Positions 1-54,553 of a stretch of DNA of 54,553 nucleotides are shown in pieces; the stretch's first letter is position 1; the number at the start of each line of letters is the position of its first letter. Origin of the DNA: an uncultured Fidelibacterota bacterium. GTDB taxonomy: Bacteria; Fidelibacterota; UBA8477; JABMPR01. Where the stretch lies: the NCBI GenBank assembly GCA_937888365.1, contig CALBFA010000029.1, forward strand, positions 1 through 54,553, written 5' to 3'. The notes below the pieces were generated by a model. It saw only the letters and a program-made list of their open reading frames with translations. It was not told the origin of the DNA and ran no database searches. The position numbers were made by a program, and so were the translations under genes.

Positions 1-55
1 GTTTACTGCTGCCTTGAAGTGACATTAGGCGAAAAGCATTCTTTAAGTCATTTTG
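1..55. repeat. 55-bp direct repeat, copy 1
   Basis: The first 55 bases of the window recur exactly at 170-224; the copies diverge at the next base. The repeat starts at base 1, so it may extend left beyond the window. No open reading frame or RNA that I recognise explains it. Confidence 0.95.
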
Positions 56-169
56 AATTATTTTTAACAACGATTAATTATAGGACACGGATTGAACGGA
101 TTTTATAGATAAATAACGCTGGCATAGTTGGTGGCCAAGATGTCTGTGCAACTTTTTTAATGATTTCTT

Positions 170-224
170 GTTTACTGCTGCCTTGAAGTGACATTAGGCG
201 AAAAGCATTCTTTAAGTCATTTTG
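170..224. repeat. 55-bp direct repeat, copy 2
   Basis: This is the second exact copy of the element at 1-55, giving a period of 169 bp with a 114-bp spacer. It lies downstream of the tex stop codon. Together with the spacer it fills the gene-free start of the window. On the minus strand the repeat and spacer can be read as a short open frame of 38 codons from ATG (78-194), which I do not consider a gene. Confidence 0.95.
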
Positions 225-250
225 TTAGTTAATAGATATTTAGATTGTAG

Positions 251-2383
251 TTAAGACTCGAATTTCAATGTTAACTGTATTCGTTTACGAATTTCATCAA
301 TGTCTAAAATTTTAACCTTTAGTTTCTGATTCAAATGCAAAACTTCTGTTGGATCTTTAATAAATTTATCCGCCATGTTCGAAATATGAATGAGCCCATT
401 TTCTTTGATCCCAATATCGACAAATGCGCCGAATTTTGTAAGATTAGTGACAACACCATTTAGAATCATTCCTACTTCGATGTCCTTTATTGATGAAATT
501 GATTCAGAGAATGAAAAGCTCTCTGCTTTGCCGCGAGGATCTAAGCCAGGCTTCTCAAGCTCAGTCATAATGTCTTGTAAGGTGGGCAATCCAATCTCAG
601 GTCTTATATAGCGATTCATATCGATTTGCTTCCGTTTGCTTTCATCAGACATCAAATCTGAAACTGATATTTTTAGGTCTTTCGCCATTTTTTCAACGAC
701 GTAATAGCTTTCAGGATGCACAGCAGAGGAATCGAGCGGATGTTTTGCATCAGGGATTCTCAAAAAACCAGCGGATTGTTCAAATGCTTTTTTGCCAAAA
801 CCTTTGATTTTGAGTAATTCCTGACGGGATGAAAATCGCCCAGACTCCTCACGATATTCGATGACGGCTTTTGATACTTTGGGTCCCAGTCCCGAAACGT
901 ATTGCAAGAGTTGCTGACTCGCTGTATTAACATTGACACCGACTTTATTCACCGTCCATGAGACGACATTATCCAAACCTGATTTGAGTTTCTCTTGATT
1001 GACATCATGTTGATATTGACCCACGCCAATGGATTGGGCATCAATTTTGACGAGTTCTGCTAGTGGATCCATCAGACGTCGCCCAATGGAAATTGCGCCG
1101 CGAACCGTTAAATCGTAATTGGGGAATTCTTCGCGCGCCACTTCGGACGCGGAATAAATGGAAGCACCTGCTTCGTTTACCATAAATATGTCGATAGTTG
1201 CATCGGGGCCAAGAATGCTCTTCATAAATCGTTCTGTTTCCCTCCCTGCCGTTCCGTTTCCAATGGCTATCGCCTCGATTTGATAATCTTTTATCAAAGC
1301 CAAAATCGTATTGGATGATTTTTCGATCTGATTTTGCGGTGGATGCGGATAAATCGTCGTATTAATGGTGACATTACTTTGGGCGTCAAGACAGACGACT
1401 TTGCAACCGGTTCGAAATCCTGGATCAATTGCGATGATATTTTTCTCACCCAAAGGTGCCGCCATGAGAAGTTGCCTTAAATTTTCAGAGAATATTTGGA
1501 TGGCTTCTTCGTCAGCTTTTTCTTTTGAAAGATGGGCAAATTCTGTTTCGATACTGGGGTGCAACAGACGTTTCAATGCATCCTCAATGGCCATTTTTAC
1601 CTGTTGCGACGACTCGCTTGTGCCTCTGACAAATATTCGCTCAAGTCTTTGTATCGCCTTGTCAGTATCAATTTGAATAGACGCCCGTAAAATCTTTTCG
1701 CTTTCGCCTCGTCGAATTGCCAAAAGCCGATGACTTGGACATGTTTTGAGTCGTTCTGAAAACTCAAAATAATCGCGATACTTTTGTCCAAGCGCCTCTT
1801 TTTTGGCAATGAGTTTTGCGTTTAAAACAGCCTCTGTTTCAAATAAATGACGGATTGCACTTCGCGCGTGCTCGCTCTCATTCACCCATTCAGCAATGAT
1901 ATCGCGTGCGCCGCTTAGAACCTGTTCACTATCGCTACAGCCATCATGAATAAAACTTTTACTGCGATTTGCCACATCATTCTCATGTTGCGCCATCAGA
2001 ATCTTTGCGAGAGGTTCCAGACCATTTTCGCGGGCGATACTTGCCTTTGTACGGCGTTTGAGGCGATACGGCAAATATAAGTCTTCCAAGGTCTGGAGAT
2101 GCCAACAGGACACAATGCGTTGCTCCAATTCAGGCGTCAGTTTATCCAATTCTCGAATCGTATTGAGAATGGTTTCTTTTCGACTTTCAATATCCAAATA
2201 ACGTTTTCGTTCGGATTGAATTTTTGCAATTTGAACTTCATCGAGGTTTCCCGTCATCTCTTTGCGATAGCGCGCAATAAAGGGAATGGTTGCTCCACCA
2301 TCAAATAAGCTTAAGACAGCTTTAATTTGATTGATATTTATGGATAAGGACTCGTTTATTAAATCAATAATGATGTTTGACAT
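251..2383 (-). CDS. tex: Tex-family transcription accessory protein (S1 RNA-binding)
   Basis: The product is a 710-residue cytoplasmic Tex protein, a nucleic-acid-binding factor linked to transcription and RNA metabolism. The N-terminal Tex motif IPFIARYRKE is at residues 33-42. A YqgF/RNase H-like domain begins near residue 318 (IIAIDPGFRTG). A helix-hairpin-helix region follows (about 490-560, with VSGLGPKVSKAVIEY), and a C-terminal S1 domain spans about 636-708. The length is usual for the family. The ATG at 2383 is preceded by GGAG seven bases upstream. It is the last gene of the minus-strand block, 149 bp after a DUF493 gene. I see no terminator downstream; the 55-bp repeats lie there instead. 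Confidence 0.95.
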   Translation of the reverse strand: MSNIIIDLINESLSININQIKAVLSLFDGGATIPFIARYRKEMTGNLDEVQIAKIQSERKRYLDIESRKETILNTIRELDKLTPELEQRIVSCWHLQTLEDLYLPYRLKRRTKASIARENGLEPLAKILMAQHENDVANRSKSFIHDGCSDSEQVLSGARDIIAEWVNESEHARSAIRHLFETEAVLNAKLIAKKEALGQKYRDYFEFSERLKTCPSHRLLAIRRGESEKILRASIQIDTDKAIQRLERIFVRGTSESSQQVKMAIEDALKRLLHPSIETEFAHLSKEKADEEAIQIFSENLRQLLMAAPLGEKNIIAIDPGFRTGCKVVCLDAQSNVTINTTIYPHPPQNQIEKSSNTILALIKDYQIEAIAIGNGTAGRETERFMKSILGPDATIDIFMVNEAGASIYSASEVAREEFPNYDLTVRGAISIGRRLMDPLAELVKIDAQSIGVGQYQHDVNQEKLKSGLDNVVSWTVNKVGVNVNTASQQLLQYVSGLGPKVSKAVIEYREESGRFSSRQELLKIKGFGKKAFEQSAGFLRIPDAKHPLDSSAVHPESYYVVEKMAKDLKISVSDLMSDESKRKQIDMNRYIRPEIGLPTLQDIMTELEKPGLDPRGKAESFSFSESISSIKDIEVGMILNGVVTNLTKFGAFVDIGIKENGLIHISNMADKFIKDPTEVLHLNQKLKVKILDIDEIRKRIQLTLKFES

Positions 2384-2532
2384 GTTAGAACTCCAGCTTC
2401 AACTATTTGTTACTATGTAACTCAATGGTTATGGATGCGATTTTAGGGCTTGAAAAATTGTATCGTAAATATTTTTCCTTATTCACTTGGAAGATCGAAT
2501 CCGCTTTATTTTAGATTTGAAGTATGAGGAAA

Positions 2533-2790
2533 CTACATTACGACTTTAACAGTCGGAACCGTTTTGAATTGATTGAACGCGTGATTTCTTGATTCTTCAT
2601 CTAAAACATGGAGCGTGATATTGAGGGAGACAAAATTTCCTTTTTTACTTTTCTTGGATTCCTTCACAACGATATCGCGTCCCTCAAACATGCTTTTGAT
2701 TGTAATTTTCATAAGTTCAGCATCTGTTCCGATGACCGTATAGGGCCAATGTCTGGGATATTGAATGTCTGCTTTCTCGTGTGGTTTCAT
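2533..2790 (-). CDS. DUF493 (YbeD-like) family protein
   Basis: This 85-residue protein matches the small DUF493/YbeD family. It starts with a short lead, then YPRHWPYTVIG, a conserved KGNFVSLNITLHV strand region, and a C-terminal TVPTVKVVM that matches the family's terminal strand (HPGVKMVL in relatives). YbeD-type proteins are small ACT-like folds thought to be regulatory, and no reaction is known. The gene lies between tRNA-Arg and tex on the same strand, 138 bp from the tRNA. The Shine-Dalgarno is weak (AGAGAAA). A TATAAT hexamer at 2866-2871 could be a -10 box, but I see no good -35. Confidence 0.8.
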   Translation of the reverse strand: MKPHEKADIQYPRHWPYTVIGTDAELMKITIKSMFEGRDIVVKESKKSKKGNFVSLNITLHVLDEESRNHAFNQFKTVPTVKVVM

Positions 2791-2928
2791 AGCTTATTTC
2801 TCTGATATTCTAATAATAATTCATGCGAATGAATTTATTCTATTCTCTTGGACATGCACAGTAATATTATAATAACCCAAAATTATTTGTTGGACTTCAT
2901 CGTCACATTTTTCCATTTAAATATTTTG

Positions 2929-3002
2929 TACACCGAGTAGGATTCGAACCTACGACCTTCGGAACCGGAATCCGACGCTCTATCCAGCTGAGCTACCGGT
3001 GC
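2929..3002 (-). tRNA. tRNA-Arg (anticodon CCG)
   Basis: The reverse strand folds into a full cloverleaf. The acceptor arm GCACCGG pairs with TCGGTGT using two G-U pairs. The D arm is GCTC/GAGC. The anticodon stem TCGGA/TCCGA holds the loop TTCCGGT, giving anticodon CCG, which reads CGG arginine codons. The T arm is GTAGG-TTCGAAT-CCTAC. The discriminator is A and the 3' CCA is not encoded. It starts 18 bases after the folD stop, so it is probably cut from the folD transcript. Confidence 0.95.
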
Positions 3003-3020
3003 ATTGTTTTCAATTTTGCC

Positions 3021-3908
3021 TTATAGAGAAAGCTTTTTTGCCGCTTTAACCGTATTCGACAATAACATTGCAATGGTCATCACGCCTACACCGCCAGGTA
3101 CGGGTGTGATGGCCTTTACTTTGGGCAATACGGATTGATAATCCACATCCCCAACAAGTTTGTACCCTTTTTCAAGTTTTGCATCACCGACGCGATTGAT
3201 ACCGACATCAACAATAACGACATCATCTTTTATCATGTCAGCAGTAATCAATTCAGGGACGCCGACTGCCGCAATAATAATATCGGCTTGCCGCGTAAAT
3301 AACGCCATATTCGGCGTGCGGGAATGACAAACCGTTACCGTTGCATCACCACGTTTACCTTTTCGCGTCAACAGATTCGCCATGGGTTTCCCCACAATAT
3401 TAGACCGTCCAATAACGACAACGTGTTTGCCTGATGTCACAATTTTATAATAGTCCAAGATTTCCAAAACTCCCGCTGGCGTACAGGATATAAAACTATC
3501 TAAACCAATTTGCATGCGGCCGACACTTATGGGGTGAAATCCATCTACATCTTTTTCAGGGTTGATGGCTTCAATCACGGCGTCTTCATCAAAATGCGAT
3601 GGGAGGGGTAATTGAACCAATATTCCATGAACTTTTGCATCATTATTTAATTGGTGTATGATGGCTAATAGCTCCGCTTGTGTCGAGTGGGCGTCCAAAC
3701 GAATGACATCCGAATGGAGTCCAAGTTTTTTGGCCTGACGCTCTTTTGAACGAACATAGACTTGAGATGCAGGATCCTCGCCGACGAGAATTGCCGTTAA
3801 ACCAGGGACAATATTCTTGGACAATAAAGTCGCAATATCGTCTTTGAGTCGATTTTTTACATCCGCTGCGACGACTTTGCCATCCAATATGAGCGGACTA
3901 TTTTGCAA
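3021..3908 (-). CDS. folD: Bifunctional methylenetetrahydrofolate dehydrogenase/cyclohydrolase FolD
   Basis: FolD interconverts 5,10-methylene-, 5,10-methenyl- and 10-formyl-tetrahydrofolate in the cytosol, feeding purine and formyl-Met-tRNA synthesis. The 295-residue length is typical. The signatures are seen: YVRSKERQAKKLG with the catalytic lysine near residue 55, GILVQLPLP, NPEKDVDGFHP, the Rossmann VVIGRSNIVGKPMA, and the C-terminal PVPGGVGVMT. It appears to start at TTG 3908, preceded by AAGGA about nine bases upstream, and overlaps the end of rny by 11 bases. No in-frame ATG lies near the N-terminus. tRNA-Arg follows after 18 bases. GcvT, another tetrahydrofolate enzyme, is elsewhere in this window. 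Confidence 0.96.
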   Translation of the reverse strand: MQNSPLILDGKVVAADVKNRLKDDIATLLSKNIVPGLTAILVGEDPASQVYVRSKERQAKKLGLHSDVIRLDAHSTQAELLAIIHQLNNDAKVHGILVQLPLPSHFDEDAVIEAINPEKDVDGFHPISVGRMQIGLDSFISCTPAGVLEILDYYKIVTSGKHVVVIGRSNIVGKPMANLLTRKGKRGDATVTVCHSRTPNMALFTRQADIIIAAVGVPELITADMIKDDVVIVDVGINRVGDAKLEKGYKLVGDVDYQSVLPKVKAITPVPGGVGVMTIAMLLSNTVKAAKKLSL

Positions 3909-5451
3909 TGGCTGTTTTCCTTGATTCGCGAATTACGACTACTTTTATTTGGCCTGGATACGTCATTTCAGCTTCTATCCGGCTCGCAATTTCCGTTGAA
4001 ATTTGAAAGGCGCGATTGTCATCAACCTGATCCGATTCCACAATAACTCTCAGCTCGCGTCCAGCTTGAATGGCAAATGTTTTCGATACACCTTCAAAAC
4101 CTGTCGCAATTTCTTCTAAATTTCTAAGACGCTTAATATAGCTTTCGAGTGTGTCGCCTCGGGCACCACGACGACTCCCAGAAATGGAGTCCGCTGCTTG
4201 TACAAGCGCTGAAATTGGCGATGTCATGGGTACTTCTTCGTGATGCGATTCAATAGCATTAATAACGACGGCGTGTTCATTGTGTTTGCGGGCAACCTCA
4301 CCTCCGATTAAGGCATGAGTGCCATCGGTGTTACGATCGATAGCTTTTCCAATATCGTGTAAAAAGCCAGCACGTCGTGCGAGATTTCCATCTAAACCAA
4401 TTTCAGCCGCCATCAAACCCGTTAGCCAACCGACCTCGATGGAATGTTTTAAAATATTTTGACCATAACTTGTTCTATATTTTAAACGCCCCACTAATTT
4501 CATAATATTTTGATTGAGAGGCGGAAGCTGCAATTCATTTAATGCATCTTCAGCGGCGCGTTTCATTAGTTCTTCTACTTCGCTCGTCGCTTTTTTTATC
4601 ATTTCTTCTATGCGGGCGGGATGAATGCGGCCATCTTGAACCAAGTGTCCTAAAGCGACGCGGGCAATCTCGCGACGCACAGGATCGAATCCTGACAATA
4701 CGACGGCTTCTGGTGTATCATCGACGATTAACTCAACGCCTGTCATAGCTTCAAATGTGCGAATGTTGCGACCTTCGCGACCGATGATGCGGCCTTTCAT
4801 TTGGTCATTGGGCAATTCAACCACCGAAACCGTTGATTCCGCTGTATGATCCGCAGCCGAGCGTTGTATGGCAGATACAACAATCTTTTGAGACTCCGTT
4901 GTTGCGCTGGCCAATGCATCTTCGCGAATTTGTTTAATAAGGGAGGCCGCCTCGGTTTGGGCATGTTCTTCCATATTGGCAATAAGCATTTTCTTCGCTT
5001 CATCTTGACTCATTTTAGCGATGATTTCTAAGCGTGCATTCTCTTTTTCAATAAGCTCTTGATAATGTTTTGTCTGGTCACTTATGGATTGGCGTTTTTG
5101 GCTCAACTCAGCTTCTATTTTCTTTAAATCATTGTCTTTCCGGTCAAGTAAATCAGATTTATTTTCGAGTTTCATCTCTTTATTGTTAAGAATTTGCTCT
5201 GTTTCTCTATTTTCTCTTCGTTTGAGTCGTGCCTCATCTTCCGCAAGTTTTTCAATTTTTAGAGCTTCGCTCTTTGCCTCTAAAACGCGCTCTTTCATCA
5301 ATGAAGTCGCATCTTTTTCGGCTGTTTCAATTATTTGTTGGGCTGTCTGTTTAGCCCTATCAGCTTTACTAGTAATCATATTTTTTGTAATAAAACCAAT
5401 AATACCACCGCCTACAATAAATGTAACAATGGGAATAAGTATTTCCAACAT
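3898..5451 (-). CDS. rny: Ribonuclease Y
   Basis: RNase Y is a membrane-anchored endoribonuclease that starts mRNA decay. The 517-residue protein has the family order: an N-terminal membrane helix (about residues 4-22), a long charged coiled coil (about 30-190), a KH domain with GRIIGREGRNIRTFE near 220, and an HD domain with LHDIGKAID near 365. I chose ATG 5451 over TTG 5454 because AAAGGTGG lies six bases upstream of the ATG. The gene follows zapA by 64 bases and overlaps folD by 11. Its presence suggests that mRNA decay may start with RNase Y rather than RNase E. Confidence 0.97.
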   Translation of the reverse strand: MLEILIPIVTFIVGGGIIGFITKNMITSKADRAKQTAQQIIETAEKDATSLMKERVLEAKSEALKIEKLAEDEARLKRRENRETEQILNNKEMKLENKSDLLDRKDNDLKKIEAELSQKRQSISDQTKHYQELIEKENARLEIIAKMSQDEAKKMLIANMEEHAQTEAASLIKQIREDALASATTESQKIVVSAIQRSAADHTAESTVSVVELPNDQMKGRIIGREGRNIRTFEAMTGVELIVDDTPEAVVLSGFDPVRREIARVALGHLVQDGRIHPARIEEMIKKATSEVEELMKRAAEDALNELQLPPLNQNIMKLVGRLKYRTSYGQNILKHSIEVGWLTGLMAAEIGLDGNLARRAGFLHDIGKAIDRNTDGTHALIGGEVARKHNEHAVVINAIESHHEEVPMTSPISALVQAADSISGSRRGARGDTLESYIKRLRNLEEIATGFEGVSKTFAIQAGRELRVIVESDQVDDNRAFQISTEIASRIEAEMTYPGQIKVVVIRESRKTAIAK

Positions 5452-5515
5452 CAAGTACCACCTTTCATTAAGATGAACCAGAAAGTATAAATTATATTTC
5501 AGGAAAAAGAATTAT

Positions 5516-5812
5516 TTAGGAACTTATGGTCTCGTCTATAAGATCAGAAAGGGCCAACAAGCGACTATCAATAGAGTCTTGTTCATTCTCATTTTCGCGT
5601 TGTTTTGCAAATAGTTCATCAGTAATAAAAAGCCCAGCAAGGATTGCTGTTCTCAGCTCTGATTGACCTACAGGGGCATTTGTACTAATTTCTTTCATCT
5701 TATCGTCTAAATATTTAGCAACATTAGCAATATATCCACGATCGACTTTTGCACCGATGGTGTAGCTTCGGCCATAAATATTTACTGTTATTGTGTTGCT
5801 TGATTCGTCCAT
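5516..5812 (-). CDS. zapA: Cell division protein ZapA
   Basis: ZapA binds FtsZ and bundles Z-ring filaments. The 98-residue protein has the ZapA opening (ITVNIYGRSYTIG), the alpha-helical YIANVAKYLDDKMKEI, a conserved hydrophobic stretch (RTAILAGLFITDELF), and a C-terminal coiled-coil helix. Length and pattern match the family. It lies ten bases after a small coiled-coil gene and upstream of rny; the order pheT-(coil)-zapA-rny recurs in other bacteria. The Shine-Dalgarno is weak, which fits translational coupling to the gene before it. Confidence 0.9.
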   Translation of the reverse strand: MDESSNTITVNIYGRSYTIGAKVDRGYIANVAKYLDDKMKEISTNAPVGQSELRTAILAGLFITDELFAKQRENENEQDSIDSRLLALSDLIDETISS

Positions 5813-5822
5813 TTAGCACTTC

Positions 5823-6041
5823 TTAAGGTGTTAAGTTCTTTAATTTTTTCAATTCTGAATCGACAGTACCAATCATTTGATTGAGTTTCTCTTTTATTTT
5901 TGATTGGTTTAACACATTGCCAATTCCAGTTTTTTCATAATCCTGATTTTTCAAAATCTGATTCTCTTTTTTCAATAAACTAACATGGGCAATGAGCAGC
6001 TTTACCTTCTCTTCAAATTGTAACAGCGTCTCATTTGTCAT
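5823..6041 (-). CDS. Small coiled-coil protein between pheT and zapA
   Basis: I cannot assign this 72-residue protein to a named family. It is almost wholly helical, with heptad-like hydrophobic spacing in residues 5-32 (LLQFEEKVKLLIAHVSLLKK), a Gly/Asn break near 38-44, and a second helix (KIKEKLNQMIGTVDSELKKLKN). There is no signal peptide or membrane segment, so it is probably cytosolic. It sits nine bases after pheT and ten before zapA, so it is co-transcribed and probably coupled with zapA. Shape and position suggest a ZapB- or MatP-like accessory of the Z-ring, but that is inference. It is far enough from ZapB in sequence that I give no symbol. Confidence 0.75.
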   Translation of the reverse strand: MTNETLLQFEEKVKLLIAHVSLLKKENQILKNQDYEKTGIGNVLNQSKIKEKLNQMIGTVDSELKKLKNLTP

Positions 6042-6050
6042 AACAGTGCC

Positions 6051-8438
6051 CTATCGTAGTGTCGCGCCAAACTGTTCGTTCAGTGCCCTTAAAACCCTCT
6101 TAAAGCTCTTATCAACTTCCTTTTCGGTGAGGGTTCTATCCTTGGCCTTAAAGACCAAGCGAAATGTAAAGCTTTTTTTATCTCCTGCAATAGATTTTCC
6201 TTGAAAGATATCGTATAACTTACTTTGTATTAAGCTATTACCACCTTGCTTTAAAATCGTATCTTGCACATTCTTGTGAGAAATATTTTGGTCTAATATT
6301 ATGGATAAATCTCTCTCTATTTTTGGGAACGCTGAAACACCTTCAAATTGGAGGTTTCTTTTGTAGGCTAAGTTAAAAATAGTTTCCAAATTCAATTCAG
6401 CATACAATACAGAATTATCAATATCTGATGCCTTTTTCCGGTCTTCATTTAACTCACCCATATATCCAATACCGATATCATTGAGCTTAATTTCTAATGC
6501 ATCATTTAATAATTTGTGATTGCACACAGAAAATATGGGCGTTTGAGAAGTAATATGTTGAAGGACGGCAGATACAAGCCCTTTTAGATTGAATATTGTA
6601 TTGGGAATAATATCTAAATTCCAATGTTTTTCCTGCCAATTACCGGATAGTACGATTGCAAGTCGAGTTTCTTCTTTTGCCGAAGTTTCACTCTCACTAT
6701 CCATTTTATTGACTTGACCCAGCTCAAATAATCGCAGATTAAATTCTCTATGATTGTGATTATGTCTAACGATTTTTTCAATCCCAACTAGTAAGCTCGA
6801 CCGTAAGGAAGCCATTTCAATCGTCAATGGATTAGCCAGGATGACGGCTTCTTCATCTGAAAACATCTGTGGATGTTCATTGACGCCGACTAAACTATTT
6901 GCATAAATTTCATTAAAACCCACGTTGGATAAAAATTCACGAATCTGCTTTTTAATGCTAAGTGAGCTATTTTTCGATGGTTTATTGGAAACCCGAAACG
7001 ATTGTGGCGTCGGGATATTATCATATCCGTAAACACGCGCTACTTCCTCAATTAAGTCAACTTCTCTCTCAATATCCGGTCTAAATGTTGGAACCACAAC
7101 ATCCCAGGAGAATTCGTCGGTTTTAACGGAAAATTCAAGGCCTTTGAAAATTGCCTGCATCTCATCAAAGCCAATATCGGAACCCAGTAAATCATTGCAT
7201 CTTTGAGGTCTAAATGAAATGTGTAAAGGTTCTATTGGAGATGTATAAATGTCAATTTCGCCGTTTAATACGTCCCCACCCGCAAGCTCTTGAATGAGTG
7301 AGGTTAATCTATTTAAGGCATAGGTCACGCCATTTGGATCAACACCGCGCTCAAACCGTTTGCTCGCATCTGTAGAAAGTCCCAAAGATTTTGAGCCTCT
7401 ACGAATTGTCACAGGATCAAAATAGGCTGATTCAATTAGGACATCGACGGTTTCACTAGAAACTTCTGAATTCATTCCACCCATTACGCCGGCGATAGCA
7501 ATTGGTTTTTTATTATCGCAAATCAATAAAGTATGATCATTCAATACGTGTTCTTTTGAATCAAGCGTTACGAATTTTTCGTTTTGATGCGAGCGTCTTA
7601 CTATAACCTTTTTATCGGCAATCTTGTCATAATCAAAAGTATGTAAAGGTTGACCCGTTTCCATAAGCACATAATTTGCAGCATCTACGACATTATTTAT
7701 AGAGCGTAAACCAATAGTTCGAAGTCTTTTTTTGAGCCATTCAGGCGAAGACGATATTTTTATTCCTTTTATCACGCGTGATGCATAACGCGGGCATCCA
7801 TTTGTATCTAAAATCTCAATTTTAATAGCACTCGAAGTTTTTTCTTGAGATTCAACGAAGGTCGGTTCAATAATATGAATAGATTTATGTAATAATGAGC
7901 CTAAATCCCTTGCCGATCCAATATGACTTAATGCATCCGGGCGATTCGGTGTAATATCGAGCTCAATCGCCGTATCATTCCCAGTGAGATATTCCCCAAA
8001 ATTCCAGCCGGTTACAGCGTCTTCGGGTAATTCTAAAATACCATCATGATTTTCTGATATCCCTAATTCTCGTTCGGAACAAATCATACCTGATGATTTA
8101 ACGCCTCTTAATTTGACGGGTTTAATGATAAAATCATCACTAAACTTGGTTCCAGGGAGTGCAACAGGAACATATTTACCTTTTGCTACATTTGGCGCTC
8201 CACACACAATTTGAGCGTGTTCTTCTTCGCCAATATCAACGAGACAAACAGACAATTTGTCGGCTTGTGGATGTCGCTCACATGAAACAACGCGACCAAT
8301 TTTAATAGTTTCATACAATTTTGGCATTTGGTTCACAATATTTGCTTCCAAACCCAAAGTCGTTAAGTATTCACAGAGTTTTTCTGGACTTTCATCCAAA
8401 TCTATATATTCTTGTAACCAGTTATAGGAAAGAATCAT
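6051..8438 (-). CDS. pheT: Phenylalanine-tRNA ligase beta subunit
   Basis: The beta subunit of the alpha2-beta2 phenylalanyl-tRNA synthetase has 795 residues, as usual for the bacterial long form. It has the N-terminal B1 domain, an EMAP/tRNA-binding domain (about 40-150, with GRVVSCERHPQADKLSVC and QIVCGAPNV), B3/B4 editing domains (about 210-380), B5 (about 400-475), a catalytic-like core, and a C-terminal ferredoxin-fold anticodon-binding domain (FPKIERDLSIILD to the end). It follows pheS by 24 bases. The next gene, the small coiled-coil protein, begins nine bases on. Confidence 0.98.
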   Translation of the reverse strand: MILSYNWLQEYIDLDESPEKLCEYLTTLGLEANIVNQMPKLYETIKIGRVVSCERHPQADKLSVCLVDIGEEEHAQIVCGAPNVAKGKYVPVALPGTKFSDDFIIKPVKLRGVKSSGMICSERELGISENHDGILELPEDAVTGWNFGEYLTGNDTAIELDITPNRPDALSHIGSARDLGSLLHKSIHIIEPTFVESQEKTSSAIKIEILDTNGCPRYASRVIKGIKISSSPEWLKKRLRTIGLRSINNVVDAANYVLMETGQPLHTFDYDKIADKKVIVRRSHQNEKFVTLDSKEHVLNDHTLLICDNKKPIAIAGVMGGMNSEVSSETVDVLIESAYFDPVTIRRGSKSLGLSTDASKRFERGVDPNGVTYALNRLTSLIQELAGGDVLNGEIDIYTSPIEPLHISFRPQRCNDLLGSDIGFDEMQAIFKGLEFSVKTDEFSWDVVVPTFRPDIEREVDLIEEVARVYGYDNIPTPQSFRVSNKPSKNSSLSIKKQIREFLSNVGFNEIYANSLVGVNEHPQMFSDEEAVILANPLTIEMASLRSSLLVGIEKIVRHNHNHREFNLRLFELGQVNKMDSESETSAKEETRLAIVLSGNWQEKHWNLDIIPNTIFNLKGLVSAVLQHITSQTPIFSVCNHKLLNDALEIKLNDIGIGYMGELNEDRKKASDIDNSVLYAELNLETIFNLAYKRNLQFEGVSAFPKIERDLSIILDQNISHKNVQDTILKQGGNSLIQSKLYDIFQGKSIAGDKKSFTFRLVFKAKDRTLTEKEVDKSFKRVLRALNEQFGATLR

Positions 8439-8462
8439 ACGTTATCCTAAGATTCTATATAT

Positions 8463-9479
8463 TTAAAATTGTTCTAAAAATCGATGGTCATTTTCGTAAA
8501 ATAATCGAAGATCGTTTATGCCATATTTCAGCATTGTCATACGCTCTATACCCATTCCAAAAGCATATCCGGTGTATTTTTCGGCATCATAATCAACGGA
8601 TTGAAATACTTTTGGATCGACCATTCCACAACCCAACGTTTCAAGCCATCCTGTATATTTACAGACTCGACAACCTTTTCCACCACAAAGATTACATGAG
8701 ACATCAACTTCGCTACTAGGCTCCGTAAAAGGGAAATAACTAGGTCTGAATCTTACTTTCACGTCAGAGCCATAGTACTCTCTAAAGAATAAATCTAAAG
8801 TGGCTTTCAATTCAGAAAATGTCACGTTTTCGTCGATGTAAAGTCCTTCAACTTGATGAAATAAACAATAACTTCGTGAATTGATAGACTCATTTCTATA
8901 TACTCTGCCAGGCATAATCGAGCGAATGGGTGGTTTCTCGGATTGCATGAGTCGAATCTGGGTCGGCGAAGTATGTGTGCGAAGCACATGTCCATTCTTC
9001 AAGAAAAAGGTGTCTTGCATATCTCTCGCCGGATGATCTTTTGCGATATTTAGCGCATCAAAATTATTCCATTCGGTCTCAACTTCGGGACCCTCAGTCA
9101 CATCAAAACCCAGACGGTGAAAAATGGAAACAATTTCATCCAGTGTTTGAGAAAGTGGATGAATACTGCCTTTAGGGATCGTTATTTCAGGAAGTGTTAA
9201 GTCTATTTTACTTTTTGAAGATTGAGAATTGTAGGAATGTTCGCTAAGTTCCGCTTCAATTTTGTCATGAATTTCTTGTTTGAGTTCATTGATAGCATGA
9301 CCAAATTGTTTTTTGTTGTCATCAGCGACAAGACGGATATTTTTAAATACATCATTAAGCCGCCCTTTACGACCCAACAATTTTACCTTAAGCGTCTCTA
9401 AATCAGAAAGCGCTGGTTTCTTTTTGAGTTCATCTAAGAAAGCAGCGCGAATGTTTTCAAGTTCTTGAAAAAGTGGCAT
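8463..9479 (-). CDS. pheS: Phenylalanine-tRNA ligase alpha subunit
   Basis: This is the catalytic alpha subunit, 338 residues, charging tRNA-Phe. It has an N-terminal coiled coil (about 1-90) and the class II core with motif 2 (GRVYRNESINSRSYCLFHQVEG) and motif 3 (GYAFGMGIERMTMLKYG). The FTEPSSEVD segment is followed by a Cys-rich insert, CNLCGGKGCRVCKYTGW, found in many bacterial PheS proteins and able to hold zinc. It lies 17 bases after rplT and 24 before pheT. Confidence 0.98.
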   Translation of the reverse strand: MPLFQELENIRAAFLDELKKKPALSDLETLKVKLLGRKGRLNDVFKNIRLVADDNKKQFGHAINELKQEIHDKIEAELSEHSYNSQSSKSKIDLTLPEITIPKGSIHPLSQTLDEIVSIFHRLGFDVTEGPEVETEWNNFDALNIAKDHPARDMQDTFFLKNGHVLRTHTSPTQIRLMQSEKPPIRSIMPGRVYRNESINSRSYCLFHQVEGLYIDENVTFSELKATLDLFFREYYGSDVKVRFRPSYFPFTEPSSEVDVSCNLCGGKGCRVCKYTGWLETLGCGMVDPKVFQSVDYDAEKYTGYAFGMGIERMTMLKYGINDLRLFYENDHRFLEQF

Positions 9480-9496
9480 AGTGCCGCCTATTCTAT

Positions 9497-9844
9497 CTAA
9501 GCTTTTACTTTATTTACAATCTCCGAGAATCCATTTGGATCGGTTACAGCGATTTCAGCAAGCATTTTACGGTTCAAGTGAATTTGTGCTTTCAATAAAG
9601 CATTCATCAATTTCGAATAGGTCGTTTCATTTAAACGAGCTGCTGCGTTAATGCGTGCAATCCAAAGTCTTCTGAATTGGCGTTTTTTTTGTCTTCTGTC
9701 TCGATATGCATAAGCCCATGCACGTTCGACCGTCTCTCTGGCAGTACGATATAAGCGCGATCTCGCACCATAATAGCCTTTAGCAGCCTTTAAATATTTT
9801 TTATGACGGCTTTTGCGCGTCACACTTGTTTTTGATCTAGGCAT
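9497..9844 (-). CDS. rplT: 50S ribosomal protein L20
   Basis: L20 is an early assembly protein of the large ribosomal subunit. The 115-residue basic protein begins [19 protein letters not shown] and continues with the hallmark [19 protein letters not shown] and [14 protein letters not shown]. It follows rpmI by 16 bases in the conserved infC-rpmI-rplT order. In some bacteria L20 represses this operon by binding an RNA leader. No such leader precedes infC here, because infC overlaps thrS. Confidence 0.98.
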
Positions 9845-9860
9845 CTATCTTTCCTTTTCC

Positions 9861-10055
9861 TTAAGCAGAGATTGCTGTCATGACTTTTTTAGCATCACCT
9901 TTCGAGAGCAATCCTGATTTTCTTAAATTTCTTTTTCTTTTCGTACTCTTAGATGTAAGCATGTGAGATGTAAATGCTTTACTTCTTTTTACTTTACCTG
10001 TTCCCGTACGGGAAAAGCGTTTTTTTGCCGCACGATTTGATTTCATTTTAGGCAT
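9861..10055 (-). CDS. rpmI: 50S ribosomal protein L35
   Basis: L35 is a 64-residue, strongly basic ribosomal protein. It shows the family pattern [20 protein letters not shown], then [26 protein letters not shown]. It begins one base after the infC stop and has a strong Shine-Dalgarno, GGAGGAAAATAAA before ATG, which lies inside the infC stop region. This is the standard infC-rpmI-rplT arrangement. Confidence 0.98.
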
Positions 10056-10056
10056 T

Positions 10057-10602
10057 TTATTTTCCTCCTAATTTCGATGTCACCACAGTTGTGAGAAATC
10101 GACCTTCCATAACAGGTTTTTTATCCACAGAACCTAGGTCTTCCAAATGAGTCATAATTCGGTCTATTAAAATGGGTCCTCTACTTATATAGGCCATTTC
10201 ACGTCCTCGAAACATTACCGTAATCTTGACTCGGTCACCCGCTTCTAAAAACTGTCTCGCTTTATTTACTTTTGTTAATAAGTCATGTTCTTCAATATTC
10301 GGTCTAAACCTGACTTCTCTATTATGTATTACTTTTTGTTTTTTCTTTGCGTCTTTAATCTTTTTCGTCTTTTCATATTTAAACTTATTATAGTTTAATA
10401 TTCGACAAACTGGAGGATCTGCTTGATCGGCGATCTCGACTAAATCGAGTTCATGACCTTCGGCTACCGCAATAGCTTCAGATGTTGGTAGAATTCCCAA
10501 CTGGTCACCCTCTGGGCCAATGAGTCGAACCAAACTCGCAGTAATTTCACCATTAATTCTTAATTCATCTTCTTTAGATGGCAGAATCTTACCTTTTTTA
10601 AT
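10057..10602 (-). CDS. infC: Translation initiation factor IF-3, AUU start codon
   Basis: IF-3 binds the 30S subunit and checks the start codon and initiator tRNA. Reading only from a TTG at 10533 gives 158 residues and loses the N-terminus. The frame stays open upstream through [10 protein letters not shown], the invariant IF-3 start region, to ATT at 10602. From there the protein is 181 residues, close to E. coli IF-3 (180). AAGGAG lies seven bases upstream of this ATT, and no ATG or GTG is available in frame. The ATT overlaps the thrS stop (TATTAA). AUU starts are known for infC, where IF-3 discriminates against them to limit its own synthesis. Domains: N-terminal 1-80, linker [14 protein letters not shown], and a C-terminal domain with RGREMAY. 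Confidence 0.95.
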
Positions 10603-12526
10603 AGACCTTCTCCTTGATTTCTTCTGTTATCTTTGCAATAACCTGTTCACTATTAAATGAGCCCATATCGCCTTTGCCTTGACGCCGAAGTGCAAGAACA
10701 TTCCCGTCAACTTCTTGGTCACCTATAATTGCCATATATGGGATTTTGCTCATTTCTGCTTGACGAATCTTCTGTCCAATTTTTTCATTCTTTTCGTTAA
10801 TTGAAACACGAAGCCCCGCCCTTTTAAATTCTTCTAATAAGGAATAACTGTATTCTAGATGCCTATCAGCGATAGGTATGAGTTGAATATGATGCGGTGA
10901 TAACCAAAGCGGCATTTTCGCTGCAAAGTGTTCAATCAAAATACCCATAAATCGTTCTAAACTACCCAAAACAGCACGATGTATCATAACTGGATGATAA
11001 TATTTACCATCTTCGGCGGTATAATTCAGATTAAATCTTTCAGGCATGGAAAAATCAAGTTGTATCGTTCCACACTGCCACGTTCTATTCAATGAATCAT
11101 TGATATGAAAATCAATCTTAGGTCCGTAAAATGCGCCGTCTCCAGGATTCAATTTATAGTGGATTTCTTTATCCGTTAAAACAGTTTCTAATGCTTTCTC
11201 AGCCTTATTCCACATCTCATCAGAGCCGATTGATTTTTCGGGTCGAGTACTTAGTTCAACCTGTAAATTCTCAAAACCAAATGCCTTATATACTTCATAG
11301 ATTTGATCAATGACACTCTTGACTTCATCGAGGATTTGATCTTCAGTGCAAAAAACATGTGCATCATCTTGGACAAATGTCCGAACACGAAATAACCCAT
11401 GTGTTACACCACTTTTTTCATGGCGATGAACCCGACCAAATTCACTCATACGAATCGGTAAATCTCTATAAGAGCGTGGATCGTTCGCAAATATGATCGT
11501 GTGGCCTGGGCAATTCATAGGTTTTACGGCAAAATCTCGGTCATCGACTTTTGTAAAATACATATTGTCACGATAATTCTCGTAATGACCTGATTGACGC
11601 CATAAATCTTCACTCAATATGAGAGGCGTATTGACTTCTTCATAACCATATTTTCGATTGCTTTCGCGTACATAATCTAATATGGCATTATATATTGATG
11701 TCCCTTTTTCATGAAAAAAGACATTGGCTGGGGCAGCGTTATGAAAACTAAACCAACCTAATTCTTTACCTAAAAGTCGATGATCGCGACGCTTTGCTTC
11801 TTCTATTAAATGAAGATATTTTTTGAGCTCTTTTTTATTTGAAAACGAGGTTCCATATATGCGAGATAACATTTTATTTTTTTCATCACCTCTCCAATAC
11901 GCTCCGGCAACACTCAATAGTTTATATACACCCATTCGACCTGTTGATTTTAAATGAGGACCACGGCATAAATCAATGAAATCACCTTGAGAATAGGCCG
12001 TAATAACTTCATTCTCTGGTAGAGAATTAATAATATCAACTTTATAAGATTCATCCATCGCAGCAAATTTTTCAATGGCATCAGCTTTGGATAATTCGAC
12101 TCTCGTAACAGGTAAATCCTCTTTAACAATTTTTGCCATTTCAGCTTCGATTTGGACAAGTTGTTCGGGAGAAAATGGTTTTTCAGTATCGAAATCGTAA
12201 TAGAATCCATTATCAATTGATGGACCAATTGTTACTTTTGTATTCGGGAATAATCGTTTTACAGCTTGTGCCATAAGGTGAGACGTAGAATGCAGCAGGA
12301 CATCATGTCCTTCGGGAGAATCGCCCTTATAGAAACTAATTTTAGCGTCATCTTGAATACTGTAAGATAAATCAACAAGGATATCATTAACCTTGGCGAC
12401 AACGACCTGTTTTTCAAATTGAACGGAAATAGACTGAGCAATCTCAGACGCCGTAATCCCACCAGGCATTATTTCAACTCTGCCATCTGGGAACGCAATA
12501 TTTATATGTCTATTCATCATTTTCAT
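10598..12526 (-). CDS. thrS: Threonine-tRNA ligase
   Basis: ThrRS charges tRNA-Thr and edits Ser-tRNA-Thr. The 642-residue enzyme has a TGS domain (about 5-65), an editing domain with HSTSH and DLCRGPH carrying the expected His and Cys residues, and a class II core. The core shows the zinc ligand Cys in KPMNCPGH, motif 2 (GRVHRHEKSGVTHGLFRVR), and the zinc His near MIHRAVLGS. An anticodon-binding domain ends the protein. Three in-frame ATGs lie in the first four codons; the first is four bases after the end of tRNA-Val. None has a Shine-Dalgarno. The stop overlaps the infC start. Confidence 0.97.
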   Translation of the reverse strand: MKMMNRHINIAFPDGRVEIMPGGITASEIAQSISVQFEKQVVVAKVNDILVDLSYSIQDDAKISFYKGDSPEGHDVLLHSTSHLMAQAVKRLFPNTKVTIGPSIDNGFYYDFDTEKPFSPEQLVQIEAEMAKIVKEDLPVTRVELSKADAIEKFAAMDESYKVDIINSLPENEVITAYSQGDFIDLCRGPHLKSTGRMGVYKLLSVAGAYWRGDEKNKMLSRIYGTSFSNKKELKKYLHLIEEAKRRDHRLLGKELGWFSFHNAAPANVFFHEKGTSIYNAILDYVRESNRKYGYEEVNTPLILSEDLWRQSGHYENYRDNMYFTKVDDRDFAVKPMNCPGHTIIFANDPRSYRDLPIRMSEFGRVHRHEKSGVTHGLFRVRTFVQDDAHVFCTEDQILDEVKSVIDQIYEVYKAFGFENLQVELSTRPEKSIGSDEMWNKAEKALETVLTDKEIHYKLNPGDGAFYGPKIDFHINDSLNRTWQCGTIQLDFSMPERFNLNYTAEDGKYYHPVMIHRAVLGSLERFMGILIEHFAAKMPLWLSPHHIQLIPIADRHLEYSYSLLEEFKRAGLRVSINEKNEKIGQKIRQAEMSKIPYMAIIGDQEVDGNVLALRRQGKGDMGSFNSEQVIAKITEEIKEKVY

Positions 12527-12530
12527 TCTG

Positions 12531-12604
12531 TGGGCGATACCGGATTTGAACCAGCGACTTCTTGCATGTCAAGCAAGCACTCTAACCAACTGAGCTAATC
12601 ACCC
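12531..12604 (-). tRNA. tRNA-Val (anticodon GAC)
   Basis: The reverse strand folds into a cloverleaf. The acceptor arm GGGTGAT pairs with ATCGCCC, with one U-G pair. The D arm is GCTC/GAGT, and the anticodon stem CTTGC/GCAAG holds the loop TTGACAT, giving anticodon GAC (valine, GUU/GUC). The T arm is GCTGG-TTCAAAT-CCGGT. The discriminator is A and the 3' CCA is not encoded. The thrS ATG begins four bases after the 3' end. Confidence 0.95.
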
Positions 12605-12614
12605 CTTTGTTTCT

Positions 12615-12644
12615 ATGTTAAAAACTCAAGATTACGGCACTCAA
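12615..12644 (-). promoter_or_regulatory. Candidate promoter of the tRNA-Val/thrS operon
   Basis: On the minus strand TTGAGT (12639-12644) and TAACAT (12615-12620) are 18 bases apart. That would start transcription a few bases before the tRNA-Val 5' end. Both hexamers match the sigma-70 consensus at four of six positions. A second CTTGAGT lies between them, so it could also be an operator-like direct repeat. Confidence 0.35.
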
Positions 12645-12713
12645 GTTTATTAAAAAAAGTTATTTAAGCTAACTCACATATATTTTTTACGAGATAGCTA
12701 TCAAAAAGCGCGC

Positions 12714-12757
12714 AAAAATAGTAGAGAGACTACCCTTCCGCAAGTAAATAAAAGGGT
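12714..12757 (-). terminator. Weak hairpin after the flippase-like gene
   Basis: Downstream of the gene ending at 12766, the inverted repeat AAGGGT (12752-12757) and ACCCTT (12732-12737) has a 14-base loop. It is followed on the minus strand by a small GTAG/CTAC hairpin and a run of five T (A on the plus strand at 12714-12718). The stems are short, so this is at best a weak terminator separating the ftsK-side genes from the tRNA-Val/thrS operon. Confidence 0.3.
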
Positions 12758-12765
12758 TAAAATGC

Positions 12766-13782
12766 TTATGTTTTATCGCTTTGCTCTTGGACAATTGTGC
12801 TCAATTTAACACCTGTTAACATGAGGAATATTGCACCTGGAATTGTCATTACGAGATAGTTTAGTAAATGCATCACAACTGAAAAAACTTGTGCGTTCGC
12901 TTTATCTAGGGAAAACAGTCCTAAAGCAATGATAACAGCGCCATGATACGTACCAACGGCTCCTGGTGCTGCAGGGACTGAAAGTGAAAGCGTTGTAAAG
13001 ATTAATAATGTCGCTGCAATCTTAAAAAATTCAAATGACGAGTATGAGAAATCAAATGCTTGTAGTGTTAACATCGTTATAACAAGATAAAGAATCCACA
13101 AAAAAAGCGTCATCCCAAAGACGATCCATGGAGAAGGCATATTCCAAATAGTTTCTAAACCCCTGTATATTGTCATCGTATGTTTTGCGATTCCTTTTTT
13201 ACCTTCTCCTCGTTTCTTTTCAACCCAATTTGTTAATCTGGTCTTCACTCGCTCGCTATTCTTAGACATCAAAACAATAAATATTGTGGATAAAAGCACA
13301 ACAACGAGTCCTATAATAGAAACAAGGCGAGCTGACGGAAAACCAGGGTAAAATGCCGTATAAATTCCAGCCAATATTAAGAATGAAATAACATCTATAC
13401 CACGCTCCACAACAATAGAGATTCCCGTGCCACTTATGGGGATGCCTGTAAACTTTGTTGCAATGACGGCTCTAACGACCTCTCCCATCCTGAGGGGTAA
13501 TACATTGTTACCAAAATAACCAATATAAAGTGCTTGGAATAATGGATAAGGTTTGCAATCCTTTTGTGGCGAGAGTAATATTTTCCAACGTAATGTTCGA
13601 ACCCAAATGCTAAAAATTAATAATAGGCCCGCAATCACGATATAATAAATATTTATTTGACTCAATGAGTGTATGAACTGTGACCATTCAAGTCCTCGGA
13701 AAGCAAAGTACAGAAATATTATACTCACTAAGAAAGAGACAAATAATTTTATGGGATGTTGTTTGATGAGTCCCAAACTCAT
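12766..13782 (-). CDS. Flippase-like integral membrane protein (LPG synthase TM region/UPF0104 family)
   Basis: This 338-residue membrane protein has about eight hydrophobic helices. It carries the pattern of the lysylphosphatidylglycerol-synthase transmembrane domain family, often annotated as flippase-like. The seen motifs are VRTLRWKILL near residue 62, NNVLPLRMGEVVRA near 93-106, ISIVVERGIDVISF near 120, and PAAPGAVGTYHGA near 270. The soluble acyl or aminoacyl transferase domain of true MprF is absent. Family members are linked to lipid or lipid-carrier handling, but the substrate cannot be told. It follows a LolA-like gene by four bases, so an envelope role is likely. Confidence 0.8.
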   Translation of the reverse strand: MSLGLIKQHPIKLFVSFLVSIIFLYFAFRGLEWSQFIHSLSQINIYYIVIAGLLLIFSIWVRTLRWKILLSPQKDCKPYPLFQALYIGYFGNNVLPLRMGEVVRAVIATKFTGIPISGTGISIVVERGIDVISFLILAGIYTAFYPGFPSARLVSIIGLVVVLLSTIFIVLMSKNSERVKTRLTNWVEKKRGEGKKGIAKHTMTIYRGLETIWNMPSPWIVFGMTLFLWILYLVITMLTLQAFDFSYSSFEFFKIAATLLIFTTLSLSVPAAPGAVGTYHGAVIIALGLFSLDKANAQVFSVVMHLLNYLVMTIPGAIFLMLTGVKLSTIVQEQSDKT

Positions 13783-13786
13783 TTAA

Positions 13787-14386
13787 CTAATTTTCCAAAT
13801 AAGTGTAATTAAGAACATTATTTTTTACCTTGTCTAAATCAAAACCTCTATAATGATCCCTGTAGGAAAACGATAAAGAAAATTGATTATTTTCATAATC
13901 TACCAATTCTATGAATAAAGGTAAATCAATAGTGTTTAGCTTAATTTTTAGTGATGTCCAATCTGAGAATTCGTCAACAAACTGATAGGTGATTTCTTTC
14001 CCATCATTTAGTTTATTTGTTTTGACCCATTTCGCATTGTCTATGTCATCTTGAGAAATAAAAATGCTCAAAATATTATCAATGTTTTGATTTTCACGAA
14101 TAATTCTTTGTTGAGAATGATAAACCGTCCACATCATCCCCTTTTCCCAATAAATCTCAATTGATTCTTGGGGAATGGATAGATGATAAATCCCTGAAAC
14201 TGAAATATCTAACGAGACAAATGACTCTTCTGTAATATTTTCAATCGTCCAATAATTGATTTGGTTAATGTCCAAACTCAAATGGTTTTGTCTCTCCAAA
14301 TTATCGAGAATTGACGAAAGCTGGATTTCCTGAGAAAACGCAAAGTTCGTTATAAATATGAGAAACAGGTATTTCGATTTAGTCAT
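13787..14386 (-). CDS. LolA-like periplasmic protein
   Basis: The 199-residue protein starts MTKSKYLFLIFITNFAFS, a clear signal peptide with probable cleavage before Gln19. I chose this ATG because the longer frame reads back into ftsK and would place the signal peptide internally. The rest is a beta-rich lipoprotein-carrier-like domain (LolA fold): a lead helix, then alternating strands such as GIYHLSIPQESIEIYWEKG and ELVDYENNQFSLSFSY. It could be LolA itself, which shuttles lipoproteins across the periplasm. Identity is low and no lolB or lolCDE lies nearby. It overlaps the ftsK stop by eight bases. Confidence 0.65.
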   Translation of the reverse strand: MTKSKYLFLIFITNFAFSQEIQLSSILDNLERQNHLSLDINQINYWTIENITEESFVSLDISVSGIYHLSIPQESIEIYWEKGMMWTVYHSQQRIIRENQNIDNILSIFISQDDIDNAKWVKTNKLNDGKEITYQFVDEFSDWTSLKIKLNTIDLPLFIELVDYENNQFSLSFSYRDHYRGFDLDKVKNNVLNYTYLEN

Positions 14387-16763
14387 CAAAAATGTCATCT
14401 TCAAACGAAGGATTGTCGAGGAAATCAGGTCCCACAAGTACGTCTCTCGCCTTACTTCCATTGCTGGGGCCAACAATTCCCGCAAACTCTAGTTCATCCA
14501 TTAATCGACCTGCCCGTGCATAGCCAACTCGTAGTTTTCGTTGGAGCATAGAAACACTTCCTTGTCCACCTAATACAACAACACGTATAGCGTCATCAAA
14601 CATTGGATCTCTTGCTCCATCACCTGACAACAAACCTGAGCTATCTTCACTCACTTCAACAGGACCCGTTAATTTTATTTCCTCAGCACGAGGTTGATCT
14701 TCTATATGTTCCAGTACCTTTTCTATTTCTTCCAATGATACAAAAGCGTTGTGCAATCGTACAGGCACTGGTTCACCGGGACCGAGATAAAGCATGTCAC
14801 CTCTTCCCAGCAATTTTTCCGCGCCATTCATATCCAAAATGGTTCGTGAATCATTCTTTTGCGCGACTTTAAATGCAATTCGAGTGGGAAAATTCGCTTT
14901 AATAACCCCTGTAATAACATTAACAGATGGGCGTTGCGTTGCTACAATGAGATGAATTCCCACAGCGCGGGCAAGTTGCGCCAAACGCGCAATAGGTTCT
15001 TCGATTTCTTTAGAAGCTGTTAACATTAAATCTGCTAATTCGTCAATAATAACAATAATATAGGGCAATGGTTCATAGTCACTATCTATAGCGCGATCAT
15101 TATATTGCTCAATATTTCGAACCGTCACCTTCGTTAAGACATCATAGCGTCTTTCCATTTCGATTACAGCCGCTCTCAGCGCATGGATGGCATTTTTGGG
15201 TTGCGTTATAATATACTCATCGAGATTATCAGTTGTAATGAGGTGATATCCTTGGAGTTTTTTGTAAATAGAAAGCTCCAATTTTTTTGGATCAATCATG
15301 ATGAACTTAACCTGGTCAGGTCGCGCCCGATACAATAACGACGTAATAATACCATTAATACAAACAGATTTCCCGGAACCCGTTGCACCCGCAATCAATA
15401 AATGCGGCATGTTCGCTAAATCAGCTGTATAAATCTCGCCGCTTGTCGTCTTACCAATTGCAATATTGAGCAGGGATTTACTTTCTGTAAATTTTTCCGA
15501 ATTAATAGCACTTTTGATGGCCACAATTTCGGGTTTTTCATTGGGAAGTTCGATGCCTACAGAATTTTTTCCTGGAATTGGTGCTAATATGCGAACACTC
15601 TGAGCTTTCATGACGCGAGCAATATCATCCGATAATCCTGCAATACGCGAGACACGAACTCCTACCCCAGGTTTAACCTCATATCTTGTGATAACGGGCC
15701 CGGGTGCAATATGGGATACACGACCCTCTACGCCAAACTCAGCTAATGTTGTGACTAATAATTGCGCGCGCTCACGATATTTCGCTTTCAGTTCTTCCTC
15801 ATCAATTTCACTGGTTATAATATTGGGAGGGTCATCTAAGAACTCAACTGATGGCAATTTATACTCCAGCCATCTCGCTCTTGGTTTCGCTTTATCGTAG
15901 TTAATTTCATCTTCTATAATTTTTTCTTCAATTTCAATTTCGTCTAATTGCTCGACGTCCTCTGTCTCTGGCGTTTCTTCACTCGATATTTCAGGCTTTA
16001 CAACTTCAGGTATTTTAACGGGAACTTCTTCAATAGGTGGTTGAGGAACTGGTTTTTCATCTTTTGTTTCTTCTGGCGTTTTATTTTTCAAATCAATCGT
16101 AACCGCTTCTTCTGCTTTCGTCTCAACTTTTTTATTTTTAACGTGCGTTTTTTTATGCGATTTAAACTTATTTTTTAAGAAATTAACGATATTGAGAACC
16201 GATATTTTCAATTTGACGTAGTTTTCTATAAGACTGAATTTACGCCAAATTTGAGCAATAATGAGAAGTGCTGCTAATTCTATGATAATAGAGCCAATGA
16301 GCCCCAGAAAATCGATAATCATGGTATTAATAGAGACAACCGTAAAGCCTAGTAAGGCATATTCTTGCATGATATCCAATGATGAATATCGGATACCTGA
16401 TGAACTCAATAATAACAAAACCAGCAATACAAAAAGCGAGAATGAGCTTTGTCTCAACAGCCACTGAAGTTTTTTTCCCGTAAAAATAAACCAGCCCCAG
16501 ATCAAAAGCATTAAGGAAAAATAGTATGCGCCTAAACCCACAAATTGCTTGATTAAGTAATAGCTAAAAAACACACCCGTATAACCCATATAATTGCTGA
16601 TATGTTGTCCGCCCGAAAGAGTTGGTTCTTCACTGGGATTGTAGCTAATAAGACTTAAAAAGATGAATATGCCCAAAATGATGAGCAATACTCCGCGCAA
16701 TTCTTGATTCCTATTTACATTTGAATTTCTAATAACAATCTCAGTTTGTATTTGATGGGACAA
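14379..16763 (-). CDS. ftsK: DNA translocase FtsK/SpoIIIE
   Basis: FtsK pumps DNA through the closing septum and helps resolve chromosome dimers. The 794-residue protein has four to five N-terminal membrane helices (about 22-180), an acidic, proline-rich linker (about 200-300), an alpha/beta motor with Walker A GATGSGKSVCING near 458 and Walker B IIVIIDELADLM near 570, and a C-terminal gamma winged helix (LRVGYARAGRLMDELEFAGI). The frame begins at TTG 16763, overlapping gcvT by 23 bases. An alternative TTG at 16700 has AGGAA upstream and would remove 21 residues before the first helix. No ATG is available, so the start is uncertain. Confidence 0.96.
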   Translation of the reverse strand: MSHQIQTEIVIRNSNVNRNQELRGVLLIILGIFIFLSLISYNPSEEPTLSGGQHISNYMGYTGVFFSYYLIKQFVGLGAYYFSLMLLIWGWFIFTGKKLQWLLRQSSFSLFVLLVLLLLSSSGIRYSSLDIMQEYALLGFTVVSINTMIIDFLGLIGSIIIELAALLIIAQIWRKFSLIENYVKLKISVLNIVNFLKNKFKSHKKTHVKNKKVETKAEEAVTIDLKNKTPEETKDEKPVPQPPIEEVPVKIPEVVKPEISSEETPETEDVEQLDEIEIEEKIIEDEINYDKAKPRARWLEYKLPSVEFLDDPPNIITSEIDEEELKAKYRERAQLLVTTLAEFGVEGRVSHIAPGPVITRYEVKPGVGVRVSRIAGLSDDIARVMKAQSVRILAPIPGKNSVGIELPNEKPEIVAIKSAINSEKFTESKSLLNIAIGKTTSGEIYTADLANMPHLLIAGATGSGKSVCINGIITSLLYRARPDQVKFIMIDPKKLELSIYKKLQGYHLITTDNLDEYIITQPKNAIHALRAAVIEMERRYDVLTKVTVRNIEQYNDRAIDSDYEPLPYIIVIIDELADLMLTASKEIEEPIARLAQLARAVGIHLIVATQRPSVNVITGVIKANFPTRIAFKVAQKNDSRTILDMNGAEKLLGRGDMLYLGPGEPVPVRLHNAFVSLEEIEKVLEHIEDQPRAEEIKLTGPVEVSEDSSGLLSGDGARDPMFDDAIRVVVLGGQGSVSMLQRKLRVGYARAGRLMDELEFAGIVGPSNGSKARDVLVGPDFLDNPSFEDDIFDD

Positions 16764-17832
16764 AAGGCGGTTTAATAATTTCTGCCCTTAATTTTTTTCC
16801 TCTAATGATTAAATAAATTGTTGCCCCAATTTTGTGAAAAGGAGCATTAATATAAGCAATTCCAATTCCTAAACCCAGGCTAGGAGACTGGCCACCACTT
16901 GTTACAACCCCCATCTGTACATTATCGCAAAATACTTCATAACCTTGCCGTGGAAGCCCACGCTCTAGCATTTTAAATGCAACTAAAAAACGCTTAACTT
17001 TATTCTCTTTTTGACCTTGTAATGCTTTTTGCCCAAGGAATTCTTCGCCATATAAATCACAAGCCCACTGAATTTTTGCTTCCAGAGGTGATGTCGTCGC
17101 ATCAATATCATTTCCATACAAACAGTATTTCATTTCAATTCGCAAGGTATCTCGGGCACCCAAGCCAACGAGGGTAATCTTATCTTCATTTTTATCTGCA
17201 TAGATACGAGACCAAATTACATCACTATCATTTTTAGAATGATAAATCTCGTAGCCATGTTCGCCCGTATAACCTGTTCGAGAAAGAATGACAGGGATGC
17301 CATCAATTGATGTTTCGATAAAATGGTAGAACGAAAGCGACTCTAAATTATCTGAAACTAACTCTTGCATGATGTCTTTAGTGTCGGGTCCCTGGAGTGC
17401 CAACAGTGCTGTATCATCCGAAATATTCGTCAATTTTACATCATACGATTTTGCGAGATCAAGCATATGTGCCCAATCTTTGTCTAAATTTGAGGCATTG
17501 ACAACGAGCAGAATCTTGGATTCAAAGCGATAAACCAATAAATCGTCAACGATGCCGCCATCTTCATAACACATGGCCGAATATTGTACTTGTCCAATGT
17601 TTAATGCGCGTACATTATTCATTGTTAAAAATTGTGTGAACTCTAGGAATTCAACACCCTCAACCCAAATTTCACCCATGTGGCTTACATCAAAAAGTCC
17701 CGCAGAGGATCGCACCGCGAGGTGTTCTTTCACAATGCCTTCATATTGAATGGGCATTTCATAACCAGCAAAAGGTACCATTTTAGCATTGGCTTTAAGA
17801 TGGTATTTATGGAATGGCGTGAGTTTGTTCAT
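16741..17832 (-). CDS. gcvT: Aminomethyltransferase (glycine cleavage T protein)
   Basis: GcvT transfers the methylene group from aminomethylated H protein to tetrahydrofolate and releases ammonia. The 363-residue length matches E. coli GcvT (364). Seen motifs: MVPFAGYEMPIQY, RSSAGLFDVSHMGEI, ALLALQGPDT, RTGYTGEHGYEI and GLGARDTLRIEMKYCLYG, all typical of true T proteins. I chose ATG 17832 because GAGAGGAAA directly precedes it; the frame extends further upstream without a ribosome site. gcvH and gcvP are not in the window. The gene sits between lhgO and ftsK on the same strand. Confidence 0.95.
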   Translation of the reverse strand: MNKLTPFHKYHLKANAKMVPFAGYEMPIQYEGIVKEHLAVRSSAGLFDVSHMGEIWVEGVEFLEFTQFLTMNNVRALNIGQVQYSAMCYEDGGIVDDLLVYRFESKILLVVNASNLDKDWAHMLDLAKSYDVKLTNISDDTALLALQGPDTKDIMQELVSDNLESLSFYHFIETSIDGIPVILSRTGYTGEHGYEIYHSKNDSDVIWSRIYADKNEDKITLVGLGARDTLRIEMKYCLYGNDIDATTSPLEAKIQWACDLYGEEFLGQKALQGQKENKVKRFLVAFKMLERGLPRQGYEVFCDNVQMGVVTSGGQSPSLGLGIGIAYINAPFHKIGATIYLIIRGKKLRAEIIKPPFVPSNTN

Positions 17833-17898
17833 TTTCCTCTCTTTTTTGTTGGCGCAATCTAAGTCGTTTTTTTGGGGCTCAAATGACAAAGTGTCCCT

Positions 17899-19086
17899 TT
17901 AGAGTTGAATACTTTTAATTTTTTCGCCTATGAATCGTGCGATTTCTAAGCTTGCAGTCGCTGCGGGTGAAGGTGCATTTAAAACATGTAAACTATTTTT
18001 CCCAAAGACAAATTTAAAATCATCTACCAACTCTCCGTTGGGTAATAATGCCTGAGCTCTCACTCCCGCTTTTGAAGGTATTAAATCGTCTATCGTAATT
18101 GACGGAATCATTCTTTGAACAGTCTTATGAAATAATTTTTTACTGAGGGACCTGACGACCTCTTCGATACCTACTTTAATATATTTTTGTGCGAGCTTCA
18201 AAGTCCCGGAATAAGTCAATGTTTCAATTAATTCAATTGGATTAATTTCATTCCATCGATAACCTTCTCTAGCAAGAGCTAGAACAGCATTGGGTCCGAC
18301 GTGAATTGAACCATCCATCATCGGTGTAAAATGGACACCTAAAAATGGGAAATCAGGATTTGGTACGGGATAAATCATGCTTTGAATTAGATTTGATTTT
18401 TTCGATTTAAGCTGAAAATATTCACCGCGAAAGGGAATAATTTTCACATCAATCTTCTCAATAAATTTCAAAGCAACTTTATCCGAATAAAGCCCAGCAC
18501 AATTTATTGCGAATTTATACTTAATGTCACGATTGTTCGTTTTAATAACCTTATCGTTTTCAACGGAAAGGAGTGTTTCACCAAAATAAATTTCACCGCC
18601 CATTTCCAGAATATCTTTTAAAATGGATTCCGATACCAATTTATAGTCAACAATCGCTGTATCGGGTAAATTCAATGCGGCTGATGCAGTAACATTCGGC
18701 TCAATTTCATTAATTTCCGATTGAGCCATCCAACAATGATTAATCTTATTGACCTCTGCCCTTTTTTGAAGTGACTTTAATCCATCGATTTCCAGCGGCG
18801 TATGCGCAATAATAAATTTGCCAATGTTCTTAAACGGAATATCCTTTAATTCGCAATATTCCTTTAAACTCTTATTCCCTGCTTTCGCCATTGCCGCTTT
18901 TGCGTTTCCTGGTTTATAATAAATCCCCGAATGAATAACGCCACTGTTTCGACCTGTCTGATGGTATGCAACACCGGATTCTTTTTCAATAATAAGCACT
19001 TTAAGTTTGGGCTTGTTAATTAATATTTGTCGACCCGTGGCAAGCCCAACAATTCCAGCGCCAATGATGACGACATCATATATCAT
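17899..19086 (-). CDS. lhgO: L-2-hydroxyglutarate oxidase
   Basis: This is a 395-residue FAD-dependent enzyme of the DAO family that oxidises L-2-hydroxyglutarate to 2-oxoglutarate. The dinucleotide-binding motif VIIGAGIVGLATGRQ is at residues 6-20. The family signature follows: EKESGVAYHQTGRNSGVIHSG and IYYKPGNAKA. The C-terminal half has the LhgO pattern (PVPNPDFPFLGVHFTP, VHVGPN-like IHVGPNAVLAL, KAGVRAQ). The start overlaps the stop of the NusG-like gene by four bases (ATGA), so the two are coupled. Glycerol-3-phosphate dehydrogenase-like alternatives are less likely given the motif set. Confidence 0.92.
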   Translation of the reverse strand: MIYDVVIIGAGIVGLATGRQILINKPKLKVLIIEKESGVAYHQTGRNSGVIHSGIYYKPGNAKAAMAKAGNKSLKEYCELKDIPFKNIGKFIIAHTPLEIDGLKSLQKRAEVNKINHCWMAQSEINEIEPNVTASAALNLPDTAIVDYKLVSESILKDILEMGGEIYFGETLLSVENDKVIKTNNRDIKYKFAINCAGLYSDKVALKFIEKIDVKIIPFRGEYFQLKSKKSNLIQSMIYPVPNPDFPFLGVHFTPMMDGSIHVGPNAVLALAREGYRWNEINPIELIETLTYSGTLKLAQKYIKVGIEEVVRSLSKKLFHKTVQRMIPSITIDDLIPSKAGVRAQALLPNGELVDDFKFVFGKNSLHVLNAPSPAATASLEIARFIGEKIKSIQL

Positions 19087-19610
19087 GATATTGCCTCATC
19101 ACTTAACTCTAAATCGTTTACTTCAACTTTTAATTTGAATGATAATTGGAGTTTTTCGAATTCAAGGTACAGCGAATCCCCCTCGGGGAGCGTTACGATG
19201 CGTCCGACCAAACCTTTGAATTGACCCTCAATAATTTTGACTTTTCGACCTAATATAAAATGATCTTCAAGTACTAAATTAGCTTTTGCTTCTAAGGCAA
19301 TTCTTATGGATTCTATCTCATAATCAGGGATTATCGTCCATTTACCAGCAAATCTAAAGATATTGACAACGCCTGGAGTTTCGAGAATGGGTATTCGGTC
19401 TTTTAAAAACATACGACAAAAAATGAATCCTCGGATGAGTGGTTCTTCAATTTTTTTCTTCCGATCACTCCATTGGCTAATTTTGGTGACGAGGGGTAAA
19501 TACGTTTCTATATTAAGTTGAGTTAATCTTTCACATACTTTTTTTTCGTGACGCGCTTTGACGTAGAATGCAAACCAATGCATCTCATCGTAGAGTTTTC
19601 TAGTGTCCAT
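19083..19610 (-). CDS. NusG paralogue (UpxY/RfaH-type antiterminator)
   Basis: The 175-residue protein has a NusG N-terminal domain: WFAFYVKARHEKKVCERL at about 12-29, then IETYLPLVTKISQWSDRKKK, RGFIFCRM and PGVVNIFRF. A C-terminal KOW domain follows with GRKVKIIEGQFKGLVGRIV at about 126-144. The basic loop after YLPLV and the short spacing are like the specialised paralogues (UpxY, RfaH, LoaP), which keep RNA polymerase going through particular operons, rather than housekeeping NusG. No polysaccharide cluster is nearby. The start at 19610 overlaps ruvA by 11 bases; a later ATG at 19580 (EMHWFAFYV) is possible. Confidence 0.85.
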   Translation of the reverse strand: MDTRKLYDEMHWFAFYVKARHEKKVCERLTQLNIETYLPLVTKISQWSDRKKKIEEPLIRGFIFCRMFLKDRIPILETPGVVNIFRFAGKWTIIPDYEIESIRIALEAKANLVLEDHFILGRKVKIIEGQFKGLVGRIVTLPEGDSLYLEFEKLQLSFKLKVEVNDLELSDEAIS

Positions 19611-20205
19611 GTTTGAGTGCGCGCTTAATCAAAATCTGCGTTTCTTTTATTTCGGGATTATTTTTTATGATATCCATGACGCGAGCAAGTCCTTCGGCGC
19701 GTGACAATCCTAACGTTTCGAGAGCCGCAACGGCCTCTTCGGCAATGCTATATTCTTTAAGTCCTGTCACTGCATTGCCCATATCGTTCCAATCGGGACG
19801 CTCTTTTTGTAGTTTTGTTTTGAGTTCAAGAATGACACGTTTCGCTGTCTTTAAACCAATACCCGGCAAGGTTGAAAGTGATTTTGAATCTTCGCTCAAT
19901 ACCCAATTCACAATGACGTCAATCGTAGCATGAGATAAAATATTCAGTGCGTTTTTAGGACCTATTTTCGAAACACTCAACAGAAGTAAAAACATACTGC
20001 GCTCGGCTTCGGTTCTAAAACCGTATAAATCGAGAACGTCTTCTCTAACATGTAAATACGTATAAATCTTAATATCAGTTGAAACACCACGAATAGAGTC
20101 AGCAGTCGCATCACTAATTTTAATGGAATAGCCAATATTATGCGTCTCAAGTACAAGTAATCCGTTTTTCGTACTCATTGCTTTCCCAACGATATATTCA
20201 TACAT
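19600..20205 (-). CDS. ruvA: Holliday junction DNA helicase subunit RuvA
   Basis: RuvA binds Holliday junctions and loads the RuvB motor. The 201-residue protein has the N-terminal OB fold (MYEYIVGKAMSTKNG to HVREDVLDLYGF), two helix-hairpin-helix motifs (SKIGPKNALNILS, LPGIGLKTAKRVILELK) and a C-terminal RuvB-binding domain (EEAVAALETLGLSRAEG). It follows ruvC by eight bases. ruvB is not in the window. It overlaps the NusG-like gene downstream by 11 bases. Confidence 0.96.
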   Translation of the reverse strand: MYEYIVGKAMSTKNGLLVLETHNIGYSIKISDATADSIRGVSTDIKIYTYLHVREDVLDLYGFRTEAERSMFLLLLSVSKIGPKNALNILSHATIDVIVNWVLSEDSKSLSTLPGIGLKTAKRVILELKTKLQKERPDWNDMGNAVTGLKEYSIAEEAVAALETLGLSRAEGLARVMDIIKNNPEIKETQILIKRALKHGH

Positions 20206-20213
20206 AATCTAGC

Positions 20214-20690
20214 CTACTTCCATTTAGAATTTAAACCATGACAAATCGCAATAGCCAGAGCGTCCGATGCATCCAAAGAAGAAATTTTATCTTTGAGATT
20301 AAGGAGTCGCTGCACCATAAAACGAACTTGCTCCTTATCAGCGGCGCCGTTGCCTGTTACAGACGACTTAATTTTTCGAGCCGAATATTCAGCAATCTTT
20401 AATTGACATCGCTTCCCAGCCACCATCGCAGCCCCTCGGACATGACCCATTTTAAGCGCTGTACTTGCATTTTTCCCATAGAACGCTTCCTCAATTGACA
20501 TGACTTCAGGTTTATGCTCAATAATAATTTTTTCAATCTCGTTTGATAAAAAAAATAATTTGTCTGCGAATTCAATTTTGGGATCCGGCGAAATCGTGCC
20601 TGTATGGACGAAATGGAATTGATTCCCATCGTAATTTATTAGGCCAAAACCTAAGTTTCGTAAACCTGGATCGATCCCTAGAATAATCAG
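20214..20690 (-). CDS. ruvC: Holliday junction endonuclease RuvC, non-AUG start
   Basis: RuvC cuts Holliday junctions with two metal ions. Starting from the first ATG gives only 95 residues and would lose the first catalytic Asp. The frame is open upstream and encodes IILGIDPGLRNLGFG, the canonical RuvC N-terminus, then a segment joining to MSIEEAFYGKNASTALKMG. Catalytic acids are seen at Asp in GIDPG, Glu in SIEEAF, and two Asp in DASDALAIA. Between an in-frame TAG and this motif there is no ATG, GTG or TTG. CTG 20690 is the best start, with AGAAGGA about ten bases upstream; ATT 20687 is the alternative. The protein is 158 residues, full length for the family, and begins one base after the yebC stop. 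Confidence 0.9.
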   Translation of the reverse strand: MIILGIDPGLRNLGFGLINYDGNQFHFVHTGTISPDPKIEFADKLFFLSNEIEKIIIEHKPEVMSIEEAFYGKNASTALKMGHVRGAAMVAGKRCQLKIAEYSARKIKSSVTGNGAADKEQVRFMVQRLLNLKDKISSLDASDALAIAICHGLNSKWK

Positions 20691-20691
20691 T

Positions 20692-21438
20692 TTATTCGAT
20701 TCCTTCTAGCATTTCGTCCGTAAAATTCACGCTGGCTGACATACTTTGTACGTCTTCCTGATCATCAATAACGTCGAGAAATTTTACAACTTTCGCAATG
20801 TCATCTTGCGGAACTTCCGTAAAATCGTTAGGGATTTTTTGGATTTGAGCACTATCAACATTATAGCCGAGAGCCGTCAATGCCTCTTGAACCGAGAATA
20901 AATCGTTCGGCTGAGTTATAATCTCAAAATGGTCATCTTCTTTTTCGAAGTCTTCAGCGCCAGCGTCCAAAGCATGCATCATCACATCATCTTCGTCCAA
21001 TCCTTCACATGGAATTTGAATAAGGCCTTTCGTTTCAAACATCCATGAAACCGAACCACTACTTGCTAAATTGCCGCCGTGTTTTGTTAATAAATGGCGA
21101 ATTTCACTAACCGTACGTTTTTTATTATCCGTCACACCTTCAATAATAATGGCGACACCTGCAGGGCCATATCCTTCATATACAAATTCTTCGTATGAAA
21201 CACCTTCGAGTGTGCCCAAACCTTTTTTGATGGCTTTTTCGATGTTGGTCGATGGCATATTCGCACCTTTCGCCGATAAAATGGCTGTTCTAAGGCGCGG
21301 ATTTGTCGATTCGTCTCCACCTCCTTGACGTGCAGCAATCGTAATTTCCTTGCCTAGTCGGGTAAATACTTTTCCTCTAACAGCATCAACAACTTCTTTT
21401 TTTCGACGTATATTCGCCCACTTACTATGTCCAGACAT
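20692..21438 (-). CDS. yebC: YebC/PmpR family regulator
   Basis: This 248-residue protein is a YebC/TACO1 family member, known as a DNA-binding regulator in some bacteria and as a translation factor easing ribosome stalling in others. It opens with the hallmark MSGHSKWANIRRKKEVVDA and GKVFTRLGKEITIAARQGG. It also has NPRLRTAILSAKGANMP and YEGYGPAGVAIIIE. It sits just before ruvC, and yebC-ruvC-ruvA is a common arrangement in bacteria. The start has no nearby alternatives. Confidence 0.96.
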   Translation of the reverse strand: MSGHSKWANIRRKKEVVDAVRGKVFTRLGKEITIAARQGGGDESTNPRLRTAILSAKGANMPSTNIEKAIKKGLGTLEGVSYEEFVYEGYGPAGVAIIIEGVTDNKKRTVSEIRHLLTKHGGNLASSGSVSWMFETKGLIQIPCEGLDEDDVMMHALDAGAEDFEKEDDHFEIITQPNDLFSVQEALTALGYNVDSAQIQKIPNDFTEVPQDDIAKVVKFLDVIDDQEDVQSMSASVNFTDEMLEGIE

Positions 21439-21476
21439 TCTCTAGTTCTCCAATATCATCATTAATTTTAGACACA

Positions 21477-21935
21477 TCATTTTTTCGTTTGCCATTCTTC
21501 TGTTCGGACAATCCATGCGGCTGGATAGCCTTTTTGACGCGCTTCAATTTGAAATTTTTCCGCTTCTTCTCGCGTGTCAAATTTACCCACTCTAATTTTG
21601 TAATAAGGACTATCAAAAACGAGTTCTAGCGATTCTTGAAATACTTCACGAGCGGATGACTCTAATGTTAAAGCGCTGGCATAGTCGCTTGTTTGGACTA
21701 ATTGGATTTGAAAAATAAATCTGCGACTATTTTCTGCTACTCCTGAAACTTTTAATGAATCTTGAATCCTTTTAATTTTTAAACTTTGTTCAATATTATG
21801 CACTACGAAAGGTTCATTTAACTCTCGTGTCCACTTATTGAGCGAACTTGGATCAAATCGTCCTTCATCATTTTCTGCAGAGAAACCGACTACAAAAAAG
21901 ATGCATGCACTAATAAATACCAATTTCCGATTCAT
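21477..21935 (-). CDS. Secreted SPOR-domain protein
   Basis: I chose ATG 21935, giving 152 residues with a signal peptide (MNRKLVFISACIFFVVGFSA). The longer frame would put 16 residues in front of it. The C-terminal half is a SPOR domain (about 75-148): RFIFQIQLVQTSDYASALTLE, SPYYKIRVGKFDTREEAEKFQ and GYPAAWIVRTEEW. SPOR domains bind denuded glycan strands of septal peptidoglycan. The gene overlaps batE by 26 bases and is probably the last gene of the bat operon. It could help place the Bat complex or another partner at the septum. Confidence 0.85.
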   Translation of the reverse strand: MNRKLVFISACIFFVVGFSAENDEGRFDPSSLNKWTRELNEPFVVHNIEQSLKIKRIQDSLKVSGVAENSRRFIFQIQLVQTSDYASALTLESSAREVFQESLELVFDSPYYKIRVGKFDTREEAEKFQIEARQKGYPAAWIVRTEEWQTKK

Positions 21936-22671
21936 GTATCCAGCCATTTTTTCCATCGTCCAATTTAAACTCCATCCATTCATTTGCAGTATTAATTATT
22001 TTACCTTCAGCACCTTCATGCAATTTAAAAAGTACCTTGCTATTATGTAAAGGAGCGCTCATCACTGAAGATTCTTCTTTGAGGATAACCATATTTTTTT
22101 CGGATGAACTTTTAACGCGGTATATAAACCATCCTGATGATCCAACCGTCAATAATATGACAATAATTAGTGTCGTAAGTCCGCTTAATTTTATCCCGAA
22201 TATTTTTTTTATATTAAATATTTTGATGGAAAATATAAAAGCAAGGATGAGCCAAAAGACGACTGAAAACCACGCCAATGTCTCCAAACTAGGATATTTG
22301 CGAACACTTTTCAACATTTCGACAAGGGGCATAAGTTCGGTTTTTTCAATTTTATCTTTAAAATGGAGACGCGTTAATTCAATATTATATCCGATGTCCT
22401 CATGCTTTGGCATAAGCTTTTGCGCTTTTCTATAATATAGAATCGAATGGCCGTACTCCGTCTTTTTATAGTAGATATTTCCAATATTATAATACAATTC
22501 CCACGATTCATAACTCTGCGCTTCAATCGATTGAAAGGCTTCTAGTGATGTCTCATAGTCGCCATTTCGATAGGCTTCGACACCTTGTGAAAAGGCATGA
22601 TTATTACTATCATCGTCCGCAAATATGACAGAGAATCCAAGCAATATCAAAGAAAGCATTATCCGATTCAT
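21910..22671 (-). CDS. batE: BatE: TPR protein with C-terminal SH3-like domain
   Basis: The 253-residue protein has a signal peptide (MNRIMLSLILLGFSVIFA) and TPR repeats at about 25-100 (GVEAYRNGDYETSLEAF, YYNIGNIYYKKTEYGHSILYYRKA). Two membrane helices follow at about 128-150 and 160-185. A C-terminal SH3-like domain (about 195-253) contains MVILKEESSVMSAPLHNSKVLFKLHEG and NGWIHESEIG. This order matches BatE of Bacteroides aerotolerance-type operons. It overlaps batD by four bases and the SPOR gene by 26. Confidence 0.88.
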   Translation of the reverse strand: MNRIMLSLILLGFSVIFADDDSNNHAFSQGVEAYRNGDYETSLEAFQSIEAQSYESWELYYNIGNIYYKKTEYGHSILYYRKAQKLMPKHEDIGYNIELTRLHFKDKIEKTELMPLVEMLKSVRKYPSLETLAWFSVVFWLILAFIFSIKIFNIKKIFGIKLSGLTTLIIVILLTVGSSGWFIYRVKSSSEKNMVILKEESSVMSAPLHNSKVLFKLHEGAEGKIINTANEWMEFKLDDGKNGWIHESEIGIY

Positions 22672-24452
22672 GATATTTTCCCTTTCTCCAGCATATCTAA
22701 AATAGCATAGGTTTCATCATAAAGTTTAGAAACATCACCGGAAAAGCCATTGGGAGCAAATCGACCTGCATTTAATGTCCGAATAAAATCTGATACTAAT
22801 TGAATGTTATTTTCGGGCATCTTACGTTCGACTGCGATTTGGATCATGGCATCAAATTCAAGTGATTGGCTCGAGACATTGAAAATATCACCTAAATAAT
22901 CTAAGAGAATAGAATGTATCTTTGACGTTTGAATATCGTAATCTTCATTTTTATTGATTTTATTAAGCAACGACTTTGCTTTGGAATATGCTTGTTTTTT
23001 TCGTCTCGATATTGGATTTGCGTCAATATGCATGCGATAGCGCTTAGCACCGAACGACCCAAAAATTCCAATAAGTCCAATAATCCATAAACTTAAATAA
23101 GGAATAGAAACGTAAATAGCGTGACCTTTCTTATGCCAAAAATGGGTTGAGGATTGAATAAAACGAATATCATCGTTCAATTTTTGAATCTCTTCCCGCC
23201 TGTATCCTGCAGAATAAAGTGCTGTTGCATCGTCTTTAGCCGTCACAATTATTTTTGCTGCAGGAATTTTTTTTGTGACATATTGCTCCGTTCTAGCATT
23301 GATAAAACTCCAATATAATTGAGGTATCGTAAGCTCCCCTTCTTTACGCGGGACAATCAACCAAACATACTCTCTATACCCTGTATACGTATCTTTCACA
23401 AATTGGAATGCGTCTTTTTTTTCAGGCTCAAAAACATCAAATTTATTTGGATCTAATTTCAGTTCCGGGAATTGAAATTGTTTAAAATTGCCTGAGCCTG
23501 AAATTCTAATTTTGTAGCTTATCGATTCGCCTTTTGCTATCGATTGGGTCGAAATCGTATGTCGAATTGCAAATTCTCCTACGGCACCCTCAAACGAATC
23601 GGGTCGAGGTTCTGGCGGATTTATAACGTGGAATACTAATTTGTCGCTGGATAAAGTCATCCGACGCCAATTATTTGAAAATAATGAGTTATTGAATAGG
23701 GAATTACTTCTCCGCGTTTGTTGTTGAGTTAACACTTGCAAGCCGATTTCAAGCGGGTCAAGAGTAAGTGCGCCACCTTGCGTGGGTGTGTAAACCATCC
23801 TCATAATCGTCGCTTTTTTTATGCGAATGCCATCACGAATTTCATTTCTCCAAACCCCCATATCTTTATCATCTCGTTGTTCATAAAGAAACCCCGTTGG
23901 CTTAGGCTCTGATTCGAGAAAGGGGGATCGAATATCCTTTGTCGTTTCAATGACATAATCGACAACGACAGATTCTCCCATTATTAAATTTGTTTTTGAT
24001 GGGATAGCTCTGAGAGCAAGATGGTTTTGATTGATGGCTTTCGTACCTTTTTTTGAAGTAGCCCCACGCTCATACACCGTTATGTCAATTGGTTTCGTCA
24101 CGTAATTCTTGCCATCTACAGAAAATGGAATTGAAGGGATTTTCACATCGCCTGTTTTCATGGCTATCAAGGTAAAAGCCAAACTTTTAGTACTACTTGT
24201 ACGACCATTGACAATACTATAATTACTCGATTGGGATGGGCGTCCAGCTACCGTAAATGCCTCCATTTTGGGCCAATGCACCTGAGGAAAATTACTCGCG
24301 TTGTTTAGTTCAATCATGTACGTGAATTGTTCCCGTAAAAAGACTTCATTTCGTTCAATACTTGCTGAAAACGTCATTTGATCACTATGAACGACAGCAG
24401 CAAGTCCCATTAATAACAGCAATGTTTTCAATGTTTTACCAGTCTTTTTCAA
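22668..24452 (-). CDS. batD: BatD/oxygen tolerance protein
   Basis: BatD is a large periplasmic protein anchored in the inner membrane. The 594-residue protein has a signal peptide (about 1-23), then repeated immunoglobulin-like beta domains: SIERNEVFLREQFTYMIEL, NLIMGESVVVDYVIET and TISTQSIAKGESISYKIRISG. These match the repeated domain of BatD. One transmembrane helix lies near 455 (IPYLSLWIIGLIGIFG), followed by a helical cytoplasmic tail. It starts at TTG 24452, with AAGGGA eight bases upstream; no ATG is near. It overlaps batC by 17 and batE by four bases. Confidence 0.9.
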   Translation of the reverse strand: MKKTGKTLKTLLLLMGLAAVVHSDQMTFSASIERNEVFLREQFTYMIELNNASNFPQVHWPKMEAFTVAGRPSQSSNYSIVNGRTSSTKSLAFTLIAMKTGDVKIPSIPFSVDGKNYVTKPIDITVYERGATSKKGTKAINQNHLALRAIPSKTNLIMGESVVVDYVIETTKDIRSPFLESEPKPTGFLYEQRDDKDMGVWRNEIRDGIRIKKATIMRMVYTPTQGGALTLDPLEIGLQVLTQQQTRRSNSLFNNSLFSNNWRRMTLSSDKLVFHVINPPEPRPDSFEGAVGEFAIRHTISTQSIAKGESISYKIRISGSGNFKQFQFPELKLDPNKFDVFEPEKKDAFQFVKDTYTGYREYVWLIVPRKEGELTIPQLYWSFINARTEQYVTKKIPAAKIIVTAKDDATALYSAGYRREEIQKLNDDIRFIQSSTHFWHKKGHAIYVSIPYLSLWIIGLIGIFGSFGAKRYRMHIDANPISRRKKQAYSKAKSLLNKINKNEDYDIQTSKIHSILLDYLGDIFNVSSQSLEFDAMIQIAVERKMPENNIQLVSDFIRTLNAGRFAPNGFSGDVSKLYDETYAILDMLEKGKIS

Positions 24453-25230
24453 GTGACTTCCCTTTGGTCTTCATTCGAGCTTGCTTCTGCATATTTTCAA
24501 TTTCACGATTTTCTAATTGTTTTAATATTTGCAAAGCATTTTGCATTTCGGGCTTTTCTTCTTCCGATTCCTTCGCTTCTTGTGCTTGAGGTTTTTCATC
24601 ACCCGATTCGTCTTTTGCATCTTTTTGTTCGGCACTACTTTGATCTTCTTGCGATTCTTGGTCTTGATTTTCTTTGTCTAAAGATTCTTCATTTTGATCC
24701 GATTTATCAGGATTTTGTTCATCAGAATTATTTTGTTGGCTATCTTGAGATTTGTCATTCTCTTCCTGTTGATCTTTATTTTCTTCACCATCTTTAGATT
24801 GCTGTTCTTGCTGTTGTTGTTTCGCCATTAAATTGAGCATCTCAATATTAGCCTTAACATCTTCATCTTTGGGATTATGCTTCAACGCTTTTTTGTAAAA
24901 TTCCAGCGCTTCCTTAAATTCATTTTGCGAAGCTCGAACATTGCCCAAATTATAATAAATATCTGCTAAATCTGTTTTATCACTACCGACGAGCGCTTGT
25001 TCATAATTGCTTTGGGCTTTATCCGTGTTGCCTAATTTAAAATAAGCATTCCCCTGGTTATAAATGACACTGGCATTTTCACCACGTTCTTTAACAACGC
25101 CATCCCACGCATCTATTGCTTTTTGATACTCGCCCGTTTGATATAATTCTTCAGCCGATTGCCCATTAACACCTGCAAAAGGAAGTAAGGAAATAGCCAT
25201 GAATAATGTCGGTATTAATATTTTAATCAT
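24436..25230 (-). CDS. batC: BatC: TPR protein with Gln/Glu-rich tail
   Basis: The 264-residue protein has a signal peptide (about 1-23, ending GVNGQS) and three TPR repeats at about 25-135 (ELYQTGEYQKAIDAWDGV, VIYNQGNAYFKLGNTDKAQ, IYYNLGNVRASQNEFKEALE). A low-complexity tail (about 135-225) is made almost only of Q, E, D, K, S and N. BatC in other operons also pairs TPRs with such a tail. A short helical end follows (NALQILKQLENREIENMQKQ). The gene overlaps batD and lies 136 bp after batB. Confidence 0.88.
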   Translation of the reverse strand: MIKILIPTLFMAISLLPFAGVNGQSAEELYQTGEYQKAIDAWDGVVKERGENASVIYNQGNAYFKLGNTDKAQSNYEQALVGSDKTDLADIYYNLGNVRASQNEFKEALEFYKKALKHNPKDEDVKANIEMLNLMAKQQQQEQQSKDGEENKDQQEENDKSQDSQQNNSDEQNPDKSDQNEESLDKENQDQESQEDQSSAEQKDAKDESGDEKPQAQEAKESEEEKPEMQNALQILKQLENREIENMQKQARMKTKGKSLEKDW

Positions 25231-25366
25231 AATTAATTATTCGTTTAAGTTTTCATATTTAAGTTATTTAAAAAGAGTGCTTCCATTATTTATTCCTGAA
25301 ATAATATTATTTAATAGACAGATATTTTCTGCATGTATGCCATGAAGTGATCTAAATAACATTCTG
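25231..25366 (-). other. batB-batC intergenic region
   Basis: This 136-bp AT-rich gap is the only sizeable break in the bat operon. Just after the batB stop lies a small inverted repeat, AATAAC/GTTATT. A perfect palindrome, AATAATATTATT, sits near the middle. Neither has a T-tract, so I do not call a terminator. A second promoter for batCDE is possible, but I cannot pick a convincing -35. Confidence 0.4.
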
Positions 25367-26419
25367 TTATTCAATGAGTTGTCCTTCCCAACTACGAAGT
25401 CGTTTTTCATAGTCACTTATTGACATCTCAAGCAATAATAAAATAAAATAAAGCCATGCAAACCAGTGATACTGCTCTTTATAGTTCACAAATTCCTTAG
25501 CAGAAAAGGACTTTTTATCCATGTTAAAAATGGAGTCGGTGATGAGATTTAAGTCGCCATTTCCACTTTCGATTTGTACTGAAATACCGTTCGTTTCCTC
25601 GGCAATAAATATTAAATCTAGCATGTTGAGACGGCTCGTAACAATATTGCCATTTCTATCCTTTCGATACCCTTGAGCTTTCCCGTCTTTATTAAATTGA
25701 GGAACAGGTGTGTCCCTAGCCGAACCAATTCCGACAGTATGGACAATCACATGATTTAATTTCGCCTCTTTTGTAATTTCATCCAAGGCTCCTTCATGAT
25801 CCTCTCCATCGGAAATGAGTATCATCGTTTTGAAATGTTCATTCCCATTTTCTTCGGTTTCGTAGCTAGACATTCCGCGGGATATAGCCTCTGTAAATGA
25901 CGTCCCCTGAACCGATATCATATTTGGGCTGACTAAATCGAGCAAAAGTTCAAAGGCAGCATAATCCAGCGTCAATGGCGTTTGTAGATAGGCTTGCCCT
26001 GCGAAAATTACAAGTCCTACTCTATCACCTTTGAGATTACGAACTATTTTTTTTATTTCGAGCTTCGCTTTTTCCATACGATTTGGTTGGATGTCTTGTG
26101 CCAGCATGGAATTCGAGACGTCCAACAAGAAAAGTATATCAACGCCTTCTCGCTTAATTTCAACAGTCTCATCCGAGTATTTTGGACCTGCAAGGGCAAT
26201 GAGTCCCATCAATAGCGCACTCAATATTAACAATGTTTTTATTTTGCGTTTTCGAAATGATATCGACGAAAAAAGGTGACGAATTAAGTTGATGTCTCCT
26301 GCTTCTTCAATTTTTTTTGTTCGCCAGCGCTTGCTTCTTAAATAGAGAAACATTACATAAGGCAAAGTGCAAAATATTAAAAACCAAACCCAATTTGGAT
26401 ACATTTCAAACTGAATCAT
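25367..26419 (-). CDS. batB: BatB: membrane-anchored VWA-domain protein
   Basis: The 350-residue protein has two N-terminal membrane helices (about 8-27 and 60-77), a von Willebrand A domain (about 90-290) and a C-terminal helix near 325. The MIDAS metal site is intact: DVSNS in ILFLLDVSNSMLAQDIQP, the downstream Thr in SVQGTSFTEA, and Asp in ILISDGEDHEG. Bat proteins are tied to aerotolerance and envelope stress in Bacteroides, Leptospira and Francisella; their molecular action is unclear. The start overlaps the batA stop by one base. Confidence 0.92.
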   Translation of the reverse strand: MIQFEMYPNWVWFLIFCTLPYVMFLYLRSKRWRTKKIEEAGDINLIRHLFSSISFRKRKIKTLLILSALLMGLIALAGPKYSDETVEIKREGVDILFLLDVSNSMLAQDIQPNRMEKAKLEIKKIVRNLKGDRVGLVIFAGQAYLQTPLTLDYAAFELLLDLVSPNMISVQGTSFTEAISRGMSSYETEENGNEHFKTMILISDGEDHEGALDEITKEAKLNHVIVHTVGIGSARDTPVPQFNKDGKAQGYRKDRNGNIVTSRLNMLDLIFIAEETNGISVQIESGNGDLNLITDSIFNMDKKSFSAKEFVNYKEQYHWFAWLYFILLLLEMSISDYEKRLRSWEGQLIE

Positions 26420-27426
26420 TACGGAAAACTCCTAAATATTGTCTGTTGCAAAAGTAGTGCGAGGAGCATTAATAACAATGCAATAGCAAGTGGATAATAA
26501 AACAGCTCTTTATATTTTACATATTCTTCAACTATAAATTCTGTTTTTTCAAGTTTCGATATTTCATCATAAATATTTGTCAGTGTCGCGGAATTTGTTG
26601 CGCGGAAATACTGGCCGCCGGTTTTTTGCGCAATTTCAGTGAGTGTTTTTTCATCAATATTTACAGCCACATTCATCATTTGTGTTCCGAAAGCCGTTTT
26701 AACGGGCATTGGTGCTTCACCTTCTTTTCCGATACCAATAGTATAAATCTTAATACCAAATTGTTTCGCCATTTCAGAAGCGGTTTCAGGATTAATTTCG
26801 CCTGCATTATTCTGCCCATCGGACAAGAGGATAATGATTTTTGACTTTGCTTCGCTGTTTCGTAAGCGATTGATACCGCCTGCAATTGCAAGGCCGATTG
26901 CGGTACCATCGAATTCATCAGGCGTTATTTTGATATCCGCCACAAAAGTATTGACGCGGGATAAATCCGTCGTTAAGGGACATTGTAGAAAGCTTTCACC
27001 GGCAAAAGTTGTTAAGCCAATTCTATCAGATTTCCGCTCCGAAATAAATTTTTGGGCGACGATTTTAACGGCTTCCAAACGATTGGGCTTAAAATCCTCT
27101 GCTCTCATTGAGCCAGAGTTGTCAATACAGAGGATTATATCAATACCTTCTGCATAGACTTTTTCCTTCGCAGAACGTTGCTGAGGCCGCGCTAAAGCCA
27201 TCAAAATAAAAACTAAAGAAAGTATTTTTAACGACATAACGAAATAGCGTTTCCAAAGTCCGGAATTTAGCTTTAAGCCATCAAAAAGAGAATTGCTTGA
27301 GAATCGAAGTGTTCCCTTAAACCTCGATAAAACGACTATGTAGTAAATTATGTATGCTATTAAAAGCAAACTTCCCCATAAATATTGAGGAAGTAAAAAT
27401 TCAAAATCCGACAAAAATATCCTCAT
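26419..27426 (-). CDS. batA: BatA: membrane-anchored VWA-domain protein
   Basis: The 335-residue protein has the BatB layout: membrane helices near 12-32 and 60-80, a VWA domain at about 93-285, and a C-terminal helix at about 308-330. The MIDAS residues are seen in IILCIDNSGSMRAEDFKP, in DEFDGTAIG, and in IILLSDGQNNAGE. Partners are probably BatB and BatD. In most bat operons a MoxR ATPase and a DUF58 gene come before batA. Here gatA does, 39 bases upstream, so those partners are not local. Confidence 0.92.
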   Translation of the reverse strand: MRIFLSDFEFLLPQYLWGSLLLIAYIIYYIVVLSRFKGTLRFSSNSLFDGLKLNSGLWKRYFVMSLKILSLVFILMALARPQQRSAKEKVYAEGIDIILCIDNSGSMRAEDFKPNRLEAVKIVAQKFISERKSDRIGLTTFAGESFLQCPLTTDLSRVNTFVADIKITPDEFDGTAIGLAIAGGINRLRNSEAKSKIIILLSDGQNNAGEINPETASEMAKQFGIKIYTIGIGKEGEAPMPVKTAFGTQMMNVAVNIDEKTLTEIAQKTGGQYFRATNSATLTNIYDEISKLEKTEFIVEEYVKYKELFYYPLAIALLLMLLALLLQQTIFRSFP

Positions 27427-27465
27427 TCTAACTAAATATTAACAAAATGAATAAATCAAATTTTC

Positions 27466-28803
27466 CTATTTCTGAAAGCCTTCAATTAACGTCCCTAACT
27501 GGAAAATTGTTTCCTCTTTAAATGAGGGAGCCATAATTTGGCAACCAATCGGTAAACCATTTTTATCGTTGCCAACAGGCAAGCTCATGGCAGGTATGCC
27601 TACAAGATTTGCAGACACCGTATAAATATCATTTAAATACATCGCCATCGGATCAGTGAGTTTTTCACCACTTTTAAAAGCAGTTGTCGGTGTTGTTGGC
27701 GTAATAATGGCATCCACTTTCTTAAAAACGTTTAAATAATCCTCCTTAATAATACGACGAACTTTTTGAGCCTGACCATAAAAGGAATCATAATATCCTG
27801 ACGATAAAACATAGGTTCCGAGCATAATACGTCGCTTTACTTCGCTACCAAAACCTTTCGCTCTCGTTTGCCTAAACATCTCATCCATACTTTCATCAGA
27901 GCCGCGAAACCCATAACGGACCCCGTCATAACGTGCCAAATTGCTTGAGGCTTCAGCAGAGGAAATGATGTAATAGACGGCAATGCCGTACTCCGTATGC
28001 GGTAATGAAACTTCAATTATTTTTGCTCCAGCCGTTTCCATATTTATGATTGTCTTCCGCACCGCCTCTTCAACTTCTGGTTGAATACCTTCGCCAAAAT
28101 ATTCTTTAGGGATACCAATTGTAAATTCCGATGCAGGTCTCTTTAAATTTGCTACATAATCAGGAACGGGTACATCCATGGAGGTCGCATCAAGGGGGTC
28201 GTGGCCAGCAATAACACCCAGTATTTTGGCCGACTGCTCAACCGTTTTCGTTATGGGGCCAATTTGATCAAAGCTGGAAGCGAACGCCACTAATCCATAG
28301 CGCGACACCCTCCCATAGCTTGGTTTTAGTCCTACAACGCCGTTAAACGAGGCCGGTTGGCGCACGCTTCCACCTGTGTCAGAGCCTAAAGCATAATCAA
28401 CAAGGCCGCAGCCTACGGCAACTGTCGATCCACCTGATGAGCCCCCAGCGACACGGCTTTTGTCAACTGAATTAAAAGCGGGACCAAAGTATGAAAATTC
28501 ATTCGAGCTACCCATTGCAAATTCATCTAGATTTGTCTTTCCTGCGATTATTGCACCCGCTTTTTCAAGCTTTTGAATAACCGTAGCGGAATAAGGAACT
28601 TTGAAACCGTCCAACATTTTTGAAGCGCAGGTTAGATTAAGACCTTCGACACAAATATTGTCTTTTACGGCAACTAATTCACCTTTTAAGGGGCCATCAC
28701 AAATATTTTCAAATCTTTTATTTAAATCAATTTCATCAATTTGAATAAATGCGTTGTACTCTTTATGTAATGCGACTTTGGATAAAAAATCAGATACAGA
28801 CAT
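27466..28803 (-). CDS. gatA: Glu-tRNA(Gln)/Asp-tRNA(Asn) amidotransferase subunit A
   Basis: GatA frees ammonia from glutamine so that GatB can amidate mischarged Glu-tRNA(Gln) or Asp-tRNA(Asn). The amidase-signature catalytic set is intact: Lys in LVAVKDNICVEG, and the Ser pair in RVAGGSSGGSTVAV and GSDTGGSVRQPASFNG. At 445 residues it is about 35-40 shorter than usual, and the missing part is the N-terminal helix. An in-frame TGA just upstream rules out a longer start. gatB and gatC are elsewhere. The start overlaps the tatA stop by one base (TAATG), so the two are coupled. Confidence 0.95.
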   Translation of the reverse strand: MSVSDFLSKVALHKEYNAFIQIDEIDLNKRFENICDGPLKGELVAVKDNICVEGLNLTCASKMLDGFKVPYSATVIQKLEKAGAIIAGKTNLDEFAMGSSNEFSYFGPAFNSVDKSRVAGGSSGGSTVAVGCGLVDYALGSDTGGSVRQPASFNGVVGLKPSYGRVSRYGLVAFASSFDQIGPITKTVEQSAKILGVIAGHDPLDATSMDVPVPDYVANLKRPASEFTIGIPKEYFGEGIQPEVEEAVRKTIINMETAGAKIIEVSLPHTEYGIAVYYIISSAEASSNLARYDGVRYGFRGSDESMDEMFRQTRAKGFGSEVKRRIMLGTYVLSSGYYDSFYGQAQKVRRIIKEDYLNVFKKVDAIITPTTPTTAFKSGEKLTDPMAMYLNDIYTVSANLVGIPAMSLPVGNDKNGLPIGCQIMAPSFKEETIFQLGTLIEGFQK

Positions 28804-29015
28804 TAATTGTTTTCAGACTCCGGTTTTTTTTCATCTGAATCAGTATCTTTTTTCCCTGATTTTTCAACGTCATCATTAAGGCCATTTAAGGCGCCTTTAA
28901 ATTCACGAATACCTTTTCCAAGGCCTTTTGCCATTTCTGGCAAGCGTTTAGCCCCAAAAAATATCAGTACAAATAGAGCTATGATGACAAGCTCCCAACC
29001 TCCAGGTAATCCCAT
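28803..29015 (-). CDS. tatA: Sec-independent protein translocase TatA
   Basis: TatA forms the pore of the twin-arginine export path for folded proteins. The 70-residue protein has a short periplasmic N-terminus, one membrane helix (WELVIIALFVLIFFGAKRLP), the FGAKRLPEMA hinge and an amphipathic helix (KGLGKGIREFKGALNG), ending in an acidic tail. The Tat hallmark FGxK/RxLPE is present. TatB- or TatE-like naming is possible, but length and hinge fit TatA best. tatC is not in the window. An apparent Tat substrate, the S66 peptidase at 48590-49645, is. Confidence 0.93.
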   Translation of the reverse strand: MGLPGGWELVIIALFVLIFFGAKRLPEMAKGLGKGIREFKGALNGLNDDVEKSGKKDTDSDEKKPESENN

Positions 29016-29047
29016 GTTATCTCCTAATTCTTATTTTTATAAAATTA

Positions 29048-29332
29048 TTATGCACGATAATATCTCAAAAGATAATAGGATATTCCTATTCCAATTAAGC
29101 CAATTACGTTCACTCTTAAAATGAAACCTAGTGTTAAAACAATGACATTGAAATCTAAAACCATCGGTTCTTTAAATCCAAAACTACTTGAGTCCCACGT
29201 AAGCAATAGAAAATCTTTGATGACACTTTGAGGCAATAATGCCCCTAAAATGTCGCCAATCACTGATCCCAAAATAGTGCCTAGGAGCAATGACAATATG
29301 ATTATTTTAATATTTCTACTTTTAGGATTCAT
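29048..29332 (-). CDS. Small membrane protein (DUF4321-like)
   Basis: This 94-residue protein has two or three hydrophobic helices: IIILSLLLGTILGSVIGDILG near 9-29, and VIVLTLGFILRVNVIGLIGIG near 62-82. The N-terminal GTILGSVIG pattern and the overall length resemble the DUF4321 family, small inner-membrane proteins without known function. It sits directly after pssA (adjacent, no gap) and 32 bases before tatA, so it is co-transcribed with lipid and export genes. I infer no function. Confidence 0.65.
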   Translation of the reverse strand: MNPKSRNIKIIILSLLLGTILGSVIGDILGALLPQSVIKDFLLLTWDSSSFGFKEPMVLDFNVIVLTLGFILRVNVIGLIGIGISYYLLRYYRA

Positions 29333-30118
29333 TTACACGTCTTCCTTCTTTTCATATTCCATTTCCATACGGGCAATTGACGTCCATTTAATAATTCCAC
29401 CTAAAATGATTAACAAACTAATTGGCATCAACGTGAAACCATTGGTATAAAATATTGAAATAATCAGAACCAATAATAGATAAAACTTCCAGGATTCTTT
29501 TCCTATAAATGTGATAGGAGGAAATTTTGGAAACGGAATTTTCGAGATCATTAAAAAAGAAATTAGCATGATAAAAGGGAGCACTGTCCGACCGTTTCCC
29601 TGGATTACGTGTGGTGTCCAATGGAGAAATGGATATTGGGACAATTGCGAAAAGAACAAGTAAATACCCACAATAGTCATAGCGGCAAGGGGAGTTGGGA
29701 TGCCTATAAAACCAGCTTTTTGATCATTCTCAGCTTCGATATTAAATTTTGCGAGTCGTATGGCACCCATCATAAGAGGAATGAATGCGAAGAAACCACC
29801 GATATATAAATCGAGAGGTCGCGCCCACACCATATATACAAACACGGCTGGCGCTGCGCAAAACGTAATAATATCGGCTAAGGAGTCAAATTGGATACCA
29901 AAATCCGATGTCGAATTTAGAGCCCGTGCAATTTTACCATCAACACTGTCAAATAAGGCACCATAAATAATATACATTGCTGCTAGATGGAATTCGCCAC
30001 GCATGGATGCCAGTATCGATAAAAAGCCAAAAAACATATTTACAATCGTAAATAGGCTAGGAATCATGGCTTTATTCACACGTCGGTGCTTTTGTTTATT
30101 GGAAATAATTTTACCCAT
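29333..30118 (-). CDS. pssA: CDP-diacylglycerol-serine O-phosphatidyltransferase
   Basis: PssA joins serine to CDP-diacylglycerol to make phosphatidylserine at the inner membrane. The CDP-alcohol phosphotransferase motif is complete: DGKIARALNSTSDFGIQFD followed by SLAD, near residues 60-82. About seven membrane helices follow. I chose ATG 30118 (261 residues, MGKIISNKQKHRR), preceded by AGAGGAG seven bases upstream; the longer frame reads back into psd. It starts one base after the psd stop, so the two PE-synthesis steps are one unit. Confidence 0.94.
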   Translation of the reverse strand: MGKIISNKQKHRRVNKAMIPSLFTIVNMFFGFLSILASMRGEFHLAAMYIIYGALFDSVDGKIARALNSTSDFGIQFDSLADIITFCAAPAVFVYMVWARPLDLYIGGFFAFIPLMMGAIRLAKFNIEAENDQKAGFIGIPTPLAAMTIVGIYLFFSQLSQYPFLHWTPHVIQGNGRTVLPFIMLISFLMISKIPFPKFPPITFIGKESWKFYLLLVLIISIFYTNGFTLMPISLLIILGGIIKWTSIARMEMEYEKKEDV

Positions 30119-30119
30119 T

Positions 30120-30761
30120 TTAAGCTCCTCTAGTTGCAAGAATCGTGATACCACCTTTGACGGCTTGTTTAGCTTCGATTAAAATTTGGCTGGTTCTGGG
30201 TAAAATGATGTCCATTCTACTCCCAAATTTTATCATGCCGTATCGTTCGCCTTGTGACACATTATCACCAACTTTTAAATAGTTAATAATCCGTCGGGCC
30301 ACAACACCTGAAATTTGCGAAAACTTAATTCGGTAATCGCCATGGCTTAAACCAACAACACTTTGTTCATTTACTTCTGATGCATCAGGTGCAAATGCAG
30401 CCTTAAACAAACCATATTTATAATCTACAAAATCAATTTTTCCATCAATAGGTATTCGATTTATGTGAACATTGAATGGCGATAAAAACATTGTCACGCG
30501 TACTGCGTCGCCAATCCATTCATCACTCACATTTTCTATCGATATTATGGTACCATCTCCAGGGCTTAATATATTGTTATCACACACTTTAATAAGGCGT
30601 TCAGGGTCACGGAAAAAATATAATGTAAAAGCCAAAAAGAGTCCCGACATACTACTGAGTATTTTCCAATAAAAGTCATCTGGGTAAATAAAACTAAAAA
30701 ACGCTAAAACCATTACGATTGCAAAAGCAAAAATTATATTTGCTACACCTTCTTTAGCCAA
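30120..30761 (-). CDS. psd: Phosphatidylserine decarboxylase (short, archaeal-type form)
   Basis: Psd turns phosphatidylserine into phosphatidylethanolamine using a pyruvoyl group made by self-cleavage. The 213-residue protein is the short form. Two N-terminal membrane helices are at about 5-25 and 30-47. The phospho-serine handling residues are seen in LSPFNVHINRIP, and the cleavage site is FGSRMD (cut between Gly and Ser), in place of the LGST of E. coli. FGSR is normal for the short class. With pssA it forms a full PS-to-PE path. Confidence 0.94.
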   Translation of the reverse strand: MAKEGVANIIFAFAIVMVLAFFSFIYPDDFYWKILSSMSGLFLAFTLYFFRDPERLIKVCDNNILSPGDGTIISIENVSDEWIGDAVRVTMFLSPFNVHINRIPIDGKIDFVDYKYGLFKAAFAPDASEVNEQSVVGLSHGDYRIKFSQISGVVARRIINYLKVGDNVSQGERYGMIKFGSRMDIILPRTSQILIEAKQAVKGGITILATRGA

Positions 30762-30837
30762 TGCGAATACTTCTCACTTTCATAGCTACCAAGCTAACTG
30801 AAGCCAAAAGGAATAAAATATTTGTTTTTACCAATTT

Positions 30838-32031
30838 TTAACCACCAAGATTAACCGACTTATTTAATCGGACCCCGTTTCGCCAAATATTCATCACGAT
30901 AGAGTCCCCTTTTCGGAGGTCTTGAGCGCGGATATAATTAAAAATATCAAGGTCACTTTTTACCCGTTTAGAGTCCAAACCTATTATAATATCACCCACT
31001 TCGACACCCGCTTTGTCTGCTTCTGAATCCTTCACAACGTCCACTACGAGAACGCCATAATTATATTCAACACCCAAAGTCTGTGCTAATTGGGCATCTA
31101 AATTTTGAACCGCAAGTCCTGTGGCAAAAGAGCGATCCACGAAACCATTTTCTTTAAGTTCATTGATAATTTCTATAGCGAAGTTTATGGGTATGGCAAA
31201 GCCAATTCCAATTGAACCTGTTGATTGGTTTCCTCCTGTAAAAATAAACGTGTTGATTCCCATCACTTCGCCTCTGCTATTTAACAAAGGTCCACCCGAA
31301 TTGCCCGAATTAATCGATGCATCCGTCTGAATCATATCCGTATAAAGTTGGCCACTCTTTTGAATCCCAAAATCCATATGAAGACTACTGACGATTCCAG
31401 CCGTCGCGATCGCTTTTTGTGTTTCACTAAAGAGTCCAAATGGATTGCCCAAGGCGATAGTCCATTCTCCCACCATGACTTCATCTGAATTGGTCGTTTC
31501 AATAAAAGGAAATTCATGATTCGCATCTATTTTGAGAACGGCCAAATCTGTTTTCTGATCAATTCCGATAAGTGTAGCCGCATGTTGTTCACCACCTTCC
31601 AAAATAATGGAAATCTCCGTAGCATCCTCAACAACATGAGCATTTGTAATGACGTATCCGGTTGGATCTTGAATAAAACCTGAGCCTAAGGATTGGGCTT
31701 TCTGCTCATACATATGCGGCATGTTTGGCATTAAAAATCGCCAAAATGGATCCGAGAATAAGGGTGATTGCTTGTATTTAACAGTTGTGGCTGTGATGCC
31801 AACGACTCCGGGTGTTGCGATTCTAATGGCCGATGTAATAGCAGTCTCTCGATTCCTAAATATGTCATCGTTTGATGGCAAACGGCTGTTCATTTTCTCA
31901 GAAACAACATCATTTACCATTAAATTTGAATCTGTTTGCCACAGTCTTACTTCTTTTATCGCAATAATAAAAACGATAAGCATAATCGTTATAGAAAAAA
32001 TGAGAAGTGTTAAAGGTTTAATTATTTTCAT
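30838..32031 (-). CDS. htrA: HtrA/DegP-family periplasmic serine protease
   Basis: This 397-residue trypsin-like protease has an N-terminal membrane anchor (about 6-25) and acts in the periplasm on damaged or signalling proteins. The catalytic triad is visible: His in TNAHVVEDA, Asp in QKTDLAVLKID, and Ser in NSGNSGGPLLN. One PDZ domain occupies about 290-390 (VLVVDVVKDSEADKAGVEVGD). A single PDZ and membrane anchor make it DegS- or HtrA-like rather than DegP. It follows truA by nine bases and precedes psd. Confidence 0.93.
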   Translation of the reverse strand: MKIIKPLTLLIFSITIMLIVFIIAIKEVRLWQTDSNLMVNDVVSEKMNSRLPSNDDIFRNRETAITSAIRIATPGVVGITATTVKYKQSPLFSDPFWRFLMPNMPHMYEQKAQSLGSGFIQDPTGYVITNAHVVEDATEISIILEGGEQHAATLIGIDQKTDLAVLKIDANHEFPFIETTNSDEVMVGEWTIALGNPFGLFSETQKAIATAGIVSSLHMDFGIQKSGQLYTDMIQTDASINSGNSGGPLLNSRGEVMGINTFIFTGGNQSTGSIGIGFAIPINFAIEIINELKENGFVDRSFATGLAVQNLDAQLAQTLGVEYNYGVLVVDVVKDSEADKAGVEVGDIIIGLDSKRVKSDLDIFNYIRAQDLRKGDSIVMNIWRNGVRLNKSVNLGG

Positions 32032-32040
32032 CTTAACTAC

Positions 32041-32796
32041 CTATATTTTTAGGTTCATGCTTTCGGGATATTCAACAGTTTTTAAAACAAGTCCCGTGGC
32101 TGCAGCTTTAACTACATTACTTTGCTTGTCAGGATTGTCTAGAAAATGTTTTATTTTATCGATGGATAACTTATGCCTTGAAATTTCAATCATGCAACCC
32201 ACTAATAATCTTACCATATGATGCAAAAAACGATTCCCTGCTATATGATAATCAAAGCCATCTTCTGTTTGAATCCATTCTGATGTCGTTATATTGCACA
32301 TCATATTCTTCGTATCCGTTTTGCTCGAGCAAAAACTTGAAAAATCATGTATACCTAAGATTGGTATAGCGCCTTGCTTTAATAAGTCAAAATCTAGAAC
32401 TTTCTGAGTTTGCCAAACAGTATTTCGATAAAGTGCCGTGGGGCATGTAAATATATGATAGACATAGCTGCGGTGCATCGCCGAAAATCGAGCATGAAAA
32501 TCAGCCTCAACCCTTTGTGCTGCTAGCATTACAATGTCTTTTGGGAGCATCGAATTAAGTGCTTTTGGCAGTGATTCAATTTTAATACGAGCATCGGGGA
32601 TATCAAAATGAATACATTGGTTTAAAGCGTGAACACCCGCATCCGTACGCCCCGAAGCCATCACGGGAATACGGACATGGTAAAGCTTAGACAAGGCGGC
32701 CTCAATTTGGCCTTGAACCGTCATCAGGGCATCTGGTTGCAGTTGCCAACCCCAATAGTGGGTTCCGTCATATTCAACTCGGCTCGCGACTCTCAT
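32041..32796 (-). CDS. truA: tRNA pseudouridine(38-40) synthase TruA
   Basis: TruA makes pseudouridine at positions 38-40 in the anticodon arm of many tRNAs. The 251-residue protein has YDGTHYWGWQLQPD near its N-terminus, the catalytic Asp in ASGRTDAGVHALNQ, and a C-terminal FLHHMVRLLVGCMIEISR. I chose ATG 32796 over a longer frame because AGGTGGAG precedes it and it overlaps the upstream stop as ATGA. The EcfT-like-truA order is shared with Firmicutes ecfT-truA. Confidence 0.96.
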   Translation of the reverse strand: MRVASRVEYDGTHYWGWQLQPDALMTVQGQIEAALSKLYHVRIPVMASGRTDAGVHALNQCIHFDIPDARIKIESLPKALNSMLPKDIVMLAAQRVEADFHARFSAMHRSYVYHIFTCPTALYRNTVWQTQKVLDFDLLKQGAIPILGIHDFSSFCSSKTDTKNMMCNITTSEWIQTEDGFDYHIAGNRFLHHMVRLLVGCMIEISRHKLSIDKIKHFLDNPDKQSNVVKAAATGLVLKTVEYPESMNLKI

Positions 32797-33578
32797 TCTT
32801 TGCTCCACCTCATTAAAAACAGTATCGCACCCCACGCAGAGAGAATTGTCCACAAACCAAACAACGGAAAACTTAAGAAATAAATGCCTATTCCTATCAA
32901 CAGCCAAAAGATTAAAGCATTAAAATCAAATTGAATCATCTCATCATGTTTTAATTTTGAGTGTCTCAGCGCCAAGGTATCGCCTATTTTTATGGAATCG
33001 CGTATAGATAAAGCAATACCAGCTTTCACAAGTATCGCCATTTTTTTGACTCGCATAAGCAATGAGCTCCGCTCTTTTATGGATGAATCAAATATTCGAT
33101 GTGTAAACTCCAATGATTGAATGGTTATTTGTTGCGACGGAATTATTCTTACAATCGTAATGATTAATAGGTTGAGTTTTTTATTGGAGAGTCCAAAATA
33201 TTTGAATATCTGAGTTAACTGTAAAACGTCATTCATGCGAATATGAGTGAATTGTTCAATTTTTGAAAACAGTATTAACGGTACAGAAAATCGTGAAATC
33301 GATCCAACAAAATAATGTATAATCTGTGGGGAATATTCTCCCTTTCTCACCCATAATATTAAGGCATCCCTATAGAAAGAAGAAAAAACAAACTGAAAAA
33401 ACGACATAAGTAAAATGATTGGAATAACGCGTTTAAAAAGGCTCTTTAAGCTGTTTTCATTGAACATCGAAAATAATATTGTAGCAATTAAGACAAGTAC
33501 AGGCCATATCGTTATCTTCACTAGCCAAAGACTAACAATCAGCAAAAACAATGAAAATAGATGTAACCACGTTTTCAA
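32793..33578 (-). CDS. EcfT/CbiQ-like membrane protein
   Basis: The 261-residue membrane protein has two hydrophobic segments in the first 45 residues, two more before about 120, a charged cytoplasmic stretch (about 130-215) and two C-terminal helices. The central amphipathic region (RIIPSQQITIQSLEFTHRIF, and SIRDSIKIGDTLALRHSKLK) resembles the coupling helices of ECF T components. Such proteins couple ATPases to vitamin- or metal-binding S components. No ecfA or S component is near. It starts at TTG 33578 with AGAGGTGA upstream, and its stop overlaps truA. I hold the family call with moderate confidence. Confidence 0.55.
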   Translation of the reverse strand: MKTWLHLFSLFLLIVSLWLVKITIWPVLVLIATILFSMFNENSLKSLFKRVIPIILLMSFFQFVFSSFYRDALILWVRKGEYSPQIIHYFVGSISRFSVPLILFSKIEQFTHIRMNDVLQLTQIFKYFGLSNKKLNLLIITIVRIIPSQQITIQSLEFTHRIFDSSIKERSSLLMRVKKMAILVKAGIALSIRDSIKIGDTLALRHSKLKHDEMIQFDFNALIFWLLIGIGIYFLSFPLFGLWTILSAWGAILFLMRWSKE

Positions 33579-33591
33579 AAATAGGTCACCT

Positions 33592-34206
33592 CTAAAAAGT
33601 AAAAGAGATTTGTATCCCTTTTAGATTATGACTGAGCAATGAGACAGAATGTAACTGAACCTTCGTTTTTGATAGCAAAAGAGCATCGACACCACTTAAA
33701 ACATGGTTAAGGGCAATTGCGCCAAAAGCATAGCTCAAATTTCGTTTTGATTGATAATAATCGGCTTTAATGCGTTTGTAGTTCGTTTCATTTTCAACAT
33801 AATTCCAACTCCATCCAAAACCTAAAGGTTCAGAATATAAATCAAAATATTGACGCCTTCTTAATGCGTCTTCATTGTAACTTGACATATTCGTGTAATT
33901 GCCAATGTCATCATAAAAGCGTTCTGTTTTTCCATTGGGATTTACAATACCAGCATTTTGAACTGCAAATAATGACATCGCTTCATAATTATGCTTGACT
34001 TGCATATTGAGCATAACAGCCGACAAAATAGTAAAAACTTCCGCGGTAACGAAATATTCACCACGCCTAAGTTCACCCAATGAGCGTTGACCCCAACCAG
34101 GAACAATGAGACTTTTTAGAGTCTGACTTTTAGAAAAAGATTGTGCGAAGGTGACGTTCATCGCCATTAATCCGATCATTATTATTAAAATAATCCTATT
34201 TTTCAA
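33592..34206 (-). CDS. DUF5683-like envelope protein
   Basis: The 204-residue protein has a signal peptide (LIIMIGLMAMNVTFAQ, cut near residue 21) and then SLIVPGWGQRSLGELRRGEYF, which matches the conserved opening of DUF5683 proteins (IPGWGQ plus a basic patch). Two weak hydrophobic stretches follow (EVFTILSAVMLNM; SYAFGAIALNHVLSGVDALLL). No enzymatic motif is visible. It begins with TTG 34206 just inside the lnt stop (four-base overlap), with AAGGAG six bases upstream, so it is coupled to lnt and probably envelope-related. Confidence 0.7.
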   Translation of the reverse strand: MKNRIILIIMIGLMAMNVTFAQSFSKSQTLKSLIVPGWGQRSLGELRRGEYFVTAEVFTILSAVMLNMQVKHNYEAMSLFAVQNAGIVNPNGKTERFYDDIGNYTNMSSYNEDALRRRQYFDLYSEPLGFGWSWNYVENETNYKRIKADYYQSKRNLSYAFGAIALNHVLSGVDALLLSKTKVQLHSVSLLSHNLKGIQISFTF

Positions 34207-35990
34207 TTTCTACTCCTTGCCCAAAATAAAATAACGACAGATCCAAACGTGATTAATGACAGTGTGAGAATAGTGCGAGACTGAGGTGATGCGTTTTTGA
34301 TTGATGTAATTCTATAAAGTTCAGAAATAATTTTTGCTTCGGGCATATCGAACACTATTTCTTTTTGAGGCCTAATGCTATCCATTTGAGATTCACAACT
34401 CTCTTCTGCGAATGTTGTTTCTTGAAAAAAGAGAATAATCATTGAAAGAGCTAATAATTGGACATTTTTCTTTTTGGGAATACTGAAAAATATACTGAGA
34501 ATAATAATCGAGGAGACGACTAAAACAAACAGTGCAAACCAATCATCATAATTGGCATAAATCGTTTTTTCAAATCCAATCGGAGCTTGAACCATGATGC
34601 TGCCCTGTTGATTTAATGGTACATATTTATCGACAATACCATTGGGCCGTATGAGTGCTGAAATTCCAGTTTGAGCGCTGCGAATGATTGATTTTCCTTG
34701 CTCAATAGCACGAAGTTTTGCGAGGGCAAAATGTTGGTAAGGTCCTAGAGATGTTCCCAGCCAACCGTCATTCGTGACAATCGTCATTACTTCCGCGCCA
34801 TTGTCAACAAATTGGCCAAAATAATAGGGTTCTGCTGATTCATAACAAATCGTCGTGCCGACAACAAGGCGATTGTCCATTGTTCCGATTTCGACAACTA
34901 AACTTGTATCGCCGGGTTCAAAATTGGCTTGGCCAAAATTTAATATTTTGAGTGCTGGGAAAAAAGAAACGAGAGGAATCCTTTCGCCGAATGGTACAAG
35001 TCGTTGTTTACTATATATTTCTAATTCAGAGTAGGGCGAATAGAAAAATGCCGAGTTGTATGAATATAATTCTGTTTCCGTTCGTTCATGATGCAGCGCA
35101 CCTGTAATGATACTGGCATCATTCGTATCGCAAAAATGTTGAAGCCACGTATCAAATTGTGCATAATAAGCAAGATGTGCTGGTACAGCTGATTCTGGCC
35201 AAACAATTATTTTCGCTCCATCATTCACCAATTTTTGGGATTCCTGTAATAAATATCTCACTTGTTTACTTTTACTTCCTCGCTCCCATTTATCTTTGGG
35301 AGACAGATTTGTTTGGATAATGCCAAATGGAAATTTTTCAAGTCCTAGATTATCAATATACGTGATGCGCCTATGTCCCCAGAAAAAAGTAAAAAGTATC
35401 AATAATGCCAATATTGCATAATTCCTTTTATGATATTGAGGATTAAAATTCCCCGTTTCCAAAAGAAATATGGCGCTGTTTATGGACATTATCCAAAAAG
35501 TAACCATTGAAATTCCACCCATTGATGCGAGTTGCTGAATTTGTGGAAATAGGTTTTGACTAAGAGCCATCGTCAACCATGGGAAACCAAGTTCATTGCC
35601 ATGATAACCATAAAAATATTCTATCGAAACATAAATAAATGGGATAGCATAGGCTATTTTAGTACCAAATTTTTCGCCTCCTCGGGAAATGATAAGTGCA
35701 AATAATCCGAAAAATAGACTCAAATAAAGTACCGAAACGACCATTGAAGAAAGTGCGACAATAAAAATGGTTCCTGAATTATTAGCAATCCAACTCAAGG
35801 AAACAGTTGTCAGTGCAAGTCCGCTGGTAAACCCAAGTCTAAAACCATTTTGCCAGCCATTTCTGTGGAGGGCCATCAATAATGGAACCCACGCAAACCA
35901 TGCGAGAATACTAATATCAAAAGGAGGTAAACTTGCAGCATAAAGTAAACCTGAAATGATGGCTAAAGTACGTGGTGTAATGGATTTCAT
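34203..35990 (-). CDS. lnt: Apolipoprotein N-acyltransferase Lnt with C-terminal extension
   Basis: Lnt adds the third acyl chain to lipoproteins in the inner membrane. The 595-residue protein has about six N-terminal helices, a nitrilase-like periplasmic domain (about 215-470) and a last helix near 485-505. Catalytic Glu (IVWPESAVP), Lys (YSKQRLVPFGERIP) and Cys (TTICYESAEP) are all seen. After the normal end there are about 85 extra residues: a second hydrophobic start (VQLLALSMIILFFQET), a soluble stretch, and a terminal helix (RTILTLSLITFGSVVILFWA). This looks like a fused small membrane protein. ATG 35990 is chosen; TTG 35993 is possible. Confidence 0.9.
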   Translation of the reverse strand: MKSITPRTLAIISGLLYAASLPPFDISILAWFAWVPLLMALHRNGWQNGFRLGFTSGLALTTVSLSWIANNSGTIFIVALSSMVVSVLYLSLFFGLFALIISRGGEKFGTKIAYAIPFIYVSIEYFYGYHGNELGFPWLTMALSQNLFPQIQQLASMGGISMVTFWIMSINSAIFLLETGNFNPQYHKRNYAILALLILFTFFWGHRRITYIDNLGLEKFPFGIIQTNLSPKDKWERGSKSKQVRYLLQESQKLVNDGAKIIVWPESAVPAHLAYYAQFDTWLQHFCDTNDASIITGALHHERTETELYSYNSAFFYSPYSELEIYSKQRLVPFGERIPLVSFFPALKILNFGQANFEPGDTSLVVEIGTMDNRLVVGTTICYESAEPYYFGQFVDNGAEVMTIVTNDGWLGTSLGPYQHFALAKLRAIEQGKSIIRSAQTGISALIRPNGIVDKYVPLNQQGSIMVQAPIGFEKTIYANYDDWFALFVLVVSSIIILSIFFSIPKKKNVQLLALSMIILFFQETTFAEESCESQMDSIRPQKEIVFDMPEAKIISELYRITSIKNASPQSRTILTLSLITFGSVVILFWARSRN

Positions 35991-36005
35991 CAAAATATTT
36001 TGCCT

Positions 36006-36425
36006 TTAATAGGGTGAAATTTCTTTCATATATTGCTCCAAAATAATGGAGGCGGCGATGCGGTCAATAGCGCCTTTATCGTCGCCATATTTTTTACCCA
36101 TCGTTTTCAAGATTCTATGCGCTTCCGTTGAGCTATAAGCTTCGTCCACAAAATGAACTTTTTTATTAAGTCTCACCTGAAGTTTATCTCGGAACTGACG
36201 CACAATTTCAGTCTGCGGCGAATCTTTTCCATCCGTTCGAATGGGAAGCCCCATAACAATTGAATCGACTTCTTTCGTTTTTACAATCTCCTCGAGTTGA
36301 TCAAATGCATCATCTTCATTTTCAACAATAATTGTTTTAAATGGGCTTGATATAATTCGCATCGGATCGGAAAGAGCCAAGCCAATTCGCCGCAAACCAT
36401 GGTCTATCGCTAAAATTCTACCCAA
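36006..36425 (-). CDS. ruvX: RuvX/YqgF (pre-16S rRNA nuclease family)
   Basis: YqgF is an RNase H-fold nuclease implicated in 16S rRNA 5' maturation. The 139-residue protein has the opening ILAIDHGLRRIGLALSDP, the VMGLPIRTDG region and the C-terminal DEAYSSTEAHRIL and KGAIDRIAASIILEQYM. It appears to start at TTG 36425; no ATG fits and no clear ribosome site is seen. It lies nine bases before the HU stop and 16 before the lnt region. Not to be confused with RuvC, which is elsewhere in this window. Confidence 0.92.
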   Translation of the reverse strand: MGRILAIDHGLRRIGLALSDPMRIISSPFKTIIVENEDDAFDQLEEIVKTKEVDSIVMGLPIRTDGKDSPQTEIVRQFRDKLQVRLNKKVHFVDEAYSSTEAHRILKTMGKKYGDDKGAIDRIAASIILEQYMKEISPY

Positions 36426-36433
36426 ATGATTGC

Positions 36434-36745
36434 TTAGGAATCAGTAGGTTTTTTTAAAACTTCTTTTAGCAATTTACCAGGTTTAAAATGAGTTTTTCTT
36501 CTTGGAGGAACAAAAATCTCTTCATTCGTGCGAGGATTTCGTGCTCTCGGTTTAGCTTTTGTTGGCTTAACTTCAAAAACGCCAAAATTGCGGATTTCTA
36601 TACGAATATCATTTTCATCACCGCTCATCATTTCACGTAAAACAGTAAACATACTGTCTACAATTTCTTCTGTTTGAAATATTTTAAGTCCTAGTTTATC
36701 AGCGGTTAATTTTGCCACGTCTTTCTTAGTGTAAGTGGTTGCCAT
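36434..36745 (-). CDS. hup: HU/IHF-family DNA-binding protein
   Basis: This 103-residue histone-like protein bends and compacts DNA. It has the family helices (KKDVAKLTADKLGLKIFQTEEIVDSMF), the beta saddle IEIRNFGVFEVKPTKAKPRARNP, and TNEEIFVPPRRKTHFKPGKLLKE. The arm tip RNP is conserved. HU versus IHF subunit cannot be told; the arm RARNPRTNE is HU-like. AGGAG precedes the ATG. It sits between relA/spoT and ruvX. Confidence 0.93.
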   Translation of the reverse strand: MATTYTKKDVAKLTADKLGLKIFQTEEIVDSMFTVLREMMSGDENDIRIEIRNFGVFEVKPTKAKPRARNPRTNEEIFVPPRRKTHFKPGKLLKEVLKKPTDS

Positions 36746-36775
36746 GTCTATTTTGTCTCCTATGTTTCATTTTGA

Positions 36776-38974
36776 CTATTCTCGTTCAACACTAATTACG
36801 CCCTTAATCGTCATCAATCGACTCATAAGGCGATCTACTTGTTTAACACCTTCAACTTCAACAATTACAATACCTACGATGAGATCATTCTCTACTTTCA
36901 TCGTGATAGAATCGATATTTATTTCAGAAGTCGATATTTTATTTGTTAATTCGTTTAAAAAATTCTTCCGTTCGTTCCCTAATACCCGTAATCGCGCTAA
37001 AAATGACTGAGAAGATTTAATGTCCCAGTAAACATCAATGAGACGTTCTACTTCAGTCAAGTTTTGTGTAATTGTACCACAATTTTTTTTGTGAACGGTG
37101 ATTCCCCTACCCCGCGTTATAAAACCGACGATATCGTCACCTGGGATGGGACTACAGCATTTTCCGAAAGTCAACATCAAGTTATCAATCCCTTGAATTG
37201 AAACACCTTTCGACGTCCTACGAGCCCTACTAATGAAGGATTCCTTCGTTAATTCTAACGGACTCTGACGCGCTACATTCTCATCTTCGAAAATAATATT
37301 TATGAAACTTGATATCGTTCGATGCCCTGAGCCAATTGCAGCATACATTTTATCACTAGAATCATATCCAAGTTTTATATGGACATCCTTTATAGCCTTA
37401 AATACTTTTATTCTACCTATTTTTCGAAGCTCTCGCTCAACGATCTCTTGCCCCATTTTAATACTTTGACCGAATTGCTGTTTTTTTAACCACTTGCGTA
37501 TATTGGATTTAGCCTTTGAAGTTTTAACAAACTTAAGCCACGCAGAATTTGGTAATTTATTTTCACTTGTAATAATTTCAATCGTATCACCACTATGAAG
37601 TGGCGTACTTAACGGTACAATTTTGTTGTTAACTTTCGCACCAATCGTATGAAGTCCAACTTGGCTGTGAATCTCAAATGCGAAATCCAGCGGAGTCGCA
37701 TCAACGGGCAATATTTTGACTTCGCTTTGGGGTGTAAAAACAAATATTTCATGCTTATACAAGTCAATCTTCAATAAATCCATAAATTGTGTAGAGCTTG
37801 CATTTTCTTCGTTTTGAAGCGTATCAACGAGAGTGCGAAGCCATTTAATTCGATTCTCAAATTTATCAGCGGAAACTTCGCCAGAATTTTCTTTATAAGC
37901 CCAATGGGCTGCAACACCTTCTTCGGCTGTTTCATCCATCGTTTTTGTACGAATTTGTACTTCTACAGCACGACCTTCTAATCCAAGGACCGTCGAATGT
38001 ACACTTTGATATCCGTTGAGTTTGGGTTGTGCAATAAAATCTCTAAATCGATGTGAAATGGGTGAATAATATTTATGGACAAAACCCAGTACCGAATAGC
38101 ATTCTTCAATCGTATCAACGACAATCCTTATGGCAAAGATATCATAGACATCTTCTAAAGGTCTACCTTGTTCGACCATTTTTTTGTGAATAGACGTATA
38201 ACTTTTAAATCGGCTTTTAAACTGAGCTTCAATGCCCACTTCTTCTAAACTTTTTTTTATGAGTATTAAAAATTTATTTATGTAATGTTCAAAATATTTT
38301 AAACGTTTTGGGACGGCTTTTTTGAGCTCTTTATAGGCTTTTGGTTCTAAAACTGAAAAAACTAAATCGTCCAGTTCAGATTTAAGCCGATACATTCCCA
38401 AACGATGGGCCAGTGGGATATAAACATCGCGCGTTTCGCGAGCGATACGACGTTGTTTAACACTTGGCATGTGATGAATGGTTTGCATATTATGAATACG
38501 GTCAGCAAATTTAATAATGATAACTCGAATATCTTTTGCGACACTAAGAAGCATTTTTCGAAAATTATCGGCTTGTTTATCAACTTCACTTCTAAATTTT
38601 ATCTCCGTAAGTTTTGTCACACCATCGACTAAGTTTGCGACATCATTATTAAAACCCTCAGCGATATCTTCAACGGTATAGGGCGTATCCTCAATTACAT
38701 CATGCAGAAGAGCCGCCGTTATGGTGGTGACATCCATATTCATTTCTGCAAGTATTGTGGCAACAGCTACGCAATGTGTAAAATAAGGTTCGCCTGATTT
38801 TCTTAATTGATGCTTATGTGCTTCGCTTCCAAATTCATAGGCTTTAAATAAATTTACGATGTCATCTTCTGTTTGGTGAACTGGTTTTAGTTTAGACACA
38901 AGTAATTGAAAATCCTTGGGATAAGGACTTTCAGCTCGCATAGGGAGGAGTTTATCTAAAATCGAAACAGCCAT
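36776..38974 (-). CDS. relA: Bifunctional (p)ppGpp synthetase/hydrolase RelA/SpoT
   Basis: This 732-residue RSH enzyme makes and breaks the alarmone (p)ppGpp. An HD hydrolase domain (about 40-190) keeps its metal ligands (FTHCVAVATILAEM, ALLHDVIEDTPY, IIKFADRIHNMQT). The synthetase domain (about 230-350) shows YTSIHKKM, VYDIFAIRIVVDT and VEVQIRT. A TGS domain lies near 405-465 (IFVFTPQSEVKILPVDA), and the C-terminal helical and ACT domains follow. Both activities look intact. It follows dnaB by three bases. The order gmk-rpoZ-...-spoT is shared with E. coli. Confidence 0.96.
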   Translation of the reverse strand: MAVSILDKLLPMRAESPYPKDFQLLVSKLKPVHQTEDDIVNLFKAYEFGSEAHKHQLRKSGEPYFTHCVAVATILAEMNMDVTTITAALLHDVIEDTPYTVEDIAEGFNNDVANLVDGVTKLTEIKFRSEVDKQADNFRKMLLSVAKDIRVIIIKFADRIHNMQTIHHMPSVKQRRIARETRDVYIPLAHRLGMYRLKSELDDLVFSVLEPKAYKELKKAVPKRLKYFEHYINKFLILIKKSLEEVGIEAQFKSRFKSYTSIHKKMVEQGRPLEDVYDIFAIRIVVDTIEECYSVLGFVHKYYSPISHRFRDFIAQPKLNGYQSVHSTVLGLEGRAVEVQIRTKTMDETAEEGVAAHWAYKENSGEVSADKFENRIKWLRTLVDTLQNEENASSTQFMDLLKIDLYKHEIFVFTPQSEVKILPVDATPLDFAFEIHSQVGLHTIGAKVNNKIVPLSTPLHSGDTIEIITSENKLPNSAWLKFVKTSKAKSNIRKWLKKQQFGQSIKMGQEIVERELRKIGRIKVFKAIKDVHIKLGYDSSDKMYAAIGSGHRTISSFINIIFEDENVARQSPLELTKESFISRARRTSKGVSIQGIDNLMLTFGKCCSPIPGDDIVGFITRGRGITVHKKNCGTITQNLTEVERLIDVYWDIKSSQSFLARLRVLGNERKNFLNELTNKISTSEINIDSITMKVENDLIVGIVIVEVEGVKQVDRLMSRLMTIKGVISVERE

Positions 38975-38977
38975 TAC

Positions 38978-40381
38978 TTAAAAAGGCATTCCTTGTGCTT
39001 CAGTATTGGGTGGAGGTATATCATCACTAGGTATGTAGTTCGGTAAATTCTCGAATGACGCAAATTTATCAATAAAAGTAACATGTGCTGTTCCTGTTGG
39101 GCCATTTCGTTGTTTTGCGACAATAATTTCAGCCATCCCTTCCGTAGATTTGCCATTAATTTCCTCAATACCGAATTTTTCAGGGCGATGGATAAAACAC
39201 ACGACATCGGCATCTTGTTCGATGGATCCCGACTCTCTTAAATCCGATAGCATAGGGCGTTTGTCGGTTCGAGTTTCAAGCGCTCGATTGAGCTGAGATA
39301 AGGCGATTATGGGAATTTTTAGCTCTTTCGCTAGCATTTTTAAAGAACGGGAAATCATCGAAATTTCTTGCTGGCGACTTTCAGAATATTTTGGTCCTGA
39401 CATGAGTTGTAGATAATCAATAATAATAAGATTTACATCGCTCTCGCTTTTAAGACGTCTTGCTTTTGCTCGAATTTCAGCGACCGACATGGACGCTGTA
39501 TCATCGAGAAAAATGTTGGCATTTCCCAATGTTCCAGCGGCTTTACTTAAACGAGCCCAAAGATTCGTTGCTAATTTCCCACTTCGCACCAATGAGGCAT
39601 CAACATGAGCTTCACTACACAACATTCTCATTGCCAATTGATCATCGGACATTTCTAAACTAAAAATACCAATACAATGACCTTTTTTCGCGGCATTAAC
39701 GGCTGCAGATAAAGCAAAAGCCGTCTTCCCCATGGAAGGTCGGGCGGCAAAAATGATAAGGTCAGAATTTTGGAAACCATTTGTCAAAGCATCGAGTTGG
39801 TGAAATCCACTTGGAACCCCATGGAGTCCACCAGGATTATTTGCGTAATTTTCCACGAGTTGAAACGCATCACTTAGCGATGTCTTTAGCTTTTTAAAGC
39901 CTTGCGATTTAAATCGTTTTTCAGATAATTCAAAAATCTTAGCTTCGGCTTTGTCTAATAAATCTTCTACTTGACCACTTGCTTCAAAAGCCTCTGATGA
40001 GATTTCACCTGATAAACCTATAAGAGATCGAAGTAGTGATGACTCTTGTACGAGTCGGGCGTAATAGTCCGCATTTGCGGAGGAAGGGATCCCATCGGCG
40101 AGGCCAGTAACGTAAAATGCACCACCACATGCTTCTAAATCTTCGTTACGTTTTAGCATGTCAATAACCGTAATTTGATCAATCGGCTGGCTATTTTCCT
40201 CAAGCTGCATCATCGCTTTAAATATTTTCTGATGAGCAGGTCTATAAAAATAATTACCGCCTTCTAAAAGTTCCATCGCCTTGGCAACCGCAGCTTTATC
40301 TAGAAGCATTGCCCCTAAGATACTGCGTTCGGCATCATCATTATGTGGCGGAACTCTTAAACCAGATTGTTTTTCAGACAT
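38978..40381 (-). CDS. dnaB: Replicative DNA helicase DnaB
   Basis: DnaB is the hexameric fork helicase. The 467-residue protein has an N-terminal primase-binding domain (about 10-110, DDAERSILGAMLLDKAAVAK), a linker and a RecA-like motor. The Walker A is FAARPSMGKTAFAL near 218. Walker B is LIIIDYLQLM near 320, and further motifs include EISMISRSLKMLAKELKIP and DLRESGSIEQDADVV. No intein is present. It sits between udg and relA/spoT on the minus strand. Confidence 0.97.
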   Translation of the reverse strand: MSEKQSGLRVPPHNDDAERSILGAMLLDKAAVAKAMELLEGGNYFYRPAHQKIFKAMMQLEENSQPIDQITVIDMLKRNEDLEACGGAFYVTGLADGIPSSANADYYARLVQESSLLRSLIGLSGEISSEAFEASGQVEDLLDKAEAKIFELSEKRFKSQGFKKLKTSLSDAFQLVENYANNPGGLHGVPSGFHQLDALTNGFQNSDLIIFAARPSMGKTAFALSAAVNAAKKGHCIGIFSLEMSDDQLAMRMLCSEAHVDASLVRSGKLATNLWARLSKAAGTLGNANIFLDDTASMSVAEIRAKARRLKSESDVNLIIIDYLQLMSGPKYSESRQQEISMISRSLKMLAKELKIPIIALSQLNRALETRTDKRPMLSDLRESGSIEQDADVVCFIHRPEKFGIEEINGKSTEGMAEIIVAKQRNGPTGTAHVTFIDKFASFENLPNYIPSDDIPPPNTEAQGMPF

Positions 40382-40394
40382 CTATTAAGCTTTC

Positions 40395-41069
40395 TTAGTT
40401 TTTTAAATAATTATCACGAATTTTTTGAAAATCTTCCCAGGCGGCATGCTTTAAATTTGGATTTCTCAGAAGCGCAGCAGGATGATAGGTCACAATGAGA
40501 TCGGTTTCGTGATATTTATGAATTTTACCCCTCATATTGCCTAAGGATTCATCTAACCTTAAAATCGTTTTGGCAGCAACAAGACCCAATGCGATAAGCA
40601 ATTTCGGCTTTATAATATCAATTTGATGTTTGAGGTAAGGTTCGCAACTGGCAATCTCTCCTGCCAATGGATTTCTATTATTCGGGGGTCGGCATTTGGC
40701 GATATTGGCAATATAAACGTCGGTTCTTTTTAAATTGATTGCTGTTAAAATATCATCTAACAAGTTTCCAGAACGACCGACAAAGGGTAAGCCTTGCAAA
40801 TCCTCATTTTTTCCTGGTGCTTCCCCTACAAACATTAAATCTGCAGTGGGACTTCCAGATCCAAATACGAAATTGGTCCGAGATTCTCCAAGAACGCAAT
40901 TGAGACATCCAGAAATTTGATTTCTAAATTCATCTAAATTATCAGCAAATTTATCAATGATTAGTTTAGGCATTTTTCGATTCCTAGTTTCAACAAAATG
41001 TTCACCAAATAGTTCCGTCTCTTGTTCCATCACAGAACGCTTGCTGACTGTTTTGGGAATATCGCTCAC
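40395..41069 (-). CDS. Uracil-DNA glycosylase, type 4 (4Fe-4S)
   Basis: The 224-residue enzyme removes uracil from DNA. The family 4 signature is complete: GEAPGKNEDLQGLPFVGRSG near residue 88, KCRPPNNRNP, and the C-terminal VTYHPAALLRNP. Four cysteines positioned for a 4Fe-4S cluster are seen in CLNCVLGESRT (Cys 56, 59 region) and in KCRPP...EIASCEPYL. An N-terminal helical extension of about 45 residues precedes the core. It starts at GTG 41069, sharing its first base with the rpoZ stop, with AAGGAA upstream. Confidence 0.92.
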   Translation of the reverse strand: MSDIPKTVSKRSVMEQETELFGEHFVETRNRKMPKLIIDKFADNLDEFRNQISGCLNCVLGESRTNFVFGSGSPTADLMFVGEAPGKNEDLQGLPFVGRSGNLLDDILTAINLKRTDVYIANIAKCRPPNNRNPLAGEIASCEPYLKHQIDIIKPKLLIALGLVAAKTILRLDESLGNMRGKIHKYHETDLIVTYHPAALLRNPNLKHAAWEDFQKIRDNYLKN

Positions 41070-41380
41070 TACGATTCCTTATCGGGATTTTCCCATTCTA
41101 ACTCACCATTTAAAAACTCATCTAAGGCTTTTGTGACTGGCTTAATAACCTTGTCGGCTTCTTCTTTATTAAGAATTTCTAGGCCTAATTCGTTGCCATT
41201 GTATAAATCGTCTTCACCACCAATTTCTTCAAGATTTTCTTCTTCCAAGCGTAATTCTTCCTGGATAACAAATCGATCGGCTGTAATCTGACGCGCGCGA
41301 CGCCCAACAATACTAACAGCCTCAAAAATATCGGTTGTTTTCTTTTCAATATCTCTGAAGGGGATTGTCTTTATGCCCAT
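41069..41380 (-). CDS. rpoZ: RNA polymerase omega subunit (RpoZ-like)
   Basis: The 103-residue protein has the omega signature near residues 18-35 (DIFEAVSIVGRRARQI, matching RFxLVxxAARRARQ). A long acidic middle and C-terminal part (EELRLEEENLEEIGG) has no visible domain. Its place, 60 bases after gmk, agrees with the gmk-rpoZ pair of many bacteria. Omega helps assemble RNA polymerase and, in proteobacteria, binds ppGpp. AAGGAG lies six to seven bases before the ATG. The overlap with udg suggests coupling. Confidence 0.8.
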   Translation of the reverse strand: MGIKTIPFRDIEKKTTDIFEAVSIVGRRARQITADRFVIQEELRLEEENLEEIGGEDDLYNGNELGLEILNKEEADKVIKPVTKALDEFLNGELEWENPDKES

Positions 41381-41440
41381 AATAGCTCCTTATTCTTTAT
41401 TATTTGATTGTTTATTTTTCTAATCTCATTGTGTAAATCA

Positions 41441-42010
41441 TTAAAATGATTCTACTAATTTTATAACCTGTTCAATACTCTCTTGCAAATCATTATTTAT
41501 AATAATTTTATCATATTTTTCTGCAAGAGAAAGTTCGCGAGGTAAACGTTCCATTCTATATTTTATTTGTTCCTCCGAGTCACTTCCTCGTTTCTTAAGT
41601 CGCTCAAGCTGCGTTTTCTCATTTGGAAATTTTATAAAAATGGCCAGAGTTTCTTGAGGATGAAAATTCTTAACTTTTAATCCTCCAACGGCTTCCATGT
41701 CTAAAAGCAATATTTTGCCTTGGCTTATAGCCGACTCTATATAGGATATTAAAGTTCCATACATATGACCATTTTTATAGACTTCTTCGAATTCGACAAA
41801 TTCATTTCCTTTGATTTTCTCAAAAAACGTCTCTTTTGATACAAAGAAATAATGCTTCCCTTCAACTTCGTATTCACGTCTCGGACGCGTTGTGACCGAA
41901 ACAGAGAAACGCATTTCAGGGAAATGAGCCAATAACGCAGAACCAATACTTCCTTTCCCAACACCAGAAGGACCCGCTAACACAATTATTTTTCCAGATT
42001 TAGTGTCCAT
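41441..42010 (-). CDS. gmk: Guanylate kinase
   Basis: Gmk phosphorylates GMP to GDP in the cytosol. The 189-residue protein has the P-loop VLAGPSGVGKGSIG near residue 10, the GMP-binding VSVTTRPRREYEVEGKHYFF, and the lid region RLKKRGSDSEEQIKYRM. The ATG follows the yicC stop with no gap. Gmk is inhibited by ppGpp in several bacteria, and relA/spoT lies downstream in the same transcription unit or block. Confidence 0.97.
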   Translation of the reverse strand: MDTKSGKIIVLAGPSGVGKGSIGSALLAHFPEMRFSVSVTTRPRREYEVEGKHYFFVSKETFFEKIKGNEFVEFEEVYKNGHMYGTLISYIESAISQGKILLLDMEAVGGLKVKNFHPQETLAIFIKFPNEKTQLERLKKRGSDSEEQIKYRMERLPRELSLAEKYDKIIINNDLQESIEQVIKLVESF

Positions 42011-42892
42011 TTATTGAATATTTTGTATTTGTTCCCGAAGGCGTTCAAGTTCATTTTTTAATTCAACTACCACATGAGAGACTTCGTAACTAGCAGTTTT
42101 GCTTCCGATAGTGTTCGCTTCTCTAAGCATTTCTTGTAACAGAAAATTGAGTCTTTTCCCAGCCTCTTTCCCCTCGTCAACAATATGCTTAAAATGGGAA
42201 ACGTGTGCCGTAAGGCGTTGAATCTCTTCAGTTATATCTAATCTGTCACCCCAAAAAACGATCTCTTGTTCGAGGCGTTGTTCTTCGATATTCACTTTAT
42301 CAATGTGTTCTTCTATACGTTTTCGCATTTTTTCCATAGCGAGTTTAACTTGGTCAACAGAAAGGGTTTCAATACTCAATTTCAATTTCTCAATTTTCGA
42401 AAGGCCGTCTAAAATCATCACGCTGAGGTTTGAGCCTTCAATTTTTCGTGATGCTTCCAATTGAATGAGTGCTTCTTTTGTGCACGTTTCGATAGCTTCA
42501 TAAAGTTGTTTATTATCTTCATCATCTTCACGCGTCAGAAGAATGTCGGGTAATTGAAATAACTGACCAAGATTCAAACCTTCTAAAGTACCGCCAGAGA
42601 TTTCTTGTAATTCTTTGCCAATTTTTAGGTAATGATGTGCTAAATCCATGTTGATCTCAGGTGACAAACTTAAAGCAGCCTCATTTTTAATCGAAAGTGA
42701 AATCGTAATTTTACCTCTAATTTTCAGGGTCGAGATTAATTTGCGGGCAATATCTTCAAACAAATCAAATCGTCTGGGACAGCGTGTAATAATTTCTGAG
42801 TAGCGAGAGTTAACGGACCGAATATCGATTGCGAGGAGTATTTCTTTATAGTTTGTTCTGGCCTGACCAAAACCTGTCATACTTTGCAGCAT
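42011..42892 (-). CDS. yicC: YicC-family endoribonuclease
   Basis: YicC proteins are endoribonucleases involved in small-RNA turnover in E. coli. The 293-residue protein starts with the hallmark MLQSMTGFGQARTNYKEILL, has IDIRSVNSRYSEIITRCPRR, and ends with the DUF1732 domain: GKRLNFLLQEMLREANTIGSK and VVELKNELERLREQIQN. It heads the operon with gmk and rpoZ. A consensus sigma-70 promoter (42916-42943) would leave a leader of only about 17 bases with a GAAAGGGG site. Confidence 0.95.
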   Translation of the reverse strand: MLQSMTGFGQARTNYKEILLAIDIRSVNSRYSEIITRCPRRFDLFEDIARKLISTLKIRGKITISLSIKNEAALSLSPEINMDLAHHYLKIGKELQEISGGTLEGLNLGQLFQLPDILLTREDDEDNKQLYEAIETCTKEALIQLEASRKIEGSNLSVMILDGLSKIEKLKLSIETLSVDQVKLAMEKMRKRIEEHIDKVNIEEQRLEQEIVFWGDRLDITEEIQRLTAHVSHFKHIVDEGKEAGKRLNFLLQEMLREANTIGSKTASYEVSHVVVELKNELERLREQIQNIQ

Positions 42893-42915
42893 CTTGCCCC
42901 TTTCAAAAGCCAGTT

Positions 42916-42943
42916 ATTATAATTTTTACCCTATCTATGTCAA
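42916..42943 (-). promoter_or_regulatory. Sigma-70 type promoter of yicC-gmk-rpoZ
   Basis: On the minus strand the sequence reads TTGACA (42938-42943), a 16-base spacer, then TATAAT (42916-42921). Both hexamers match the sigma-70 consensus at six of six positions. The yicC ATG is at 42892, 23 bases past the -10 box. It is the best promoter I can see in the window. Confidence 0.8.
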
Positions 42944-43052
42944 AGGATATATTGAAGTTATGAACTTTTTTTATTTTAAGACTCCTTTTTTTTATTTTTG
43001 TAAAAGCAAGGAATAAAGAAAAATATTTTCTTATCATATTCTCTCTAGAATG

Positions 43053-43078
43053 AATTGAAACGAAAATTAATTTCAATT
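43053..43078. repeat. Inverted repeat between rnd and yicC
   Basis: AATTGAAA (43053-43060) and TTTCAATT (43071-43078) form an eight-base-pair stem with a ten-base loop, about 31 bases after the rnd stop on the minus strand. No T-tract follows, so it is a weak candidate for a terminator or protein-binding site. The rest of the 216-bp gap is AT-rich and, apart from the yicC promoter, holds nothing I recognise. Confidence 0.5.
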
Positions 43079-43108
43079 GATTTTTTGTCGATATTTTAAC
43101 GAATAAAT

Positions 43109-44248
43109 CTACTCATTAAGATTAACAATATCGATATTATTGTCACGTACGGTCAATGCTATCTTTCCCTGTAATAGCCTACTGGCTTGTTTTCCGAATA
43201 GATTCCACCGCCATCCTTTCGCAACTTTTGTAGGGTCTCCCAATACAAATTTTTCTATGTCAGATTTTGTTGCGACGAGTCTTGCCGCCATATCATTTTT
43301 CTCGCATATGCTTTTTAAAAGTGCATTTAAAAGTGCTACAACTTCGCTATTAGCATATTCGCCATTTTTAAAGTCATCATATATAGGGCATTTTTCGATA
43401 GGTAATTGTTTAGCTGACTGAATGCATTCTAGAATTTTCTTTCCGCTTTTCCCCGTAGCGATACCACCAATGCCACGAATTCGAGCAAGTGTTTCGATAT
43501 TATGAGGAGGATTTGAAGCAATATCTCGAAGCGAGTTATCTTTTAAAATCCATGTTCGTGGGTGATTTTTTAATCTTGCTTCTTCATCCCGCCAAACGAC
43601 TAATTCTCTAAGTATGGCAAGTCGTCTAGGGCTTGCACCTTTTAATTTTATTTTCTTTATCTGAATATCTGGATTAAACTCATATCGTTTTATGTCCACT
43701 AACTCATTCATTTCTTCTACGACCCAACTGTCCCTATTTCTATCTTTGATATCTTTAAGCAAGTACTCGTAAACGACACACAAGTGTGTAACATCTGCAA
43801 TAGCATAATTTACATGCTGTGCCATAAGAGGGCGTTTTGACCAATCCACAATTTGAGAACTTTTATCTAAAGTATTGTTTGTGATAGCTTTTACAAGTTT
43901 GCTGTATGACACCTGATCGCCAAAGCCGCACACCATTGCTGCAATCTGCGTATCAAATACGGGAGATGGGATTTGCTTAAATGTGTTCCAAAAAATGGCT
44001 AAATCTTGATCGCCAGCATGGAAAACTTTCACAATTTTTGGATTGATCAAAAGACTTACGAGTGGATTTAGATCAATGTTTGCAAGGGTATCAATTACGG
44101 CTTGATGCTCACCATATGCAATTTGAATAAGGCAAAGCTGTGGAAAATATGTATTTTCAGGGATAAACTCCGTATCAATGGCGATGTAAGGAGGCTCGCC
44201 GAGTAAGTCGATGAATTCAATTAATTCACTTGATTTTTTTATGAGCAA
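43109..44248 (-). CDS. rnd: Ribonuclease D
   Basis: RNase D is a 3'-5' exonuclease that trims tRNA and other RNA ends. The 379-residue protein has the DEDD exonuclease core: Asp and Glu in YIAIDTEFIPENTYFPQLC near residue 21, Asp in VFHAGDQDLAIFW, and YAIADVTHLCVVYEYL near 147. An HRDC domain follows at about 205-290. It starts at TTG 44248 with AAAGGAA seven to nine bases upstream. It lies 24 bases after the HAD gene and precedes yicC by 216 bp. The pairing with YicC, another ribonuclease, may be coincidental. Confidence 0.95.
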   Translation of the reverse strand: MLIKKSSELIEFIDLLGEPPYIAIDTEFIPENTYFPQLCLIQIAYGEHQAVIDTLANIDLNPLVSLLINPKIVKVFHAGDQDLAIFWNTFKQIPSPVFDTQIAAMVCGFGDQVSYSKLVKAITNNTLDKSSQIVDWSKRPLMAQHVNYAIADVTHLCVVYEYLLKDIKDRNRDSWVVEEMNELVDIKRYEFNPDIQIKKIKLKGASPRRLAILRELVVWRDEEARLKNHPRTWILKDNSLRDIASNPPHNIETLARIRGIGGIATGKSGKKILECIQSAKQLPIEKCPIYDDFKNGEYANSEVVALLNALLKSICEKNDMAARLVATKSDIEKFVLGDPTKVAKGWRWNLFGKQASRLLQGKIALTVRDNNIDIVNLNE

Positions 44249-44272
44249 ATAATGTTCCTTTGTCGCACAATT

Positions 44273-45637
44273 TTATTCAATTTCATGAGCAAGAGGTCGT
44301 TTCAGAGGTCTGAAATAAGTTCGAGGTGAGTATTCTAACAGGTCAGAAATTCTGCTCATATAAATGCAAGCGTATTTTTCAACTTGTTCCGCAAATCGAC
44401 TCACTTCTTGACCCGATCGATTAATTTCGCCCCAATATGGATTAAAACATTGCTGATATTGTGCAATTTCATCAGACAATTTTTTATCAATACTATGAAT
44501 TTCATCCATATATTTTTCGCGTAATGAGGCATCAAAATGTTCATTCGCTTCAATTCGCTTTGCATACAAATCGAGTATCATTTTTTCGAGCATCTCTTTA
44601 TTTGCCATCATTTTTTCGATATTCAATTGTTGCTCTTTTGATTTCTTAATACCATCAAGCTCGGATTCAAGGGAATCCAAAATAAGCGCGGTTCGCCAGT
44701 TCATCGTTTTTTTAATACTAACCACATCTCCATATATATGATCACCGAAGTAAAGGATTTCATCGCCATCAATATTTAGCGCTTTTTCTAATATTAAAGC
44801 GGATCCACCTTGATAAATTCCTGGTGGAAGACTTCCAAATATATTGCTCATCAACCCCGTTTCAGCATCAATTGATAAATAGGGTGCTCGTTCAAAAAAG
44901 TATCTTGGTTTTTGCGCATTCGTGATGACATAATCAAACAAGTTTTGCCAATTGTCATCGTCTTTTAGAAAAGGCGTAATTGTTTCATTTAACAAGAATC
45001 GAGTATATGCGAAATCAGAATTTGTAATGACGATTAATTTTTTACCATAAGCCTTTAGTTTTTCAAGGGTTTCGACAATTTTTTTATCTTTAATAATATA
45101 CTTATTTACGTTTTTTTGTACCTCATTTTTGAGTGTACCATCTTGATGCAAAATATCTAATGTTTGACCAATATCTTTGACAATATCTTCGTATTGAGGT
45201 AATGCAATACCCGAATCCTTCAAGTCAACTAATTGTGTAAAAAGGACGCCGTTTGAAATTGAAAAAGAAGTATATAAATCCTTATAATTAGAGTCTTTAA
45301 GATTGATACTAACGCTTCCATATACCTTTCGCATGGTTTTAAAATCTAATAATGCTGTCCCATGATACGCCATTTTTACTTTTCCAAATCGGTTGAGTTT
45401 TAGAATATTACCTCTTAACTTATCGACAACTAAACCATGTATAAAGCGATTAAAATCAAATTCTAAGGACAATATTTCTTTGGGATAATCCAAACTATTC
45501 ACAAGTCTTGTTTTTAGTGTATCAAATGTAAAATGTTCGAAATTCTTAGTCTTATATCGAACAATAGTATGGTCCATATCAAAACCGATTACTTTAATCT
45601 TTTTCAGATTCAAAAGTCGATTAATAAAAATAGCCAT
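44273..45637 (-). CDS. HAD-IG family 5'-nucleotidase
   Basis: This 454-residue protein belongs to the HAD hydrolases related to cytosolic purine 5'-nucleotidase. Catalytic Asp pair: VIGFDMDHTIVRYK near residues 17-30. The second motif is KKLIVITNSDFAYT, with the lysine in the family's expected region, and motif IV is DEILYFGDHIYGDVVSIKK. The family dephosphorylates purine nucleoside monophosphates such as IMP or GMP. The next genes, purA and purB, are divergent and use IMP. AGAAGG precedes the ATG. Confidence 0.88.
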   Translation of the reverse strand: MAIFINRLLNLKKIKVIGFDMDHTIVRYKTKNFEHFTFDTLKTRLVNSLDYPKEILSLEFDFNRFIHGLVVDKLRGNILKLNRFGKVKMAYHGTALLDFKTMRKVYGSVSINLKDSNYKDLYTSFSISNGVLFTQLVDLKDSGIALPQYEDIVKDIGQTLDILHQDGTLKNEVQKNVNKYIIKDKKIVETLEKLKAYGKKLIVITNSDFAYTRFLLNETITPFLKDDDNWQNLFDYVITNAQKPRYFFERAPYLSIDAETGLMSNIFGSLPPGIYQGGSALILEKALNIDGDEILYFGDHIYGDVVSIKKTMNWRTALILDSLESELDGIKKSKEQQLNIEKMMANKEMLEKMILDLYAKRIEANEHFDASLREKYMDEIHSIDKKLSDEIAQYQQCFNPYWGEINRSGQEVSRFAEQVEKYACIYMSRISDLLEYSPRTYFRPLKRPLAHEIE

Positions 45638-45758
45638 TTCGTACGCCTTCTATGTTTTTGCTTTCATTTATAATTTTATCTACGACCACCTCAGATAGAA
45701 TAAACCATATTTTAAAAAAACCTTTCTTTTTATAAATTTATATTCCTAAACAGAAATT

Positions 45759-45786
45759 TTGAAATACCTTTCCGTATGCGAATTAT
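45759..45786 (+). promoter_or_regulatory. Candidate promoter of purA
   Basis: TTGAAA (45759-45764) is followed after 16 bases by AATTAT (45781-45786). This is a moderate sigma-70 match in the 231-bp divergent gap between the HAD nucleotidase and purA. It would give a leader of about 75 bases. The rest of the gap is AT-rich, and I see no clear riboswitch fold. Confidence 0.35.
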
Positions 45787-45868
45787 GAGCACAAAAAGGC
45801 ATCTAGTTTTTGCAGTTTAAGAAGCAAAAACAAACTCAATATTTCCAACTAAAAAGAGGGTATTTTTC

Positions 45869-47155
45869 ATGCAACATACCATTGTAGTAGGCGCTCAATG
45901 GGGCGACGAAGGCAAAGGAAAATTAGTAGATATTTTATCGGAACGCCATGACACTGTCGTACGATTTAATGGTGGTGGAAATGCAGGACACACGGTTATC
46001 CACAACGGACACACTTATAAATTCCATTATTTACCATCTGGTATTTTACATAACAAACGATGTATTCTAGGAACGGGTTTGGTTATAAATCCTGTCGATT
46101 TAAAGGAAGAAATTGAGTCTTTTGCAAAAGAAAATATTCAACCTCAAATATTTATAAGCGCTCGCGCCCATCTTATTTTAGAACATCACAAAATGTTAGA
46201 TTCTAAAAAAGGCAGCCAAAAAATTGGTACAACCGGACGTGGTATCGGTCCGACTTATGCAGGGAAAGCATCACGGACAAATCTTAGAATGCTTGACATT
46301 ATTCAAGGAAACGCCGCGTTCCGCATCAAAAAGGCTTTAAATGAGCTCAAAGATTATTTATTGGCTGAGCATCTATTTTCTGAGCGAGATTTCGATAGCT
46401 ACATTACGAAAACTTCTGAACTATTAATAAAGCTTGGGACGTATTACAAACCCATGGTGACGGATACAGAAGTTGATGTTCAAAAAGCGAATGCCGAGGG
46501 CAAAACGATTCTTTTTGAAGGAGCGCAAGGTGCATTATTAGACATCAATTATGGTACTTATCCATTTGTTACATCTTGTAGTACAACGGCTGGAGGCGCA
46601 TTTGTCGGTGGTGGTGCTACACCTAGCATGAATATCAAAATTCTTGGCATTACCAAGGCTTATACGACGCGTGTTGGCGAAGGTCCATTCCCTACGGAAT
46701 TACGTGATGAGTCTGGTGTGCAATTACGTAATGTCGGCAAAGAGTTCGGCACAACGACTGGACGTCCACGACGCGTAGGACATCTTGATTTATTTGCACT
46801 AAAATATGCTGTCCAAAATGGTGGAATTAATGCTCTGGCATTAACTAAAATTGATACTTTGGCCAAAATTGAAACGGTTAAATTATGTGTTGGGTATGAG
46901 ATTCAAGGGAAAATAATTGATTATTTTCCCGCTGATTCCACAACTCTAAAATTAATTAACCCAATTTATCAGGATATTGAAACTCCCGAAGATTTAACAC
47001 CAGAAGAATGGATAAAATTACGCCATAAACCCAAATCTGCCTTGCCTAAAAACATTGCAAATTATATTCGTACTATTGAGAACTATTTAGGAATTCCTGT
47101 TGAATATTTATCTCATGGTCCAGACCGCGAAGAGACGATTCAATATGACATTTAG
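45869..47155 (+). CDS. purA: Adenylosuccinate synthetase
   Basis: PurA joins IMP and aspartate with GTP to make adenylosuccinate, the first step from IMP to AMP. The 428-residue length is usual. P-loop and catalytic Asp and His are in VVGAQWGDEGKGKLVD (residues 6-21) and GGGNAGHTVIHNGH. The GTRIGTT-like site is KIGTTGRGIGPTYAGKASR, and TTTGRPRRVGHLD follows near 310. AGAGGG lies eight bases before the ATG. The end overlaps purB by 11 bases. PurA is a known ppGpp target in other bacteria. Confidence 0.98.
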   Translation: MQHTIVVGAQWGDEGKGKLVDILSERHDTVVRFNGGGNAGHTVIHNGHTYKFHYLPSGILHNKRCILGTGLVINPVDLKEEIESFAKENIQPQIFISARAHLILEHHKMLDSKKGSQKIGTTGRGIGPTYAGKASRTNLRMLDIIQGNAAFRIKKALNELKDYLLAEHLFSERDFDSYITKTSELLIKLGTYYKPMVTDTEVDVQKANAEGKTILFEGAQGALLDINYGTYPFVTSCSTTAGGAFVGGGATPSMNIKILGITKAYTTRVGEGPFPTELRDESGVQLRNVGKEFGTTTGRPRRVGHLDLFALKYAVQNGGINALALTKIDTLAKIETVKLCVGYEIQGKIIDYFPADSTTLKLINPIYQDIETPEDLTPEEWIKLRHKPKSALPKNIANYIRTIENYLGIPVEYLSHGPDREETIQYDI

Positions 47156-48482
47156 CAGCTCAATAAGCCCTTTAGATGATCGTTACCTGAAGGATATTTA
47201 TCCCTTAAACGAAATTTTTGGTGAGTACGGATTGATGGAAAGACGCGTTTTTGTTGAGATACGTTACCTGAAAACCTTTCTAAATGTGACGGGAAAAGCG
47301 GATCTTTGGGATGATAATTTTAATAAGATTTCAGAATTATTTAATCATGAGTCTTTTCTCGAGATAAAGGCAATTGAAAAAGATACAAAGCATGATGTTG
47401 CATCCGTTATCGAGTTTATAAAACGCCGTGTTCCAGAGTCTGTAAAGCCATATGTCCATTTTGCTTTGACATCTGAAGATGTTAATAATCTTAGCCATGC
47501 TCTTCAATTACGAGACGGCAAAGAGTTCCTTCTTAAAGCATTTTCGAGTATCATAGAAAATATTATTGAAAAAGCAGAAGCTTCGAAATCTGTGATAATG
47601 ATTGGTCGTACGCATGGAGAAGTCGCGACGCCTACAAGCATGGGCAAGGAATTAGCCATTCACGCGGTACGCCTTGCCAAAATTTATAAAGAAATTCAAG
47701 AGACTCCTATTGAAGGCAAAATATTAGGTGCAACAGGGAATCTAAATGCCTTTGTCGGCACATTTCCTAACGTTGATTGGATTGAAACGGTGGAGACATT
47801 TGTTGCTGATTTAGGCTTTACGCCTAACATATTTACGGTACAAATAATGTCGGGTGATACCTACGCAAAATTATTTGATACAATTCGCCGAGGGCTTGGT
47901 ATTTTAATTGATTTTGACCAAGATATTTGGAATTACTTTATGCTAGGATATTTATATCAAAAAGCGGATTCAAAATCCATCGGTTCATCAACGATGCCGC
48001 ACAAAATCAATCCAATAAAATTTGAAAATAGCGAGGGCAATGCTCAACTTGCGGAAAGTTTATTTATTTTCCTCTCAACGAAACTGATCAAGACACGATT
48101 GCAGCGAGACTTAACGGACAGCACTGTGAAACGAAATATGGGTCTCGCATTTGGACATGCTTTACTCGCCTTAAAGATAGCAAATAGCGGCGTCTCGGAT
48201 CTTCTTGTAAATTCAACTCGCATACAAGATGAGCTCATGGCAAATGGACAATTTTTCTCTGAGCTATTACAGCTTATGGAGCGCGAAAAGGGATCAAGCG
48301 AAGGTTATGATGACGTTAAAAAAAGTTTACGAGGCAAAAGGGTCAGTTATGATGAAATGGTAACGGCTCTTTTGAATTTAGGCATATCACAGCAAACTAT
48401 CGATACCTATTTAAATGGTTTGACTTTAGAATTAACAGAAAAAGCAATAATATATTGTGAACAAGTCTTGGTATCACGCTGA
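47145..48482 (+). CDS. purB: Adenylosuccinate lyase
   Basis: PurB splits adenylosuccinate to AMP and fumarate, and SAICAR to AICAR. The 445-residue protein is of the longer E. coli type (SSISPLDDRYLKDIYPLNEIF). The catalytic serine loop is IGSSTMPHKINPIKFEN near residue 285; TSEDVNNLSHALQLR and MIGRTHGEVATPTSMGKE are also seen. I chose ATG 47145 over a frame starting at 47100 because the latter lies inside purA. It is coupled to purA by an 11-base overlap. Confidence 0.97.
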   Translation: MTFSSSISPLDDRYLKDIYPLNEIFGEYGLMERRVFVEIRYLKTFLNVTGKADLWDDNFNKISELFNHESFLEIKAIEKDTKHDVASVIEFIKRRVPESVKPYVHFALTSEDVNNLSHALQLRDGKEFLLKAFSSIIENIIEKAEASKSVIMIGRTHGEVATPTSMGKELAIHAVRLAKIYKEIQETPIEGKILGATGNLNAFVGTFPNVDWIETVETFVADLGFTPNIFTVQIMSGDTYAKLFDTIRRGLGILIDFDQDIWNYFMLGYLYQKADSKSIGSSTMPHKINPIKFENSEGNAQLAESLFIFLSTKLIKTRLQRDLTDSTVKRNMGLAFGHALLALKIANSGVSDLLVNSTRIQDELMANGQFFSELLQLMEREKGSSEGYDDVKKSLRGKRVSYDEMVTALLNLGISQQTIDTYLNGLTLELTEKAIIYCEQVLVSR

Positions 48483-48553
48483 TTCATAGGAACATGCACA
48501 ACCTATTTAATTTATAACTTTAAATATATTTAAGCATCGATTGAGAAGAATTA

Positions 48554-48569
48554 GCATAATATATTATGC
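48554..48569. repeat. 16-bp perfect palindrome in the convergent gap
   Basis: GCATAATATATTATGC is its own reverse complement. It lies in the 107-bp gap between purB and the S66 peptidase gene, 21 bases beyond the peptidase stop. It is too AT-rich, and lacks a T-tract, to be a strong terminator. Confidence 0.6.
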
Positions 48570-48589
48570 ATAATTAACGAATTTGAATT

Positions 48590-49645
48590 CTATTTCACCG
48601 CAGAACTTAATAATTGTATCGTCCCTTTATCTGCATCAATTTCAGCCTCAATACCAAGTGGAATTGTGAATTTATTTGAGACATGACCAATCATTGCGCC
48701 ATACCACGATGGTATTTTTAGCGGTTTGATATGGTCTTTAAATAATTCTTCTAACGTTAATGAACCATAACTTTCATCGGGACCACACTTTGTGCATTTA
48801 CCAAAGATAAAGCCCGATATCTCATCGAGAATTCCTGATAATTTTAATTGTGTAATCATCCGGTCAATGCGATAGATATCCTCACCCACTTCTTCGATAA
48901 ATAGAATATTCTTTTTAAAAGATGGAAGATATTTCGATCCAATCATTGAGACTAAAACTGATAAATTTCCGCCCAATAATTTTCCTCGCGTTACGCCACC
49001 CGTAATCGTTTGAACGCGGTCATCAACTTGCGTTAAATTATCGCCTATATCCGTTGGATTTTGCATGAATATTGCTTTCGCATTAAAAATTAAGTCTTTT
49101 AAATATTGTACTGAATAGTTATTCCATGTCGAAATACCAACGGGACCATGAAAGGTGACTAATCCTGTTTTTGCATAGATAGCGAGAAGAAGGCTTGTAA
49201 TGTCACTATAGCCCATCAATATTTTTGGATTTGATGCAATCAACTTGTAGTCCAGTTTGTTCAATATTCTATTGCATCCCCACCCTCCACGCAACGCAAT
49301 AATTCCTGAAACCGATTTATCGCCAAACATAGTATTGATATCATCGGCTCTAGATTGGTCTGTCCCCGCAAGATATCCGTAACGATCTAAAAGATGCTTA
49401 GAAGAAATGACTTTTAGCCCCAGAGCTTCCAGCGTTTCAGTCGCAATTTTTACATCTTCAGTTTCATAAGTTGCACCAGCAGGATTAACTAAAGCAACTT
49501 TGTCTCCTCTTCTTAGATGCAATGGCAATAAGGTTTTTTCCCAAAAGGGTGAGCCTATTGCCAAGGTATTAAAACCTGAAAATGCTAGAAGCGTGGCAGA
49601 AGTTTTCAAAATATCTCGACGTGACGTCATTTTAATATTCTCCAT
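48590..49645 (-). CDS. LD-carboxypeptidase (S66 family) with Tat signal
   Basis: Peptidase S66 enzymes trim the terminal D-Ala of peptidoglycan tetrapeptides or, as MccF, cleave microcin-type substrates. The 351-residue protein carries a twin-arginine signal SRRDILKTSATLLAFSGF (residues 8-25). The catalytic Ser is in ILMGYSDITSL, Glu in LFIEEVGEDIYRID, and His in MIGHVSNKFTIPLG. Start at ATG 49645 has GGGAA upstream; ATG 49630 (MTSRRDIL) is also possible. It is the only minus-strand gene in the right fifth of the window. Confidence 0.88.
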   Translation of the reverse strand: MENIKMTSRRDILKTSATLLAFSGFNTLAIGSPFWEKTLLPLHLRRGDKVALVNPAGATYETEDVKIATETLEALGLKVISSKHLLDRYGYLAGTDQSRADDINTMFGDKSVSGIIALRGGWGCNRILNKLDYKLIASNPKILMGYSDITSLLLAIYAKTGLVTFHGPVGISTWNNYSVQYLKDLIFNAKAIFMQNPTDIGDNLTQVDDRVQTITGGVTRGKLLGGNLSVLVSMIGSKYLPSFKKNILFIEEVGEDIYRIDRMITQLKLSGILDEISGFIFGKCTKCGPDESYGSLTLEELFKDHIKPLKIPSWYGAMIGHVSNKFTIPLGIEAEIDADKGTIQLLSSAVK

Positions 49646-50041
49646 TTTTATTTCCCTTCAATTAATGAATAATCTCAAATCCGACTACAAATAAATCTGT
49701 TATTTCAATGAAATAGAAATAAAGTGCTGATAAAATAAAAAGTAATTGTATTTATTAGAAGTTAGGGAATAAATTTTTCCTTGGGAAATAAAAATGGAAG
49801 CATAGTATTTTTTTGTGAGAGTAGAGTATTTTGAGAGTCAATACGTCAGATGTCTCATAAAAGCGATAAACAATTTTAACTTTCTAATCATTATTCTAAA
49901 TTGATTGCTGTTACTTAAGAATATATTATAGTGATGAAGACGAAGTGCAAAAATATATTTTTAAAGAAACTAAATCAATTGACACCGCAGGACAAGCCGT
50001 CTATATTCGCCCGCTTTTGGAAATGGTATAAGGAGCTAGAA
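49646..50041. other. Divergent intergenic region upstream of rpmB and the S66 gene
   Basis: This 396-bp AT-rich gap has no convincing gene. The frame of rpmB stays open upstream to 49931, but the real start is at 50042. It holds a candidate rpmB promoter near 49901-49929. I could not find a clear promoter for the S66 gene, nor a terminator or RNA fold. Confidence 0.6.
49901..49929 (+). promoter_or_regulatory. Candidate promoter of rpmB
   Basis: TTGATT (49901-49906) and TATTAT (49924-49929) are 17 bases apart. They match the sigma-70 consensus at four and five of six positions. The predicted leader before the rpmB ATG is roughly 105 bases. Confidence 0.45.
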
Positions 50042-50233
50042 ATGGCAAAAAGATGTGAAATATGCGGTAAAGGTCCAGCAGTTGGCAACAATGTGAGTCA
50101 CTCTCATAAAAAAAGTCGTCGTCGTTGGTTGCCGAACCTACAAAAGGTTCGGGTTCAAGTTGACGGTCAAGTTACTCATAAAAAAGTCTGTACTGGTTGT
50201 ATAAAATCTGACCGCATCGTAAAAGTAGCCTAA
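50042..50233 (+). CDS. rpmB: 50S ribosomal protein L28
   Basis: L28 is a small large-subunit protein. I chose ATG 50042 (63 residues) because AAGGAG lies six bases upstream and MAKRCEICGKGPAVGNNVSH is the standard L28 start; a 100-residue frame begins further up and is not supported. Two CxxC pairs are kept (CEIC near residue 5, CTGC near 53), marking the zinc-binding form of L28. A rho-independent terminator follows at 50268-50294. Confidence 0.96.
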   Translation: MAKRCEICGKGPAVGNNVSHSHKKSRRRWLPNLQKVRVQVDGQVTHKKVCTGCIKSDRIVKVA

Positions 50234-50267
50234 TTTATTAGATAATTTTACTGACGAAATATTATTT

Positions 50268-50294
50268 AAAGAGCCCATAATGGGCTCTTTTTTT
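50268..50294 (+). terminator. Intrinsic terminator after rpmB
   Basis: AAAGAGCCCA (50268-50277) pairs with TGGGCTCTTT (50281-50290) around a three-base loop, and a run of T continues to 50294. It lies 34 bases after the rpmB stop and isolates rpmB from the GMC oxidoreductase gene. Confidence 0.92.
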
Positions 50295-50376
50295 ATTATA
50301 TACATGCCATCCTTACCGTTAAAAATAATCGATACTTTTTACCTTTAATAATTGAAATTCACATTTAGATTGAAGT

Positions 50377-51954
50377 ATGAGTACTAGACATAATTTTGAC
50401 ATTATCATTATCGGATCAGGATTTGGTGGTTCCGTTTCTGCTCTACGCTTAACTCAAAAAGGTTATAAGGTTGCTGTTATTGAAAAGGGGAAACGTTTCC
50501 TCCCTACCGATTATGCAAAAAGTAATTGGAATCTTCGAAAATATTTTTTCATACCAAAATTGGGTTTTTATGGCATTCAATGTCTTACGCTGCTAAAACA
50601 TGTTTTCATTCTTCATGGCGCTGGAGTCGGCGGCGGTTCATTAGTTTATGCCAACAATCTTTTAGTACCACCTGATTCAGTTTTTGCCAACGAAGGTTGG
50701 GGATCTGGAAATTGGAAGGAGAAATTGTCTCCTCATTATAAGATGGCTCAAACAATGCTCGGTGCTACACCCAGCGCTTCCGTCGATAAAAGCGATTTAT
50801 TACTCAAAGAAGTTGGTATTGAATTACGTGGTTTTGATACATTCCACATCAACGATGTCGGAATCTATTACGGCGAAACGGTTGCCGACCCTTACTTTAA
50901 TGGTGAAGGCCCTGAACGGACAGGTTGTACCTACTGCGGCGCGTGCATGGTTGGTTGTCGTGATGGTGGTAAAAATACGCTTGATAAAAATTATCTCTAT
51001 CTAGCTGAAAAACTCGGTGCAACCATCATACCTGAGGAAGAAGTTGTTGACCTTCTTTATAATAAAGAAAGTGTTGAAATTACATCCAAAAGGACAACAG
51101 GTATTTTTTCTCCTAAAAGAAAGTTTTCCGCATCAAAAATAATTTTTTCTGGAGGTGTTCTTGGGACAGTCCCCTTACTTTCTAAACTTAAAAAAAGAGG
51201 ACGTCTTCCAAATTTATCAGAGCACCTAGGCAATTTTGTTCGAACAAATTCAGAAGCCTTATTAGCCGTACATGACCCTCATAAAGATGCTAATTATTCG
51301 AAGCAAATTGCAATTACTTCTGGCATATATCCCGATGACGATACGCATATCGAAATCGTTCGATACCCCGAAGGAAGTGACGTCATGGCGCTTTTGTCAA
51401 CTTTGTTGGTCGGGGGAAATAAAAATATCCCACGTCCTTTCTTATTTTTACTGGAAATTTTAAAACATCCAGTCCGCTTTGTTCGTCAGTTGTGGCCTTT
51501 AAATTGGGCTCAAAAAACACCCATTTTATTAGTGATGCAAACCGTCGATAACTACCTGAGACTTAACTATAAACGACGCTGGTGGCGTTTGGGTTTACCA
51601 AGTTTGAATTCCGAAATGGGACCCAATCAAAAGAAAATTCCTTCATTTATTCCTGTCGCAAATGAGGTTGCAGAACGTCTGGCGAAAAAAATGGATGGTC
51701 ACGCCGCAAGCGTCCTACCTGAGGTTCTTTTTGATGTCTCATCAACGGCTCATATACTCGGAGGATGCATCATAGGCGAAAATAACAATAATAGCGTTAT
51801 TAATGAACGGGGTCAAATTCATAGCTATCCGAATCTATATATTGTTGATGGCTCAATCGTTCCTGTCAATCTTGGCGTTAATCCTAGCCTCACGATAACA
51901 GCTTTGGCCGAATACATAATGTCTCAATTTCCCCCATCAAAAGAGATTGAATAA
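50377..51954 (+). CDS. GMC-family FAD oxidoreductase (cholesterol-oxidase-like)
   Basis: The 525-residue flavoenzyme has the FAD motif IIIIGSGFGGSVSALRL (G13, G15, G18), HGAGVGGGSLVYANNLLVPP, and a C-terminal GMC domain with STAHILGGCIIGEN and LYIVDGSIVPVNLGVNPS. It also has CTYCGACMVGC, with Cys at 184, 187, 190 and 194, which has the spacing of a 4Fe-4S ferredoxin site. A similar cysteine motif occurs in some cholesterol-oxidase-like proteins. It probably oxidises an alcohol, but the substrate is unknown. No signal peptide is seen. It precedes the ABC genes by six bases. Confidence 0.85.
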   Translation: MSTRHNFDIIIIGSGFGGSVSALRLTQKGYKVAVIEKGKRFLPTDYAKSNWNLRKYFFIPKLGFYGIQCLTLLKHVFILHGAGVGGGSLVYANNLLVPPDSVFANEGWGSGNWKEKLSPHYKMAQTMLGATPSASVDKSDLLLKEVGIELRGFDTFHINDVGIYYGETVADPYFNGEGPERTGCTYCGACMVGCRDGGKNTLDKNYLYLAEKLGATIIPEEEVVDLLYNKESVEITSKRTTGIFSPKRKFSASKIIFSGGVLGTVPLLSKLKKRGRLPNLSEHLGNFVRTNSEALLAVHDPHKDANYSKQIAITSGIYPDDDTHIEIVRYPEGSDVMALLSTLLVGGNKNIPRPFLFLLEILKHPVRFVRQLWPLNWAQKTPILLVMQTVDNYLRLNYKRRWWRLGLPSLNSEMGPNQKKIPSFIPVANEVAERLAKKMDGHAASVLPEVLFDVSSTAHILGGCIIGENNNNSVINERGQIHSYPNLYIVDGSIVPVNLGVNPSLTITALAEYIMSQFPPSKEIE

Positions 51955-51960
51955 AATGCG

Positions 51961-52866
51961 ATGAATGCACTCCAAACCTATAATTTATCGAAACAATTTG
52001 CACATTTACAGGCACTCGATAATATCAATCTCGCTGTGCCCAAAGGAAGTATTTTTGGATTCCTAGGTCCAAATGGATCAGGGAAGTCAACGCTTATCAA
52101 GATTTTGACAGGATTGATAGCGCCGACGAACGGGACTTTTTCTGTATTTGAGAAACAGAGTTCAGAAGGTTATAAAGTTAGAGAAAATATGTCAGCGCTG
52201 GTTGACAGAGCCGATTTTTATAAAAATCTATCAGCTTATGATAATCTTATGCTGATGGCGCGCCTTTCAAACCATGATTCCGCACAAAACATTGACGAAA
52301 TTCTTAATTTAGTGGGTCTTTATCAGCGTCGTCATGACAAAGTCAAAACATTTAGCCAAGGGATGAAGCAACGTCTAGGTATTGGACAAGCACTTCTACC
52401 TGATCCGAAATTATTAATACTCGACGAACCAACGACTGGCCTTGACCCATTAGGCATGGTGGAAGTTCGAGACTTTATTTTAAAAATTGCGAAAGAGCGA
52501 AATGTTACGATTTTTCTCAGTTCTCACTTATTGCATGAAGTTGAGGAAATTTGTTCTCATGTGGGGCTTATTTTCAACGGTAAAATGGAAAATCAGGGCT
52601 CGATCGAAACGATTTTTTCGTCTATAGATCAAGTAACGATTGACTTAGAAATTGATAAAAAGCCGGAAACAGTAAAGATTTTGTCAACATTAGAAGGTAT
52701 TGAATCCATTCAAGAACTACCAAATTTACTCAAAATTAAAATTAAATATGCGGAAATTCCCACACTGATTCAAAAATTAGTAAAAGATGATATTAAAATT
52801 TTTGGGATCTCACAAAGGAATCGTTTAGAGACTTTCTTTTTAAATCGTTCGAGAGATCAATCATGA
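51961..52866 (+). CDS. ABC transporter ATP-binding protein
   Basis: The 301-residue ATPase belongs to the ABC-2 type class (CcmA/NatA-like). Walker A is GFLGPNGSGKST near residues 34-45, the signature is FSQGMKQRLGIGQAL near 136, Walker B is LLILDEPTTGLDPLG near 158, and the H-loop is IFLSSHLLHEVE. A C-terminal domain of about 80 residues follows. It lies six bases after the GMC gene and overlaps the permease gene by four bases. Confidence 0.93.
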   Translation: MNALQTYNLSKQFAHLQALDNINLAVPKGSIFGFLGPNGSGKSTLIKILTGLIAPTNGTFSVFEKQSSEGYKVRENMSALVDRADFYKNLSAYDNLMLMARLSNHDSAQNIDEILNLVGLYQRRHDKVKTFSQGMKQRLGIGQALLPDPKLLILDEPTTGLDPLGMVEVRDFILKIAKERNVTIFLSSHLLHEVEEICSHVGLIFNGKMENQGSIETIFSSIDQVTIDLEIDKKPETVKILSTLEGIESIQELPNLLKIKIKYAEIPTLIQKLVKDDIKIFGISQRNRLETFFLNRSRDQS

Positions 52867-53702
52867 TGGTGGGTCTTTTCAAAAACGAAGTAAAAAAATT
52901 GTATTCGCACTGGCGATCATTTATGGGATATATTTTATTCCTTGTGCTGATCCCAATCATTATGTGGGCTTATGGTAAAGGTGCTGACGGCATTCCAAGT
53001 GCCTTTCCGGAAAACTATTCTGACTTATTTCTCTTTACTGGGAAATTGAATAACGGTTTAACGGCTGCATATTTTGTGTTGAATTTCTTTTGGGTTCATA
53101 TTCCATTCCTCATTGCACTTGTTGGAGGTGATATTTTTGCAGGCGAGGAAGCACAGGGAACGTATCGGATTTATCTTACAAGAGCCGTCCCACGTTGGAA
53201 AATATTTGTATCAAAAGTCCTCGCCTCATTTTTTTATACTTTTACAATTGTCGTATTATTTATCATCATGACTTTAGGTCTCGGCCTTATATGGCACGGC
53301 TCTGGTGATATGGTCGTTTTTCATGAGGGAATGCTAATTCTTCCCCAATCTGAGGCATTATATCGTTTTTTCTTAGCTTATATTTTCGCTTTTTCTAACA
53401 TGTTACTCGTCAATATAATTGCCCTTTTTTTCTCAACAATGGTAAAAAATTCCATTGGTCCAATGGTTGGTACGATGGCTGTTATCATATTTTTTCTGGC
53501 ATTAACATCGCTACCGCTTGATGTGTTTGACTCTATTCGACCCTATCTTTTTACACATTATTTTGATAATTGGAAGATTATGTTTTATGATCCCATTCCA
53601 TGGGGAAAAGTCGTTCAAAGTATGCTTGTGATTTCAGGACATAGCATCATTCTTTTATTCGCTGCTTTCTATATTTTTAATCGAAAGGATATTGTCTCAT
53701 GA
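52863..53702 (+). CDS. ABC-2 type transporter permease
   Basis: The 279-residue membrane protein has six likely helices, with an N-terminal amphipathic stretch (KNEVKKLYSHWRSFMGYILF) and GGDIFAGEEAQGTYRIYLTRAVPRWKIFVSK, the loop typical of ABC-2 permeases. Only one permease gene is present, so it should form a homodimer or pair with another. The substrate cannot be read. It overlaps the ATPase and the LolA-like gene by four bases each. Confidence 0.9.
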   Translation: MMVGLFKNEVKKLYSHWRSFMGYILFLVLIPIIMWAYGKGADGIPSAFPENYSDLFLFTGKLNNGLTAAYFVLNFFWVHIPFLIALVGGDIFAGEEAQGTYRIYLTRAVPRWKIFVSKVLASFFYTFTIVVLFIIMTLGLGLIWHGSGDMVVFHEGMLILPQSEALYRFFLAYIFAFSNMLLVNIIALFFSTMVKNSIGPMVGTMAVIIFFLALTSLPLDVFDSIRPYLFTHYFDNWKIMFYDPIPWGKVVQSMLVISGHSIILLFAAFYIFNRKDIVS

Positions 53703-54400
53703 GGCGATTGCTGTTACTATTTCTTATAATATCATTTTCATTTGCTCAAGATGACAATAAAGCCATCACTATATTACAAGGCATCAATGCCAACTATTCG
53801 GCAATTCAAGATTTTACGACAGAAATCAAAGTCGATATAAATTTACCAGGATTTAGGATGCCAAATAAAGACGTTAAATATTTTTATAAAGCACCCGATA
53901 AAAGCAAAATAGAATCCAAAGGTTTCGCTTTTGTCCCAAAAGACGGCATCCTCCCTTTCGCTGAACTGGTGAAACGAGACTCTCTTAAAAATCTGACTAT
54001 TACAGAAATTATCGGGGATACAGTCGTGATAACTTTAGTCGACACGTTTCAAAACCAAGAAGCTATCATGACATTAAAAGTACACGAACCTAGCGCCACC
54101 ATTATTCAGGGCTCAGCCTCTATTAATAATCAAAATATTTTGACATTTCATATTCATTATATTTCAATACATGGAATTTATCTGCCAGACGAATCCGCCA
54201 TTGATTTACTTCTCCCACCCGACTTTAAAAAAATTCAAATGTTGGGCACATCACCATCACAGGCGAAAAAATTTAAGGAAAAAATTAAGGATAATAAAGA
54301 ATGGGTTGATGGAAAAATTCATTTGAAATTTTCCAATTATATTGTCAATCAAGGTCTTTCTGACGAAATATTTGAGGAAGCCGTCGAAACGGTTGATTAA
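53699..54400 (+). CDS. LolA-like secreted protein
   Basis: The 233-residue protein has a signal peptide (MRRLLLLFLIISFSFAQ, cut near residue 17). It then has a LolA/DUF4292-like domain: the helix ILQGINANYSAIQDFTTEIKV, a strand run including DVKYFYKAPDKSKIESKGF, and EAIMTLKVHEPSATIIQGS. It is the third gene of a coupled ABC trio, so it may act as a periplasmic carrier for what the ABC pump exports. It differs in sequence from the LolA-like protein at 13787-14386. The 153 bases after it hold nothing I recognise. Confidence 0.65.
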   Translation: MRRLLLLFLIISFSFAQDDNKAITILQGINANYSAIQDFTTEIKVDINLPGFRMPNKDVKYFYKAPDKSKIESKGFAFVPKDGILPFAELVKRDSLKNLTITEIIGDTVVITLVDTFQNQEAIMTLKVHEPSATIIQGSASINNQNILTFHIHYISIHGIYLPDESAIDLLLPPDFKKIQMLGTSPSQAKKFKEKIKDNKEWVDGKIHLKFSNYIVNQGLSDEIFEEAVETVD

Positions 54401-54553
54401 TTTTTAATAAATCTGCTCAATAAATAAATTATTTAACTGATTGATTCGCCACTTTCTATCCTAAAGATCGCAAGCAATTCGCCATTATAAGCGAGTTATT
54501 CCTATTGCCTCATAAATAAAGGTAACCGAAGCTAGTTAGAATTCTTCATAGAT

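Follow-up and report, generated by a model that had tools for sequence, protein, structure and literature searches.

A conserved trio of ABC ATPase, ABC-2 permease and predicted LolA-fold carrier genes in Candidatus Neomarinimicrobiota and Bacteroidota, a candidate export route for hydrophobic cargo

Described pairings of membrane pumps and periplasmic carriers

The LolCDE-LolA system joins an ABC pump to a periplasmic carrier of the LolA fold; the LolCDE permeases are of the type VII MacB/FtsX class and have a large periplasmic domain, through which LolC docks LolA. Excerpts of published work describe several other arrangements. In Borrelia, BBJ26, BBJ27 and BBJ28 are an ATPase, a permease and a LolA-like protein that are encoded together, and a non-polar ligand has been proposed for them; as excerpted, the permease is MacB-like (type VII) and there are extra TPR and Omp85 partners (PMC13078400). 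The LprG-Rv1410 system of Mycobacterium tuberculosis, which according to the excerpt combines an MFS pump with a lipoprotein carrier in a mycomembrane organism, passes triacylglyceride from the pump to the periplasmic lipoprotein (PMC10576003). Operons of Porphyromonas and Prevotella encode an MMPL transporter and an outer membrane lipoprotein-sorting protein together with extra ABC proteins, and they are strongly raised at low iron (PMC10434189, excerpt). Finally, LolA2-LolB2 of Flavobacterium are encoded in the flexirubin locus, a pigment biosynthesis operon, where the LolA paralogue has been proposed to handle a special lipophilic cargo (PMC11885536, excerpt).

The locus described here encodes an ABC ATPase, an ABC-2 permease and a predicted LolA-fold carrier, hereafter the trio. 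It shares with LolCDE-LolA the use of an ABC pump and a LolA-fold periplasmic carrier, but its permease is neither MacB- nor FtsX-like, and its carrier falls below the cut-offs of PF03548 and LolA1_Flavo. It resembles BBJ26-28, as excerpted, in the co-encoding of ATPase, permease and LolA-like protein; the MMPL operons in placing a membrane pump and a putative lipoprotein-sorting-type protein in a single operon; LprG-Rv1410 in the possible hand-over from pump to lipid carrier, with LprG a weak fold match to the trio carrier (Z 6.5); and LolA2-LolB2 in having a LolA-type protein for which a special lipophilic cargo can be proposed. The features listed above for each of these four systems set it apart from the trio. 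In particular, the nearest analogues rely on other pumps, namely an MFS pump in LprG-Rv1410, a MacB-type pump in BBJ26-28 and MMPL pumps in the Porphyromonas and Prevotella operons. Among the matches listed in the open-access literature, none deals with a LolA-fold carrier paired with an ABC-2 permease.

The locus and its transcription unit

The window, that is the whole stretch of DNA analysed, is an entire contig of 54,553 bases from a 2.53 Mb genome that is 95% complete. The closest named relatives of the ATPase in a contig scan, from which records of its own genome were possibly excluded, are Candidatus Neomarinimicrobiota MAGs, the group to which the host belongs. The following features, all on the forward strand, make up the locus:

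50268 to 50290, + strand: terminator-like hairpin of 10 pairs with a T run, 3' of the L28 gene (consensus match only)
50377 to 51954, + strand: GMC oxidoreductase, cholesterol-oxidase-like, a neighbour and not part of the core (family match below cut-off)
51961 to 52866, + strand: ABC ATPase, DrrA/NosF/ABCA-like, 301 aa (Pfam, NCBIfam, motifs in the translation)
52863 to 53702, + strand: ABC-2 (type V) permease, 279 aa (Pfam, predicted structure)
53699 to 54400, + strand: LolA-fold carrier, 233 aa (predicted structure, sub-threshold NCBIfam matches)
54379 to 54394, + strand: terminator-like hairpin of 6 pairs, weaker, at the end of the carrier gene (consensus match only)

An earlier sequence-only reading had the three genes overlapping by four bases, and the ORF coordinates indeed give 4 bp at both junctions. 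A gap of 6 bp separates the GMC oxidoreductase gene from the start of the ATPase; this gene is probably co-transcribed with the trio, so that the transcription unit would begin with it. This unit is set apart from the ribosomal protein L28 gene, since the strong terminator-like hairpin at 50268-50290 lies between them. The weaker hairpin at 54379-54394 would close the unit. The contig ends at 54553, and an Rfam scan of the window found two tRNAs, none of them near the trio.

The GMC oxidoreductase scores 574.6 bits with the cholesterol-oxidase family (cut-off 850), which prompted consideration of a sterol or hopanoid cargo. This idea is weakened because the gene is limited to the two nearest families, f1 and f2, being near the trio in 12 of their 20 loci and in none of the 32 other Neomarinimicrobiota loci, and because the squalene-hopene cyclase family PF13249 is found in 0 of 22 related genomes, the locus's own genome among them. 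An imported sterol remains compatible with these observations.

The ATPase and the permease

The ATPase matches Pfam ABC_tran with 105.5 bits (cut-off 25), and its motifs are intact in the translation: Walker A GPNGSGKST, signature FSQGMKQR, Walker B LLILDEPTTGLD and H-loop SSH. Among solved structures, ABCA phospholipid transporters are nearest to it, followed by 1vpl, 4yer and NosF (NosF E 1e-38), while its top NCBIfam matches, lantibiotic protection and DrrA, are both sub-threshold. The permease matches Pfam ABC2_membrane_2 with 35.8 bits (cut-off 27.2); only ABC2_membrane families appear at E≤1 in Pfam, with no FtsX or MacB match, and NCBIfam adds a weak MutG match of 27.7 bits (cut-off 117). 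A structure model of the permease (pLDDT 83.1, pTM 0.82) predicts about six long helices with short loops and a small beta-hairpin at residues 150-160. Among solved structures, NosY is its best sequence-profile match and the sole one at E≤0.01 (E 3e-5), and also its best fold match (7znq_y, Z 18.8 over 232 residues at 3.2 A), after which the fold is closest to ABCG/PDR-class exporters (8bi0_A, ABCG-type, Z 17.7). The locus thus has what defines an ABC-2/type V exporter, an ABC ATPase with intact motifs and a permease of the ABC2_membrane class, the permease fold being predicted; as modelled, the permease is type V (NosY-like).

NosDFY serves nitrous oxide reductase, and its ABC unit uses ATP to change the shape of a periplasmic partner. 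It resembles the trio in its pump subunits, since among solved structures NosY comes closest to the permease and NosF ranks with the nearer ATPases, but the partner of NosFY is NosD, whereas the third protein of the trio has no NosD family match and is predicted to adopt the LolA fold. The permease fold is undecided between a NosDFY-like unit and an exporter because the Z score of 8bi0_A is near that of NosY.

The carrier

Comparisons of the carrier drew on two alignments: A1, with 43 of 53 carrier ORFs after exclusion of near-duplicates, one partial ORF and one with masked bases, and A2, with 54 of 80 loci (L031-L110). Two further alignments, A3 and A4, cover 43 and 35 loci, respectively. Because A1 and A3 include rows from genomes that were then re-searched (A1 also four f6 rows), the matches in those genomes are partly by construction; two data sets described below, the survey of 296 Bacteroidota genomes and the A1 scoring of 64 ATPase-selected loci, are largely independent of this circularity.

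By sequence, no Pfam family scores above its cut-off on the carrier, PF03548 gives no match at E≤1, and no LolA_like or LolA profile exceeds its curated cut-off. Sub-threshold NCBIfam matches are LolA1_Flavo at residues 5-43 (E 0.0005, 19.8 bits, cut-off 100) and, also N-terminal, LolA3_fam (E 0.032). The same families recur below threshold in A2, LolA1_Flavo in 41 of 55 members (E≤0.1) and LolA3_fam in 25 of 55, and weak PF17131 matches (E≤0.1) are found in 9 of the 44 members of A1 and 14 of the 55 of A2. A profile search of the PDB with A1 returned no significant LolA, since 7tpm LolA reached E 0.26 and ranked below a ribosomal protein (E 0.061), and the corresponding search with A2 returned one match, which is unrelated. 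The sequence evidence is therefore weak but agrees with a LolA fold. LolA3_fam is unsupported as a name for the carrier by a survey of the order of genome G101: it has matches in 46 of 60 genomes of that order, none above the family cut-off, and neither the permease nor the ATPase of the trio was seen beside the match in any of 20 loci within the flank examined.

The AlphaFold2 model of the carrier (pLDDT 86.4, pTM 0.80; alignment of 55 sequences) is an open beta-barrel. Foldseek matched it to DUF1329 (4z48), a LolA-superfamily protein (3buu), Porphyromonas LolA3 (9tp6) and many LolA chains; nearly all of the 35 chains at E≤0.001 are of the LolA/LolB superfamily, though the TM-scores are modest, at about 0.3 to 0.5. 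VIA-align gave Z 14.9 to 4z48 (179 residues, 3.0 A), Z 14.3 to 3bk5 (177 residues, 3.1 A) and Z 14.3 to Porphyromonas LolA3 9tp6_A (175 residues, 2.9 A), then Z 12.6 to Porphyromonas LolB, 12.5 to 3buu_B and about 8 to 9 to several proteobacterial LolA proteins (2w7q_B, 9.3), with the possibly more distant RseB, MucB and VioE at about 7. The earlier description of the third protein as LolA-like thus agrees with its predicted structure; given the outcome of the PDB profile searches, the assignment draws on that fold together with the weak family matches. The carrier has an N-terminal signal peptide with no lipobox cysteine (judged by eye from the sequence), and a lipobox-like pattern is rare across members (1 of 44 in A1, 0 of 55 in A2), features of a protein that is probably soluble.

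Conservation of the trio

Searched with a single sequence, 59 of 100 Neomarinimicrobiota genomes have the carrier. When 100 genomes were surveyed with profiles, at E≤1e-20 for the permease and E≤1e-6 for the carrier, the permease was found in 52, the carrier in 70 and both in 51. All three ORFs were recovered by script in 47 of 53 loci (52 stretches plus locus L046). With L046 set aside, all 46 remaining loci share gene order and strand; 45 of them have both junctions within -11 to +60 bp, and the exact 4-bp overlap occurs between ATPase and permease in 23 and between permease and carrier in 27, with ORF starts picked by the script for these counts. In L046, an in-frame TAA interrupts the permease ORF (1825-2661) at codon 24, whereas the ORFs on both sides stay open; sequencing error or decay could account for this. 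The six loci without a full trio comprise one at a contig end (L155), one with the permease about 12 kb away (L145) and four of family f6. This family also accounts for 18 of the 19 genomes (of 100) that have the carrier without the permease, and in the four f6 loci the neighbours of the carrier, read by eye, seem unrelated to the trio: RNase Z-like, endonuclease IV-like, sugar-nucleotide and kinase-like genes. The f6 carriers (L157, L159, L161, L162) read TVPDR where others have FRMPxK; conserved stretches of the carrier besides the FRMP motif are PDK and GFAxxPKxG.

The trio extends beyond this phylum. A contig scan by ATPase similarity kept 80 of 228 loci, which include records of Chitinophagaceae, Ignavibacteriae, Kapabacteria, Chloroherpeton and Bacteroidales. 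When 64 of the ATPase-selected loci (L047-L110, mostly Bacteroidota) were scored with a carrier profile built from the Neomarinimicrobiota rows and L046, 57 had the carrier directly downstream (E≤1e-5). The seven without it comprise two at contig ends and five in which some 5 kb of flank lacks a carrier. In addition, a permease profile matched 66 of 296 Bacteroidota genomes, with a single match in each (E≤1e-30). Of these 66 matches, 29 were read as further loci: the ATPase adjoins the permease in 29 of 29, and the carrier is directly downstream in 20, follows after about 0.8 kb in 1 and lies behind an MFS transporter gene in 2, whereas 6 loci showed no carrier within 1.5 kb. Of these six, L197 and L210 have an MFS gene after the permease that takes up most of the flank. 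The MFS gene between ABC-2 permease and LolA-fold carrier in L198 and L199 recalls LprG-Rv1410.

Conservation in other genomes, which the earlier proposal of a single machine led one to expect, is thus found in all 46 Neomarinimicrobiota loci with three recovered ORFs and in most ATPase-selected loci. The neighbours beyond the trio vary by lineage while the three genes persist. Clusters of winged-helix proteins are found upstream in 25 of 63 non-Neomarinimicrobiota loci and after the trio in 13 of 53 Neomarinimicrobiota loci (both by cluster median), and the one representative scanned from each is HTH_34 and PadR, respectively. These PadR-type and HTH_34 clusters near the trio (L135, L086) suggest inducible expression.

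Lol-type genes in the same genome and its relatives

The sequence-only reading held that the trio is not LolCDE, and the rest of the genome bears this out. Apart from the permease lacking an FtsX or MacB match, a separate contig (C72) of the same genome encodes two tandem permeases, for which lolCE is the best NCBIfam match (279.6 and 237.9 bits, cut-off 362), and an ATPase best matched by LolD (271.5 bits, cut-off 307.8); the matches are full length and all below cut-off. Another contig (C104; L170 1937-5971) carries a Pfam-confirmed ATPase-FtsX-FtsX-LolA_like operon with junctions of a few bases each, except for about 110 bp after the ATPase. This operon has the same gene order as the trio, of ATPase, permease(s) and LolA-superfamily carrier, but it has two FtsX permeases and its carrier scores well above the PF17131 cut-off. 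Since both of these operons are encoded elsewhere in the genome, the trio is not LolCDE, and a role as a LolCDE replacement is disfavoured.

It is less clear-cut which LolA serves the LolC/E proteins of these bacteria. Matches of the lolCE type are present in 22 of 22 related genomes (G000-G027), whereas classical LolA (PF03548) is found in only 4 of 22, 2 of them above cut-off, and the own genome has one borderline LolA on contig C40 (22.5 bits, cut-off 23.6). Given this disparity, the trio carrier might also serve LolCDE. It is one candidate, and PF17131 proteins, which are present in 20 of the 22 genomes and number four in the own genome, are others. On 18 contigs chosen by eye, one from the own genome included, PF17131 and lolCE-model matches lie within about 4 kb of each other.

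Proposed mechanism and alternatives

Taken together, the trio is plausibly one machine. We propose, with confidence a little above even, that it is a type V ABC exporter that loads hydrophobic cargo onto the co-encoded LolA-fold carrier, likely toward the outer membrane. Two ATPase and two permease subunits would assemble the exporter. Its cargo would be hydrophobic or amphiphilic, be it a lipid, a lipid-linked product or some lipophilic metabolite; the exporter would draw it out of the inner membrane and pass it to the soluble LolA-fold protein, which would shield the cargo in the periplasm and most likely carry it toward the outer membrane. The main reason for preferring this pump-and-carrier reading is that the layout of ATPase, permease and LolA-superfamily protein occurs at least twice in the genome, with different permease classes. 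The trio probably gives greasy cargo a pathway of its own, so far little noticed, out of the inner membrane into the periplasm. More tentatively, it could be a dedicated type V ABC-to-LolA route of Neomarinimicrobiota and many Bacteroidota that stands apart from LolCDE and takes a non-lipoprotein lipid to the outer membrane. If so, LolA-fold carriers would be paired with a further class of pump, besides type VII ABC, MFS and MMPL, and the trio would be a compact candidate for carrying a lipid across the periplasm in lineages about whose outer-membrane lipid transport little is known. Against coupling, carrier and pump occur apart in places (the f6 genomes, 5 of 64 and 6 of 29 loci), and against a hand-over of the LolA type, the modelled permease lacks a large periplasmic domain of the LolC kind. 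Candidate docking sites for the mouth of the carrier would be the permease loops at residues 41-64, 146-160 and 220-241, whose sides of the membrane are tentatively assigned.

Alternatively, the trio may be a pump like those of DrrAB and lantibiotic protection that serves inducible efflux or immunity; its LolA-fold protein would then catch an expelled amphiphile or guard the periplasmic face. We regard this as unlikely. The sub-threshold matches of the ATPase to lantibiotic protection and DrrA and of the permease to MutG point this way, as do the winged-helix clusters near the trio, but no such regulator gene was recognised among the ORFs and Pfam matches of the operon in the window, and the single permease match in each of the 66 Bacteroidota genomes, together with the spread over two phyla, looks more like an old resident system than like resistance that was acquired. 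A LolA-type carrier is not known as a usual component of such pumps.

A role in lipoprotein sorting appears rather improbable, whether as an additional pathway used by a subset of outer-membrane lipoproteins or with the carrier doubling as the LolA of the LolCDE in the same genome. Such a role would accord with the predicted LolA fold and sub-threshold LolA1_Flavo and LolA3_fam matches of the carrier, with the scarcity of PF03548 relative to LolC/E-type genes and with the retention of the carrier without the permease in f6. Nevertheless, the permease has no MacB/FtsX match, other LolA-superfamily proteins exist in these genomes (PF17131 in most, and the borderline LolA of the own genome), and Porphyromonas LolA3, among the closest folds to the carrier, binds LolB weakly according to an excerpt (PMC13103446). 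Least probable, and doubtful throughout, is a NosDFY-like unit that moves no cargo and uses ATP to reshape the periplasmic LolA-fold partner as a sensor or remodelling factor: NosY is closest to the permease by profile and fold, NosF is among the nearer ATPases and NosFY, from structure titles, also pairs with a periplasmic protein, but the partner here has a LolA fold instead of being NosD, and ABCG-type exporters fit the permease nearly as well.

The type V export reading may be open to genetics, as the trio occurs in named Bacteroidota strains, for example of Sediminibacterium and Hydrotalea. The Sediminibacterium salmoneum genome of locus L077 also contains a second, diverged ATPase-permease-carrier trio (L182; permease E 1.8e-49).
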